From Crossaster papposus (taxonomy: Eukaryota > Echinodermata > Asteroidea > Velatida > Solasteridae): 64,000 nucleotides of DNA. The first letter of the stretch is position 1; every line of letters begins with the position of its first letter. Below are positions 1-64,000 of this stretch, one piece after another. The notes beneath the pieces are model-generated. The model was not told the DNA's origin, did no database searches, and was given only the letters and a program-made list of their open reading frames with translations. The DNA is taken from assembly GCA_037893245.1 (NCBI GenBank), contig JBAIAA010000028.1, positions 744,001 to 808,000 on the forward strand, given 5' to 3'. The translations under genes and the position numbers were made by a program.

Positions 1-1755
1 AATTTAGGGAACCCAGTAGGGATTGAAGCGCCCGTAGCGAAATCTTAGGTTTTCGTAGAGTGTGTGTGATTTGTTCACATAACGCCTGCACCTTTTCATC
101 CGGCACCCTAACCTGCCGTTGCACTGAGTCAATTTCCAACCCCAGAAAAACAATGGACTGACTTGGGTTAGTAGTTTTTTCCACTGCAAGTGGCAACCCC
201 AACGTGGAACACTCCTCCTTAAATGTATTCAGCAGGTGATAACATTTCTGCTCTGTCGACCCCACAAATAGAAAATCATCCAAGTAGTGGGTTATAAAGC
301 GTGACTGTGACACGCAACGAACATGAAAATCTAAGAACGTGCTAAATGTCTCGAAATGAGAACAAGAAATCGAACACCCCATTGGCAGACATCGATCATA
401 AAAATACTGTCCATTAAACTTAAAACCTAGCAGTTCATAATCCGACGGGGCCACGGGAAGTAATCGGAATGCAGATTTTATGTCCGACTTTGCCATCCAA
501 GCCCCCTGCCCTGCCCCCATAACCAAATCGACCGCCGTGTCAAACGACGAATAGCGAACTGCACATTTTTCTCTGTCGATGAAATCGTTGATTGAATCTC
601 CCGCAGGAAAGGATAGATGTTGAATTAATCTGAACGAATTAGGCTCATGTTTGGGCACTAGACCAATCGGTGAACATTGGAAATTTGGGAGTGGGGGAGA
701 ATCAAAGGGGCCGGCGACCCTGCCTAAAGTGATTTCCTTACGTATTTTCTCAGTAGCCACTAATGGGCGTTGCAAAGCCGAAGACAGACAATCTGCATCC
801 CTACCCACCCTAGGCCCCTCGTAACTAAGTTTAAACCCATGAGTAAACCCATCTAACAAAAGGGTAGCCGCCGCCCTGTTGGGGTATTCCGACAGCCAAT
901 TCTGCAGAATGTCCACTTTAATTGGTGTTGGGGGCACGAAAATTGTTGGGAGCTTTGTTACCACTAGTGTTAGACTTGGTGGACGGTTCGTTGGGGTGAT
1001 ACTGGCCAGTATTACCCCGTTTTAGACTTGTGCCAGCGGCACCACTACGCGGGGTCCAGGTATTGGCCCGTGGCCGGGCAACGCTCGAATTAACCCTACA
1101 ATTTGTAGCCCCGTGCCCAGGTGCGGCACAGCGCCGACATTTGTGTGCAAATTTGCAGCTCTGCCAGCGACAACCCTTATCATTGTTAAATGCATAACAC
1201 ACTTGGGCGGCAGCCCCTAGTGTAGTTACAATTTCTACCAATACAACTACTACATGGCTTATTTGCTACGTCTTGTGGCTCACCCTCAGCCGGACTGCTG
1301 ACGGACGTCACGTCGGGTGGAGCTGTTACCGTTGCAGGCGCCTGCCGGCTCACCGCCGCTGACTTCGCGGAGCTGGCCTGGTCAATGGGCACTATCGTGA
1401 CGGCTGCTGGTGTCCTCATCCTGCTTGTGGTCCTTCCACGCGGAACGGCAGTTGGGGTGGTTGGCTTTGCTGGCCGCCCGCGTGGTCGTCCTCGCGCCGC
1501 CGGCTGTCTTGGTGGAGGCGGGATGTCCACAGCACCGTCCTGCAGTCGTGCCGGGGGCTGGGCGCGGCGCTTAGAGCGAGGCATTCTTAATTGGAATGTC
1601 CGACGGATGTCTGGTCCTCCTTTGCAGTTTCTCCGGCTTGAATCTCGGTAGTCCCGTACCGATAACAATGTCCCGGAATAGCTCCGCTCCACGACGCAGA
1701 CCTCAATATGTAATCCTTTCCACGCGAAATAAAATGTTCTATTTCCGCGAAACAA
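1..1755 (-). mobile_element. DIRS-like (tyrosine-recombinase) retrotransposon fossil, cut by window edge
   Basis: Read on the minus strand. Positions about 1-960 give a reverse transcriptase / RNase H region with the catalytic motif YLDD (about 255-300), a preceding LPMGCSISCSHFE-type stretch and a following FLGLEID motif, the style of DIRS/Ngaro elements. Positions about 918-1655 give a gag-like region: an Arg/Pro/Ala-rich N-terminus starting near 1585 and a Cys/His-rich motif GCRWQSCKFAHKCRRC near 1100-1190. Gag and pol lie in different frames, as is usual. By eye the part inside the window looks largely open, so it may be fairly young. No recombinase or terminal repeats are visible because the element runs off the left edge. 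Family placement rests on motif style only. Confidence 0.7.
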
Positions 1756-1926
1756 AAATTATCCGAGATAATATAGAAACAAAAATACTCCAAGATAATA
1801 TTGAAACAAAAGTACTCCAAGATAATATCGAAACAAAAGTACAAAAGTACTCCAAGATAATATCGAAACAAAAATTCTCCAAGATAATATTAAAACAAAA
1901 GTACAAAAGTACTCCAAGATAATATT
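1752..1926. repeat. 27-bp minisatellite
   Basis: About six copies of a unit close to GATAATATCGAAACAAAAG plus TACTCCAA, with some copies carrying an extra ACAAAAGT insertion. It lies directly upstream of the gag start of the minus-strand DIRS-like element and may be its leader or the host flank. Confidence 0.8.
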
Positions 1927-1929
1927 TTT

Positions 1930-2605
1930 ATCCCGATGTGTTTATTTGCTGAAGGATATTTAATTTCCTTCTTCAATGCAAGCTGCAGCAAAAGTGATTA
2001 AGTTTACATTCTGAGATTTTCGCTTGCGCTCCTGCTACCAATGCTGGCTACTGATTGACCATTCTGCGTACAGGCAAGTACGCCTACCATATTCTGGCCA
2101 ATCGTTGCCAAGCGCGTGAAAACCTCAGCATTGTCACCCTAGCATGTCACGTTAAGTCCTGCCCCCCCCCCATGACCTGAATACCAGTACTTGGGTATTT
2201 CCAGAGCGATTGCTGCCCGTGTGCCGAGTATAATATATTTTATCGCCAATTTGCGATAAAATGGAATATCAAAATTTCAAAAACGTGGGACAGTTACGAA
2301 GACCTAATTTGCATATTTAATTACGCGTTAATTAGACCACTGATGAACTTTAATCCAAACATTAACTACGCAAACACTACTCAAAATCCCGTAATTTAAG
2401 AGGTTTTCAATCATCTGATTGCACCCCAAAAATAGAAATATGTAGAGGAGGATTTAGGCTTTCCAAATTATGCAAAATCTCAAAATTGACCACCCCTTCA
2501 TATTTTGACTTTGGATGGCCATATCTCCAAATCACATTGTGCGACTTTACTCTCATTTTGTGGTGACAGGTCACATTTGTGCTGTCAAACCATGGGAGGG
2601 TTAAA
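1930..2605. other. intergenic, no feature seen
   Basis: AT-rich unique-looking sequence between the DIRS-like element and the duplicated block. No splice-bounded exon, RNA gene or repeat was recognised, and the open frames here are short and unconvincing. Confidence 0.5.
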
Positions 2606-2665
2606 AGCATTTCCCCACCCATGTACATGTAGCTGAAACTCGTATTCATTTAAATCTTGTTTCAG

Positions 2666-2746
2666 ATGCAGAAGCAATCGGATGTGACAAGTAGGCAAAC
2701 GCCCGCTGACGGGAGTAACACTATATCTAGTCTTGCTAAAAATAAG
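2666..2746 (+). CDS. copy 1 exon: MQKQSD... hydrophilic linker
   Basis: An 81-nt exon, phase 0 at both ends, bordered by TTTCAG and GTAAAC. It encodes 27 residues starting [15 protein letters not shown]. The same exon is at 40048-40128 with a few substitutions. It is the first exon of copy 1 visible here. Confidence 0.7.
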
Positions 2747-5700
2747 GTAAACAAAGAAAAGAAATTTATCATAACTTTGGATTGATACATTTTTCCAGTC
2801 GTGTGTATGACGCATGACAAGTACATGTACATCAATTCTTTTAGTACATGACATTATGTGGACACTCCATAGGGTTCGTGTGCTAAGGGAAATCTCTCTA
2901 AACTCAAACTCTGAACATTCTTTTGACCTAACATCATCCTAGTATCATCCTAATCTGTCGTCTCCTCCATTTGTTGTCATTATACCCTAACCCAATTCTC
3001 CCTCTAGAGTCTAGACACCTTTACTGGAGACCCAACATGTGATTAGGTGTGATTTGGGTGGGGAACAAAAACAGAAGGAGTAAAACCACAAGGAAGGGTG
3101 GTCCAGGGTGAAGATCAGAGGGAAGAACTAACAAAGAAGTATGAATATAGGAGTAATGTGGAGGTGGTGGGGGGGGGGGGTTAGGAAAATGGACGAAAAA
3201 ACAAGAGGAGTGAGAACAAACTAAAACAAACTCCTGGCAAGGAATAAATCTGAAACAGATGACAAATAGGAGAAAAAAAAATAGAAGTTAAACATTTCCT
3301 AGTTGGATGTTGAGCCCATGTGGTTGAATAGTCCGAAGACGATTTATCCAAACTTTCTCCCGGCTGAGGCGAACTGAGTCTTTCTGATGGCCAAGTGATT
3401 CAATGCTCTGTAGAATCATTTCAGAAATGCAATGGTTAGGCTGGTTGAAGTGATGACCGATGGGGGTATCCAGTTTTTGGTGTTGAAAGTCGACCGATGA
3501 CCGTAGAAATGATTTTTTAGGGCATTTTTGGACTTTCCGACATACTGAACTCTACAAAACCTGCAAGGGATAAGATATATGACATTAAATATTTACTGCA
3601 AGTGATGTTACCAATAATTCTATGAGTGGTACCAGATGTGTAGCCAGAAAAGGAGTCAGACTCCTGGATGTGGATCTGGCAAACCACACATCTGGAACTG
3701 CCTTTGAAAGTTCCGTGCTGGATGGGAAGAGATGCATCCAAGCTAGTCACTTCGGCTCGAACAATAAGGTCTTGTAGCCAATAAAGGGCTGTCGGGATGG
3801 CATGGACATCCTGTTTCAGATGTATTCCTTGCCAGGAGTTTGTTTTTAATTTGTTCTCACTCCTCTTGTTTCCCTAGTCTATTTTTGTACCCCCCCCCCC
3901 CCCCCCTCCTCCACATTACTCCTATTTATACTTCTTTGTTAGTTCTTCCCTCTGATCTTCACCCTAGACCCCCATTCCTTGAGGTTTGACCCCTTCTGTT
4001 TTTGTTCCCCACCCAAATTTACACCTAATCACATGTTGGGTCTCCAGTAAAGGTGTCTAGACTCTAGAGGGAGAATTGGGTTTGGGTATAATGACAACAA
4101 ATGGAGGAGACGACAGATTAGGATGATATTAGGATATCCGCAAACTTTTTTATCGAAATTCAAAACAGATGACGTATAAACACACCATGAGCAAGGCCGG
4201 AAATGTCTGTCAGCAGCGAGCATGCAAGGCCAGAAATGCATGGGTGTGCTTCCCGATACCATCGGCCTGAACCCGCCTCGGATCGAGTTTCGTTAAAAAT
4301 AATCCCGCGCCTCGGCTCGGAAATGATAAAATAATCCCGGCTCGAGCTGGTTAAGATCGAAATATTAGGCCATCTTAACTTATTTGATTTAAATACAAAG
4401 AGTTAGATGTTTTAACACATTTAAGCATCCCTAGTTTTAGATCAAGATCTGTCTAAATATTTTTCTTTTTAGTGAGTTTTTTTTTCTAAGAAAAAAACAG
4501 AAAAAAAGTAAGAATTGATTTAAAAACAAAACTGAAAAAAAAACACGCCGTAATCCATGGTTTACTTAAACCAAGCCTTCATGTTGGAAACCAATTGTAC
4601 ATTAAATATATTACAATGCTGTAACTATAGCAGTTCAAAGCAAACATCAACGAAATAAATGACCAAATTATTACAAAATACTTTACTGAAACGTTAGGAA
4701 ATAATAATGTAAAGCATCCTGTCAAATAACGGCTCCTGGTGTGCTGATATTTTCAAGTAAAGTTGTATTTCTGTATCAATTTGCAACGCTGGACAGCCGA
4801 CCGGCTAGAGAAAAAAACTGCCCAAATACTGCTCCTAATTTTCATATTTATTTATATATTTACTTATTTCGTTTTATGTAACCAGGGTAGTGCCATCAGT
4901 TATCAAAGAACTGTTCTTCATGCACTCGACATGAAAACTTGTTATTCCACATTTTCTTTGTAATTTATTACCAAATAAGTCGGTGTAACAATATTTGCTA
5001 TAACATACTAAACCCTCAAATCCATCTATCTCTGAAAATTACAAAATAAAATGATAATTTACATTCCCTTAAAAACATTTATTTTCAATAAAATCTTCTA
5101 GGCATTTAGGTCACGAGTCATCTCTTGCCTGAAGCAGAGCCGATACACAGCTGCAGTAACAGCCTGCATGAAAAGAAGTCCAAATGCAAGACGTCAAATA
5201 ATTGGCCTTATGGGACGTTTGGCGCAGAGTGAGATGTTAAGATTCTATAAGAAGAGAGACCCGACAACTGTTATAGCTGCGAGGGTTAATCGTGAGTCTA
5301 TGAGGAATTTCAGCTGGAAGAAGGCGATGGATGAATTTAAAACAAATCTTCCAATTCTCCATATGGTTGTGTCCTCCAGTATCATCAACAACAGAGGCAT
5401 GAATAAAGTACAGGTGTGAGTATTCATTTGTCATTTGTATGGAAACGACTCATTGTAAAAGGTACACACAAATAACAGGTATACACTCAAATTATTCTAT
5501 ATTAGAGAGGTCTGGGAGCCATTGAATTGAAGAAATATTGCACTGCACCTCTAGCCCAGATTTTGGGCTACTAAATCGGAGTATCTTTGGCTGCAATTGG
5601 GTCCTAAAAGTGGTACTATTTAGCCATGTTGTGGAGGGATCCTTTTCTTTTAAATGGCTACTTTTCCAGTTTGGAGAACATCATTTGTTTTAGGGGTGTT

Positions 5701-6398
5701 CTTGTTTGAGTGAGAATATCTCAAAAAGTCAAAAGTCAACTCACCAAAAAATGAACATCTATATAACTGGTGTCTATAGGATTTTGTTAATACACGGGTA
5801 CACCCATAAGCCATGCAGACAAGGTGGTACATGTACATGTATTACTATACCTCATGATACATGTGTAAAATCTTGGGGCCTAAACTAAGGAATAAGATCG
5901 AGTATGACACGCACTGTTTGCTGGCTGTTGTGACTTTTCACTAAACTGACCTTTGGCCTTTATTCCAGATTCTTCCAAGGTAAGTATAGAGAGCCTTAAG
6001 TGACAAATTCAATGTAATGAATACTACAACATGTTCATGATCAAGATCCAAATTCTTACTGGTCTATTCGCCCTCCCATGCCAGCCACTATTTTTTATGT
6101 TTGCCAAGTGCGCATATATATGCGTACAGCAAATGGGTTACCCGTGTGCTGGCCTATTATGCATGTGCTTTATGATGCAAACGTGGGACTAGCGCACAGT
6201 AGTACAGTATATACACACACGTGTACAGCGTCGTGCCCAAACTGCACATAAAAAGATGGCAGCATATACAATATTTAAAGAGCTACCGGTAGCTACTGTA
6301 CATAAGATTTCACCCCATTTACCAAAAGGTTCGACTCCTTAAAGTTTAATACTTAGGTTGTCCGAGTTATTCACATTCAAGTTGGCAGCCTTCAACAT

Positions 6399-6429
<31 letters not shown>

Positions 6430-9400
6430 TGAGTTTGGGTCTCATAGTTCTTCCAGCCAGTTGATTTCATCCCCATCCAATCCAGGGGCCAATCTCACGG
6501 CGCTGCAACTTTTGAAAGGTTAAGGGGGAGGGTGTTCGCCGGATTGCTGTTGTACTCAGACGACATAGTGGTCTTCGTAAGGGCGAACACCCTCCCCCTT
6601 AACCTTTAAAACGTTGCAGGCGCATTACATAGACCGAACAGCATGACTTTCCATTGGAACATTCCAGACCTGTTCACGAAAGCCGACTTGGCCTTTGCCT
6701 CTCCATCCAGCTCTACCTGCCAGTAGCCAATTCAAGAGTCGAAAACCATTTAGCCCCCGCTAAGGAGTCCAAACTGTCATTTATACGAGGTATGGGGTAG
6801 GCGTCCTTCAGTGTGCACTCGTTCAGAGCTCGGTAATCTACGCAAAACCGGGTGGATCTGTCTTTCTTCTTAAACCATAACCACCGGCGATGCCCAAGGA
6901 CTGCTTGATGGTTTAATTGTACCTTTCTCTAGTAACTGCCGCACTTTTTGGTCAGCCTTGGCCCTCTGCCAGATAGGGACTCTTCTTGGTTGCTGTCGCC
7001 TGTGACGTGCTGCGCACACATCAATCTTGTGCTTTACTAGGTCATTTTTTCCCAGATTCTTAACGCCCTTCGAAAATACGCCTTGAAAGTCCATCAACAG
7101 TTTATTCACATCTCATGTTTGTTACGATAATAGTATAGCGCCCTCTATCAGTTGAATGTTACACCATAGTTACATGTACCGTTGTTGTGAATCGCTATCT
7201 TGGATGCATGAATGAAGCACAGAATAAACGCAGTACTTTTAGTTATCTTAAATCATCCTCTGGACAGTGATTTATTAAGCAGCATTAAGCTAAACATAAC
7301 AATGTTGACCCTCCGGTAAGTTTTTAATGATCCTGGCATACAAATCCACTAGGTGCCGTGGTAGTTCATCGTCCTCCACACCATTTTGCCGTTCTAAATT
7401 GCTAAATTCGTCCCTTGATACAGCTTCCACGTAACGGTTGGCTCTTCGATCTCTTTTATTGACGACCACCTTGGCCTCGCTGTCTCTGCCTCTCGGAGTT
7501 TAGGAACGATTCTGTTTCAAGCGCCGCTCGTATTGCTTCATCTAAGGACTTTGGGTGGGCCATGAAGATTCCCGCACGCACCTCTGCATCTGGGATGGCA
7601 TCTATTAAATGCCACTTGTTGAGTCTTTCTTGCGAATCTCTTAGGAGCTTGGGGTAGGCCAATCCTGTCAGATGTCGAATGCTTTGTCCGAGTGCTTGGA
7701 GACTTTTATTGACTCCCCTTGTTCTGCCCCTCAGTTCTGCCAGGAATCTCTCAGCCTGCTCGCCGGGACCGAATTTTTCTCCAACCTTGTAGTAAGGTTG
7801 ATGTAGCTCAATTCTTCGCCCTGGACCCCGTCTCCAGGCACTTGCTGGACGTGCCCCTTCAGGCTTGCTGCCAAGAAGAGTGCTTTCTCTGCAGAGGTCC
7901 ATGCTTTAACTGTGGCACAAGATTTTAAATGGGCCTTGTAATCCAAGGAATGTCCCCGGACAATTTGCTCTACTTTGGCTCCCAACACCTGCATGTTGCT
8001 CACCGGAGTAGATATAGGTGCTCAATGGATTCAACATTGGTAATCCGTTATCTGGTTCCCCCAGCTCGCCAATTCACCCACATTGCGGTGTCCTCTGTTG
8101 AGCCTCCTCAAGATGTGCAGTGTTGCTCGCATTACCTGCCTCCTCAACTTAGAAAGGGTTATCTCTTCGATACCGGAATTCAACTCCCGAGTCGACCTCT
8201 TCCACCCGATGTCTCTCCAGTATCAGCCCTGTCTGCTCTAGCCGTTCCATTTTGTCACCTCCATCCTCCATGGACCACAGCACCAGGCTATCTCCTTTGC
8301 TTGGAGGACAGGACCAGTAGACTGATGGAAGCAGAGCCAGTGGGAATGGGTTGTCGGAATGGGGGTGGAGTCGGAATGGGGGTGGAGTCGGAATGGGGGT
8401 GGAGTCGGAATGGGGGTGGAGTCGGAATGGGGGTGGAGTCGGGATGGGGGTGGAGTCGGGATGGGGGTGGAGTCGGGATGGGGGTGGAGTCGGGATGGGG
8501 GTGGAGTCGGGATGGGGGTGGAGTCGGGATGGGGGTGGAGTCGGGATGGGGGTGGAGTCGGGATGGGGGTGGAGTCGGGATGGGGGTGGAGTCGGAATGG
8601 GGGTGGAGTCGGAATGGGGGTGGAGTCGGAATGGGGGTGGAGTCGGAATGGGGGTGGAGTCGGAATGGGGGTGGAGTCGGAATGGGGGTGGAGTCGGAAT
8701 GGGGGTGGAGTCGGAATGGGGGTGGAGTCGGAATGGGGGTGGAGTCGGAATGGGGGTGGAGTCGGAATGGGGGTGGAGTCGGAATGGGGGTGGAGTCGGA
8801 ATGGGGGTGGAGTCGGAATGGGGGTGGAGTCGGAATGGGGGTGGAGTCGGAATGTGAAAATATGGTGGAGTCGGAATACAGGAGGAGTCGGAATGGGAAT
8901 AGGGTGGAGTCGGAATGGGAATAGGGTGGAGTCGGAATGGGAATAGGGTGGAGTCGGAATGGGAATAGGGTGGAGTCGGAATGGGAATAGGGTGGAGTCG
9001 GAATGGGAATAGGGTGGAGTCGGAATGGGAATAGGGTGGAGTCGGAATGGGAATAGGGTGGAGTCGGAATGTGGGTGGACTAATATTTGGTGATCAGATG
9101 TTTCTCAAGAACAGTGGTCATTGCCTTTAATCATCATCATCATCCGTCATGTCATTCCATCATCCGTCATGTCATTCATCATAATCAAGACCCTTAGCAA
9201 TTGTTCTAGTCTTTGGAGAATCAAGCAATCAACTCCCTAAGCGCCCTACCCCCTGCATCGCCTTTTATGCATTTAGAGACCCCATAGACTAAGTTCTCTT
9301 TACCATACGACAGTGCATAAACGCACTTGACCAATCAGATACCAGGATTCCCCAATATGCAAAGTGTTGGTGACTTACAAGGCCTTTAACACATACCGGT

Positions 9401-12400
9401 ACATGTACAGTTGGTGACTTTCTAATTCTTATTTTGTCATAATACATTTGTTTTTTGTTTGACACTTTTTAAAACATTTTAACATCACAGACGGAAGAAC
9501 AGAATTGGCTACCTTGTTCCTGGATTGGGCCTTGTTCTAGCGATGGTGGCAAGAATGAGGTCAATTCGGTTTCGATTTATTCCAGCTTTGATGGGGATGT
9601 CCTTATATGATTCTGGCTGCAGTTTTCATGTAAGTGTGTTAAAAACTCTGAATGGTAATCTACTGTTTTTTAATTTGTTTCCATACATTTACTATACAAT
9701 CGGTAGGCTTGTCAACATTAAGTCGTATATTAAGCCATGTTAATAGCTTTCTCTATGCGCCCTGATTTTATTCATTCAGGTACGAGGCTCTTTTTTAAAA
9801 GTTTTTTGAAAGCAAATTACTTTTGGAGGAGCACAAAACTATAAAGTAACAAGCCGAAAAGACATTAGTTAACGGATATACTTGTTACATATATGTATCA
9901 CATTTTAGTACACTAGGGTGGACGGGCATAATACTCCTGGTTAATTTACCAGGACCTGATCTTATTTAAGCCCTTCTTTACCAGCTCCTGCTTGAAAAGG
10001 AAATGGGCGAACTATATTTCACAGTACCATGGAAGCTTGGCACTCCTGGCTCATGATAAGCATTGCAATTTAAATAATAATGGGTCCTGCGGTTTTATAG
10101 TCAACCAAACTTGCCACTGGTATACTGGAGTGAACTGCCAGGGATAAAAGAACGTAATTAACGTCCAACAAGAAATGACTTATTTTTTGTATGGCTTTAG
10201 AAATCAAGCCCCGCACACATACAGTAAACTACCAACACGCACGCCCATACCGTGTGCTTTCATGCATAAACCGTGTGCCGCTTTAGCTTGAAAGTGTCCC
10301 ACACTGGCACAGTAACAAAAGGGGCACCCCATAACAGCAAGAATATCAGGCAGTTTCTCTTTGTGATTTCTTTAGGAACGTAATTAAAGGCACGTAATTA
10401 AAGGCTGTGATCTGCTTTAAAAAAAGCTTTGACGCCTTTGAACAAAAGTTATTTGTTAGCATTTGAAACCTTTTTTTTTTATTTTTTTGCTAATTTCAGG
10501 CTATCACTGCATACTGCAAAACTGGACTTTGCACCTCGCCAGAAACTGCTGAGGAGGCATTAAAGCGATACGGAAGGTGGTTCAACCGAGGCATTATAAT
10601 TCCAAGTTCTCTTTATCTTGAGGTATTTTGGATTTGTACGCATGGTGAAGGTAGCAATAATATTTGCGGAAGTGCAATATGACATATCTCTTCTATGAGT
10701 TCATGAGGTGCTAAAAGGACTCAACAAGGAAACTTAATGTTTTGGAAAGTAGGAATCCCTCAGTCTCTATCTGGAATGTTGTTTTTCCCAGTTCTTTTCA
10801 GAACCACGCAAACTCACAAAACATATTTGTTACATGCTGCTATCTTTGTCTTATTGGGTAATCCCGTGTAAAATACTTTTTTTCTGTCAATGTCACAAAT
10901 GTCCTTTAAATGTTTTGGAATTGTTTGGCAATATGAGAGAACGACCTTGCATTTTTATCTCTCAATTTGGATGTGTGTATCTCCAGTTAAGAATGCCGGA
11001 CCAAATACATTTTAATAACACCACTGTATCACCCCGTTCAAATTGTTCTTTATTTGGATGAAATCTGGGTCCTGAACAAATTTATATGAGCGGTTTAAGG
11101 TGTTGAAGTTTAGTTGGATACTTATCACCAGTTTATGTAGGGTTAGCCTGTGATAGTCCTCACAGTTTTGTTTCTTTACTTAACACAAAAAGCGAGCTAT
11201 GTCTTTTAACCTCTTGTACGTCCTCTTGCACATCCGGCCTACTAGAACCACAAATGCCCTTCAATAGCCAGAGAGCCTTGAAGTAGTTCGTCATCTTGTT
11301 TGACACAATTGGCACATTGGCACATTTATCTATTACTTAATGCATCACAACGGTAATACTCTTTAGTGAGATGTGTCGTTCTGAAAAGAACAGGCGGGAA
11401 CCTAATGTTTTGGACAGTATGCTCTGCCCGTCATTATGAGACTGAGGGGGGGGGGGGGGATGTGATGATGGGGCGTCGGATGTTTTTAATGTCTTGGGGA
11501 ACCGTATTGTGCTTGATGATTTTGATGGCTTCTCTGCGGCAGGGGTACCAGCGTTCGATGCTGGTGATGAGTTCAGCCTGGTTTGCACGTTTCTTGTGCA
11601 GGCATTTTCAGCTCAAAAAGTCGGGGGAAAGTGGCTAGGAAATGCCTCAGATTGCTCCACAGAGCATCTAGAGTCCAACATTTTCCGGGGCCCTTATTAA
11701 AGCGGGCCCCGGACCACACGCCATAAGGTATTCGCAATCCGCGCTAGCAGTGTCTGCCCCAAACCCCCCCCCAAAAAAAAAAAAAAAAAAAATTTGTATT
11801 GCCCCCCCCCCCAATTGCCCCTAAACTTTTAGAGTCTCGTTCCGCCACTGCTGGAGGGTGATATGCCTTGGATGATGGTGGCGAACTGGTCGGAGTGTCT
11901 GATGTATAGTGTTTGATGTTGCCTACCAGGGGGTGAAGTATCTTGGAAAGATGCATGGCCCTGTCGTAGGTGGGGCCTCCTGGAAGCTACGATGGGGCGC
12001 AGTAGAACATCCTTTTGGTGGATCTTGGGATTTCCGAAGAAGCTTGGGCATTTTGAGCTCGATGGCCAGAGTTATCTGTACATTGCAGTTTTCAGAGGGG
12101 GTCACCACTCAACGCTCAAATTTACATGCAGAATACCGACATGTGTTTTCAACTAAAAATGTGCAGTTTTACCCCTGTCAATTGTAAAGGACAACTAATA
12201 GGAGCCACGGAGTCTAAAATAACAAAATCCAGTGTCTTTTACCCTTTTATTGGTTGAACATCCTCACTTAGGCATGGGCAATAATCCAGTGTGTCAGTAT
12301 TTCATGGTCCTAAATTGTAAACGTACTCGCCACACCTGCATCTGCGTGACATCCTGCAGTATCACATCCTGCGGCATTCTACTCCCGTAGTACGCACAAT

Positions 12401-15400
12401 GCGTGCGCCAATGCCTATAAAAGAAGTGGTTTGTCTTTCTGGCAAGCTGGACACTCCATTAAATAGCTAGAGGGGCGTTAACAAATTCATGAAGTGAAAT
12501 TGTTAAACAACATTTTTTAATGTTGACCTTTGGACTGAAAAGTTTAGATTTGTTTACCGGCTCGGGTCATTATCACCGTCCAGACTCCAAACCGGTATGA
12601 AACATACTGTTTAAAATTGGCCAACCACTCTTTTATTCTCTTATTTACACAGCCTTCTGAAAACCTTGGTGCTGCTGATTCTGATGACCACAGTGATTCT
12701 GATTCTGATGATGACGATGACGATGATTCTGATTCTGATGATGACGATGATTCTGATGATGACGGCAATGACAATGATGATGGCGATGATGACGGCAATG
12801 ACAACAATGACAACGATTCGTCTAAAGGTACATATAGCCTTATTCAGAAAAATACCTTGCAAATAGGAAGACCAACCTGAAAGTCGGGGCAGAATTTCAA
12901 AAAAGAACTTCTAATGTACCAGTTTCAAACTGTGTCATTTTTCCACACTGCAGTTTGTACAGTCAACTCTCCTTTATACAAACACTGTTAACCAAGTTTA
13001 CTGAGCCCACTGGCAGGATTATTTTTCATAAAAAAAAGGTTTTTTTATTCAGTAAATTATATTCCTATTTTGATATTAAATGCAACTACTACAAGATGCC
13101 AACACTTAGTTTATTAGCACCGTTATTTACATTTTTTCGCCAACATTCTGTCGCCTACGGCATTTTTTTCTCTTTGCATTCAGGGCGTGATATTAAATGT
13201 CAAACGCTACCCGCCATAAAAGCTGACGCGTTTATATACGTCATTCGCGTGGAACTAAGCCCAGGGACATTGTACGCAGTGATATATAAAAATATTTGCA
13301 AGCCCAGCTGAAAAGCATTATTTTAAGAATTTCAAAAGAGACTAAGGAACAAAAGTTGGAAAATTTGAATGTCAAGAAATTACTGAGCGCAGCTGATAAT
13401 CCTTAGCTGTATGAATTCAATGGAGACAATGGAACTAGGGTGTTAATAAAAATAGGCCTAATCACTAAAGCGTGATGGCCCAATAAAGCGTACAATGTAT
13501 ATACACATCCACCGCGCCAATGAAGCATGCTTGGCAGCGTCGACGTATATTCACGTCCACCGCGTGTATGCCATACATGTCAGTCGTGTATACCCGTCCT
13601 ACGCAAGGCTAGCGGGTAACTTTTGGCATAAATACATGTTAACCGCAACGACCAAGAAAACCTTTGCAGCTTATATAAACCTGACGAATCAAGCGTCATC
13701 CGTGGATAGTAAACGATTTTGTTAGACCTTGCTCTAGACATGTTTATCAGTTAACCGTTTTGAATCTCAAAAAAAGATTCCGTGTACCGGTATATACGTT
13801 ATCCGGCACAAACTGGTTAACCTTGTGACATGCGACCTTTTTTTTTTTACACGAACTTGCGTCCGAACTTTTTTTTTAAGTCGCTTGTATTTCGTGTAAT
13901 AACCCCCATGCTGTTCGTTTTTGTTGGCTTTATATGTCAACACAGCCCTTTCCCACAGGCCAGACACCCAGAAACCAGACACCCAGAAACCAGACACCCA
14001 GAAACCAGACACCCAGAAACCAGACACCCAGAAACCAGACACCCAGAAACCAGACACCCAGAAACCAGACACCCAGAAACCAGACACCCAGAAACCAGAC
14101 ACCCAGAAACCAGACACCCAGAAACCAGACACCCAGAAACCAGACACCCAGAAACCAGACACCCAGAAACCAGACACCCAAACCAGACACCCAGAAACCA
14201 GACACCCAGAAACCAGACACCCAGAAACCAGCTGGTGTTGTTGAATAAGGCAAGGCAACAATAGCATGATTGATTGCTTGGGAAGGTCTGGTGGTAAAAT
14301 CCACACCTCCAAGACCCTTTATGTAAACAATGTACATGTAATGGAATACTCGTGGGGCAGCCTTTGCTTTGCAAAAAGCTGGGTCACCGGTTCAACCAGG
14401 GTTCAAGCGGCACTTACATGTACCATGTTATTCGGCTTGCTTTGAACTAGGAATACATGTAATAAGAGATTTTTTTAACGCAGGATGAAACTAATTGGTT
14501 TTTTAAGGCGAAGTGACTTTTAAAAAAAGGTCGGCGGCACGTCGCAGGGTTAATTAATACAACACATGTTAACATTAAGTGACCAAATGCTTTATTCTCA
14601 GTATTTATCTGTTGGTGATTTAATTTCCTTATGTGTGAAATAACGCCTCAGAAATTGCCACAGACTCACACTTGTAATATATATATCACAAATCAAATCA
14701 ATTAACTGCGTTCTGTACAAGTTGCAGTAAGAAATTAACTGTGATACATACAATTTACTTGGATCGTCACTCTTAAAGTCACATTGTAGAATTCTGCTAT
14801 TTACACACTATGCATGCATTCCTATCCCTATGTGGAGTGCTGTGGCCTCGTGGTCTGGGGAATTTGTAACTTGCAGGTAAAGCTACAGGTTGTGGGTTCG
14901 AGTTTGGCCTGGGATTATGGTGCATGTGCTCTTGGGCAAGGCACTTTGTCACTCATTGCTTCTCTCCACTCAGGAGTAAATGGGTACCTTTGAGGGCAAA
15001 GATGGCTATTGTGATTGATTTAGCTGCCTTGCGCCGAAATGGCTGCATTGAGCTGTATACTCCCAGGGAGCTGAGATGGTACATGTATTTGGAACGTTTT
15101 GTTGTTTCAATAATTAGGGATAATAATAATGTAAAGCGCTTTGATCTTGTTAAAGGCGCTATATAAAAAGCCGTTATTATTATGTATCCATGTGTAAGAA
15201 ATACTGCACAAAATGCCATTGCAAACTTTGTGGCAACATAGGATCCTGAGCTGACCATGAGCAGCCAATCAGCTGCAAACTTTCTAATGAAGATGCAAAT
15301 ACCAGATGGTAGTACCATGTACGCTTGTGTACATGGTGCTGATAATTACCCTCGCCTTTGGCTCGGGTAATTATCAGCACCCAGACTCCAAGTGGTATTA

Positions 15401-15834
15401 AACAGAGTGATTAAAACCCCTCGAACCAATTTATTCCCTTAGTAATGACCGGGTCCTCACCCTGTTATGCCCTGAGTAATGATTGCTCGAATGTTGATTT
15501 TGTTGTCTAAATTCGTAGAAAATATAGCACTTCCAGATTTTTTTTTTATGATTCCGGGCAAGTCCAAGAAAAGGTCTTCTTTTTGTCCCAGACGTAAAAC
15601 CATGTTATCTTTACTTTGATAATCATCGCAAAGAATAATAACCTTTAAAAAGAAATGCGTAGCACCTCGCATATGCCAAACATTAGAAAATATAGCACTT
15701 TGTTACGTACATGTATGGGCCATAGCCTACGCAAATTCCTCGACTATGTCTGGTTTAGTATTTTCCCCACATAGTCACATATTTTATCCACTTGTTAAAC
15801 TACTCCAATCCTTTCTCATTTTTTTTTAGATTGA
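2666..15834 (+). CDS. multi-exon gene of unknown function, copy 1 (5' exons missing from window)
   Basis: Seven exons are supported by AG/GT borders, matching phases and conservation with copy 2: 2666-2746, 5102-5413, 5969-5979, 9491-9629, 10500-10622, 12653-12827 and 15830-15834. They read continuously through a 104-residue helical exon, an 11-nt microexon, a hydrophobic stretch ([17 protein letters not shown]), a segment ending [12 protein letters not shown], then an Asp/Ser tail. The stop is the TGA at 15832. The three upstream exons seen in copy 2 (zinc finger and Pro-rich) are not found in 1-2665, where a DIRS-like element sits instead, so this copy is truncated or starts outside the window. 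The core resembles a protein family expanded in several marine invertebrates. I know no function for it and infer none. Confidence 0.65.
2925..4140 (-). mobile_element. Penelope-like element remnant with GIY-YIG region between inverted repeats
   Basis: Minus-strand reading of about 3300-3760 shows Cys-rich and GIY-YIG-type features typical of the C-terminus of Penelope-like elements: [13 protein letters not shown], then [11 protein letters not shown], a YVGKSK-like motif and a HRS motif. The coding piece is flanked by two roughly 320-345-bp inverted copies of one sequence (about 2925-3270 and 3818-4140), including the landmark CTAGAGTCTAGACACCTTTA. Inverted terminal repeats are known for this class. 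The reverse transcriptase part is absent. A collinear copy is at 40310-41440, so the insertion predates the block duplication. Confidence 0.7.
4143..4350. mobile_element. TTAA-flanked MITE, copy with one clear end
   Basis: Shares the core GAGCAAGGCCGGAAATGTCT and the GGGTGTGCTTCCCG motif with copies at 19996-20158, 47060-47270 and 54053-54276. The right end reads CCGGCTCGAGCTGG followed by TTAA. The left end is degenerate. The matching place in copy 2 (around 41665) lacks it, so it inserted after the duplication or was lost there. Confidence 0.6.
4360..5100. other. intron of copy 1
   Basis: AT-rich intron sequence also present in copy 2 (about 41670-42130), including GATCGAAATATTAGGCC at the start, which resembles the end of a Penelope-like terminal repeat. 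Nothing else recognised. Confidence 0.5.
5102..5413 (+). CDS. copy 1 exon: conserved helical core (104 aa)
   Basis: A 312-nt exon, phase 0, bordered by CTTCTAG and GTGTGAG. It encodes [19 protein letters not shown] onward, including the block [20 protein letters not shown] and ending NKVQ. The paralogous exon at 42131-42442 has exactly the same length and about 80 percent identical residues by eye. No membrane or catalytic motif is seen. Confidence 0.8.
5415..5968. other. intron of copy 1
   Basis: Intron between the 312-nt exon and the microexon. Its first part is collinear with copy 2 (42443-42900). From about 5850 onward the sequence has no counterpart in copy 2. Confidence 0.6.
5969..5979 (+). 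CDS. copy 1 microexon, 11 nt
   Basis: ATTCTTCCAAG is preceded by TTTATTCCAG and followed by GTAAGTATAG, both strong splice signals. Its length brings the phase-0 end of the previous exon into the frame required by the next exon, giving NKVQ-ILPRRKN-IGYLVP. Without it the next exon is read in a frame that soon meets a stop. The surrounding roughly 430 bp (about 5850-6283) is missing in copy 2. Confidence 0.6.
5980..6398. other. intron of copy 1
   Basis: Intron sequence after the microexon. Up to about 6283 it is unique to copy 1. From there (GAGCTACCGGTAGCTAC) it matches copy 2 again at about 42920. Confidence 0.5.
6399..6427. repeat. poly(C) tract, 29 nt
   Basis: An uninterrupted run of C. 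The paralogous site in copy 2 (about 43025-43046) also carries a long C run, so the tract predates the duplication and varies in length. Confidence 0.9.
6505..6617. repeat. inverted repeat, two 36-bp arms
   Basis: Left arm 6505-6540 and right arm 6582-6617 are near-perfect reverse complements, with core AAGGTTAAGGGGGAGGGTGT. The 41-nt centre carries the plus-strand Gypsy RT piece. It marks the place where the fossil was rearranged. Confidence 0.8.
7120..7301 (+). mobile_element. solo LTR, 182 bp, with 5-bp target duplication
   Basis: Begins TGTTACGATAATAG, ends AAACATAACA, and is flanked by ATGTT on both sides (7115-7119 and 7302-7306). An AATAAA is present inside in plus orientation. It sits inside the Gypsy fossil and therefore is younger than it. 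No internal region remains, as expected for LTR-LTR recombination. Confidence 0.75.
8357..9075. repeat. G-rich minisatellite, 17-bp then 22-bp unit
   Basis: About 30 copies of GTCGGAATGGGGGTGGA (some with GGGATGG) at 8357-8850, changing into a 22-bp form with GGGAATAGGGTGGA to 9075. All three plus-strand frames stay open because the unit has no stop, so the long open frames here are not genes. Copy 2 has only a few degenerate units at 47830-47965, so the array expanded in copy 1. The regular G runs could form quadruplexes. Confidence 0.95.
9100..9490. other. intron of copy 1
   Basis: Intron sequence collinear with 47985-48370 in copy 2. It contains short CATC-rich repeats at about 9128-9180. 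No other feature seen. Confidence 0.6.
9491..9629 (+). CDS. copy 1 exon: hydrophobic segment
   Basis: A 139-nt exon bordered by ATCACAG and GTAAGTG. It encodes [18 protein letters not shown] and ends [10 protein letters not shown]. The entry phase is 2 (after the microexon) and the exit phase is 0. The paralogue is 48372-48510, the same length. The [14 protein letters not shown] stretch is hydrophobic enough for a buried helix, but no flanking evidence makes it a membrane segment. Confidence 0.8.
9640..10495. other. intron of copy 1
   Basis: Collinear with copy 2 from 48835 to 50460, except that copy 2 has gained a solo LTR and an 804-bp MITE. This is the unoccupied version of both sites. 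Confidence 0.7.
10500..10622 (+). CDS. copy 1 exon: 41-aa conserved segment
   Basis: A 123-nt exon, phase 0 at both ends, bordered by AATTTCAG and GTATTTTG. It encodes [11 protein letters not shown] through [12 protein letters not shown]. The paralogue at 50465-50587 is the same length, with about ten residue changes. Confidence 0.8.
10630..11340. other. intron of copy 1
   Basis: The start is collinear with copy 2 up to GCAATATGACATAT (10681), the empty site of the 2.3-kb element found at 50652-52956, and resumes with CTCTTCTATGAGTTCATGAGG. From about 10800 to 11340 there is no counterpart in copy 2 and no recognisable feature. Confidence 0.6.
11345..12110 (-). mobile_element. Penelope-like element fragments (3' end and RT piece)
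   Basis: 11345-11600 matches the 3' terminal part of the Penelope-like element at 43626-44280 (shared TAATACTCTTTAGTGA and GGAACCGT.TTGTGCTTGATG). Minus-strand 11745-12110 reads as a Penelope-type RT piece with a PKIHxKD-LLRPIV motif and [18 protein letters not shown]. The two parts are separated by poly(C)/poly(A) tracts. The RT piece alone is also at 53080-53215 in copy 2, so it is ancestral to the duplication. Confidence 0.6.
12110..12650. other. intron of copy 1
   Basis: Closely similar to 53216-53758 in copy 2. It includes a motif GGCTCGGGTCATTATCACCG followed by CCAGACTCCAAACCGGTATG, which recurs at 15361-15415 and 53665-53710 and looks like a dispersed short repeat end. No coding potential recognised. 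Confidence 0.5.
12653..12827 (+). CDS. copy 1 exon: Asp/Ser acidic tail
   Basis: A 175-nt exon bordered by TACACAG and GTACAT. It encodes [15 protein letters not shown] followed by runs of D, S and N built from GAT/GAC/TCT codons. The paralogue at 53761-53899 is 36 nt (12 codons) shorter with the same borders and phase, so the acidic repeat changes length by whole codons. Confidence 0.75.
12830..13955. other. intron of copy 1
   Basis: 12960-13380 matches 54290-54680 in copy 2, including a sequence ending GGCAGGATTATTTTTCAT related to the TTAA MITE family. The rest (13400-13955) has no counterpart or recognisable feature. Near 13800 there is a stretch ending ACAAACTGGTTAACC that resembles one end of that MITE. 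Confidence 0.5.
13960..14231. repeat. 15-bp minisatellite
   Basis: About 18 copies of CCAGACACCCAGAAA with almost no divergence and one short unit near 14180. All six frames stay open, which explains the long repetitive open frames here; they are not genes. It is absent from copy 2. Confidence 0.95.
14235..14820. other. intron of copy 1
   Basis: Mostly unique sequence. From about 14725 (AAGAAATTAACTGTGATACAT) it is collinear with copy 2 at about 54680. No feature recognised. Confidence 0.5.
14826..15180 (+). mobile_element. tRNA-headed SINE
   Basis: The head has pol III-like boxes: GTGGCCTCGTGGTC (A-box-like) and GGTTCGAGTTTGG (B box). The body includes GGGCAAGGCACTTTGTCACTC. The tail is AAAGCGCTTTGATC...GGCGCTATATAAAA and ends in TTATTATTAT. 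A collinear copy at 54787-55133 shows it inserted before the block duplication. GCGCTATATAAA tails are common in deuterostome SINE/LINE 3' ends. Confidence 0.75.
15313..15380. repeat. two adjacent hairpins
   Basis: ACCATGTAC...GTACATGGT (15313-15337) and a perfect 16-bp stem GTGCTGATAATTACCC (15336-15351) with its complement at 15365-15380. Copy 2 lacks the second hairpin at the matching place. Confidence 0.8.
15385..15828. other. intron of copy 1
   Basis: Partly collinear with copy 2 (55520-55685). No recognisable feature besides the splice acceptor at its end. Confidence 0.5.
15830..15834 (+). CDS. copy 1 terminal exon (stop)
   Basis: After TTTTTTTAG the sequence ATTGAAGTAG joins the G left by the acidic exon and gives D then TGA. 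In copy 2 the matching base is C, and the frame continues SSSLPQ before a stop. An alternative frame ([17 protein letters not shown]) is open and conserved in both copies, so an unseen intermediate exon or alternative splicing is possible. Confidence 0.45.
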
Positions 15835-15910
15835 AGTAGCTTACCTCAATGAAGCTTTGAAGCCTATTAGACCACTTGGAAAAGGAAAAATAAGCGGAAG
15901 ATGCTGGTAA

Positions 15911-16391
15911 AGAGAAAAATACCAGAGCTGAATGTCACCAGTAGGGCATTGAAGAACTCCAAGTAAAGATACTCTAAAAAAGCGAAATAGAGACAAGTGT
16001 GTACACACACAGAAGAACAAAGACACTGGAGAGTGGAAGGGTCATCAACTGAACCAGCAAAGACGACCACATTGGGTAATTATCTATGGGGAAGCATTGA
16101 AGCACTAAAAGTATATTACCCTGAGAGCAAGAGAGATGAGTCGCTTAAAAATGCAGAGGTGCACACACACACAGAGGAAGAAATACACTGGAGAGTGAAA
16201 GGGTCGTCTACTGAACCAGCAAGGACAATATTGGTTACTTATCTATGGGGAAGCATTGAATCACTAAAGGTACATTACCCCTTTGCATTCAATTTAGGTG
16301 GCGTAAGACATGGCATAGCGATTGAAAATAATATATTTTACCAGCAAATCACAATTAACGTGGACCCTGTCAATCATTGCTCAACTTATTC

Positions 16392-16424
<33 letters not shown>

Positions 16425-16465
16425 TGTGAAGGCTAATCATCCTTACTCGCACCTGGTGTCCTGAA
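15911..16465. other. 3' flank of copy 1
   Basis: Contains two imperfect direct repeats of about 135 bp (about 15990-16130 and 16155-16270) sharing ACACTGGAGAGTG.AAGGGTC and CTATGGGGAAGCATTGAA, and an (AAT)n run at 16394-16425. Only the first part is in copy 2 (55760-55960). Confidence 0.6.
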
Positions 16466-16469
16466 TTGC

Positions 16470-16745
16470 GAAGGACGCGGCTACAACGTGGTCGAGTCGC
16501 TGGCACGTAAAGGCGCCTATGGCAGCCGCCCACATCGACTCATTATCACTACGGAGCACAGCCTGAGATCGAAAGTGTTTGATTTTTCAGAAGGGAGGAA
16601 AATCGGGTGCCTGGAAAAAACCCTTGTGGCACAGGAGAGAACCAACGCACAACTCTACTCACATATTATGGTCCGGCCGGGAATCGAACCCGGGCCACAT
16701 TGATGAGAGGCAAGCGCTTTACACACAAGCTACTTATGCCACCCA
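16470..16745 (-). mobile_element. tRNA-derived SINE, minus strand
   Basis: Minus-strand reading starts with a tRNA-like head, GCGCTTGCCTCTCATCAATG then GGGTTCGATTCCCGGCCGG (B box), followed by a body with TTTTTTCCAGGCACCCGATTTTCCTCCC. This arrangement is typical of tRNA-headed SINEs in marine invertebrates. Copy 2 has no counterpart, so it inserted after the duplication. Confidence 0.75.
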
Positions 16746-16749
16746 TGCA

Positions 16750-17735
16750 TTCAGCTTGATAAAAGACACTCGCAGCTTTAGGAATGAAGTAAAGGAATTG
16801 CTATTTAACATGTAACAATTTTTTTGAAGTGCCGAACGATTCTGCGGAAAGTCAGACAAAACTATTTTTAAAATGGCGGGCGGAGGTGATTCACAACGAT
16901 TTCGTGAAATAACACAAATATACGCAGTTGTCGTAAACGGTGTTTGAAACGTTGCGCAGCTACGCCAAGTTTTGTGAGATGGTCCGTGAGGAAATGGCAC
17001 AGCTACGCATTTTTGTTGTTGCGTGAGCCTTTACACCACTTTTGAAAATAGCGTAGGCTACAAACTTTTTCGTGAAATCGCTGCAGAAAGGAATGTACAT
17101 GTAGTCAAGTCTATCACAAGTCCTTCAGTCCCATTTCAAATAAGTTTTTCAAATAAGATTTGACAAAAGCATTCCTTTGTCTTTGTTTATCCAGTTGCTT
17201 AAAGGGAAAGTATATGTTTTGCAACTATCCTATCCCTGTGAAATTATCTATTCTGACAGGCTGTCATTTTTTGAACAAAAAATTTGAAGTCGAAAGATGC
17301 CTCTCAGAGACATATTTTTAGAAATTTCCGCTATAGTAGTTGATTCAATTTTTTTTTTTAAATTATGTTGTCTCCGAATAAACGGCATTTACTGAGCAAA
17401 ACCTTTGTCAGGTTTAGTTGTCAAGCTCTATTCTTTAGATTTGAATAACTTTTGCTGCTTCAAACGATAAAAATGCACATCTGATTAATGGTACATGTAT
17501 ACTACTATAACACTAATTGTGTGTGAACTTTGTGAAAGGACTTAACGTGTACTTGACAGAACAGATGAGATGCTGTGGTTTTGTTCCCAAATAATGGTTA
17601 TTTTATTTTAAAACAGAGTAACAACGTTTTACTGTTTGTACAAGAATAAAAAAAAGGTATTTTAACTTAGTTCTTCCAAATAAAAATTGAAACGTTAGGA
17701 TTTCAAATTTTTGTTTAGCGGAATGTACCTTTTTA
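16750..17735. other. 3' flank of copy 1
   Basis: Largely collinear with 55960-56915 in copy 2. No gene recognised. Confidence 0.5.
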
Positions 17736-17737
17736 TG

Positions 17738-17872
17738 ATAGACCTGAGACCTAATGACGTCAGCTTTGTTTACATATGCACTTTCCTATGGGGGTGAAGT
17801 CGGGATGCCAGACCAAGTAGGGACATACTATCACATAGGAAAACAAAGCGTGATGTCATTAGGTCTATTGAA
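17738..17872. mobile_element. palindromic MITE
   Basis: Inverted ends: GACCTAATGACGTCAGCTTTG on the left, and AAAGCGTGATGTCATTAGGTC on the right as its complement, with further pairing of CTATGTGATA. A collinear copy is at 56918-57055, so it predates the duplication. Confidence 0.65.
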
Positions 17873-18122
17873 TTATCCAAATCTTGTCAATGACCAATTA
17901 CACGTGAAATAAAGGACGGAGATTGAAAAAATGTTCTAAAATAAAATGTTGGTGAATACTTCATCTTTTGCGAAAATTGTCCTGGTATACCTGACGGTGG
18001 CTTTATACCCAATTTTTGACAAGATTGTGACTGACTGGTTCAATGCACTGAACTTGCCAGATAGATTCATATAGTCAAAAAACAATATTGTGAAGAGAGA
18101 CACCTGAAAATGTTTTGGGAAA

Positions 18123-19073
18123 GGCAAGGGGCATCAGTAAAAAACAATTTCGATATCAGGTGTGGGGTGGGGTGGTCTAACAGGCCTCGCGGCAGACTTT
18201 TCTGGCGCCAGAAAATTTTGCAAAAAGGGGTGGGTCTAACTGGATTTTGGAATGAAAAAAAAAAATTTCAACAAAAAAGGTGGGTCAAAACACCTGACTT
18301 GAACTACAAAAAAATATTTCACTCCATTTTTCGCCATTTTCAAGCATTTTGTTAAAATTTTCGTGATCAGTGACAGCGTCAGTGATCGAATTTTCAATCG
18401 AGAAAAAATAAAAAACTTACGGGCATTCTCAATTTCAAGTCCGTTTTGACTGCTCTCACGGTGTCAGTGTCGGGCGACGATCCTATTCTTAATATGCGGC
18501 CGCCGCATTCTGAATGAAGAGCGACAACCGGCGTAATTTACGGGTAATTGCAGGTAATTGTCGAATTTTTCAACTCGGAAACATTGAATCTTTGAAAACG
18601 AAAGTGAAGATAATAGTACGCTGGACTCCGAGGAACTGAGGACCGGATGCGGACTGAGACTGGCGCCGGGCGCCGGGGATGAAGTCTGCAAATTCGAGTC
18701 TGAAAGAGATTGCATTATTTTCTCCAGTTGGGGCGAGTTGGGGTGTGTCCGAACTGCAGTTGGTGAAATAAAAAAAAATATCCCGTGAAAAGGGTGGGTC
18801 CGAACTTCAGTTGGTGTAATGAAAAAATATATCCCGTTAAAGGGGTGGGTCCGAACTTGAGTTGGTGAAATGAAAAAAATATTTCCCGTTAAAGGGGTGG
18901 GTCCGAACTCCAGTTAATGAAATGAAAAAAAAATATTCCGTAAAAGGGGTGGGTATGGCATCCGGATATCATTTTCAAAAAAAAATATCCGTAAGGGTGG
19001 GTGGGTCAACGCCGAAAATTTCGTTGGAATTTTCTGACCCGATATCGAGAAATTTTCTTCCTGATGCCCCCTG
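18123..19073. mobile_element. hAT-like non-autonomous element
   Basis: Ends CAAGGGGCATCAG and CTGATGCCCCCTG (12 of 13 bases complementary), flanked by GGAAAGG on both sides (7-8 bp target duplication). CAGGGG-type ends with 8-bp duplications are characteristic of hAT elements. There is no transposase. The interior has a minisatellite. Confidence 0.7.
18730..18960. repeat. about 60-bp tandem repeat inside the hAT-like element
   Basis: Four copies of a unit containing GGGTGGGTCCGAACTTCAGT followed by TGGTGAAATGAAAAAAATAT and a CCCGTTAAAG stretch. Divergence between units is modest. Confidence 0.8.
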
Positions 19074-19261
19074 GGAAAGGTGTCTAATTTGCATAAATCG
19101 TTAATACCTGACGTGAAATGTTTATGTTCATATAAATGTATTTTGCAGCTGATATTGACGATTTAGGTAAATTAGGCACCCTTCCCAAAACATTCTCAGG
19201 TGTCTTCCCTTCTAGATATTTTCTTTAGGGTTATAAGATTCTATCTGCCAAATTCGGTCAG

Positions 19262-19445
19262 ATGAAGCAAGATATATGACGAGGAACCCCCATTCTCTCT
19301 TTTGTGGTGGTCATTGCACTTGCGGAATGTTGTGGTTTCTCAGGAATTCTGTTTTGGTTTTTAGGGGGTGCAGTTAAGTAACAATAGTCTAGAGAGTGTA
19401 TAGGTATGGGGGACTAAGGGAGTCTGTCGTCCCATAAGTTAGATG
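19262..19445. repeat. dispersed repeat related to the MITE at 59783
   Basis: Shares TCTCAGGAATTC.GTTTTGG, a G run, then GTAACAATAGTCTAGAG and GTATAGGTATGGGGGACTAAG with 61395-61560 and, more distantly, with 59783-59954. Terminal repeats are not clear here. Confidence 0.5.
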
Positions 19446-19449
19446 CTTT

Positions 19450-19910
19450 GGACCACCATATGCCACCTGACATTTTTTTTTACAACTGGAGGAATGTTGA
19501 CTAATTTAGGTTCTCCAAAATTCTTGAATAGACCGATCTAGTAGGCCCCACCCCTAAACAAATTGACCAATCACTGTGCATGATTTTAAGGTCCAACCTA
19601 AATTATTCACTTTAATAAATACACACATTTACATGTGTAGCATAGTTCAATACTGCACACTTTTTTTGTCATTTCACTTGTACGCCCCAATTTAATTATT
19701 ACAGAATGGTTTCAATCACGGTTAAGTGGTGGTGTTATGTTAATTTTATTTGGAATCTACATGTATTAAGCAGTATTAAGGGAAAGGTATTTTTTAGCAA
19801 TTACCCAAGTCAAAGCTGTTGCCTACTTGTATGTAAGTGATCGACCAGGCGCGCATCACACTACTACATATAGGCAGTTGCTACAACCATGGAAGGACTA
19901 GACGACTGGC
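19450..19910. other. end of copy 1 block and unique sequence
   Basis: Collinearity with copy 2 ends near 19640. From there to 19910 nothing is recognised. Confidence 0.4.
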
Positions 19911-19914
19911 GTGG

Positions 19915-20256
19915 CCTCCTAGCAGAGTTGTAATCAAATCAATCACAACTCAATCACAAGTCATTCAGTCTTTAGTCAAATTGCAAGCTATTTAACCAGT
20001 TCGCGCCGTATAATAAATGCAAATTTTCCCCAGATTCAAAACAGATGACGCAAAAAAACCAAACACGAGCAAGGCCGGAAATGTCTGTCGGCAGCAAGCA
20101 AGGCCGGGAAATGCGCGGGTGTGCTTCCCGGCACTATCGGCCTGAACCCGCGAACTGGTTAAAACAACTTTGACAAAAGCATTATTTTGTCAATTTAAAC
20201 TAACTTCTAATAACTGACTTGTGAACTGACTCGATTACAACTCTGCCTACTGGATT
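19915..20256. mobile_element. MITE containing another MITE
   Basis: Ends TAGCAGAGTTGTAATC and GATTACAACTCTGCCTA are complementary apart from one extra base, followed by partly paired CACAAGTCA. Ends begin with TA. The TTAA MITE at 19996-20158 is inserted in it. Confidence 0.55.
19996..20158. mobile_element. TTAA-flanked MITE, complete copy
   Basis: TTAA at 19992-19995 and 20159-20162. Ends CCAGTTCGCG and CGCGAACTGG are perfect complements. The core GAGCAAGGCCGGAAATGTCT is shared with the other family members. A TTAA target duplication points to the piggyBac or Kolobok superfamilies. Confidence 0.8.
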
Positions 20257-20388
20257 GGTGTATTAAACGTTGACATGGCAAGACAAGAGCTCCCAAATTC
20301 TCAAGGTGTTGCAAGCTTTTCAATCAAGGTGTTTCTTTTCTCTTACAATTAGCATCGTACTCTGCCATTAGTTACAGTTACATGTATA

Positions 20389-21165
20389 CTGAAACGCAAA
20401 AGAAACTTATCACCTTTTAAACCTTTAAATAGCAACAATATCATTGCGTGTAGTAATGTGTGAACTTATTTATGGACAAAGGTGTCTGATGGTCATCTGA
20501 ACCTTCAATGGTCGCTTCATGGCACAGCTGTTGAACAGTCAGAGATTAGCCAAAGGGTATGGGATGATTGTTATAAGCTGCACGGAATGTCTTGATGTTG
20601 GTTTTAAAAAGGCCAGTGCAAAATGGGCATTTCAAGCAACATGCCACGATTGTCAAGGGATCAACGGCAGCGTGCCCTTTCAAGCTGCAAGGCGGACTGA
20701 GCTACCGTGAGGTGGCACGTCATCTTGGCTGTTCACACCAGACGATATCGGCCCTGGTGGGCAGAAAACCCCTCCACAACCTAGCATTTGGCAGACCTCG
20801 ATCAGGGAGGCCGAGAGTCATCACTGCAAGGCAGGACAGGCAGATGGTCCTAAGTCACCTGCGGGATCAATTTTGTCCAGCATCCCGGGCTGCAGCAGAA
20901 ACTCCGGGGCGTGCAAATCCACGGATCTCTAATGATACTGCGCGAAGACGACTGCATGACTATAGTCTTATTGCCAGAAGACCATACAGAGGCGCCGTGT
21001 TGACGGCTGTCCATCGCCGTAACCGACAGAGATGGTGCCAGCAGCATCAGCGGTGGACCTTGGCGCACTTGATCATCCTGATGAGCGTGAGCGTGTCTGG
21101 AGAAGAACTGGCGAGCGATATGCCGATTGTTGCGTGCGGCAAACCGACAGGTTTGCCAACGAGAT
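20389..21165 (+). mobile_element. Tc1/mariner element, 5' part only
   Basis: Starts after TA with CTGAAACGCAAAAGAAACTTA, the same end as the element at 44285-45748. The plus-strand frame from about 20592 encodes a helix-turn-helix N-terminus (SYREVARHLGCSHQTISALV) and GRPRSGRPRVIT, then RRPYRGAVLTAVHRRNR. The first catalytic region is damaged and the second half, including the DNACPH and SPDLNPIE motifs, is absent. The break coincides with the start of the BEL/Pao fossil. Confidence 0.8.
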
Positions 21166-23760
21166 AGAGCCAATCGACCCAGCACGCCCCATATGCACAG
21201 CGATTGGACCTTGGATGGGTCATTGTCGGTGATGTCTGTTTGGTGACGGACTCTTCAAGAAAGATGAAATATCAGTCTACAAGACCGATCTTCTGTACCA
21301 CACAGGACGCCCGCAAGCACTGTTTTCGAGCCATGTCGAAGCTCCATCCAAGTTTGTGACCTCTACGAACGTAGCGTCAGCCAGCCAACAGTTCCTGGTC
21401 TTTTTTATTTGGGAGAAGACGCAATCCGTCTCTCGAGAGAAGAGGCATAGTTCTTGAGTTTGATGAAGTCTAAAAGGTGACTCAATGAAGATGGTTAGTG
21501 GCAAGCCCCACTTCCTTTCAGACCAACAAGACCAAAGCTGCCCAAGAACAGGGAGATGGCACGGAAAAGAGCCAAGTCCCTCCATGCAAGCCTATGTAAA
21601 GATCCCAAGAAAAAGGAACACTTAGTTACCTTCATGAAAGGAATCATTGACAAAGGACACGCAGATAAGGCATCGCCCGTTGCAGATGATGTAGAATGCT
21701 GGTATCTTCCGCTGTTTGGGGTTTATCGCCCCAACAAGCCTGACAAGATAAGGGGAGTATTCGACTCTTCAGCATCATTTGAAGGGCTGTCTCTGAACCA
21801 AGTCCTCCTCAAAGGTTCCGACCTTGCCAACAATCTGTTAGGGGTTCTGTTGAGGTTCAGAACTGGGCGAGTTGCGGTGTGCGCTGACATTGAAAGCATG
21901 TTCTACTGCTTCAAAGTGCCTCCAGAACAGAGAGACTATTTGAGGTTCTTCTGGTATGAAGACAGCGTGTTTGGCCAGAAGATGATTGAATACCGCATGT
22001 GTGTATATGTGTTCGGTAACAAGCCTTCCGCTCCAGTTGCAAATTACGGGCTCCGTGCTATCGTGGAGGACGCTGACCCAGACGTGAAAGAGTTCGTACA
22101 GAGGATGTGGATGACGTGCGGTCTTAAGTCATGCGACGACCCCCAAACGGCTGTGTCACTGTTGAAACGCACCTAGAAATCCCTGATGGAAGGAGGCAAG
22201 GTCAGAATACACAAAATCGCCTCAAACAGCCAGCTGATTCTGAGTGAGTCCCGCAAAGAGGACATTGCCAAAAATATTGCCGAGCTTGACATCGACGGAA
22301 GTGATGTACCTCTGCAAAGAAGACTGGAATGGAAACTGCATGATGATGTATTCACATTCTCCCGACACTATGAAGAAAGGCCCTTCACTAAGCGTGGTGT
22401 CTTAGCAGTCATTAACAGTTTGATCCTCTAGGATTTCTTTCCCCAGTCTTGTTAAAAGGGAGAGTCTTAATACTTCGCCATATGCTCGCAGTTAGTGTGG
22501 ACTGGGACGATCCACTGCATGCCGGCCAGCTTTCGCAATGAATGGGAGGCGTGGAAGGCAGGCTTGGGGAAATTGTTCACGCTGCAGGTACCGCGTGCAT
22601 ACTCTACCAGCATGCAAATTTACATACTCGATGAAAATGTACATGTGTTTTGTGACGCATCTGAACAGGCAGTTGCAGCAGTGGTGTACCTATACACACT
22701 ACCACTCATCAAGGCAGTCAAGTTGGATTTGTACTTGGGAAGTCTCGCATCGCACCAAAACAGGGCTATACAATCCCTCGTCTTGAATTGTGTTCTGCTG
22801 TCCTGGCAATTGAATTAGCTAAGACTATTATGTCAAGGGATCTTGACTTCTCCCCTGATAGCTTCAATTATCACTTGGATAGCAAGGTGGTTTTAGGATA
22901 CACCAATAACACCACAAGAAAGTTCAACACCTTTGTGGCAAATCGGGTCGATAAGATTCTGCAGTTCAGCACCCCTCAGCAATGGGACTATGTGGCATCG
23001 GAGAATAACCCTCGGCAGATCAAGGGACAAGATGCATGGAGGGTTCTAAACTTCCTAGTTGTCCGTGGTTGACGGGTCCCAAGCAGTGGCATAACAGAGA
23101 CGTTGGGTCCGAAAGTCCCTTGAGCTTTCCCCTTATTGAACCAGAACCAGGCAAGGAACTGAGACGTGATGAGGGGATTAGAGTCAAGAAGACAGAGGTG
23201 AGTCGTGCAAGCCTGTCCACGAGGGCCGAATAGTTCTCAAGTTTGATGTCTTTCATCCAAGTGTTGATGCTATTGACCCATATTGTGCGATGTTTCAAGG
23301 GCGCACAGGCTTCATGTCTCTGCAAGGGATGGCACCACTGTTTTATGAGATAGGCGGTTGAAGTTTCAGGTAGAGAGAACAGTTCTTCAGTCTCCAGGAG
23401 AAGCACTACCAGCGCGAGATAACTTGTCTCAAGCAACACAGACCCTTACCCAAGGATTCTGCGCTATTGGACGTCAACGCAGTTATGAATGAAGATGGCC
23501 TAATCTGTGTAGGTGGGCGTCTGAAGAACTGCAATATTCCTGTGAAGCTCAAACACCCCGTAATTTTACCAGGGAGTTGCCATGTTGCCTCTCTACTTGT
23601 GCTACACTTTCACATTGATATCCATCATCAGGGAAGGCATTTGACAGAAGGTGCAATAAGGGAAGCAGGGTTCTGGATCACCGGTTGTAAAAGACTTATG
23701 TCATCTGTCATTCATCACTGTGTTCCGTGCAGACATGACTATTTCTTTCTTTTTCTCACT
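21165..23760 (+). mobile_element. BEL/Pao LTR retrotransposon fossil
   Basis: Plus-strand order: a stretch with GWVIVGDVCL (about 21205), reverse transcriptase (about 21560-22180; landmarks CWYLPLFGVYRPNKPDKIRG, FDSSASFEGLSLNQVLLKG, DIESMFYCF and FGNKPSAPVA), an RNase H-like region (about 22490-23040) and the zinc-binding start of an integrase (about 23460-23740; landmark HIDIHHQGRHLTEGAIR). No LTRs are recognised. It is plainly broken, with at least five interruptions, and looks old. It abuts a truncated Tc1 element. Confidence 0.8.
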
Positions 23761-23764
23761 TTCC

Positions 23765-24209
23765 AAATAAGTCCTTTTCGCTGCAGACCGTGGCAACTCC
23801 CGTGTGGGAAAATATGCGACACACGACGACACTCGACCAGGCATTAGTAGTTTATAGTACAACATCGGTTGTATTCGCCTTCGCCGCGCTGGTCGCGTTG
23901 TGGCATTAATTTTCATACACCAATTTCATATTATTTACACTTGTCAGACTTTTATATTAATTCACCAGGTACTTCTTCACACACACAATTGCGGTTTCTG
24001 AAGCTGTGCCATCGGCTGAAGCTTGAATGATGCTGCTCTCCATTTGGCGAGAAAATTTGACCCACGCACGGCTCATGCAAAACAGGGGACCGCCATCATC
24101 ACCGACATCACATATTAAATTTACAATATCACATATCACATATTTCTTTACGTAAAATGCATCCCTTTCCTCTAGTCGTCTGAGAGTGTAAGCACTACAA
24201 CGGTGAGAC
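23765..24209. other. intergenic, possible upstream region of the next mini-gene
   Basis: No repeat or conserved frame recognised. The stretch directly before the ATG at 24210 would be the leader if the two-exon frame is real. Confidence 0.3.
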
Positions 24210-24489
24210 ATGGAGGCTCGTATTGACGACCCACGTTCAAAAGTAAGTTAGTTTTGTTTTGTTTTGTTTTGTTTTGAATTATTGGGTACAAATTAAATAA
24301 CATCATTATCTCTTCATGAAAACTTGTCAGGGTATCATTTTTTCATTTGGGAGATCATTAAAATGTTTTTGTTTTTGTTTTTTTGTTTTTTCAAACAAAC
24401 AGGAGAGAAACTTCGTTATACTTTTGAGATTGACCAGACAGACCTCACTCAAACCGTTCAAAGTTGTTGAGTTTTTGCCTGACATTTAA
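24210..24489 (+). CDS. possible two-exon small protein, unknown
   Basis: ATG at 24210 opens MEARIDDPRSK, followed directly by GTAAGT (24243). An acceptor AAACAG at 24397-24402 leads, in the same phase, to ERNFVILLRLTRQTSLKPF and on to PDI and a TAA at 24487. Splice sites and phase agree, but the product would be only 39 residues, has no homologue known to me, and could be the remnant of a longer gene interrupted by the neighbouring transposons. Confidence 0.25.
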
Positions 24490-25256
24490 AAAAATTCTGA
24501 TTAAATGCACGTTTTGTACAAAACTGTACATTATGTAATAGTGCAAGATATCGTACTGTTATCGCTCAATTAATGCATAAGTATAGTTTATTAGTTTATT
24601 AATTTCTTAATATTTTTGTTTTGTCTTTCTTAACCTTTATGAATATTATGATTATTACTAGTTTGGCTGAATATATACTGGGCCTGCCCAGCCTAGCAAT
24701 ATATATTATTCCAACGAGAAATGTTTTGAAATATCCAGTACAGGGGGGGGGGGGGGGGGAGGGGCGGAAGGGGTGTTGCGCAATCATTTACAATCGCAGT
24801 TTGGGTACACTCCATTTAAAAAAAAGGTGATGACCATTAAACATAAATACAAAATCCATGTATACTGTTAAAATTCTCTGAAACAGCACTGAAAACATAA
24901 TAGTTTATATTGAAAGAGTATTTTCAATTGCTGAGGTGCGTAGTTTGAAATAAAATGTGTAAAAATATTACCGACAATTTTTTCCGTTGGTTTATTGCAG
25001 CAGCTAACGTGTATGAATGGGTCCAGGTGGGAATTTCGTTACAAAACGTCTCCCCTAAAACGGCTACAAATATGGACATAATGTGAAAAAAATTATCGTT
25101 CATCCTCTGATTTTATTCCACTAACGTAATAATTAGGAATAGATCTTTCATTCCTGAAAGTTAAATAAAAATCCCTCGGTACATCCTCTAGATATTTGCC
25201 TTTTTTTTTAATTTAAAAAATAAAATGGTTTCTGCCAATTCTCAAACGCGAAAGTT
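24490..25256. other. intergenic, AT-rich
   Basis: Contains a poly(G) run near 24745-24760. No gene or repeat recognised. It forms the left flank of the large transposon, ending with its target site TAC (25257-25259). Confidence 0.5.
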
Positions 25257-25259
25257 TAC

Positions 25260-25600
25260 TAGACTGGGTCAATTTTCCAAAAAAATCAACCCTGAAGGCA
25301 AATTGTGTTAATTTATGGCATACAAGCTTTTTAGGGGTATTGAGGGGTGCTGAACTCAAATTTGCTGTATGCCAAGCTCAAAAATGTCCCATAATGCCTC
25401 AAAATTCAAAAATCCAAGATGGCCGCCACTGTTGAGTTAAAATGTATTTATGTGCATATCTTGTTTACCTAACAAGGTAGAAACTTAAATTAAATTTCCT
25501 TTTTTAGGTAATCACGTATGGGGAATCCAATGCCATAAACAGTTTGAGAATAAAATGTGAAGAAATTGATTTAAACTAATATTTAATGCAAAAAAATATG
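25260..25600 (+). repeat. left terminal inverted repeat
   Basis: Complementary to 31240-31589. It includes GGGGTATTGAGGGGTGCTGA, the CCAAGATGGCCGCC motif and AACAAGGTAGAAACTTAAAT. The outer 30 bp are less well conserved between the arms than the inner part. The motif pair CCAAGATGGC...GGTAGAAA also occurs in the ends of the element at 50652-52956. Confidence 0.85.
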
Positions 25601-25604
25601 TTTT

Positions 25605-26252
25605 TTGTTGAAGATTAATAATAAATCAAAACGATAATATTCAGCAGGTTAATCCTATGTATCCAGGGATGATTTACTTACCTTTCAGGTGTCTTTCTTT
25701 GCAAATAATTATGTTCAGGAATAATGTACTTACTAACTTTGCAATTCTTTTTACATTGCAAATTGTTGAATTGCGGATAATTGTATCAAATACGCCGTAA
25801 TAAAGTAGTTGATGTTAATGTGATGGACCAGAACACCACCATAATTGTTGTTCATTAAAGTTCATTCCACACTTTCACCCGCTGACCTCCGTTATTACTT
25901 ACCGCTTTATTTGTAATGTTTATTTACTAACCAAGGTTTAGCGCCCTCACACTCACAGACGCATAAGCATCCACAGAGGACTCAACCCAAACATGTCTAT
26001 TGTTTCTCTCCATGGTTCTGGTAAATACATGTTTATTATTGTCCTACTGTTCAACCAGTGCATAACACATTAATATGGAATAATTTATTGTTATTTCATC
26101 AAGTATCTTGTGGTTTTCTGTTTTATAAAACATGTAGTTTAGATTGATTTGTATAACTTTGTATAACTTAGTATTAGATTGTATTACTAAAGGTGGTATT
26201 ACCAACTCTTTTTATTGTAGGTCTGAATTAATCTATCATCAGTAACAGAAAA
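25605..26252 (+). promoter_or_regulatory. leader region of the transposase gene, possible 5' UTR intron
   Basis: An AT-rich leader between the left repeat and the ATG. A candidate donor GTAAAT at 26021 (after CATGGTTCTG) and acceptor TTTTTATTGTAG at 26209-26220 would remove an intron. Splicing them in the frame of the ATG at 25994 meets a stop, so a UTR intron is more likely than an extra coding exon. No clear TATA box is claimed. Confidence 0.35.
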
Positions 26253-29200
26253 ATGGCTGAAAGCACAGACCGTACTCGAAAAAGACCAGTGTCACTGGAT
26301 CTACAATTATGCATCATATGCCAGAAGGAAACTAACCAAAAGCTCATGACTGTCAGCAGTGATGGTCTCCAGTCAGTTGATACTATTAGGCAACTCCGGT
26401 CAAAATTAAACAATGACAATTTCCGAGAGGCAACCGATCGACTTACTGGGATATTTCGTACAGACTCACCTCCACCATTCTTGTGGCATAAGGACTGCCG
26501 GTCTAGTTACATGAGTAAATGTAAAGTTGAAAGATTAAGGAGTGCTGGGTTGAAAGAAATGAACGACCAATGTTCGTCTGCATCCAGATCAACTCATCTG
26601 CAAATTGTTAGTTTACGGAGCAAAACACCACAGATAGATTGGAGGCAGTGTATCTTTTGTCAACATGATCAAAAAGAAACGCTTCATCTCATACAAGAAA
26701 TGAAAGTCAGCAGAAGAATATTGGAAGCAGCGAAGTATGACCAAATCTTAAGAGTTCAACTAGCTTGCGTACATGGTCTTACTGCTGCAGATGGGACATA
26801 TCACAGAAGTTGCATCGTCCAGTTCGAACGTAAGACCAAACGCATAGCAAATATATCACCCCAGAGCTCAGATATTACGTTAGCCTGGCTTTGCCAAGAA
26901 CTTGAACAATCAGCAGAGCAAGGTGATATACTGGATCTCATAAATGTGTGGGACAGGTACTGCACAATAGCTAGTAACGCTCAGATAGATATACCACCTT
27001 CATTTCTCAGTCGGAGGAACACATTCAAGGACAAAATAGCCGACCGTCTTGAGGGCATATTTGAAGTTGTTGTACTGCATGATCAGCCTAGAAATGAGCC
27101 TCGTACTGTATTGGTTCCAACCAAATTCCGGCATATTCCAGTATCAGCAATGGTGAAAGAAGGCACCACCGATAAAGTCATCCCTTCATTGGAACAAGAA
27201 GATACTGATACATTCTTGACCATGGTTCACGTGGCATTGCAAATCCGTGGTGACATGTTGTCACATCCCAAGCCAGAAGGGATAGACATCAGCGAAGACA
27301 GGGCAATAAACAGCATACCTGATAGCCTGTACATGTTTCTGAACTTGTTACTAGGTGGTCAGCGTCTACTGGAGGAGGATGAACTGGACGAGGATAAGAA
27401 TGAAGCCAGACGGCGGCTTAGAATCATCAGCATTGCTCAGGATCTTATGTACACAGCCAATGGAGACAAGTTCCTCACTCCGAAGCATATAGGATTGGCC
27501 AGTTCCCTTCATCAAGCTACACGTTCGAAAGAGCTGGTGAACATGTTTCACAAGGCAGGTCATGTCATGAGTTATCGAGATGTAATCAAACTTGACACTG
27601 CGCTGGCAAAGAAGACATTAGAAACCATAGATGACGATGGTGCCGTTGTTCCCCAAAATCTAGTAAGGGGACGCTACGTCCATTTCTCCACGGACAACGT
27701 AGACATTAATGAGTACACTCTGGATGGAAAAGGAACCTTCCATGCCACTCAAGTGGCTGCCTGGCAACGTGGTCCTCCTGAAGATGATATCCTCAGTGGG
27801 ATAGATATTTCTAAGACAGGATCATTCCAAATCCCTGAGGCGATGACTGACATCATACCTGCATCAAACAGAGGAATTAAGGAGCGTCCATTCAGCGGTT
27901 TGATCGCAGCCGATTGTTTTACACAGTCATCTGAGGAATGTCTTTCAGCACAGAATGCGCACGCAACTGACATGGCCTTCATCATATCCCGGTCATCCCA
28001 CAAACCAATGCCTTCCTGGACATTTTACAATCAAAAGGCAAGCACAGTTAAACCTGAGAAAACTACAGTTGGGTACCTACCTATCATACAGAATCCTGCA
28101 TCTGAACTCGAAACTTTGAACACAGTTGTCAAGCGAGTGCTTCATGTGGCCAAATCGATGGAACAAAAGCATGTCGTACTGACAGTGGACGAGGCGCTTT
28201 ACCCAAAGCTGCTTGAATTGAAGTGGTCAGTAGAAGAGTACAAGGACGTGCTTATACCTTGCCTCGGAGGACTTCACATTGCCATGAACTTTCTTGGTGT
28301 AATAGGGCGACACATGAGTGAGTCTGGCCTGAGTGAGCTATGGGTAGGGTGTGATCTTTTGGGATCCAATGCTGCGCAGAATGTCATGAAAGGAAAGGGG
28401 TACGCACGTGCCGTCAGGACACATAAACTTACCCTTCAGGCCCTTTGGCAACTACTCCTCCCACGGCTTTATACGTACCTAGATGGAGTTGATGTTACAC
28501 TGAGAGACGAACTCTCAAATGTCTGCACAACCATAGACGCCGACCACATTGCACAGATGGTCGACAAACTGACAACCGACAGATTTCAGCAGCCCATGAA
28601 AGAGTTCCCGGCAGCTCTTGCAGTTGATGACCCGAATGCTGAATTCTGGTGGAACTATATGACTATGGTCAGCATCCTACTCTGCTTCACAAGAGCGCAA
28701 CGTGATGGATCTTGGGATCTCCACCTATATGCCTTCAAGCGTATGCTGCCATTCCTCTTCAGGTACGATCATGTTAACTACGCCAGGTGGGGTACTGTAT
28801 ACTTGGCTGAGATGTCGGCTCTCCCACCAGAAGTCCTCCGTGAGTTTCAAGAAGGCAACTTTGTAGTAAAACGCAGCGATCGACGCTTCAATCAGGTTTC
28901 GGCCGACCAAAGTACGGAATGGCTAAATGCTACAGGAAAAAAGAGTGGAGGCTTAGTAGGTATCACGAGAATAGCATCCGCACTCAGTAGATGGACATTG
29001 TCATACAATCTGAGAACAGTTATAGCTTCTCAGACAAAAACATTGCTGAGCCTGACAATGGACGATGAAGACGATGAGTACACACACAATGAGTGCACGA
29101 TAAGCAGGATGGAGAAAGACGACTCTGATGAAGGCAGCCTTGTTGTATCAATGGAACAGCATGGCTTGTTTCAAGATGGCAGTGGCAAATTGAAGAACAT

Positions 29201-30872
29201 AATCACCAAGGATGTGGTCACGTCTGTGATTCAAGAATCTCTGCTTAGTGCGGAACACCTCGGACGGGCGCAAATGAAAGTCTTTGTAAACAAACGTCTG
29301 TGTGAACCTCCAGAAAGTAAACAGCACCTGGATCTAAAATCACCCATTCAAAAAAATAACGCCAAGACATTTGCCTCTTTGTACGAAGTCGTGAAACCTT
29401 CCAAAAGCAAGCAAAACACTATCAAAGTGGACAGGAATATTCTACAAAGGCTTTTAACAGCTTATAAAGCAGGGCGTGAGGTAAACCTAGAAAACATCCT
29501 CCAGCATGAACTCATGACCATCCCACTATCTTTGGCCACAACCAGTGGTAGTCTACATTCTACCAACAAGTCTGTGTTAGCAAACATTCTGACACAAGAA
29601 GTCCAAACTCCAGCAAATGTTACACTCGATCAGCCCAGCTGCCTGCTTATTGATGGCCAAGCACTCGTGATGGCAGTTGGAAAGCCGCCTGACATTAAAA
29701 CGTTCGGAGACTATGCCAACACATTTGCTAACACTGTGTTCAAGATGGGAGCAGAATACCAGAGGATCGACGTAGTCTTCGACAGGTACCAAGGAGAATC
29801 AATCAAAGCAGGTACAAGGACCAAACGGAAGCAGCGCCACCGACCGGTACGTCGTGTAATAGAAAATGAATCATCAGTTCCTCTCCCGTCAGACTGGTCT
29901 AGCTTTATGGCTCTCGAGGAAAATAAAGCAGATCTCGCACTACTACTTTCAAACCACCTGATTGAACACAGCCCGACAGATAAACCAGTGGTTGTAGTAG
30001 CTGGTGGGTTCGCCGAAGCGACCACTGTCAAGTCATCTGATCCAGATCTTGAAGTCTCCTCTCTGAGGGCTGACCACGAAGAAGCTGATACCCGGCTGAT
30101 TTTGCACTGCATCCATGCTCATATGGAAACGATAGTTGTGTCAGTACGTGATACAGATGTGCTTCTTTTACTTCTAGCACACTATGACAGAATGGGATGT
30201 ACATCTCTCTACATGAAAGCCGGGACATCGAAGGCTCCAAAGTATTTACCAGTTCATGAAATTCGAAATTTGTTATCTCCTGATCTAGTGGACACACTTC
30301 TTGCCTTCCATGCTGTAACCGGCTGTGATAGTGTTTCTCAGTTTAGTTGCCACGGAAAGAAAACAGCCTGGAAGGTGTTCGAGCAACATCACACTGATCT
30401 GATTGGTCTTGGCAAAGGCCCTCTCACAAAAAACATCGCTATATCAACAGAAAAATTCATTTGTAAGATATATGGCGTGCCCAAAGTAGATACATGCAAC
30501 AAAGCACGAGTCAAGTTGTTTTGTATTGGTCGTGCACAAGAGACTCTGCCACCAACCTCAGATGCAGCAACGTTTCACATCATGCGTTCACACTATCAAG
30601 CAAGTGTCTGGAATCAAGCACACCTGCCATATCCTGATCTTCCTCCAGTGACCGAAATGGGATGGATGCACTTGGACGGTCAGTTAGTGCCACGGCTACT
30701 CTCTCTGCCACCTATCCCTAAAGCTTGCAGGGAGATCACCTCATGTGGTTGTACAAAGGGATGCCTTAGCTTGCGCTGCAGCTGCAGGAAAGTTCGCATG
30801 AAATGCATCGAGGCGTGCAACTGCAGGAAACTTGACGACAACTGCCGGAACACTCATGACGACCAGGAATGA
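26253..30872 (+). CDS. Academ-like transposase with zinc fingers, RNase H-like core, FEN/XPG-type nuclease and CXC domain (1539 aa)
   Basis: One uninterrupted frame. Residues 20-82: first zinc-binding module (C20-x2-C23, H79-x2-C82). Residues 133-187: second module (C133-x2-C136, H184-x2-C187). Residues about 470-960: transposase core of the type DNVDINEYTLDGKGTFH (D481/D484), LTVDEALYPK (D646), YARWGTVYLAEM (W846) and ADQSTEW (D885, E889); which acids are catalytic is inferred. Residues about 1125-1420: FEN/XPG-like nuclease with D1134 (LIDGQAL), D1177 (VVFDRYQGESIKAGTR), E1276/E1277 and D1279 (HEEADTRL), D1300 and D1302 (RDTDVLL), and D1359 (TGCDSVSQF), a spacing close to that of FEN1. Residues 1498-1531: tesmin/TSO1-like CXC cysteines. 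It likely binds and cuts the element's ends in the nucleus. The start is the first ATG after the possible leader acceptor. Confidence 0.9.
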   Translation: MAESTDRTRKRPVSLDLQLCIICQKETNQKLMTVSSDGLQSVDTIRQLRSKLNNDNFREATDRLTGIFRTDSPPPFLWHKDCRSSYMSKCKVERLRSAGLKEMNDQCSSASRSTHLQIVSLRSKTPQIDWRQCIFCQHDQKETLHLIQEMKVSRRILEAAKYDQILRVQLACVHGLTAADGTYHRSCIVQFERKTKRIANISPQSSDITLAWLCQELEQSAEQGDILDLINVWDRYCTIASNAQIDIPPSFLSRRNTFKDKIADRLEGIFEVVVLHDQPRNEPRTVLVPTKFRHIPVSAMVKEGTTDKVIPSLEQEDTDTFLTMVHVALQIRGDMLSHPKPEGIDISEDRAINSIPDSLYMFLNLLLGGQRLLEEDELDEDKNEARRRLRIISIAQDLMYTANGDKFLTPKHIGLASSLHQATRSKELVNMFHKAGHVMSYRDVIKLDTALAKKTLETIDDDGAVVPQNLVRGRYVHFSTDNVDINEYTLDGKGTFHATQVAAWQRGPPEDDILSGIDISKTGSFQIPEAMTDIIPASNRGIKERPFSGLIAADCFTQSSEECLSAQNAHATDMAFIISRSSHKPMPSWTFYNQKASTVKPEKTTVGYLPIIQNPASELETLNTVVKRVLHVAKSMEQKHVVLTVDEALYPKLLELKWSVEEYKDVLIPCLGGLHIAMNFLGVIGRHMSESGLSELWVGCDLLGSNAAQNVMKGKGYARAVRTHKLTLQALWQLLLPRLYTYLDGVDVTLRDELSNVCTTIDADHIAQMVDKLTTDRFQQPMKEFPAALAVDDPNAEFWWNYMTMVSILLCFTRAQRDGSWDLHLYAFKRMLPFLFRYDHVNYARWGTVYLAEMSALPPEVLREFQEGNFVVKRSDRRFNQVSADQSTEWLNATGKKSGGLVGITRIASALSRWTLSYNLRTVIASQTKTLLSLTMDDEDDEYTHNECTISRMEKDDSDEGSLVVSMEQHGLFQDGSGKLKNIITKDVVTSVIQESLLSAEHLGRAQMKVFVNKRLCEPPESKQHLDLKSPIQKNNAKTFASLYEVVKPSKSKQNTIKVDRNILQRLLTAYKAGREVNLENILQHELMTIPLSLATTSGSLHSTNKSVLANILTQEVQTPANVTLDQPSCLLIDGQALVMAVGKPPDIKTFGDYANTFANTVFKMGAEYQRIDVVFDRYQGESIKAGTRTKRKQRHRPVRRVIENESSVPLPSDWSSFMALEENKADLALLLSNHLIEHSPTDKPVVVVAGGFAEATTVKSSDPDLEVSSLRADHEEADTRLILHCIHAHMETIVVSVRDTDVLLLLLAHYDRMGCTSLYMKAGTSKAPKYLPVHEIRNLLSPDLVDTLLAFHAVTGCDSVSQFSCHGKKTAWKVFEQHHTDLIGLGKGPLTKNIAISTEKFICKIYGVPKVDTCNKARVKLFCIGRAQETLPPTSDAATFHIMRSHYQASVWNQAHLPYPDLPPVTEMGWMHLDGQLVPRLLSLPPIPKACREITSCGCTKGCLSLRCSCRKVRMKCIEACNCRKLDDNCRNTHDDQE

Positions 30873-30980
30873 GTACACGTGTGCACATCTACATCTACTG
30901 CAGATATGGTAAACTCATGTAAATTACGTACAATTAAATTCTTGTCATTGCTGTCATTTTACAAACAAATTGCTTGTCAA

Positions 30981-31042
30981 ATGTTGGCTTAGGTAGAAGT
31001 GTGTGTCAGTGTTACTCGAGTATACCTTTGCTAAGCCAACAT
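30981..31042. terminator. 12-bp stem hairpin downstream of the transposase
   Basis: ATGTTGGCTTAG and CTAAGCCAACAT are perfect complements separated by 38 nt. Its position 100 nt after the stop suggests a 3' UTR structure. A role in termination is only a guess, and AT-rich candidates for polyadenylation nearby are weak. Confidence 0.3.
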
Positions 31043-31239
31043 GGGTATTGCATCCATGAAGTTTTCCACTTACTTTAAACCAAATGTAATATGCCCTTTT
31101 AACCAACAAAAGGATGGTCTGTTTATTTGGTTTTTTTGTTTAGATGATCTTCCTGTCAAGCGGTCTATGTTCCTAGTGGGGAAGGAGAGCGATGAGCGTG
31201 CAGATCTTATTCGGTCGAAAAATTAGTAATCTTAAAAAG

Positions 31240-31589
31240 GGAACATTTTGGCGTTAAATACAAGTTTAAACCAGTTTCTTAACATTTTATCTCAAAACTG
31301 TTTGTGGCATTGGATTCCCCGTACATGATAACCTTAAAAAGGTAATTTAATTTAAGTTTCTACCTTGTTTAGTAAAAAAGATATGCACATAAATACATTT
31401 TAACTCGTCAGTGGCGGCCATCTTGGATTTTTGAATTTTGAGGCATTATGGGACATTTTTGAGCTTGGCATACAGCAGATTTGAGTTCAGCACCCCTCAA
31501 TACCCCTAGAAAGCTTGTATGCCATAAATTAACAGAATTTGCCTTCAGCACTCTAAATATGCACATTTTTACAACTTTTGCCTAGTCTA
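31240..31589 (-). repeat. right terminal inverted repeat
   Basis: Complement of 25260-25600. The two arms differ by scattered substitutions and short indels, which suggests the element has aged since its ends were last homogenised, although the ORF has remained open. Confidence 0.85.
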
Positions 31590-31594
31590 TACGC

Positions 31595-31850
31595 CGTGCC
31601 TGTACTGTTCGAGTCTGGCTTTGCGGACGTTCGGGGAGCCCAACAAAGTGCGCCACCAACGTTGAAATGTATCTCATTCATTCTTCCACGCTCATGAGCC
31701 ACACATCTCACACAGTAAATACGTATAGATCGCGCGCTACCTCGAAGCGCACCAGTACATTGAAACACCGTGACGTACAAATTTGCTCCGTGCTCGCTCC
31801 CCGAATTCAGTGATTTATACAACGTCCGCAAAGCCAGATACACAGGCACG
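31595..31850. mobile_element. small MITE next to the large transposon
   Basis: Left end CGTGCCTGT...TCTGGCTTTGCGGACGTT and its complement at 31820-31850 pair over about 30 bp with a loop-out. Flanks TCTATACG and TCTACACG could be an 8-bp target duplication with one change. The left copy overlaps the transposon's last bases. Confidence 0.55.
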
Positions 31851-31854
31851 ATCT

Positions 31855-32400
31855 ACACGAATTTTTTTGGGGCGATGATGATTTTCTGCCATTTTCGTTC
31901 GAGAACAACACGATAAAACGCAAGGGGTTCACAGGCAGATTTTTTAAAAAATTCAGTATATCACTGCTACATCCTTTTTTAACGTATCCATGGAAATAAA
32001 AGAGTGTGTTCGAACATAGAGCATATTGCTCTATGGTTCGAAGCACGATTTTTCACAATTTATCGATTATTATTGCCCTTTTTAGGGGAGGTATTTGTTA
32101 ACGTCGTTTGAGTATTTGTGCACAAACTCCACGCGCATCAACGGTACGTCAACGCTTAATTTATTTCGACTGCTTTTTTCATTTTCAATACAATTTTTGT
32201 CATTGGATGATAAAAATTAAGGTCAATAACAACCTTTTACAACTACAAAAGACAAGATGTTAAGATTGGATGCCAAAAACTCTTTATTTTTCGCGTGAGA
32301 AAATTGTTCCCCCCTATTTTGAGAATGGACGGTACCACAGCGTTTCGCAATCACAGCCTCGAATGTCCTCGGAATTTTACGGGTTCACGTAACCCTTGCG
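31855..32400. other. intergenic
   Basis: No gene recognised. A short inverted repeat with TTCGAACATAGAGCA and TGCTCTATGGTTCGAA is centred near 32026. Confidence 0.5.
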
Positions 32401-32401
32401 T

Positions 32402-32532
32402 CAAGACCGAGTTGTGAAACAAATCTCGTGATAATTAAGGGCGCCCTCAATAAGTCCGTTTTCGGAGTATTGATGATTGATGAACTGCATAGACGGACGG
32501 CGCGCCCGGAACAAATAAACAACTCGGTCTTG
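32402..32532. mobile_element. 131-bp MITE candidate
   Basis: Perfect 14-bp ends CAAGACCGAGTTGT and ACAACTCGGTCTTG. The interior has further GC-rich complementarity. No target duplication is clear. Confidence 0.45.
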
Positions 32533-32607
32533 GAGCAAGACTAGCCTACTACATTGTACTTGCTTAATGCTGACACAACGTCATATTTACTTAACCGATT
32601 TCTAGCA

Positions 32608-33028
32608 AACGCACAAAATGATTTCGAGCGCACGAAATGATTTCGAGCGCACGAAATGATATCGAGCGCACGAAATAAAGTATTTCGAGCGCACGAAATG
32701 ATTTCGAGCTCACGAAAAGATTTCGAGCGCACGAAATGATTTCGAGCGCACGAAAAAAGGTATTTCGAGCGCACGAAATGATTTCGAGCGCACGAAATGA
32801 TTTCGAGCTCACGAAAAGATTTTTTCGAGCGCACGAAAAGATTTTTTTCGAGCGCACGAAATCATTTCGTGGGCACGAAATGATTTCGAGCTCACGAAAT
32901 AAGTTATTTCGAGTGCACGAAATCATTTCGTGGGCACGAAATGATTTCGAGCTCACGAAATAAGTTATTTCGAGTGCACGAAATGAATTCGTGGCACGAA
33001 ATGATTTCGAGCGCACGAAATAAAAAAC
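32608..33028. repeat. palindromic minisatellite
   Basis: About 20 units of GATTTCGAGCGCACGAAAT, an 18-19-bp unit whose halves ATTTCG and CGAAAT are complementary, so any two neighbouring units can fold. Variants with GGGCACGAAATGATTTCGAG and AAGTTATTTCGAG occur on the right side. Frames are open by composition only. Confidence 0.9.
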
Positions 33029-33029
33029 T

Positions 33030-33183
33030 CAAATTATTTCGTAACAGTGATTTGTATTCGTCATATGTCCCTTTAGGGGCTCCGTAGATATGCGCGCGCG
33101 CGCCGAGAATTAATAGGCATGTGTACTAGTTTGTCCACAAAGTCACAGCGCAGCATGGTCACAGTGTGTGGTGATGTTTCAAC
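33030..33183 (+). promoter_or_regulatory. candidate 5' UTR / promoter of gene copy 2
   Basis: Contains a (CG)n run (GCGCGCGCGCGCC near 33091) and ends 12 nt after an in-frame TGA that fixes the ATG at 33184 as the first possible start. No TATA box is seen. Confidence 0.3.
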
Positions 33184-33454
33184 ATGTCAGCCACCGTGCC
33201 ATTTTGTTCACTTTGTGAGGCCCAGTGCCCATACAGTAGGGCCACTCAAGAACGGCGGGTTTCCCTGTATTCCACCCTGGCTGACAAATCTTCCGTGGGT
33301 GTAGTATTAAGTGATTTCTTTGAGTGTCAGATTGAGCCAGACGTCTCCAAATATCTATGCTATCCTTGCCACGCAAACATTAGGAAGATTCACCGCTTGC
33401 GGAGTCAGTTACGTGAAGAAGAATTGGAGCTTCGTAAACGACTGAGCAGAACAA
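33184..33454 (+). CDS. copy 2 exon 1: N-terminal zinc finger
   Basis: A 271-nt exon from ATG (MSATVPFCSLCEAQC) to ACAA before GTACGT; exit phase 1. C8, C11, C59 and C62 form a CxxC...CxxC pair in FCSLC and LCYPCH, followed by a basic/acidic helix RLRSQLREEELELRKRL that could form a coiled coil. An in-frame stop lies just upstream. Confidence 0.75.
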
Positions 33455-36400
33455 GTACGTAAATGTCAAAAAAGCGCTTTGAAATTGTTTATAAGATGGG
33501 GGGGGGGGGGGGGGGGGGGGGGCAGAAGACCAACCAGGGGCGGATTTATGATTTTTAAAAAGAGGGATCAGTGGTAGTACTTCCTCCTCCACCAACTGTA
33601 ACAGCAGTTACACAAATAAAGGTTCGATTGGCTACTAGATTTGAATGACTCTCTTCTTCTTATTGGAACGATTGGTGATTTATTCAGTAAAGGATTATAA
33701 TCACAACTTAACAACAACAACCATCTTGAATCATATCCCAGCATGCTCTACCCCATAATGCAATGGACACTGAGCATGCGCAGTTACAGAACAGTCAGGA
33801 ACAATAACATACAGTTCGTGTGCATACATGATATATACTGTGTAATGTCCCGTTACACAACCACCTTGAATGGCGGTACCAACATAGAAAGAGTTATCTG
33901 CCTCTGCAAACTGGGGAGAGGGAGGGGGGGGGGGGGGTGGGGGGGCGTGGAGGGAGGGGTGTGTTAACACTTTCCCGGAAACTGGCCTGTTTTACGGCCG
34001 TTTTCATTACGCGGTACTCGATGGAACTACGGGGTTATCTTGTCGCAACTACGGAGACCATGATGATGAAGTGTCCACGAGTTGGCCACAAAGTGCTCAT
34101 GGACTACACGTACATTATACTCTTGAGCTGGTGCGGTAGTCACCACTGAGTGTCGTGGCCGAGTGGTTAACTAATACTAATAAAGTATCAGTTTAAATTG
34201 TTGAAATGTTATTAACCTTAGCTAGAGTGACTTAACGCTTTGCACTCAGCCCCGCGCTACATCTGACCTTAAAAGCTCCTGGGTGTCCAAATATTCCCCC
34301 AAAATATATACCATGCAGTAGCCCTATTTGTAAGCTTTCCAGTGATACATAATTATATGGGATTTGTACACTGTAAATGATATTTGTATATATACAAACT
34401 AGCAACACGTACATGTACAAAATCTTCGAAAACAGGCCTGAGTTTAAAGGGTTAACCCTAACCACCCCAAATCCACCAAAATTAATGAACAAATAGTGAT
34501 GGATTTGGATGGACTTGGTACACTGGCATAGTGCCAGTGCAAATCGAAATTTTGCCCAGGATCCAGTACTTTGTATTGCCATATACCGGTAAGGGGCCGT
34601 TCACAATTATCAACATTTTCCCAAGTGTACAAACCGTACACTTTTTTAAGACCCCCCTCCCCCCCCCCCTAAAAGTGTACAAAGAAAATGTTGATTTTTG
34701 TTCGATAACGCTTGATCTAGTCGACTTCGTCGTACAGCTTTTCACGGTACACGCGGTCTGCATTCAGTCCGCCACAATCTCTGGCCCTCAGACACGACAT
34801 CTGCTCGTTTGCGTTGATCATTATTAACAAACGCAAAGGCATTTACAAACTCCATGTATTTGTTGGTCGGGTTCTTTTGGACAATACATCCTCGTTGAGT
34901 GAGGAATTTCAACAAGTTAGCCAATTCAACAGCACGACTAGCGCTTGCACATTTATTGTCCGCCATTATCAGTGCCAGTTGAACCACGAACGAACCATGC
35001 ATATCCCACGGCGTACACGAAAAACACGCAGCGGCTATGTATGTATGTACAATAAATGTACATGTACATGTGTACATTACACTGCCGCGCTGCTGTACAC
35101 AATACGAATACGCGATGCGAGGCCGGGGCGCGACCGACTTGGCCATGCAGCGCCCTCGCTCGGTCCGTTGCGCGCGGCGTTGGTAGGATGCGCGCAATGC
35201 CAGCTGTGGCGGGCGGGAAAATAAATCGACATTTTTTTCAGAAAGCGAAAGCGTACGGCGGGCATTAACCCCCTCCCCCCCAGCGTACGGTTTGTACGCT
35301 TGTGAAAATGTTGATAATTGTGAACGGCCCCTAAGGCATGTAAAAAGTTCACCTACATTGTACACCAACTAAACACTTCAGTGGTGAAAATCGACTGATG
35401 GCGGATTTGGTTCAGTTCCTAGCCAGAAGCACTAGGGAGTAATAGTAGGATGGTTATCGTTATGGAAGTCAACGATCTGATTCTCCGACATGCCCAGCCT
35501 GACATTGACAATACTGTGGACCTTTTACTCTTGGAATCTGACTATCGAATAGTCTGGTTCCTGTCGGGTATGAAGGTGAATCGGATCGCTGACTACCGTA
35601 ACGATATACAGCCACTGTAGTTAAATATAGCACTTTTAGCAAGATCCAATCACTTTACAAAGAAAATCAAATAAGTTAAGAGGGCCTAATATTATACTTT
35701 ACAAAGAAGAGAGGCTAAAGATCAACAACCAGAGGCCCATTTCACTAAACTCATCTTATCTTATGACTCATCTGAAAACACTTTTGTTATAATTGCCAGT
35801 GTCCAAATACAGAAGAGACAGCAATAACCAAATGTTGAAAAAACACAAAAATTATGCGAATGTAACATTGACGTGGTGTCAATGTTAACAGTACTGTACA
35901 TGTATGTCATTATAGCATTGGTAAAATAACACAATTTGTTTTAATGTTGAAAAATGTATTTGGAAGGTGAAAAAACAAACCTAATGTACAATGTACACCT
36001 TTCCCACTTGTGTACTATTAGGGCACTGGTGCTGCAGGCAATATGGTGGATGACTGTTGCTATACAAAAAGGACACCTATAGCCAGCTGATTTCATAACA
36101 TTTATTCTAGCTGTCCAGACAATTTTAATGTTGTACACTGTATCTTACCCCGTGTTCCAACTAACCCCAGTCTCCCACCCTAGTCATTACAACTCTGCTC
36201 CACCTTTCAAAGCTAAACACCTCTCCCAACCACAGCCTCTGTAAGCTAATTGTCCAGTACATTATCAAATTCCTGTTATTAAACTCAGTGTAATGTGTTA
36301 TTCCCTACAAAGGTTACATTGGAAAGCTGTGGTCTGAAACCCACAGAAAAAGAGGGCTGTCTTGCTCAGAGTTAACAGATCCAGTGGAGAAGCGACCCTG

Positions 36401-39400
36401 CGTGAGGAGTGAGCATGTTTCTGCTGCAAGGCTGTTGTTGTCCCTTGTAAATGAAGCAAAGCTTCAATTGCCTAAGCCTCCATTGCCTGAGCCTCCATTG
36501 CCTGAGCCTCCATTGTCTGAGCCTCCATTGCCCAAGCCTCCTGCAAGGCTAAAGAAACCTCAAGAGCAAAACCATGCCTCTACATCTTCCACGCCCACTC
36601 ACAAGCATGGACATCAGGTACTGTACTGTAATCAAGATTTCATCTTTACCATTAGCAGATGGCTGTATAGATCTGCAACGTGTATGCGTTCATCCCTGCC
36701 TATAGGCTACAAATAGCGCTGGACGATATCACGATAATATCGTCACGATACGATACTGAAGACGATATCGACAGTATCGACTTTGGTTTTAAAAATATCG
36801 AAATATCGTGACCCAGACGATATTCGCAAGATATAGTCGATATTTAACAAAATGTATTAAAACTGCTTGCAAACAAACAAAAAACTTCACTGAAATCAGA
36901 ACTGAATATGTGCCGCAAAAGTTATTGTAACTTACGCCTTCCCCTGAACGTACCCTTTGTCAACAAACCCAATTGCAGCCGATGCGCCGCTCACTACTTC
37001 CTCAGTGACAAGATCGTTATCCAATCCTAAAGTCCAGTTAAAACATTCTTCGTTGCTATTTGGTGTTGACTTTCTTTTCTAGCTTTCCGCACAGACGTTC
37101 TCTCAACACAAAGGGCTACTCAAAGAATGTTGCCCTGGCCCCGCTTATCTCCAACAAAGATACATTGTATTTACTTACACTAGCCCTTGCCTGGCAGATA
37201 CAGAATGTATTTAAAAGGCTTTGGCTGGTGTATTCCTCGAATTTATTTATCTCTTGGCCCAACCGATGGTCATTAAATTGGGTGTGAGTACTTTAAAAAA
37301 ACTTTGCCTACTCATTTGCAAAATGTATTAAGATGTAAAAATAAAAAGGGGTTAAAAAACCCTGAACCTGTTTATTTACAAAACCCTAGTCGTAAAAAAA
37401 TATATTTCTAAGGTTAATTATGAAATTGTCCTTGTTTTATAGAAAAAAAGAAAAAGGGTACTTAAAGACTTATTTGTCTGATTTCCCAAAACATTTCCAA
37501 CCAATTTCAGGGGTAAATAATAATACGATTTATTCTTGGTTTTTCCGGTATCTAACAAAATCGACATACACCTGACCATTGAATTACGAGGCTAGCGAAA
37601 TAAATTCCAGGTTTATATAATAATATTTATTTCTAGTTTTATTGTTTAAAAAAGAACAAAAAAGAAAACGGGACCTCAACACTTAATATTTTGAGCTCCT
37701 CAACATTTTTCCAACAGATTTAAATGGGAAATTTAATACGATTTATTTTCCATTTTTCTTGTATTTGACAAAAAAGATCTATTTCGTGGCCCATAAATTA
37801 CAAGGCTAGCTTTTAAAAACATTTACCAAACCTACACGAGCCAAGAATAAATAAGCAAGAATAAAATCGAGGTGGTACAAAATCCCGATGGCGGACCCCA
37901 GGATAAACCGAGCCATGAATATTTGAAATACTTTAAATTAAGACCCAGAAATCAAGGCATGATTTTGAAACGGGTATTATTTGTTGTCCTGCATTGTCCC
38001 TTAAAATGCACGAGCTGAGGTTTTATCCCAGCAAATTACTCCCGGAAGCATGTACTTCAATCTTAAAGTGAATATCTAAACGTCCTAATAAGAAGTGGTT
38101 ATTCAAATTTAATAAATAATTTGCTGGGTGTTATTTAATAAAACCATAATAGTTAATTTGTCCCTAAAAAGATGTGGAAATTGTAAGAGCTTGTTACATT
38201 TTTCAATTTATAAGTGGTTCTGTGGTGTAGTTTTACATAATATTTAATAAACACCTTTATAGTGCACGAGGAATAAAATAAAATCACGGGAGAATTATTC
38301 GGGAGTATTTTCCAAATATATTCCAAGTTGGAGCAAGCAACCCAGACAATGATTGACAGCTGACCTACAAAATGTATTACATGTACATTGTAGCAAGTAG
38401 ACCAACATGTGGCCGACCATTTCAATAGCTGGGAAAGTGGCCCATGTTGCTTTGAGTGCCGACAGTACCCGACCAGGCGGAATTCACAAAGTAAAAAAAA
38501 GGTATTACATTATTGTCAGATAAGCCTCCAACTGATCAGTCATGGACCAATAGGATTTGGCAGTTAGGTTTTGTTGAACCAGCGCCACAACCTTTCTTCC
38601 AAGGAGCGCCCAGTTCGTTGCCCTCTATGAAAATTGGCCAATCAGAATAATCTATCTTTGCGCAATAAAACCGCAAGTGCCCCCTCCGACTTGAACGGCG
38701 GCTGGATTTTAGTGGAAGACGACGGAGCATTTTCACCGTCGCGTCTATTTTCAGCAACCATTCTGTTTATATAGTTTTCTTTTATAGACGTTCAGGAATC
38801 GCCACGATTCACACATGTCGTGTGACCGCGTTTAATTAACAGCTCGTTTGAGTTATTTTAACCATTATAATTTGAAAATTACGGCGATATATCGACATAT
38901 CAGCGATATTTACCTGACGATATTATCGCCAGTCAAAATTTACGATATCGTCCAGGCCTAGCTACAAACATGTACGTATGTGCATGTAGCCCACACTGTA
39001 TGCACCAAGGCACACATGTCGAGTCCAGCCAGCACGAGTGGAGCACAGCCTTGATTTCTTTTGGGTCACTTCCGGGTTTTGTGGTTATGTTAACCCTCCT
39101 ATGTGGAAGTCGCTATTTAGGTCAGTTGTTCAGCCACACAAAAATGCACACACTGTGTATTTGTGTGTGTAGACTGTGTGCATTGAAGCTGTTGGCAAAA
39201 TTGTTCCCCATAGGAACACGTGCAAAGGGTGGACTCGGGACATTTGTGCATATTTGTACAGGAGGGTTTTCATGAGAATGTGCTGTTTTCGATCTGTGAG
39301 ACCTGATTGGTCTTTGATTGCATCATCAAGTGGAATAACATAAATTGCAAATAGCTGATAAGCATTCTTCCATGAATAATTATTCAGGAGTATGACGCAA

Positions 39401-42400
39401 ACCAAAAGTGATTTGTTATCTGTGATTGGCCATTGAGAAAGCACACATTGATATTGATAAATTCATATTTATATCCACTCGCCCACCTTTTCTTCACCCA
39501 CCCTATAATTTGCCTCGGATTCGCAAAGCAAAGCGAAGAAAAAAATTAAACCCAAAAGTGACAAAACAAATCAAGGCTTAACATTTTTTTAGAAGTGTTT
39601 TCCACTCGTGTAACTCAAATTGGGTATTAATTTTGATCCTATTTCAGTTGCGGAAGAAATTGCCGCCTCCTCCTCAACCAGAGGTGATGAGTGCCACATC
39701 TTCCACGCCCACTCAGAAGCAAAAGACTCCTGGTGGATGTCAGGTATTAAACAGAATTTGGAAAGAGTATCCTGACACTACTTCAGCAGTTGGGAAGTCA
39801 CTATAAATCTTTTGTAGCGGTTCTTGTTGTATTTTGTTCAAGAGTAACCTAACCCGGTTTTCTCTTCACCTACAAGATAATTTGGCGAAGAAAAAGATAA
39901 ATGTAACGATAGCCGGATTCGAACCACAGACTTTTCGATCCATAGCTCAGCTCTCCATGAGCTTGGCTATTGGCGAGTTGGTTTAAGACAGCTGTTCTTT
40001 TACAGTACATGTACCTGAAATTAGTACCCAATTCAATCTTGTTTCAGATGCAGAAGCAATCGGATGTGACAAGTAGGCAAACCCCCGCTGACGAGAGTAA
40101 CACTATGTCTAGTCGTGGTAAAAATAAGGTAAACAAAGAAAATAAATTTATCATAACTTTGGATTGATACATTTTTCCAATCATGTATATGTATGACGCA
40201 TGACTTGTATGTACATCAATTCTTTTAGTGAATGACGTTATGTGGACACTTCATAGGGTTCGTGTGCTAAGGGAAATCTCTCTAAACTCAAACTCTGAAC
40301 ATTCTTTTGACCTACATGTAACATCATCCTAATATCATCCTAATCTGTCGTCTTCTCCATTTGTTGTCGTTATACCCTAACCCAATTCTCTCTCTAGAGT
40401 CTAGACACTTTTACTGGAGACCCAACATGCTGTCATCAGGGTTGGCTGATTTGATTTATACTTATAAACATGCTTATTTAAATCAAATCTGTGATTTTAT
40501 CTAAATCATTTCATTTAAAACAAGTTTTGTTTTGTTTTAATAACTGATTTTACTATTTTGTCAGAAATTTTTTTTAGCAAAAGAATTTGAATGAGTCGTT
40601 TTAATCACTTAAGTCATCTGATCCCACTTAAATAGGAAAATTGCCTGGGAAACCAGAGGAGTGAAAACAAACAAAAACAAACTACTTGCAAGCAATAAAT
40701 TTGAAACAGATGACAAATAGGAGGACAAAAAATAAAAGTTAATCATTTGCTAGTTGCATGTTAACTTTCTCCCGGCTGAGGTGAACTGAATCTTTCTGAT
40801 GGCCAAGTGATTCTATGCCCTGTTTTATCATAACAGAAATGCAATGGTTAGGCTGGTCGAAGGGGTATCCAGTTTCTTGGTGTTGACAGTCGATCGATGA
40901 CCGTAGAAATGCCTTTTATGGCATTTTTGGTCTCTCCGACATACTGAACTGCACAAAATCTGCAAGAGATGAGATATATGACATTAGATATGTACTGCAA
41001 GTGATTTTACCAATAATTCTATGGTACCAGAAGTGTGGCCAGAAAAGAAGTCGGACTCCTGGGTGTGGATCTGGCAAACCACACATCTGGAACTGCACTT
41101 GAAAGTTCCGTGCTGGATGGGAGGAGATGCATCCAAGCTGGGAACTTCGGCACGAACAATGAGGTCTCCTAGATTATGAGGGCGTCTATAAGCCAATAGG
41201 GCTGTCGGGGATGGCATGGACATCCTGTTTCAGATTTATTCCTTGCCAGGAGTTTGTTTTTGTTTGTTCTCACTCCTCTGGTTTCTCCTGTCTATTTTCC
41301 TAACCCCCCCCCCCCCCCCTCCACATTACTCCTATGTACATGTATACTAATTATTTGTTAGTTCTTCCCTTTGATTTTCACTTTGGACCCCCTTTTACCC
41401 CTTCTGTTTGTGTTCCCCACCCAAATTCACACCCCTTTATTCCCTTGGTCTGTCTTTGATCCTACCCACACTGACCTCACTCTTTAATCCCTCAAACCAT
41501 AGAGAAGGTTCCTTTCTCTATGCTCAGCGTAGTCCTCCTTTTGTTGATTGTTCCACTGGACTGTGCTTTTTCATTTGTGTTTCTTCCGCCAACCATGCTT
41601 TATGTTGCCCTACATTTGTTTGTTTCTTGTACACAGCCATTTTGTCTCTGAAGAAGATTTTGTTAAGATCGAAATATTAGGCCCTCTTAACATATTCGAT
41701 TTAAATACAATGTTAGATGTTTTAACACATTTAAACCCCCCTATTTTAAGATCAAGATCTGTCTTAATATTTTTTTTTTCAGTGAGGGTTTTTTTTCTAA
41801 GAAAAAAAAAAAGTAAGAATTGATTTAAAAACAAAACTGAAAAAAACCCGCCAAGCCTTCATGTTGGAAACAAAAATCTGTAACAAGATCTTTTACATGT
41901 AGGTTCTTTAAAAGGTATATACAACATTTGCAAACATCAGCAAAATAAATGACTAAATTATCACAAAATACTTTACTGGAATGTTAGGAAATGATAATCT
42001 ATTAAAAACATCCTGTCAAATAATATTTGCTATAACGTACTAAACCAAATCCATCTATTTCTGAAAATTACAAAATAAAATGATAATTTTCATTCCCTTT
42101 AAAACATTTATTTTCTATGAAATCTTCTAGGGATTTAAGTCGCAAGTCATCTCTTGCCTGAAGGCGAACCGATACGCATCTGCAGTAACAATCCTCATGA
42201 AAAGAAGTAAAGTTGCAAGACGGAAAATAATTGGCGTAATGGGACAATTGGCGCAGAGAGAGATGTCAATATTCCATAAGAAGAGAGACCCGACCAGTGT
42301 TATAGCTGCGAGGGTTGATCGTGAGTCTATGAAGAATTTCAGCTGGAAGAAGGCGATGAATGAATTTAAAACAAATCTTCCAATTCTCCATATGGTTGTG

Positions 42401-45400
42401 TCCTCCAGTATCACCACCAGAAAAGGCATGAATAAAGTACAGGTGTGAGTATTCATTTGGTCATTTAGGAAAAGATGCATTATAAAGGGTACACACAAGT
42501 TATACACTCAAATTATTCTATATTGGAGAGATCTGAGATCCATTGAATTGAAGAAATATTGCACTGCACCTCTAGCCCAGATTTAGGGATTCCAAATTGG
42601 AGTATTTGTGGCTGCAAATGGGTTCTTAGCCACGTGGTGGGGGGATCCTTTTCTTTTAAATGGCTACTTTTCCAGTTTGGAAAACATTCGTTTTAAGGGG
42701 ATTCTTGTTTGAGTGAGAATATCTCAAAAAGTCAATAGTCAACACAACAAAATAAATTAAACAAAATTAAAGATTAGATGTTGATTTTTTTAATTTTTAT
42801 TTAGTTTCAAAAGTAAGAGCATTTTTTTTGTCTATAGGATTTTGTTAATACAGGGGTGCACCCATAAGCCATGCAGGCAACGTGGTACATGTATTACTAT
42901 ACCTAATGGTATATTCTAAGAGCTACCAGTGGCTACCGTACATAAGATTTCACCCCATTTTACCAGACTCCTTAAAGTTTAATACTTAGGTTGTCCGAGT
43001 CATTCACAAAAAGTTGGCCAGCCTCCCCCCCCCCCCCCCCCCCCCCAAAGAGTTTGGGTCTCATATTTCTCCCAGCCAGTTGATTTTATCCCCATCCAAT
43101 CCAGGGGCCAATTTCACGGCGCTACTAAGCACACGGTTTTCTGCTATTAACAGAGCCTCCGTCTATATCATCGAGACTGTAAGCAGTGTTCTAACCAGGG
43201 TGAAATTATAGCGTAGGGACATTTAGCTTGAGGCTAGAGAATGCGAGCGCGGAGCGCCAAGCACGTGGCTTGGGGTTCTAGATGCTCTGTCTTGCATTCT
43301 AAGGTGATGTTTTTGCCATTTTTGTGTGTGTGAACAATTTCTCTACAGGGTTTGGCACCTACATGTAGAAGGCAAAGATGTACATGTACTTCATTTTGAA
43401 GCTCTTTGAATGGGCTACATTAAATAAAATTAAAAATATAAATTGTAGCATGAAGCATAGACAAAATATATGTACCAAAATTGACTTATGTATGCGTACA
43501 CTCAAAATAAAAGGTCGAATTTGTTTTCTTCAAAAGTTAGTTTATGATGTTAGATGAGATTTGAAGGTTTGCATGGCAAAAAGGCAATAAGATAAGTATT
43601 TTGCGGGAGCACCACATACATGTAGTACAGTAATACTCTTTAGTGAAATATGTGGTTCTGAAAGGAACAGGAGGGAACTCAACATTTCGGACAGTATGCG
43701 CTGCCCGTCTTCAGGAGACAGAGATTCCAATGGTGAAGAAGGGTTGTATACAGCCTGGAAGTGATGAAGCGTTGAAAGGATGCAACTCTTCGACCCATAG
43801 ACTGAAAAACGAAGTGTCCTAAGGTAATGGAGACCCATTGAACTGGGAGGTGATGATGGGGCGCCAGATGTCGCTGATGTATAAACCGATGTTTTGGGGA
43901 ACCGTGTTGTGCTTGATGATTTTGATGGCTTCTCTGATGCGGCGAGGGTACAGCGTGCGATGCTGTTGATGTGTTCAGCCTGGTTTCAGTTGATTTAATG
44001 GTCTTCAATGTGGGAATGATTGACAATGGATGATTTGTTGAAGTCTTTCTTTCGGCATTGGGCTTTGTGTTCGTTGAGTCTGGTGGGGATCTCCCTGCCA
44101 GTCTTGCCGTTGTACACTTCGCCACATTGGCAGGGGATCCTGTACTCATCTTATCTGCGCCCTGTGTCTGGTCAATCTTTGTCTGAAGTCGGCAGGTTCT
44201 GGATCTTCAGGGGAGCTGTGTGGGAAAACTTAAATTCCAAGCTTGTTGAGGATGCGCTGCATGTGGTGTGAAGTACTACCAATACTAAAAAGCAAAAGAA
44301 ACTTACCACTTGTTTAAAATGTCATGAAATTGTAACGGTTCCAAATAAAACGAACCAACAATTGCTAATTAAAACATTGGCATTTTATTGATGACCAAGA
44401 TACACCATCTAATCAGTTTGTTCTACAGTAAAGAACAGAAGAGGGTGCAATGTCAGTCCCCTTTCAATAGCGTGTGTGGCCACCATTGATTTGGGTACAG
44501 GCAGTGCATCGCCGGCGCATACTGCCTACCAGTCTTTGGATGGATTGCTGCTTTATTCTGTCCCACTCAATTCTCAATGTCTGAAGCAGCTCTGCCCATG
44601 TCCTGGCCCTGCCAACTACGCGTCTCCCAAGCTCATCCCACGGGTGCTCTATGGGATTCAGGTCGGGGGAGAGCAAAGGCCACTGCATGGTGTTAATGTT
44701 CTTGCCTTGGAGAAATGCAGTGGTAAAGCGAGCAGCATGGGGACAAGCGTTGTCATGCTGAAAGGTACTCAGTTCTTGGTGGTCTAGGAGGAATGGCAAC
44801 AGATGAGGTCGCAGGATGTTATCTACATACCGCTGGGCGTTAAGATTCCCATCCACAACCACCAGTGGCGTCGTGTGCAGGCCTGATATGGCGGCCCACA
44901 CCATCACACTTGGGCCACCCCACCTGTCGGTTTGCCGCACGCAACATATTGCTCGCCAGTTCTTCTCCAGACACGCTCACGCCCATCAGGATGATCCACA
45001 CAGAACCTTGACTCATCGCTGAAAGCGACCTCGTTCCAGTGCGCCAAGGTCCACCGCTGATGCTGCTGGCACCATCTCTGTCGGTTGCGGTGATAGACAG
45101 CCGTCAACACGGCGCCTCTGTATGGTCTTCTGGCAATAAGACCATAGTCATGCAGTCGTCTTCGTGCAGTATCACTGGAGATCCGTGGATTTGCACGCCC
45201 TGGAGTTTCTGCTGCAGTCCGGGATGCAGTCAGTCCCGCAGGTGACTTGGAACCATCTGCCTGTCCTGCCTTGCAGTGGTGACTCTTGGCCTCCCTGATC
45301 GAGGTCTGCCAAATGCTAGGTTGTGGAGGGTTTATCTGCCCACCAGGGCCGATATCGTCTGGTGTGAACAGCCAGGACGACGTCCCACCTCACGGTAGCT

Positions 45401-48400
45401 CGGTCCGCCTTGCAGCATGCCCAGGGCACGCTGCCGTTGATCCCTTGACAATCGTGGCATGTTGCTTGAAATGCTCATTTTGCACTGGCCTTTTTAAAGC
45501 CAACATCAAGACATTCTGTGCAGCTCATTACAATCATCCCATACCCCTTGGCTAATCACTGACTGTCAAAACAGCTTTTTAACAGCTGTGCCATGAAGAG
45601 ACCATTGAAGGTTCAAGTGACCATCAGACACTGTTTGGTCTGACAGTAAGAACACTATTGTCCATAAATAAGTTCACACATTACTACACGCAATGTTATT
45701 GTTGCTATTTAAAGGTTTAACAGTTGGTAAGTTTCTTTTGCGTTTCAGTATGTACATGTAAATACCGGTAGGGGAGAGTAATGGAACTAGGGGCCCTAAC
45801 TAGTTGGCTTTGGGTATACAAGTACTGTAGGTGACCCTTGGGCCGAGATTGGGTATGGGGTCTTGTATTTTGACTTGGCAGCGCTGTGGTGATATGGTGG
45901 AGTTCTTGGGACACAAGTTCCCTGTCGCAGACGTTGTATGCTATGCAGACGAGAGCCTGGTTGATGAAAGTCGTGATCATAGGGTGATGGAAGGAACTGC
46001 TGTGGAGGTATCTGTCGGTGTGGATTGGTTTGCGGTAGACGCTGTGAGCGAGACTCTCGATCTGCTTTCTGGACACCTCCACACCAAGAAATGAGATGTC
46101 GTTACCCCTTTCTTGTTCCATGGTAAACTGGATGCTGCTGTGAAGCCTGTTAAGGTGTTCCAGGAAAAGCCGGAGGTTATCCTGCCCATGCTGCCAGATG
46201 ACAAAAATGTCGTCCATATACCAAAGCCATACACAAGGTCTGCGGTCTGCTGTGGCAATGGCGGTCTGCTCAACCTCTTTCATGAATACAATGTATGTTA
46301 GCCAGAATCGGGGATATACATGTAGGAGATCCCATGGAGGTTCCAGCCAATTGTTCAAAGAATTTATCCCGCCACCAGAAGTTAGATGAGTTGACACTGG
46401 CGAAGAGCAGATCTTGTAGCTCAGAGGTCAGAGGTGATGTCGGTGCGGTCCTTGAAGATGGTGTCTCACCAAAGAATATTATCACAAAGAGTATTACTGT
46501 AGTGTTACTGCAAACTACTTATAAACTTACATTTATGTTAGTTCGGAAAATATTGTGATCGGGAATCTGGATCACTTTTTATAATTTTTTAATGTTGGGA
46601 GATAGGGCATTTTATTTATTTATTTTTAACCCAATAACCCTTCGTAAAATACTCAGATTGGTCCCAAAAGTACACTGCCTTGCCCATAACTGCACCCCAA
46701 GATGGCACAGAGGTACTGTTTTCATGGTCAAGGAACTTATTACAAGCAAATGATATTTTCAGATAGGAAAGGATCTGGGGGACGGAGGTCTGCGCTCTAT
46801 CGAGTGCCCTTCTAGTTTTAAAGTAAACAAAATTGATAGCGTAGTGGTCGTATAGCGGCATGATTAAAGTGTAGAGCTATTTTACCAAAGCGTAGCAGGC
46901 AGGTGCTAGCGCTATTGAATGCCTGGCTAGAACACTGACCGTAAGCAGTAATCACGGCTAAAGGAACTTTTAACCTAGCGGAAATAAATGCTTAAATCAG
47001 TAACGTAACAACGAAATCTCCATGCACGTGCAAACGTTAGCGATGGAGGACGTACATTAGTATATATACTTGTACACGTAACGTTTTCCCCAGATTCATA
47101 TCGGATGACGCATAAACGTGCCCTGAGCAAGGCCGGAAATGTCTGTTAGCAGCAAGCAAGGCCGGAAATGCATGGGTGTGCTTTCCGGTACCATGGGCCT
47201 CAGCTCGCCTCGGATCGAGTTTTGTTAAAATGATCCTCGATGATGTTAAAGTAATCCCGGCGCGAACTGGTGAAGATTACCAGATTTTTCTGCTGTAGTT
47301 AGCACAACCTTTCTCCTAACTGTTGAGTAGCGCCGTGAAATTGGGCCCAGGTTGGAAAGGTTGTTGTCAGACCCCCTTGAAGTACACACACCCCTACACT
47401 CAGTCAAACATTACATACCTTGTGTGGAAATTCCTTTGAAATCGTGCAGTTAAAAATCCTGGACCATTTTCCTCACACAATGGATAACCCCCCCATTTGT
47501 GACTGTTCTTTTTCACTTTTCCTAAACCTTAACCCATTTTACCTCTGGAGCTCCTTTTCCGAAAGGGAGAAACCTTGTGTGCGCTTGGATTAGTCCACAC
47601 AAGGTTTTTGGTTCGTGTATTTTTAGCACTGTATACATTCCTTTGTATTCATGTGCGTAAGAAAACATTTGCTAAATAGTAAATACCGTACCGGTACGTA
47701 CTCATTTTCTTGCTTCTAGAAAAAATGTTGAACCCCAAGTTATCAAATAATCAAGCATACTGTGACGTACGTCGTTTAGCGTACCAGTTCTTCTGAGTCT
47801 GACTGGCTCGTTTGGTGGCGTGTCGCCTCGACGGTCGGAATGTGGAAAGTAGGAATGGAAAGAAATGCGGGAATAGGGTGGAGTCGGTATTATATGTGGG
47901 AGGAGTCGGAATAGGAATAGGGTGTAGTCGGAATGAGGGTGGAGTCGGAATGTGGGAATAGGGTAGACTAATGTGGGTGGACTAATAATTGGTGATCAGA
48001 TGTTTCTCAAGAACAGTGGTCATTGCCTTCAATTATCATCATCCGTCATGTCGTTCCATAATAATCAAGAGCCTTTTAGCAATTTAGTCATTGGAGAATC
48101 AAGCAATCAACTCCCTAAACGTACCCTAGCCCTGCATCGCCTTTTATACATTTGGAGACCCTATAGACTAAGTACAAGTTCTCTTTACCATACGACAGTG
48201 CATAAATGCAATTGACCAATCAGATACCAGGATTCCCCAATATAAGTGTTGGTGACTTTTAGTACAAGGCCTTTTAAAACAAACAGTTGGTGACTTTCTA
48301 AATCTATCTGATTCCGTCACAATAGAATACATTTGTGTTTTGTCTGACCCTTTTTTCTTTTAACATCACAGACGGAAGAACAGTGTTGGCTACCTTGTTC

Positions 48401-51400
48401 CTGGATTGGGCCTTGTTCTAGCGATGGTGGCAAGAATGAGGGCAATGCGGTTTCGGTTTATTTCAGCTTTGATGGGGATGTCCTTATATAATTCTGGCTG
48501 CAGTTTTCAGGTAAGTGTGTTAGAAACTCTGAAAGTTAATATACTGCAACATCTGTGCCAGTTGGCCGGTAGAGGCACCACAGCGGTACCACGGTGGGAC
48601 CGTCTGGGGTGCTCCTGCTGGTCCGCTTAGGCAACCCGTTCCGGATCGCGCATACGCCAAACCGGTTTAGACCAGTTTCGAGTGCCGCGTTGTAACGGGC
48701 AGCTTCATGTCGGTGTTTTGACCAGGGAAGTAGTGTTAATAAACGGCCTGAGAATAACCGAAAATGGAAAATACCTGTCTTGAGTTTCCTTCCTGTGTGT
48801 GTGTCGACCCCAGAAACGGTCTACGTTACAATACTGTTTTTTATTCGTTTCCATACATTTACTATACAATCAGTAGGCTTGCCAACATTAAGTCGTATAT
48901 TAAGCCATGTTAATAGCTTTCTCTATGCGCCCTGGTTTTATTCATTCAGGTACTAGGCTCTTTTGAAAACAGTTTCTGAAAACAAATTACTTCTGGAGGA
49001 GCACAGGAATTAAAACTAGAAAGTAACAAGCTGAAAAGAAATTTGTTAACGGATATACTTGTTTAATAGTTACATGTATGTATCACATTATAGTACACTT
49101 GGGCGGACGGGCGTAATACTCCTGGTTCATTTTTACCGGGAGCCGATCATATTTAAGCCCTTTAATATCAGCTCCTGCTTGAAAAGGAAATGGGTGAACT
49201 GTTTCACAGTACCCTGAAAGCTTAGCACTCCTGGCTCATGATAAACATTGCAATTTTAATAACTTTGGCCATGTTCACACAGCGTTTTAGCTAAAACGGT
49301 TTTAGTTAAAATGGTAGATCACCACGGGTTGTCGGTTCAGACACCGTTTTAAGTATAGCGAGTTTTAACTTCATAGCATTTTATCTCTGTCTGGGGTCAC
49401 GTAGAACTTCCGCTAATTTACATATTTCGCACGCTACATAATTCGTGCGCACATCAAAACATTCTGTGTGCGATCACGGTGGGTTTCATCAAGGCCTCCT
49501 CGGCCCACACCGCTACGAGAGCCTTAACTTCCACCCTCGACCAATTCGCACCACGCTGTACTTTTTTTATCCTTTCTCTACACCATTTTCTAAACCTTTC
49601 TCTGCAGTTGATGTCGTTGGAGCATTGGCTATGATGGTAAACAGAATTGAAAGTAGAGCTAGCGTTAATAATCGATGAAAATACACAAATAAACTAGATA
49701 TAATCACGCAACCGAAAGCAGTTTAAAACGCTGCAATGGCGTGGGCATGGTGCATGTGGCGTAGCTACACAATAGCGCGCATGGCGTGCTACCGGAGCGT
49801 GCATGTAAACAACCGTGCTTGTTTACACCAAAAGCGCGCCACAAAAAGAGCTTACGCAACACCAGGTCAACTGCGGCGGCTAAAACGGTCAGAGTTTTAG
49901 CTAGACCCTCCCTCCGAGGTGTTTTAAATCACCGTTTTATCAGCGAGATAAAACCGATTCTGTTAAAACTAAAACCGTTCACACATCGTTTTAGCTAAAA
50001 CTTCTAACCAAATCGAGTTCAACTAGTGTTTTAAGCAAATTTCAAACGGTGTGTGAACGCACCCAGTAAGTCCTTCAGTTTTATAGTCAACCAAACTTGC
50101 CACTGGTATACTGGAGTGAACCACCAGGGATAAAAGAAGGCAATAAACATCCAACAAGAAATGACTTGTTTTTTGTATGGCTTTAGAGATCAAGCCTGTA
50201 CAGTGATCTACCAACATGCACGCCCATACGATGTGCTTTCATGCATAAACTGTATCCCGCTTTGGCTTGAAAGTGTCCCACACTCGCACAGTAACACAAG
50301 GGGCTCCTGATAATAGCAAGAATACAGGCAGTTTCTTCTTGTGATTTCATTTGGAACGTAATTATATTTTTAAAGGCTGTAATCTGCTTAAAAAACTTTG
50401 ACGCATTTAAACAAAAGTTATTTGTTACCATTTTAAACTTTTTTTTTCTTTTTTCTAATTTCAGGCTATCATTGCATACAGCAAAACTGGGCTTTGTCCC
50501 AGACCAGAATGTATTGAGAAGGCATTAAGGCGATACGGACAGTGGTTCCACCGAGGCATTATAATTCCAAGTTCTCTTTATCTTGAGGTATTTTGGATTT
50601 GTACGTATGGTGAAGGTAGCAATAAGATTTGCGGAAGTGCAATATGACATATAGGCCAAGAGCATTTGATCATATTGGCCAAAACCTAGAAATAGCTCAT
50701 AACAAGCTGAATTTTTCAGGATACGTCCGGGAATATCTGTAGAATAACATACTAAAATTTTCCCGGAAATCCCCCTGGAACTCTCTCCAAAATACAAGAT
50801 GGCGTCCAAAATGGCCGACATTTTCCATTTTTAGCATAACTTTGCAACCAAACGAGTTAGAAATACAAATTAAGTGTCCAAACATTAGGTGTCTAAAATT
50901 AGGCGTCATTGGAGTAACGCCGGCGGATCGCCAGTTGGCATTATTTTTGGTAAGATCTTAGGCGGTATCTGATCGCCTTCGAAACTCTAACTTTCCTTCT
51001 TGATTAATGAAAACATTATTGGCGAATGCTTTTGCAGTTGGTCGTCTTTGCGGCGATCCAAGAACCTTACCTCTCACACCGCAGTACGAATGCCACCGTC
51101 ATGAAATCCCTCTTAATCATTACCTCGAGTTCCGAAAACCGACGCAATAGAACCGAGGCCCTTTTTCATAATTTCATGAATGCTCTGCTGTCAAGGCAGC
51201 CAGCCTGCTTTGAATACTCCCTTTTTACAAAGTAAACGTTTCGGCCGCGCTCGGCACTCAGTCAAGAGAACCGGGCGGAAACTGAAAGGAAGGCCAGACG
51301 GGCAGTGGCGCGTCTTGCGGCGGACCGCCAGCCTGCGCCTAAGATCCAGCTATGAGATTTACAACTGCAGCAATTTTAATACGCTATTATAGCTGGATTT

Positions 51401-54400
51401 ATCGCAGCTGCTGGCACCATGCAGACTTAAGTTGCCCTCCAATAGATCCTCGTTAAAGGATTTAAAGTGTACTTATTCAAATTATAGGCCTCAAAAGAGT
51501 CCTGTATTGCTATTTTTATCACTACTTTGAAATTACTTGGTAATTTGCGCGCCGGCTGCCTTCCTTGGTAGCCGTTTCTCAAGCTCCTTTTCCGGAATCA
51601 AACCCTGATTCTCCATTACGTCTTCGCTCAATATGGTATCATGTGGGTGCAAATCTGATGGTACAACAAGACCTGTATAGTTGCAAGTAACTTCTTCTGC
51701 ACCCCAATGCGCAGTAAATGCAGCGGTCAAACTTGCAACAACACTGCACCAAAATTGTGCTAACATCAGTGTTGAAGATATACTGCACCAGATAATGAAG
51801 ATGCTGCACTAGAGGATAAAGGTGAAATTAAATAGGAGAGAGCATGTTATTAATATGATAGCATATTAGGGTAGAAAAGGTTTAAACCATCTTGGTTCTG
51901 TCTAACTCTTATGTTTAGACACTTGCATGTAATATGTATTTCTAACTGGTATGGTTGCACAGTTATGATAAACCTAACTAATGGCAGCCATTTTGGCCGC
52001 CATTTTGGCCGCCATTTTGGCCGCCATTTTGGCCGCCATTTTGGCCGCCATTTTGGCCGCCATTTTGGCCGCCATTTTGGCCGCCATTTTGGCCGCCATT
52101 TTGGCCGCCATTTTGGCCGCCATTTTGGCCGCCATTTTGGACGCCAATCTGATGGTACAACAAGACCTGTATAGTTGCAAGTAACTTCTTCTGCACCCCA
52201 ATGCGCAGTAAATGCAGCGGTCAAACTTGCAACAACACTGCACCAAAATTGTGCTAACATCAGTGTTGAAGATATACTGCACCAGATAATGAAGATGCTG
52301 CACTAGAGGATAAAGGTGAAATTAAATAGGAGAGAGCATGTTATTAATATGATAGCATATTAGGGTAGAAAAGGTTTAAACCATCTTGGTTCTGTCTAAC
52401 TCTTATGTTTAGACACTTGCATGTAATATGTATTTCTAACTGGTATGGTTGCACAGTTATGATAAACCTAACTAATGGCAGCCATTTTGGCCGCCATTTT
52501 GGCCGCCATTTTGGCCGCCATTTTGGCCGCCATTTTGGCCGCCATTTTGGCTGCCATTTTGGACGCCATTTTGGACGCCATTTTGGACGCCATTTTGGAC
52601 GCCATTTTGGACGCCATTTTGGACGCCATTTTGGACGCCATTTTGGACGCCATTTTGGACGCCATCTTAGTTTCGGATACTTATGAGTTTTAAACTTCCC
52701 AAATAATGATTTTATTAAAATCCTTTAAAACATATATTTAGACACTTAATTTGTATTTCTACCATGTTTAGTGGCAAAGTTATGATTAAAATGGCAAATG
52801 GCGGCCATTTTGGACGCCATCTTGGATTTTGGAAAGAGCTCCAGAGGAATTTCCAGGGACTTTTAATACGTTAATCTGCACACACTCATGGACCGAACCT
52901 GAAAAATTCAGCTTGTTATGAGCTATTACTAGATTATAACTAAAACACTTGGCCTAATATCTCTTCTGTGAGTTCATGAGGTGCTAAAAGGACTCAGCAG
53001 GGAAACTCAATGTTTTGGAAAGTGGGAATCCCTCAGTCTCTATCTGAAATGTTGAGTTTGTCCCAGTTCTTTTGGCTGTGTCGTAGGTGGGGCCTCCTGG
53101 AAGCTATGATGAGGCGCAGTAGAACATCCTTCTTGTGGATCTTGGGCTGTCTAAAGAAGCTTGGGCACTTGGAGCTCGATGGCCAGAGATGTCTGTACAT
53201 TGCAGTTTTCAGTGGGGGTCACCACTCAACGCTCAAATTTACATGCAGAATACCGACATGTGTTTTCAACTAAAAATGTGCAGTTTTACCCCTGTCAATT
53301 GTAAAGGACAACTAATAGGAGCCACGGAGTCTAAAATAACAAAATCCAGTGTCTTTTACCGTTTTATTGGTTGAACATCCTCACTTAGGCATGGGCAATA
53401 ATCCAGTGTGTCAGTATTTCATGGACCTAAATTGTAAACGTACTCGCCATACCTGCATCTGCGTGGCATCTTGCGGCATTCTACTCCCGTAGTACGCACA
53501 ATGCGTGCGCCAATGCCTATAAAAGAAGTGGTTTGTCTTTCTGGCGAGCTGGACACTCCATGAATTTGTTAACGCCCCTCTAGCTATTTAATGAAGTAAA
53601 ATTGTTAAACAACCTTTTTTATTTTTGACTTGACTTTTGGACTGAAAAGTTTTGGTTTTTTTGACCGGCTCGGGTCATCATCAGCGTCCAGACTCCAAAC
53701 CGGTATGAAACATACTGTTTAAAATTAGCCAACCACTCTTTTATTCTCTTATTTAAACAGCCTTCTGAAAACCTTGGTGCTGCTGATTCTGATGACGACA
53801 GCGATACTGATTCTGATGACGACAGTGATTCTGATGACGATGATGAAGATGATTCTGATGATGACAATGGTGACGGCGATGACAATGATTCGTCTAAAGG
53901 TACATATAGCATCATACAGCAAAATACCTTTCAAATAGGAAGACAATTAAACCTCAACAGTCAGAGCAGAATTTCAGTTCTAATACAGTTAATACTCGTG
54001 TTTCCTCACAGCAGTTTGTACAGTCAACTCTTGTTAATACAAACACTGTTAACCAGTTCGCGCCGGGATTATTTTAACATCACCGAGCCGACGCGCGGGA
54101 TTATTTTTAACGAAACTTGATCCGAAGCAGGTTCAGGCTGCCAGTACCGGGAAGCACACCCACGCATTTCCGGCCTTGTTCGCTGCTGACAGACATTTCT
54201 GGCCTTTCTTGTGGTGTGTTTATGCGTCATCCGTTATGAATCTGGGGAAAACGTTGCGTTTATATTCGTCATCTGGTTAACCAGCTCGCGCCGGGTTTAT
54301 TTTCAAGTTTACCGAGCCCACTGGCGGGATAATTTTTCATCAAAAAAAAATGTGTTTTTTATTCAGTAAAATATTCCTGTTTTGATAATGCAATTACTAC

Positions 54401-55709
54401 TAGATGCCAACACTTAGTTTATTAGCACCGTTATTTACATGTGTTTGCCAACATTCTGTCGCCTAGGGCATTTTCTCTCTCTGCATTTAGGGTGTGATAT
54501 TACGTCAAACGCTACCCGCCATAAAAGCCAAGGTGTTTATATACCTCATTCGCGTGAAGCTAAACCCAGAGCCAGGAACATTGTACGCAGTGATATACAA
54601 ATATTTGCAAGCCCAGCTGAAAAGCACTATTTCAAGAATTTCAAATGAGACTAGGAACAAAAGTTGGAAAATTTGAAGTTTGCAGTAAGAAATTAGCTGC
54701 GATACATGCAATTTACTTGAATCGTCACTCTTAAAGTCCCATTGTGGAATTCTGCTAGTTTACACACTGTGCATGCATTCCTATCCCTATGTGGAGTGCC
54801 ATGGCCTCGTGGTCTGGAGAATTGAATTTGTAACTTGCAGGCTGTGGGTTCGAGTCCGGCCTAAAACTATGGTGCATATGCTCTTGGGCAAGGCACTTTG
54901 TCACTCATTGCTTCTCTCCACCCATGAGTAAATGGGTACCTTTGGGGGCAGAGATGGTTAATATTGTGATTGATTTTGCTGCCTTGCGCCAAAATGGCTG
55001 CATCAAGCTGTATACTCCCAGGGAGCTGAGATGGTATTTGGAATGTTTCGTTGGCCCAATAATTAAGGATAATAATAATGTAAAGCGCTTTGATCTTGTT
55101 AAAGGCGCTATATAAAAAGCCGTTATTATTATGTATCCATGTGTAAGAAATACTGCACAAAATGCCATTACAAACTTTGTGGCAACATAGGATCCTGAGC
55201 TGACCATGAGCAGCCAATCAGCTGCCAGGTTGGCAAACTTCCTAATGAATATGAAATTACCAGATGGTAGTACCATGTAGGCTTGTGTGTGTGGTACTTC
55301 GTAAAAGGACATTGCACCAAGAAAACACCTGTTTCTTAATTTAGCCTTACCAACAATTCAATCATGTGTGCATGAGTAAGGGCTTCTCTTGTACAAATGG
55401 CATTATAAATTGGGTGTAAAATTGATGATTCTGCACAGCATCGGCTCTTGGGTAGAAAGCTTGTTCATGTCATCCTTCAGCTCGGTCCATTACCATTGGT
55501 CAATACCAACCCGGTCCGTTATCACGCAGTAATGACCGGGTTCTCACCCTGTTATGCCCTGTTGGGCCATAGCCTGCGCAAATTCCTGGACTATTTCTGG
55601 TTTAGCATTGTCACAAATCCTGTATTTTCCCCACATACTTTATCCACTTGTTAAATTACTTCTCCAATTCTTTCTTATTCTTTTAGATTCAAGTAGCTTA
55701 CCTCAATGA
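33184..55709 (+). CDS. multi-exon gene of unknown function, copy 2, probably disabled
   Basis: Exons by splice borders, phase and paralogy: 33184-33454, 36313-36617, 39648-39743, 40048-40128, 42131-42442, 48372-48510, 50465-50587, 53761-53899 and 55687-55709. Exons 1-5 join in frame: an N-terminal zinc finger (C8-x2-C11, C59-x2-C62), a Pro-rich repeat region (PPLPE), linker exons and the helical core. The 11-nt microexon present in copy 1 is deleted here. Splicing exon 5 directly to 48372 adds a wrong frame, [15 protein letters not shown] and so on, with a stop at the end of that exon, giving roughly 390 residues. Downstream exons remain similar to copy 1, so the loss is recent or the copy is still spliced in another way. 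Function unknown. The finger resembles ZAD/THAP-like treble clefs, suggesting nucleic-acid or protein binding (inference). Confidence 0.6.
33460..34590. other. intron 1 of copy 2, left part
   Basis: Poly(G) runs at 33498-33522 and about 33921-33945. A 22-nt stretch GTCGTGGCCGAGTGGTTAAC (34154-34173) looks like the 5' half of a tRNA-type A-box region but has no matching 3' half. No gene recognised. Confidence 0.5.
34593..35331. mobile_element. PIF/Harbinger-type non-autonomous element
   Basis: Ends GGGGCCGTTCACAATTATCA and complement, with about 45 bp of inverted repeat including TTGATAATTGTGAACGGCCC. TAA flanks both ends (34590-34592, 35332-35334), the usual TWA-type duplication. The interior holds a long minus-strand open frame with MADNKCASASRAVELANLL, which might be a captured fragment. 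No transposase is recognised. Confidence 0.75.
35335..36312. other. intron 1 of copy 2, right part
   Basis: No gene, RNA or repeat recognised. Ends in the acceptor TCCCTACAAAG before exon 2. Confidence 0.5.
36313..36617 (+). CDS. copy 2 exon 2: Pro-rich repeat region
   Basis: A 305-nt exon, entry phase 1 and exit phase 0, bordered by ACAAAG and GTACTG. It encodes YIGKLWSETHRKRGLS and onward, then a 15-bp tandem repeat (CCTCCATTGCCTGAG) giving PPLPE repeats, and ends STPTHKHGHQ. The related STPTQKQ motif in exon 3 suggests internal exon duplication. Confidence 0.75.
36714..38960. mobile_element. hAT-type element, 2247 bp, no transposase recognised
   Basis: Perfect 8-bp duplication GCTACAAA (36706-36713, 38961-38968). 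Ends TAGCGCTGGACGATATC and GATATCGTCCAGGCCTA are complementary, and about 100 bp inside each end is rich in CGATAT motifs. Length and 8-bp duplication are typical of hAT. Internal frames are short and not recognised, so it is probably non-autonomous. Confidence 0.8.
38970..39645. other. intron 2 of copy 2
   Basis: Downstream of the hAT element. No coding or repeat feature recognised. Ends in the acceptor TATTTCAG. Confidence 0.5.
39648..39743 (+). CDS. copy 2 exon 3
   Basis: A 96-nt exon, phase 0 at both ends, bordered by TATTTCAG and GTATTA. It encodes LRKKLPPPPQPEVMSATSS and ends TPTQKQKTPGGCQ. The SATSSTPT segment echoes the end of exon 2. Confidence 0.65.
39893..39975 (-). mobile_element. 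tRNA-like SINE head, candidate
   Basis: Minus-strand reading CTCGCCAATAGCCAAGCTCA ... GTGGTTCGAATCCGGCTATC resembles a tRNA-derived head with a good B box (GGTTCGAATCC) and a weak A box. No SINE tail recognised. Confidence 0.35.
40048..40128 (+). CDS. copy 2 exon 4
   Basis: An 81-nt exon, phase 0, paralogue of 2666-2746. It encodes [19 protein letters not shown] and ends SSRGKNK. Splice borders TTTCAG / GTAAAC are identical to copy 1. Confidence 0.7.
40310..41440 (-). mobile_element. Penelope-like remnant, copy 2 paralogue
   Basis: Collinear with 2925-4140: GIY-YIG-side coding piece about 40730-41175 on the minus strand ([20 protein letters not shown]) between partial inverted repeats. About 200 bp of unrelated AT-rich sequence interrupts the left repeat (40436-40640), and much of the repeat is lost compared with copy 1. 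Confidence 0.65.
41440..42130. other. intron of copy 2
   Basis: The first 250 bp has CTCTGAAGAAGATTTTGTTA and GATCGAAATATTAGGCC, the look of a Penelope-type terminal repeat. In copy 1 only its end survives next to a TTAA MITE. No host exon seen. Confidence 0.5.
42131..42442 (+). CDS. copy 2 exon 5: conserved helical core (104 aa)
   Basis: A 312-nt exon with borders CTTCTAG / GTGTGAG. It encodes GFKSQVISCLKANRYASAV onward and ends NKVQ. Same length and phase as 5102-5413. Substitutions are mostly conservative, which suggests it was under selection until recently. Confidence 0.8.
42443..43103. other. intron of copy 2, with microexon deletion
   Basis: Collinear with copy 1 intron, but jumps from ACTATACCTAATGG (42897-42910) to AGAGCTACCAGTGGC (42918), leaving out about 430 bp that hold the microexon in copy 1. 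A poly(C) run lies at about 43025-43046. Confidence 0.7.
44285..45748 (-). mobile_element. Tc1/mariner element, full length with damaged transposase
   Basis: TA at 44283-44284 and 45749-45750. Ends CTAAAAAGCAAAAGAAACTTA and, complemented, CTGAAACGCAAAAGAAACTTA. About 1.46 kb, the normal size. It interrupts the Penelope-like element and is therefore the youngest layer of this nest. The same family is present as a half copy at 20389-21165. Confidence 0.85.
44464..45480 (-). pseudogene. Tc1 transposase, DD34E type, frameshifted
   Basis: Minus strand. The helix-turn-helix side lies near 45480-45250 (CSHQTISALV-like, GRPRSGRPRV), the middle at 45110-44935 (LTAVYHRNRQRW, FSDESRF with the first catalytic Asp), and the C-terminal half at 44940-44464 (GGPSVMVWAAIS, QHDNACPH with the second Asp, SPDLNPIEHPWDELG with the Glu 35 residues later, hence DD34E). 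The middle and C-terminal parts are in different frames near 44935, and the N-terminal part has further breaks, so no full product can be made. Confidence 0.8.
47060..47270. mobile_element. TTAA MITE family copy
   Basis: Core GAGCAAGGCCGGAAATGTCT and the right end CCCGGCGCGAACTGG followed by TGAA rather than TTAA. The left end is eroded. Confidence 0.55.
47350..47828. other. intron of copy 2
   Basis: No counterpart in copy 1 and no coding potential recognised. Includes a short inverted pair ACCTTGTGTG ... CACACAAGGT around 47570-47605. Confidence 0.4.
47830..47965. repeat. degenerate minisatellite, counterpart of 8357-9075
   Basis: A few imperfect units with GGTGGAGTCGG and GGAATAGGGT. This is the unexpanded state of the array in copy 1. 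Confidence 0.8.
48372..48510 (+). CDS. copy 2 exon 6: hydrophobic segment
   Basis: A 139-nt paralogue of 9491-9629. The conserved frame is [18 protein letters not shown] and ends NSGCSFQ. Without the microexon this frame is not reached from exon 5. Confidence 0.7.
48545..48830. mobile_element. solo LTR fossil, 286 bp
   Basis: Bounded by TG...CA (TGCAACATCTGTGCC to GTCTACGTTACA) and flanked by ATAC on both sides. It contains AATAAA in plus orientation. Copy 1 shows the uninterrupted site (about 9660-9670). A Gypsy-type origin is likely but not shown. Confidence 0.75.
49263..50066. mobile_element. MITE with GTTCACAC-type ends, 804 bp
   Basis: TAA flanks both ends (49260-49262, 50067-50069). 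Left CTTTGGCCATGTTCACAC and right complement CTGGGTGCGTTCACAC, followed by several inverted AAAACGGTTTTAG-like motifs. TAA and the end type suggest PIF/Harbinger. Copy 1 has the empty site near 10082. One short frame inside is not convincing. Confidence 0.6.
50465..50587 (+). CDS. copy 2 exon 7
   Basis: A 123-nt exon, phase 0, paralogue of 10500-10622. It encodes AIIAYSKTGLCPRPE through [12 protein letters not shown]. Splice borders conserved. Confidence 0.75.
51654..52650. repeat. 494-bp tandem duplication
   Basis: The unit beginning TCTGATGGTACAACAAGACC occurs at 51654 and 52148, nearly identical over its length, including the following array. Very low divergence points to a recent duplication. 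Each unit ends with a sequence similar to the element's right subterminal region. Confidence 0.9.
51980..52145. repeat. 12-bp minisatellite, array 1
   Basis: About 14 copies of GCCATTTTGGCC. Frames are open by composition (GRHF and MAAK repeats) and are not genes. Confidence 0.95.
52475..52665. repeat. 12-bp minisatellite, array 2
   Basis: About seven copies of GCCATTTTGGCC followed by about nine of GCCATTTTGGAC. The GAC variant spread only in this array, so the two arrays changed after the 494-bp duplication. Confidence 0.95.
53080..53215 (-). mobile_element. Penelope-like RT fragment
   Basis: Collinear with about 11955-12095 in copy 1. The minus strand reads as the PKIHxKD-LLRPI region of a Penelope-type RT. 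Only about 45 codons remain. Confidence 0.5.
53220..53758. other. intron of copy 2
   Basis: Very similar to 12095-12650. Ends in the acceptor TTTAAACAG. No feature other than the dispersed GGCTCGGGTCATCATCAGCG motif. Confidence 0.5.
53761..53899 (+). CDS. copy 2 exon 8: Asp/Ser acidic tail
   Basis: A 139-nt exon encoding [20 protein letters not shown] onward and ending DNDSSK. Same borders and phase as 12653-12827 but 12 codons shorter. Confidence 0.7.
54053..54276. mobile_element. TTAA-flanked MITE, complete copy
   Basis: TTAA at 54049-54052 and 54277-54280. Begins CCAGTTCGCGCCGGGATTAT and carries the family core in inverse orientation. A second partial copy begins at once (CCAGCTCGCGCCGGG, 54281-54340), so two members lie head to tail. 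Confidence 0.7.
54345..54785. other. intron of copy 2
   Basis: Collinear with 13040-13370 and 14725-14825 of copy 1, lacking the 15-bp minisatellite. No gene recognised. Confidence 0.5.
54787..55133 (+). mobile_element. tRNA-headed SINE, copy 2 paralogue
   Basis: Same SINE as 14826-15180 with substitutions and a slightly shorter head. B box GGTTCGAGTCCGG. Tail AAAGCGCTTTGATC...GCGCTATATAAAA, TTATTATTAT. Confidence 0.75.
55140..55684. other. intron of copy 2
   Basis: The start (to 55275) and end (from 55525) match copy 1; the middle is unique. No feature recognised. Confidence 0.5.
55687..55709 (+). CDS. copy 2 terminal exon
   Basis: After TTTTAG, joined to the G of exon 8, reads DSSSLPQ then TGA at 55707. 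Copy 1 differs by one base that gives an immediate stop. Confidence 0.45.
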
Positions 55710-55759
55710 AGCTTTGAAGCTTATTAGACCACTTGGCCAAGTGAAAATCAGAGAAAGAC

Positions 55760-56915
55760 GCCGGTAAAGAGAAAAATACCAGAGCTAAATGTCATCAGTA
55801 GGGCATTGAAGAACTCCAAGTAAAGATACTCTGAGAGGGAAATAGAGACGAGTCGCTTACGAATGCAGAGGTGTACACACAAAGAGGATGAAAGACACTG
55901 GAGATTGAAAGGGTCGTCTACTGAACCAGCAAAGACAACCACATTGGTTAATTGTAGAAGCACACCTGCAGCCGATTTCACGAAACCTTGCGCAATTGTG
56001 TAAGCCTCTTGTGCAATTGTGAAAGTCGGACAAAACTACTTTCAAAATGGCAGGCGGAGGTGATTCAAAAACAATTTTGTGAAATAACACCAATATATGT
56101 AAACAGTTGTCGTAAACGCTGTTTGAAACATTGGGCAGCTACGCAAAGTTTTGTGAAATGGTTCGTAAGGAAATGGCACAGCTACGCATATTTTTTGTTG
56201 CGTGAGCCTTTACACCACTTTTTATAAAACGCGCAAGCTACACTTTTTGTGAAATTGGCTGCAGATGTATTCAAGTCTATCTCAAGTCCTCCAGTCCCAT
56301 CTCAAATCACAGGTTTTTCAAATGAGCATTCCTTTGTCTTTGTTTATCCAGTTGCTTAAAGGGAAAGTATACGTTTTGCAACTATCGTATATAAAAAGTA
56401 ACCAACTCGGAAGCTTGCGTTATGTTAAAATATTAATCACTCTAAACTCCCTGTGAATTTTTTTTTAAAACATCCTTGTCTGTTTTTCCCTAAAGTACAA
56501 GAGCATGTGTATTTTGGAGTAAAGTGAACATTAAGACTGACATTTGATTACAAACTAGAGGTGCCAATTTTTTGCAAATGTCTCCTTCACAATGTGTATC
56601 TCGTGAAATATGAAGGGTTATAAAGTTGACGAACTTTTTAAAGTGGGCCAAGTAACATGCAAAAATGCCTGGGTATGCAACCCATGATATCAAGGAGAAC
56701 ACAATCTATGCACACCAGTTATATTTTAATGACACAAATATGCTTTGGTTTTGTTCCCAAATAATCCTTATTTTATTTTAAAACAGAGTAACAACGTTTT
56801 ACCGTTTGCACAAGAATTAAAAATACAAAAGTATTTTAACTTAGTTCTTCCAAATAAAAAGTAAAACAGTTGAGATTGCTAATTTGTTTTTGCGGAATGT
56901 ACCTTTTTCTGATAG
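55760..56915. other. 3' flank of copy 2
   Basis: Collinear with 15911-17735, without the minus-strand SINE. An extra 80-bp stretch (56411-56490) is repeated at 57271-57296 plus 61168-61222, where it is split by the TTAA element. Confidence 0.5.
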
Positions 56916-56917
56916 AC

Positions 56918-57055
56918 CTGAGACCTATTGACGTCGGCTTTGTTTACATATGCGCTTTCCTATGGGAGTAAAGTTGGGATGCCAGACCAAGTAGGGACAT
57001 ACTATCACATAGGAAAATAAAGCGTGATGTCATTAGGTCCTATAGTCTATGGATT
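56918..57055. mobile_element. palindromic MITE, copy 2 paralogue
   Basis: Same as 17738-17872: inverted GACCTATTGACGTCGGCTTTG and AAAGCGTGATGTCATTAGGTC. Confidence 0.6.
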
Positions 57056-58084
57056 TATCCAAATCTTGTCAATGACCAATTACACGTGAAATAAAGGACG
57101 GAGATTTGAAAAATGTTATGAAATGTTGGTGAATACTTTATCTATTGCGAAAATTGTCTTGGTAGTCAGGTGGCCTTTTACCCAATTTTTGACAAGATTG
57201 TGACTGACTGGTCCAATGCACTGAACTTGGCAAATAAATCCATATAGTCATATAGAAAATATTGTGAAGGGAGCTTGCGTTATGTTAAAATATTAAGACT
57301 GAGTTGCTCTAAAAATCAAAGAAGTGGTGGCAGATTTTTTTTATGGATTTTGTTTATTCTTTGCACATGTGAAGGCCTTCATCCAAAGTGTAAAAAGAAA
57401 GCGTATTTATTGCATCCACACTTTGGTTTCCATGGCAACAGGTGAAAATAGAAAGTTACCATATTTCACCTAATTTAGCTCTTTTCATAAGTAAAAATGA
57501 CCGAAGGTTGTGAGCTTCACTGTATAAAGACCAAACAGTTTACCTACCTCTCAGCTCAACATGGTAAAGATACATCCTTAATCTTTCCAAAAATGCACTT
57601 GATACAAGTACAGTTAATTGTGAATGGAAGATTCCATTATTTCATATAGGGGTGTTTTGAGAAAAAGTCAATTTGGGAAATAGAGGTGGTTGCTGAAAAT
57701 GTCAGAAGTCTGAAAGTGGCATATTTAGGAATGTTTTGCTTCCAAGATTGAAAGATAAGATGCTGGTCTGTAAGAATAAAGAAACAACAGTTTTGGTATT
57801 TTTTGTACAGGGGAGCAGTGCTGCCAGAAACTTCATGCTTTTTGGTGGTTTTAATGTATATTTTTAGATCTTATATATGGAAAATAATGCTGGTTGATGA
57901 CTTTCTACATGCTGAACAATGATGCTAATTGACAAAATATCAGGACAAAATATAATAAAGCAACTTACAAGTATAAAAACATAACTCTAAATTGTATAAA
58001 CATGCATCACAAGCCAGTGTTGCCAGAAAAGTAGCATTAAAAGACCGAAACTCGTAAAAACAACTCAATTTACATAGTTGTGTG

Positions 58085-58222
58085 ACAAAGTTGGCAGTGA
58101 CATTGTATAGTGACACAATTGGCAATGACGCAGTTGGTAATAACAAAGTTGGCGACGACATAGTTGGCGATGACATAATTGGCGGTTACATAATTGGCAA
58201 TGACATAATTGGCAGCAACAAA
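58085..58222. repeat. 12-15-bp tandem repeat
   Basis: Imperfect units of ATAATTGGCAATGAC with variants (GTTGGCGACGACATA). Divergence is high, so this is an old array. Confidence 0.75.
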
Positions 58223-58901
58223 TGTAGAACAAGTCTTTCAAAAAGGCATTAGCCATACATTTACAATGACCTTCAAATTCAATAGAGCGTCTGTTAATAT
58301 GCAGTTTATACACTAGATTTTGCATAACAAGTATACATTGCATGATAACATTTGGACATGCTGGAAAAGCATCTCAATTGAAGACTCGCAGGAAGATGCA
58401 ACAATGCCAAAACATATTTGAAATTTCATTCACAGATAAAGTGTTTAAAATAGAATGGCCTCATTTCCCCCATAAAACAGCTCAAAACACTATATGTAAA
58501 GTTTACCCCCATGTTGTGGACATCTGTAACTTGCCTTGGCACAGAGTAGAGTATGCACAAAGTCTATACATAAAGATACTTCCATATCCGAAATAGTACA
58601 TAGAGATAATTTCCATGTCAGTATCTCAGATAGTTATATGATTTGAACAGTGGATCATTTTGATTTCAGAGTATCGTCTCTGTATATAAGATCACACAGC
58701 AGACTTCTATAAAGTTGAAGGTAATAAACCTTAGTTACACTTTTTTTAGCATTCTCAAACATTAAAAAAGAATTATGAATATTTTGAGATAAAATACAAC
58801 TGTTCTAATATGTTGCCTGTTCATAGCAGTTGAACTTGATCTACATGTAAAGTAGTAAAGCTACAGGATTATCTGCTGGTACCACTTCCAAGTTCTTGTA
58901 G

Positions 58902-59645
58902 TACATTGGGCCGTATGCATATAACCTAGCATTTGCTTTTACTACAAATTTTCAAGCATTTACTGGAATCTGTATGAATAAAAATGAAGCAAAAGGTTTT
59001 ACTGGAAACTATTTGCTAAAGACTAAAATTATTTACTGTTCAATTTCCAGCATTTGCTAGAATATTAGTATTTGCTCCATTTGGTATGAATAAAAATGAG
59101 TAAATGCTTCAGATTTGCAGTATTAACTCGTAATTGTTCAAGGTTGGGTCGGGGCTACCTTGAAAAAAGAGAAGCAAATACTAATATGAAAAATATGAGC
59201 TTTTGTATATGGTTAGGCAGGAAAAGGTATGAACATGGAAGATGGATTGTCTAGGATTAAAATACAAGCAGTTGTACTGATTTTGGGGAAGGGAATGAGA
59301 CGTAGATGGCCGATAATTTCTTGCAATATTGCTGAGACAGAAAAGGGCATCGTGGCTGCAAAGCAGCAACTTGAGGTTCGGATTTCATTCTGTGTGGGTG
59401 TGTATCGTATACACAAGACAGACTCTATTGTTATAAACCATTCGGCTGTGAAATCAATTGGAAGTAAAAAGCATTTAGGGCCTACTGCTATTTCAGCCAG
59501 TAAATGCTAAACAGTAAAACTTTATTTTATTCATACGAATTAAAGCATTTGCTTTTCCTTAATGCTTTTACTTCGAAGTAAATGTTTTTACTTTTTGCTT
59601 GTACTTCATAGCATTTGCAAATGTTTATTCATACGACCCAATGTA
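58902..59645. mobile_element. MITE with ATTGGGCCGTATG ends
   Basis: TACATTGGGCCGTATGCATA and the complement of its end TACATTGGGTCGTATGAATA. The interior repeats AGCATTTGCTTTTACT and its complement on both sides. GTAC at both borders could be a target duplication or part of the repeat. Nested in the TTAA element. Confidence 0.65.
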
Positions 59646-59782
59646 CATGTAGTAGCAAGTATTTACCAGTCTGCATGTGTTGAGGACAGTGAGGAGTGAT
59701 CACTATAGCCCAAGGTGCAAGCATGTATAGTGGGAATCTAATATAAACAGATGTCTGGGCCAGGGGATATAATGTCATATGA

Positions 59783-59954
59783 AGCACGATATGTGGCAGA
59801 GAAAACCCCCCCTCTTTTGTGTTGACTATTGTGTTCCCGGAATCTCAGGAATTCCTTTTAGGTTTCAAGGGGGGATGGGTTAGGTTACAATAGTGTTGAG
59901 TGTGTATAAGATATAGGGATAAGAGGGGGGTACCCCTCTGCCACATATCGTGCT
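59783..59954. mobile_element. 172-bp MITE with perfect 19-bp ends
   Basis: AGCACGATATGTGGCAGAG and CTCTGCCACATATCGTGCT are perfect complements. The interior is related to 19262-19445 and 61395-61560. Flanks GATATAATGT and TATATAATGT may be a target-site trace. Confidence 0.65.
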
Positions 59955-59959
59955 GGGTA

Positions 59960-61160
59960 TATATAATGTAAACATAAACTCTCTGAGTCAGTGGTCAGCT
60001 TTTTTGAGCAGATGATCAATTCATTGAGCAATTGTATTTAGTTCAAAAAACATAAACTACTACATTTTAACTCCTCTATATTTTAACTCCTCTATAGGTG
60101 CCGTGTGTAAGGAATGCTAAACAATGAAAACAATAAGATATGACAATAATTTTGTAAAAAAATGCCAAATGAAAAAATAAATTTTCAAAAATATGTTGGT
60201 TTTATTCCTGAAATTTTAATGTTTCACTATACATGCTTGATATAATGCCAACTTGTTGATGAAATATAGATGGGTAACAGGCAACAGTGTTGCAACTTTG
60301 TTTTATTTTGTATCCATTTATACTGTTATATTTTAAATACTGTAGTCCAGGTCCAAAAGAAAATGTTTGATATCAAAAGTCACTTACCAATTCCATGTAC
60401 CGGTATCTTAACTATTACATAAAATCACATAAAATCATGTCTCTGGCAACACTGACTGCCTTTAATGCCATTTAAGTATTTGTTCTCTTTATATCAACAT
60501 TCATTTTATGTATTCTATTATAATTATGACCAAATTGTTATATAATTTGGCAATTAGGACTTTCTTTAATGTATACTATTTGGCCATTTGTTTCGTTTGT
60601 TTCCAGCCAAAGTGCTAACTTTCCGGCAACACAGTTTTCGCGTACTTGAAATACCAAAACATTTTATTCCATGTTTATGTAGGTTGGTATCTTATCTACC
60701 AGTTATGAAAGTGGCATTGTCCACAAAGTGCTACTTTCGGCTTTATGGCCCAATTCAATACCCCATTTTTCGCTGTGAGAAAATATGATGACAACACCCC
60801 TATTTGAAATAATGGTTTGATCCAAAGTGGAACACACACATTACATTTTTAAATCATTTTCTGAAAGAGTAAACATGGTTGTGCAATATGTGTAAAAGAC
60901 AAACTTCTACTCTTTCCCCTTTAGATGTACCAGTGCTTCCAATTTACCTATATTTCATTACTTAAATAGTGTAAAAAATTGAAAAATTTGTTGGAAATCT
61001 TATTTTGGCCGTTACCATGGCAACAAACATCCAATATCATTTTTTTTTCTATTTTTGTATTTCGTGTACCCATACCTACTCATACATGGAGTATTGCCAA
61101 AATCCATTTTTTTAAGTCTGCCACCTTTTTAAAAATATCTTTGATTTTTACAGCAACCCA
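59960..61160. other. right part of the TTAA element
   Basis: AT-rich. Short frames only. Complementary in places to 57480-57860. No gene recognised. Confidence 0.4.
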
Positions 61161-61222
61161 GTCTTAATCACTCTAAACTCCCTGTGAATTTTTTTTTAAA
61201 ACATCCTTGTCTGTTTTTCCTG

Positions 61223-61353
61223 AAAATATTTTGGGAAAGGTGCCTAATTTGCATAAATCGTTAATACCTGACGTGAAATATTTTCATATAAATGTATTTT
61301 ACAGCTGATATTAATGATTTATGTAAATTAGGCACCTTTCCTAAAACATTTTC
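61223..61353. mobile_element. palindromic MITE, uninterrupted copy
   Basis: Paralogue of the MITE at 18096-19205 without the hAT-like insert. CTGAAAATATTTTGGGAAAG pairs with CTTTCCTAAAACATTTTCTG at the far end. Confidence 0.65.
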
Positions 61354-61394
61354 TGTAAGGTTATAAGAATCTATCTGCCAAGTTCGGTCATGAG

Positions 61395-61712
61395 AAGCAA
61401 GATATATTATGGAGAGAACCCCCACCCTCTCCCTTGTGGTGGTCATTGCACTTCTCAGGAATTCGTTTTGGGTTTTTAGGGGGGGGGGGGGGGGGGGTGC
61501 GGTTAGGTAACAATAGTCTAGAGTGTATAGGTATGGGGGACTAAGGGGACTTTGGACCAGTCAGTCACAATTCCCACCTATGACTAATTTAGGTTCTCTA
61601 CAATTCTTGAATAGACCGGTCTAGTAGGCCACACCCCTAAACGAATTGACCAATCACTGTGCATGATTTTAAGGTCCAACCAAAATTATTCACTTTAATA
61701 AATACAAAAATG
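61395..61712. repeat. dispersed repeat and end of copy 2 block
   Basis: Collinear with 19262-19640. Includes a poly(G) run at 61480-61497. Confidence 0.6.
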
Positions 61713-62017
61713 TACATGAGTGAGTGAGCGCCAACGTCTAGGCAGCTCCTATGATTGTGGCGGCTTTATGTATCGTTTTTTACTGGGTTTTGACTATTTT
61801 ATCAATTTGTTTTGAACTGTTTTGATTTTGAATACTCGTGGCGCTGCTCAGACAATTTTTCGTGTGATTTGCCAGAAAATAACCACGTTTTGGGTGTTGT
61901 TCTTCGTAATCTACGGAGTTGTTCTTCATACCACTGGACCATTGGAGCGTTCACCGAGAACTACTCAACCATTTACCGTGTGACTGCTGACTCATACGCC
62001 GACTGCACCGGGACGTC

Positions 62018-63556
62018 ATGTCACGCTCCGTGTACTCAGTTGAGCAGTTACGGGCGTGTTATTGGAAACATGGATGCTCTTTAACCAGACTCCCTGACAC
62101 CATTTATCGATCTCTACGTGATTTAAAACTTTGTATTCGCCCTCCTACACGAAGAAAATATCGTGCTGGTACATGTAAGTCTTTTGCCAATCAATTTGAT
62201 AAAAGATCTGATGGAGATCTGATTCGTACTGTCATCAGCGGTCAGCGTGCGCCATCTTTGGTCAAACGAGTGGCCGATCATGTCAGTGCACTCTCCGTCA
62301 ATACCAGAAATCTGGTTCCAATCAGTTACATGCCTATCTCCACTAATAGGTTGAAGCAAAATAATCTCAGTATCTGTACCCTGAACACAAGGTCAGTCTG
62401 CAATAAGACAACTGATATTTTGGAACTTCTTGCGGAAAAGGATATTGACATGTTAGCACTAACAGAGACGTGGGTGAAAGAAAATGACTCAATAACTGTT
62501 TCGCAGCTTACATCAACCAACTACCGTTTCCTTCACAAACCTCGTCTTGGAAAAATTGGTGGGGGTGTTGGATTATTGCATAAGTCTGGAATGAAAGTTA
62601 AAGTCCTTCCATCTGCTTTGACAGTGTCTTCTCTGGAACACATTGAACTCGGTGTTCACTGTTACAACATGCCAATTCTACTAATGGTAGTTTACCGACC
62701 TCCAACTGTCGCAATGACTGTTTTCCTTTCAGAGTTTTCGCAACTTTTAGAGCAGTTTTTGACGACACCGTCTAATCTTGTGATACTGGGTGACTTTAAT
62801 ATCCATATGGATCAGCCGCAAGTGCGAGATACCATCAGATTTATGAACTTCCTTGAGTCCTGTAATTTGACCCAACACGTCTCATCGCCGACCCACGTAA
62901 ATGGTCATGTACTTGATCTTGTCATAACCCGCACTCCTCTGAACATTATTAGGTCTGTAGATGTTTTTGACCCGGTCTTGTCGGATCATTCGCTGGTAAC
63001 CTGTTCCCTAGATGTCAGCAAACCCCAAAGAGAACGGAAATCAGTGGTCTTCAGAAACCTCAAGAAAATCGACTATGACAGTTTTCGCCTGGACATTCGC
63101 AATTCCACACTTAACGTCTTGGCCAATGATCCACCCAGTTTAGATTTACTTGTGGGATCCTACAACACAAACCTTGCAGCCCTTCTTGATAAACATGCCC
63201 CACTGCAATCAAAGACCTTCACTCTTCGACCGAATACACCATGGTTTACGGAAGCAGTCAGAGCTGAGAAACTCAAACGTAAAAGGTTGGAGAGACGCTG
63301 GCGACGTACACAACTTACTGTTGACAGAGAGCTATATAAGACACAGAGAAATAAGGTCGTGAGGTTGATTAATGAAGCCAAAGCCAACTACTATCAGAAT
63401 CTCATCTCCGAGAGCAAGGGTGATTGTCACCAGATCTTTCGTGTGATCGATAAACTGTGTGTCGTAAGACAGCTACTGCACTACCTGCACACACCTCGCT
63501 GGTGGAGCTGGCAAATCGCTTTGCCTGTTTCTTTCATGACAAGATCCAGAACTTAA
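62018..63556 (+). CDS. LINE protein: N-terminal region and AP endonuclease (512-codon frame)
   Basis: ATG at 62018 opens MSRSVYSVEQLRACYWKHG, a basic N-terminal region common in CR1-like elements. Residues about 113-335 are an exonuclease-endonuclease-phosphatase fold: LSICTLNTRS, LALTETW, VVYRPP, LGDFNIHMD (D259 and N261 region) and SDHSLV (D323, H324). It would nick target DNA to prime reverse transcription. Near 63465 the conserved reading moves to another frame, so the last 30 codons of this frame are not part of the family sequence; this is a single frameshift, after which the RT part continues. Confidence 0.85.
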   Translation: MSRSVYSVEQLRACYWKHGCSLTRLPDTIYRSLRDLKLCIRPPTRRKYRAGTCKSFANQFDKRSDGDLIRTVISGQRAPSLVKRVADHVSALSVNTRNLVPISYMPISTNRLKQNNLSICTLNTRSVCNKTTDILELLAEKDIDMLALTETWVKENDSITVSQLTSTNYRFLHKPRLGKIGGGVGLLHKSGMKVKVLPSALTVSSLEHIELGVHCYNMPILLMVVYRPPTVAMTVFLSEFSQLLEQFLTTPSNLVILGDFNIHMDQPQVRDTIRFMNFLESCNLTQHVSSPTHVNGHVLDLVITRTPLNIIRSVDVFDPVLSDHSLVTCSLDVSKPQRERKSVVFRNLKKIDYDSFRLDIRNSTLNVLANDPPSLDLLVGSYNTNLAALLDKHAPLQSKTFTLRPNTPWFTEAVRAEKLKRKRLERRWRRTQLTVDRELYKTQRNKVVRLINEAKANYYQNLISESKGDCHQIFRVIDKLCVVRQLLHYLHTPRWWSWQIALPVSFMTRSRT

Positions 63557-64000
63557 GACAGATTTGCGATGTTGGCAGAGTTAACTTTGCTGATGACTCG
63601 GTTCCCATTCTTCCTGATGAATGTGAACTTCGACTGGAAGGGGTCACATGTGCCCAAGTGCAACAACTTATATGCAAATGCCCACCTATAGTCTCCGATT
63701 TGGATCCGATACCAACCAAGCTTTTGAAGGGTTGCTTGCCGGAGATTGCGCCGGTGATTACATCGATCGTCAACTCTTCTATCGCACAAGGAATTTTTCC
63801 TGAAGCGTTCAAGTTTTCCACCATCACACCTATACCAAAACTTCAAAATATGAAGTCTGACCAGGCAGATAATCTCAAGCATTACAGGCCTATCACCAAC
63901 TTACCGTTCTGCTCGAAGATTCTAGAAAAGATAGTTGCACAGCAACTTATCAATCACATGACGAGGCTCAAGCTCCATGAACCTTTCCAGTCAGCATATA
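63485..64000 (+). pseudogene. LINE reverse transcriptase start, shifted frame, truncated by window
   Basis: Reads LPAHTSLVELANRFACFFHD, then PIPTKLLKGCLPEIAP, then HYRPITNLPFCSKILEKIV and FQSAY at the window end: the linker and first RT motifs of CR1-like elements. It is offset from the upstream endonuclease frame by the shift near 63465. Confidence 0.75.

Follow-up and report, generated by a model that had tools for sequence, protein, structure and literature searches.

The window analysed here, a stretch of 64,000 nucleotides from Crossaster papposus (assembly GCA_037893245.1, contig JBAIAA010000028.1, positions 744,001–808,000), contains a full-length element that is very probably a cut-and-paste DNA transposon of AcademX type, autonomous and mobile until recently. 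Its past mobility, with precise ends and a 3-bp stagger, is shown by the copies in the genome. It appears to represent a new family within a known group, Academ, with which it was compared by descriptions, and membership of Academ is likely as judged by the published descriptions of AcademX rather than by deposited proteins. The window copy is best read as intact and recently active. Coordinates are summarised in Table 1.

Table 1. Coordinates of the transposon, its encoded protein regions and one empty counterpart (window positions unless a contig is given).
Feature	Position	Strand	Description	Basis
Full-length DNA transposon	25260-31589		6.3 kb, Crossaster papposus contig C28 of the 1.02-Gb genome	
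Left target-site duplication	25257-25259	.	TAC, equals 31590-31592	
Left terminal inverted arm	25260-25594	+	335 nt, tip TAGACTGGG	Inverted-repeat scan, end alignment
Open reading frame	26253-30872	+	Single, intronless, 1539 aa; open in three other copies	ATG to stop
N-terminal region	26253-27569	+	Residues 1-439, two CxxCQ...WH/YHxxC motifs	Alignment A1
Transposase core	27570-29087	+	Residues 440-945, DUF6589 at 595-894	Pfam, alignment A1, model
XPG/FEN-like 5′ nuclease domain	29565-30650	+	Residues 1105-1466	Predicted fold, acid order
C-terminal cysteine cluster	30744-30824	+	Residues 1498-1524, eight invariant Cys	Alignment A1
Right terminal inverted arm	31246-31589	-	344 nt, tip TAGACTAGG (inward reading)	Inverted-repeat scan, end alignment
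Right target-site duplication	31590-31592	.	TAC	3-bp duplication in 8/8 copies
Empty counterpart of the C482 insertion (L099)	C1449:41863-42295			Alignment

Element ends, copies and integrity

An inverted-repeat scan of positions 24500–32400 returned a single long pair, whose near-identical core spans 25292–25594 and 31246–31548 (303 nt, 92% complementary), and four other pairs of just 22–39 nt. In a global alignment of both ends, the outermost 32–41 nt of the arms were unlike each other save for the tip TAGACT.GG, and the outer tenth of the arms is no clean inverted repeat. The figure of about 330 bp given in the first-pass annotation is correct, since the whole arms measure 335 and 344 nt. 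Terminal inverted repeats are a feature of Academ elements and are present here, with a tip common to related families.

The genome was searched with the left arm as query, which matched 20 places, 16 of them accounted for by both arms of eight copies (the window copy C28, plus C496, C482, C599, C1104, C591, C279 and C259). The remaining four were one arm of a decayed copy (C225) and three diverged short fragments, and no swarm of short non-autonomous derivatives was seen at the sensitivity of this query. With both flanks of each copy examined, an exact 3-bp duplication was found in all eight (TAC, TTA, CTA, TTA, GAA, AGA, TGG and AGA) and a 4-bp duplication in none; no strict target motif was apparent among them. 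The earlier description of a complete element with long inverted repeats and a TAC duplication was thereby borne out, the TAC match not being due to chance because the other seven copies likewise carry exact 3-bp duplications. None of the findings that would have spoken against the first-pass annotation turned up, the four copies with an open frame all being two-armed.

Pairwise differences among five complete copies amounted to 0.13–0.40%, and the window copy differed from these five by 0.25–0.36%. The full 1539-codon frame, which had been reported from the window as a single open frame and was confirmed from ATG to stop, is open in C28, C482 and C279, and in C591 it is open and shorter by five codons; a single stop interrupts it in each of C599 and C259, and C496 and C1104 gave partial single-frame protein matches. 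Among six aligned copies, departures from the majority numbered 13 synonymous, 22 non-synonymous (a figure that counts stops) and 24 non-coding, a pattern in keeping with decay once the copies had inserted. Recent spread of the family is well supported by the small divergence between copies, their integrity and these decay-like changes. The suggestion that the element might be capable of movement is supported by a frame open to its end in four of the eight copies at a divergence of at most 0.40%.

Empty sites

For each insertion tested, both flanks were joined with one copy of the duplication, and the joined sequence was searched against the genome. Uninterrupted pre-insertion sequence was retrieved for 5/5 insertions (C259, C1104, C279, C28 and C482), a count that is without C591 and C496 and from which C599 was left out, its 72-base piece having no counterpart among the 40 matches listed. 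The C259 site was found at four places (91–93% across all 287 bases) and the C1104 site at three (99–100% across all 196 bases), and for C279 the best 40 of 133 candidates all crossed the junction at 98–100%.

For the window copy, 38 of the best 40 matches crossed the junction at base 200 with 93–97% identity; the remaining two were the flanks of the copy itself. These matches extend from about base 3 to 239, which corresponds to some 195 bases before the junction and 38–39 after it, where the host repeat ends or turns; what remains of the right flank matches the opposite strand beside the same empty-site places. The flanks at 25062–25259 and 31593–31631 thus place the element inside another high-copy repeat, which looks like a fold-back because its sequence past query base 240 or so is on the opposite strand in other copies.

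For C482, contig C1449 matched all 396 bases with the junction unbroken, the differences being some ten substitutions and a single 37-base gap about 120 bases from the junction, and a second empty site was found in C173 (121 bases through the junction). C1449 may be the other haplotype or else a low-copy paralogue; if the former, C482 would be a polymorphic insertion.

Encoded protein

The protein was analysed with Pfam, structure prediction and alignment A1, whose nine rows represent five families, rows within a family being 99–100% identical. The N-terminal region (residues 1–439) had no Pfam match, and its motifs are probably zinc-binding and end-binding, judging from their sequence. The core matched DUF6589 with 32.2 bits against a cut-off of 27, the sole Pfam match over cut-off in the window protein, which gave no helicase match. 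The candidate catalytic triad consists of D481 (or D484), D646 and E889, together with H675; D646, H675 and E889 are identical in 9/9 rows of A1, and D481 and D484 in the 8/8 rows that cover them.

In the structural model of the core, which has low confidence around E889, DSSP assigned strands at 37–46, 57–67 and 165–174, a helix at 179–196, strands at 202–206 and 228–232, then a helical stretch and a helix at 445–458 containing E889. This order of strands and helices is the one expected for an RNase H-like transposase. Among the 50 listed PDB rows, the first ten were Hermes (six) and RAG1 (four), all weak matches, and Foldseek found no match for the core model at E≤0.001. Hermes, a member of the hAT superfamily, is thus among the closest structural counterparts of the core; the element differs from hAT in its duplications, which are of 8 bp in hAT and of 3 bp in all eight copies here.

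The C-terminal domain is supported as an XPG/FEN-like nuclease by its predicted fold and the order of its acidic residues (D1134, D1177, E1277, D1279, D1300, D1302 and D1359), all 50 of the 50 listed structural matches of the C-terminal model being nucleases of FEN/EXO1/XPG type. A sequence-profile link of this region to FEN1 was rejected. In hhalign against 16 archaeal FEN1 sequences it received a probability of 0.5%, below the 1.1% of the transposase core, which served as off-domain control; the profile set comprised 16 of 53 loci returned and was reduced by L064 and L074, which have a stop in the stretch, and by L073, L076, L078 and L086. With the trimmed domain, 115 of 150 column shuffles scored at least as high against FEN1 in the local comparison and 37 of 143 did so in the global one, and a forced long alignment of the nuclease region with FEN1 was roughly collinear across both domains and still not significant. 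Since the sequence statistics are not significant, the nuclease identity rests on fold and acid order. The XPG-type nuclease of the first-pass annotation thus holds by predicted fold and does not by sequence profile. The domain resembles FEN1/EXO1/XPG nucleases in fold and in the order of seven acidic positions, but differs from them in being fused to a transposase and in having no significant sequence-profile match.

The C-terminal cysteine cluster was modelled with pLDDT <50. A Tesmin/TSO1 CXC label for the C-terminus was discarded, the Pfam TCR/CXC match of 8.5 bits lying below its cut-off of 23.5. PDB sequence searches with the protein and an NCBIfam search gave no match, and a scan of viral contigs yielded 58 pattern matches with none confirmed. 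In the literature searched, no paper named DUF6589 and none contained the words Academ, XPG, transposon and transposase all at once.

Related families and helicase-linked loci

A protein search of the same genome listed at least 35 matches, with 30 of 2621 first-look candidates scored, and these included families at about 48–53% and 38–40% protein identity. Three related families (48–55%) carry the tip TAGACTGG. Both ends were read for six related elements, which form three groups according to the sequence next to the tip on its inner side. A 3-bp duplication was present in four of the six (L017, L018, L022 and L023, each ending in TAGACTGGG on either side, with the respective duplications CTT, TAT, TCT and TAA); L019 and L020 have similar tips, that of L020 with one change, and no duplication was found for them. 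Two further lineages are represented by C102 at 40% and by C435/C800 at 38% identity. Six copies of the 40%-identical relative in the C102 family (query L032) start exactly at residue 614 and end at 1578, a common internal boundary that is perhaps an intron or a deletion form that spread. L028 (C31) and L029 (C864) share stops at three identical positions and are either haplotigs or a recent duplication.

A genome search for DUF6589 listed at least 112 matches (102 of 334 candidates scored), of which several may be exons of one gene and among which the window's own match is absent. Five of these loci (L093 and L095–L098), hand-picked from the list rather than drawn at random, were examined. 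In L093 and L096 the opposite strand carries an ORF that matches Helicase_C (2.7e-10 and 3.3e-13), and we take both to be AcademH-like. L098, a distant relative, has an XPG-like partner, its DUF6589 ORF being 23% and its nuclease-like ORF 29% identical to the window protein. For L095 and L097 no partner was recognised, the scan covering their DUF6589 ORF only. The DUF6589 proteins of L093 (C111) and L096 (C481) also show PHD-finger matches below cut-off. BLASTP of the window protein against L093 gave nothing significant, and the DUF6589 core is tied to both Academ branches through the Pfam model alone.

Probable assignment to Academ

The nuclease of AcademX elements is of XPG type. For the AcademX lineage of the Academ superfamily, other papers cite Kapitonov and Jurka (2010) and Kojima (2020). 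We know of no transposition or biochemistry shown for any Academ element. According to a published account, AcademX makes duplications of 3 or 4 bp and AcademH of 9 or 10 bp, lengths there related to the encoded nuclease and helicase, respectively (PMC10045372). The window element, with its nuclease and its 3-bp duplication, is like AcademX as known by that description (PMC10045372); it shares the Pfam DUF6589 match with the helicase-linked loci of the genome and differs from AcademH, with its helicase and 9- or 10-bp duplications (PMC10045372), in having an XPG-type nuclease and a 3-bp duplication. It is also a long element, as are curated bivalve Academ elements, which average 5565 bp in a paper that describes Academ within molluscs as largely bivalve (PMC10294476).

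The wording of the first-pass annotation, an Academ-type or sister superfamily, stands, with Academ favoured by the AcademX-like duplications and nuclease as described (PMC10045372) and, indirectly, by the occurrence of DUF6589 beside a helicase in the genome. That the element belongs to a sister superfamily, in which a DUF6589 lineage joined an XPG-type nuclease independently and makes 3-bp duplications by coincidence, is unlikely. It would suit the fact that Academ was compared by description instead of by direct protein comparison, and that homology to the helicase-side protein was found through Pfam and not by BLASTP; against it, both the duplication and the nuclease fit the published AcademX description (PMC10045372), helicase-linked DUF6589 loci are present in the same genome, and L098 pairs a DUF6589 ORF with a nuclease-like one.

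Far less probable is an EnSpm/CACTA-like or Zator element, from one of the other superfamilies that duplicate 3 bp: the duplication length agrees, but the tip TAGACTGGG differs from the CACTA-type termini of EnSpm/CACTA, and DUF6589 is the only Pfam match over cut-off. To our knowledge, an XPG-type nuclease is a feature of neither. Zator, whose transposase was compared here by Pfam alone, makes 3-bp duplications and has an ISAzo13-like transposase (PMC10045372). That the locus is a domesticated host gene, or a segmental duplication, whose inverted repeats arose by chance has next to no probability, for while the long open frame and intact domains would agree with it, eight dispersed copies with precise ends and duplications in 8/8 speak against it, and the empty sites contradict it.

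Proposed mechanism

For the preferred AcademX-type transposon, a single protein would bind the long inverted arms, with the N-terminal zinc-binding motifs serving end recognition. The putative RNase H-like DDE core (D481/D646/E889) would cut the 3′ ends, which would be joined to target DNA with a 3-bp stagger, and repair would convert this stagger into the duplication observed. The fused XPG/FEN-like domain most likely acts on 5′ strands and may either cut the non-transferred strand at excision or remove 5′ flaps at integration gaps, two options to which we give roughly even odds; trimming flaps once integration has occurred is a simpler reading than 5′ cutting at excision. More tentatively, and with the balance against it, the polypeptide could be a two-nuclease transposase in which 3′ cutting falls to the DDE core and 5′ cutting of the non-transferred strand to the flap-endonuclease domain. 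TnsA makes the 5′ cut at Tn7 excision, and such a transposase would be a eukaryotic counterpart of the TnsB–TnsA division, drawn from an unrelated nuclease fold.

Other features of the window

A eukaryotic SSU rRNA match (Rfam, 281 bits, diverged or partial) lies at 50872–51976 on the minus strand, overlaps a two-copy 494-bp duplication (51652–52640) and adjoins arrays of the 12-bp unit TGGCCGCCATTT. Minisatellites of 17, 22, 15 and 19 bp were found at 8353–9071, 13960–14231 and 32610–33021, and the long ORFs that the window's minisatellites make are probably spurious. A 512-aa ORF at 62018–63556 on the plus strand resembles, by eye, the endonuclease portion of a non-LTR retrotransposon.

Implications

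The near-identical copies, open frames, exact ends and empty sites make excision and integration directly assayable. The main question is why a transposase carries its own repair-type flap nuclease. A second is why the target stagger differs between Academ lineages with a nuclease (3 or 4 bp) and those with a helicase (9 or 10 bp), both of which seem to be present in this genome.
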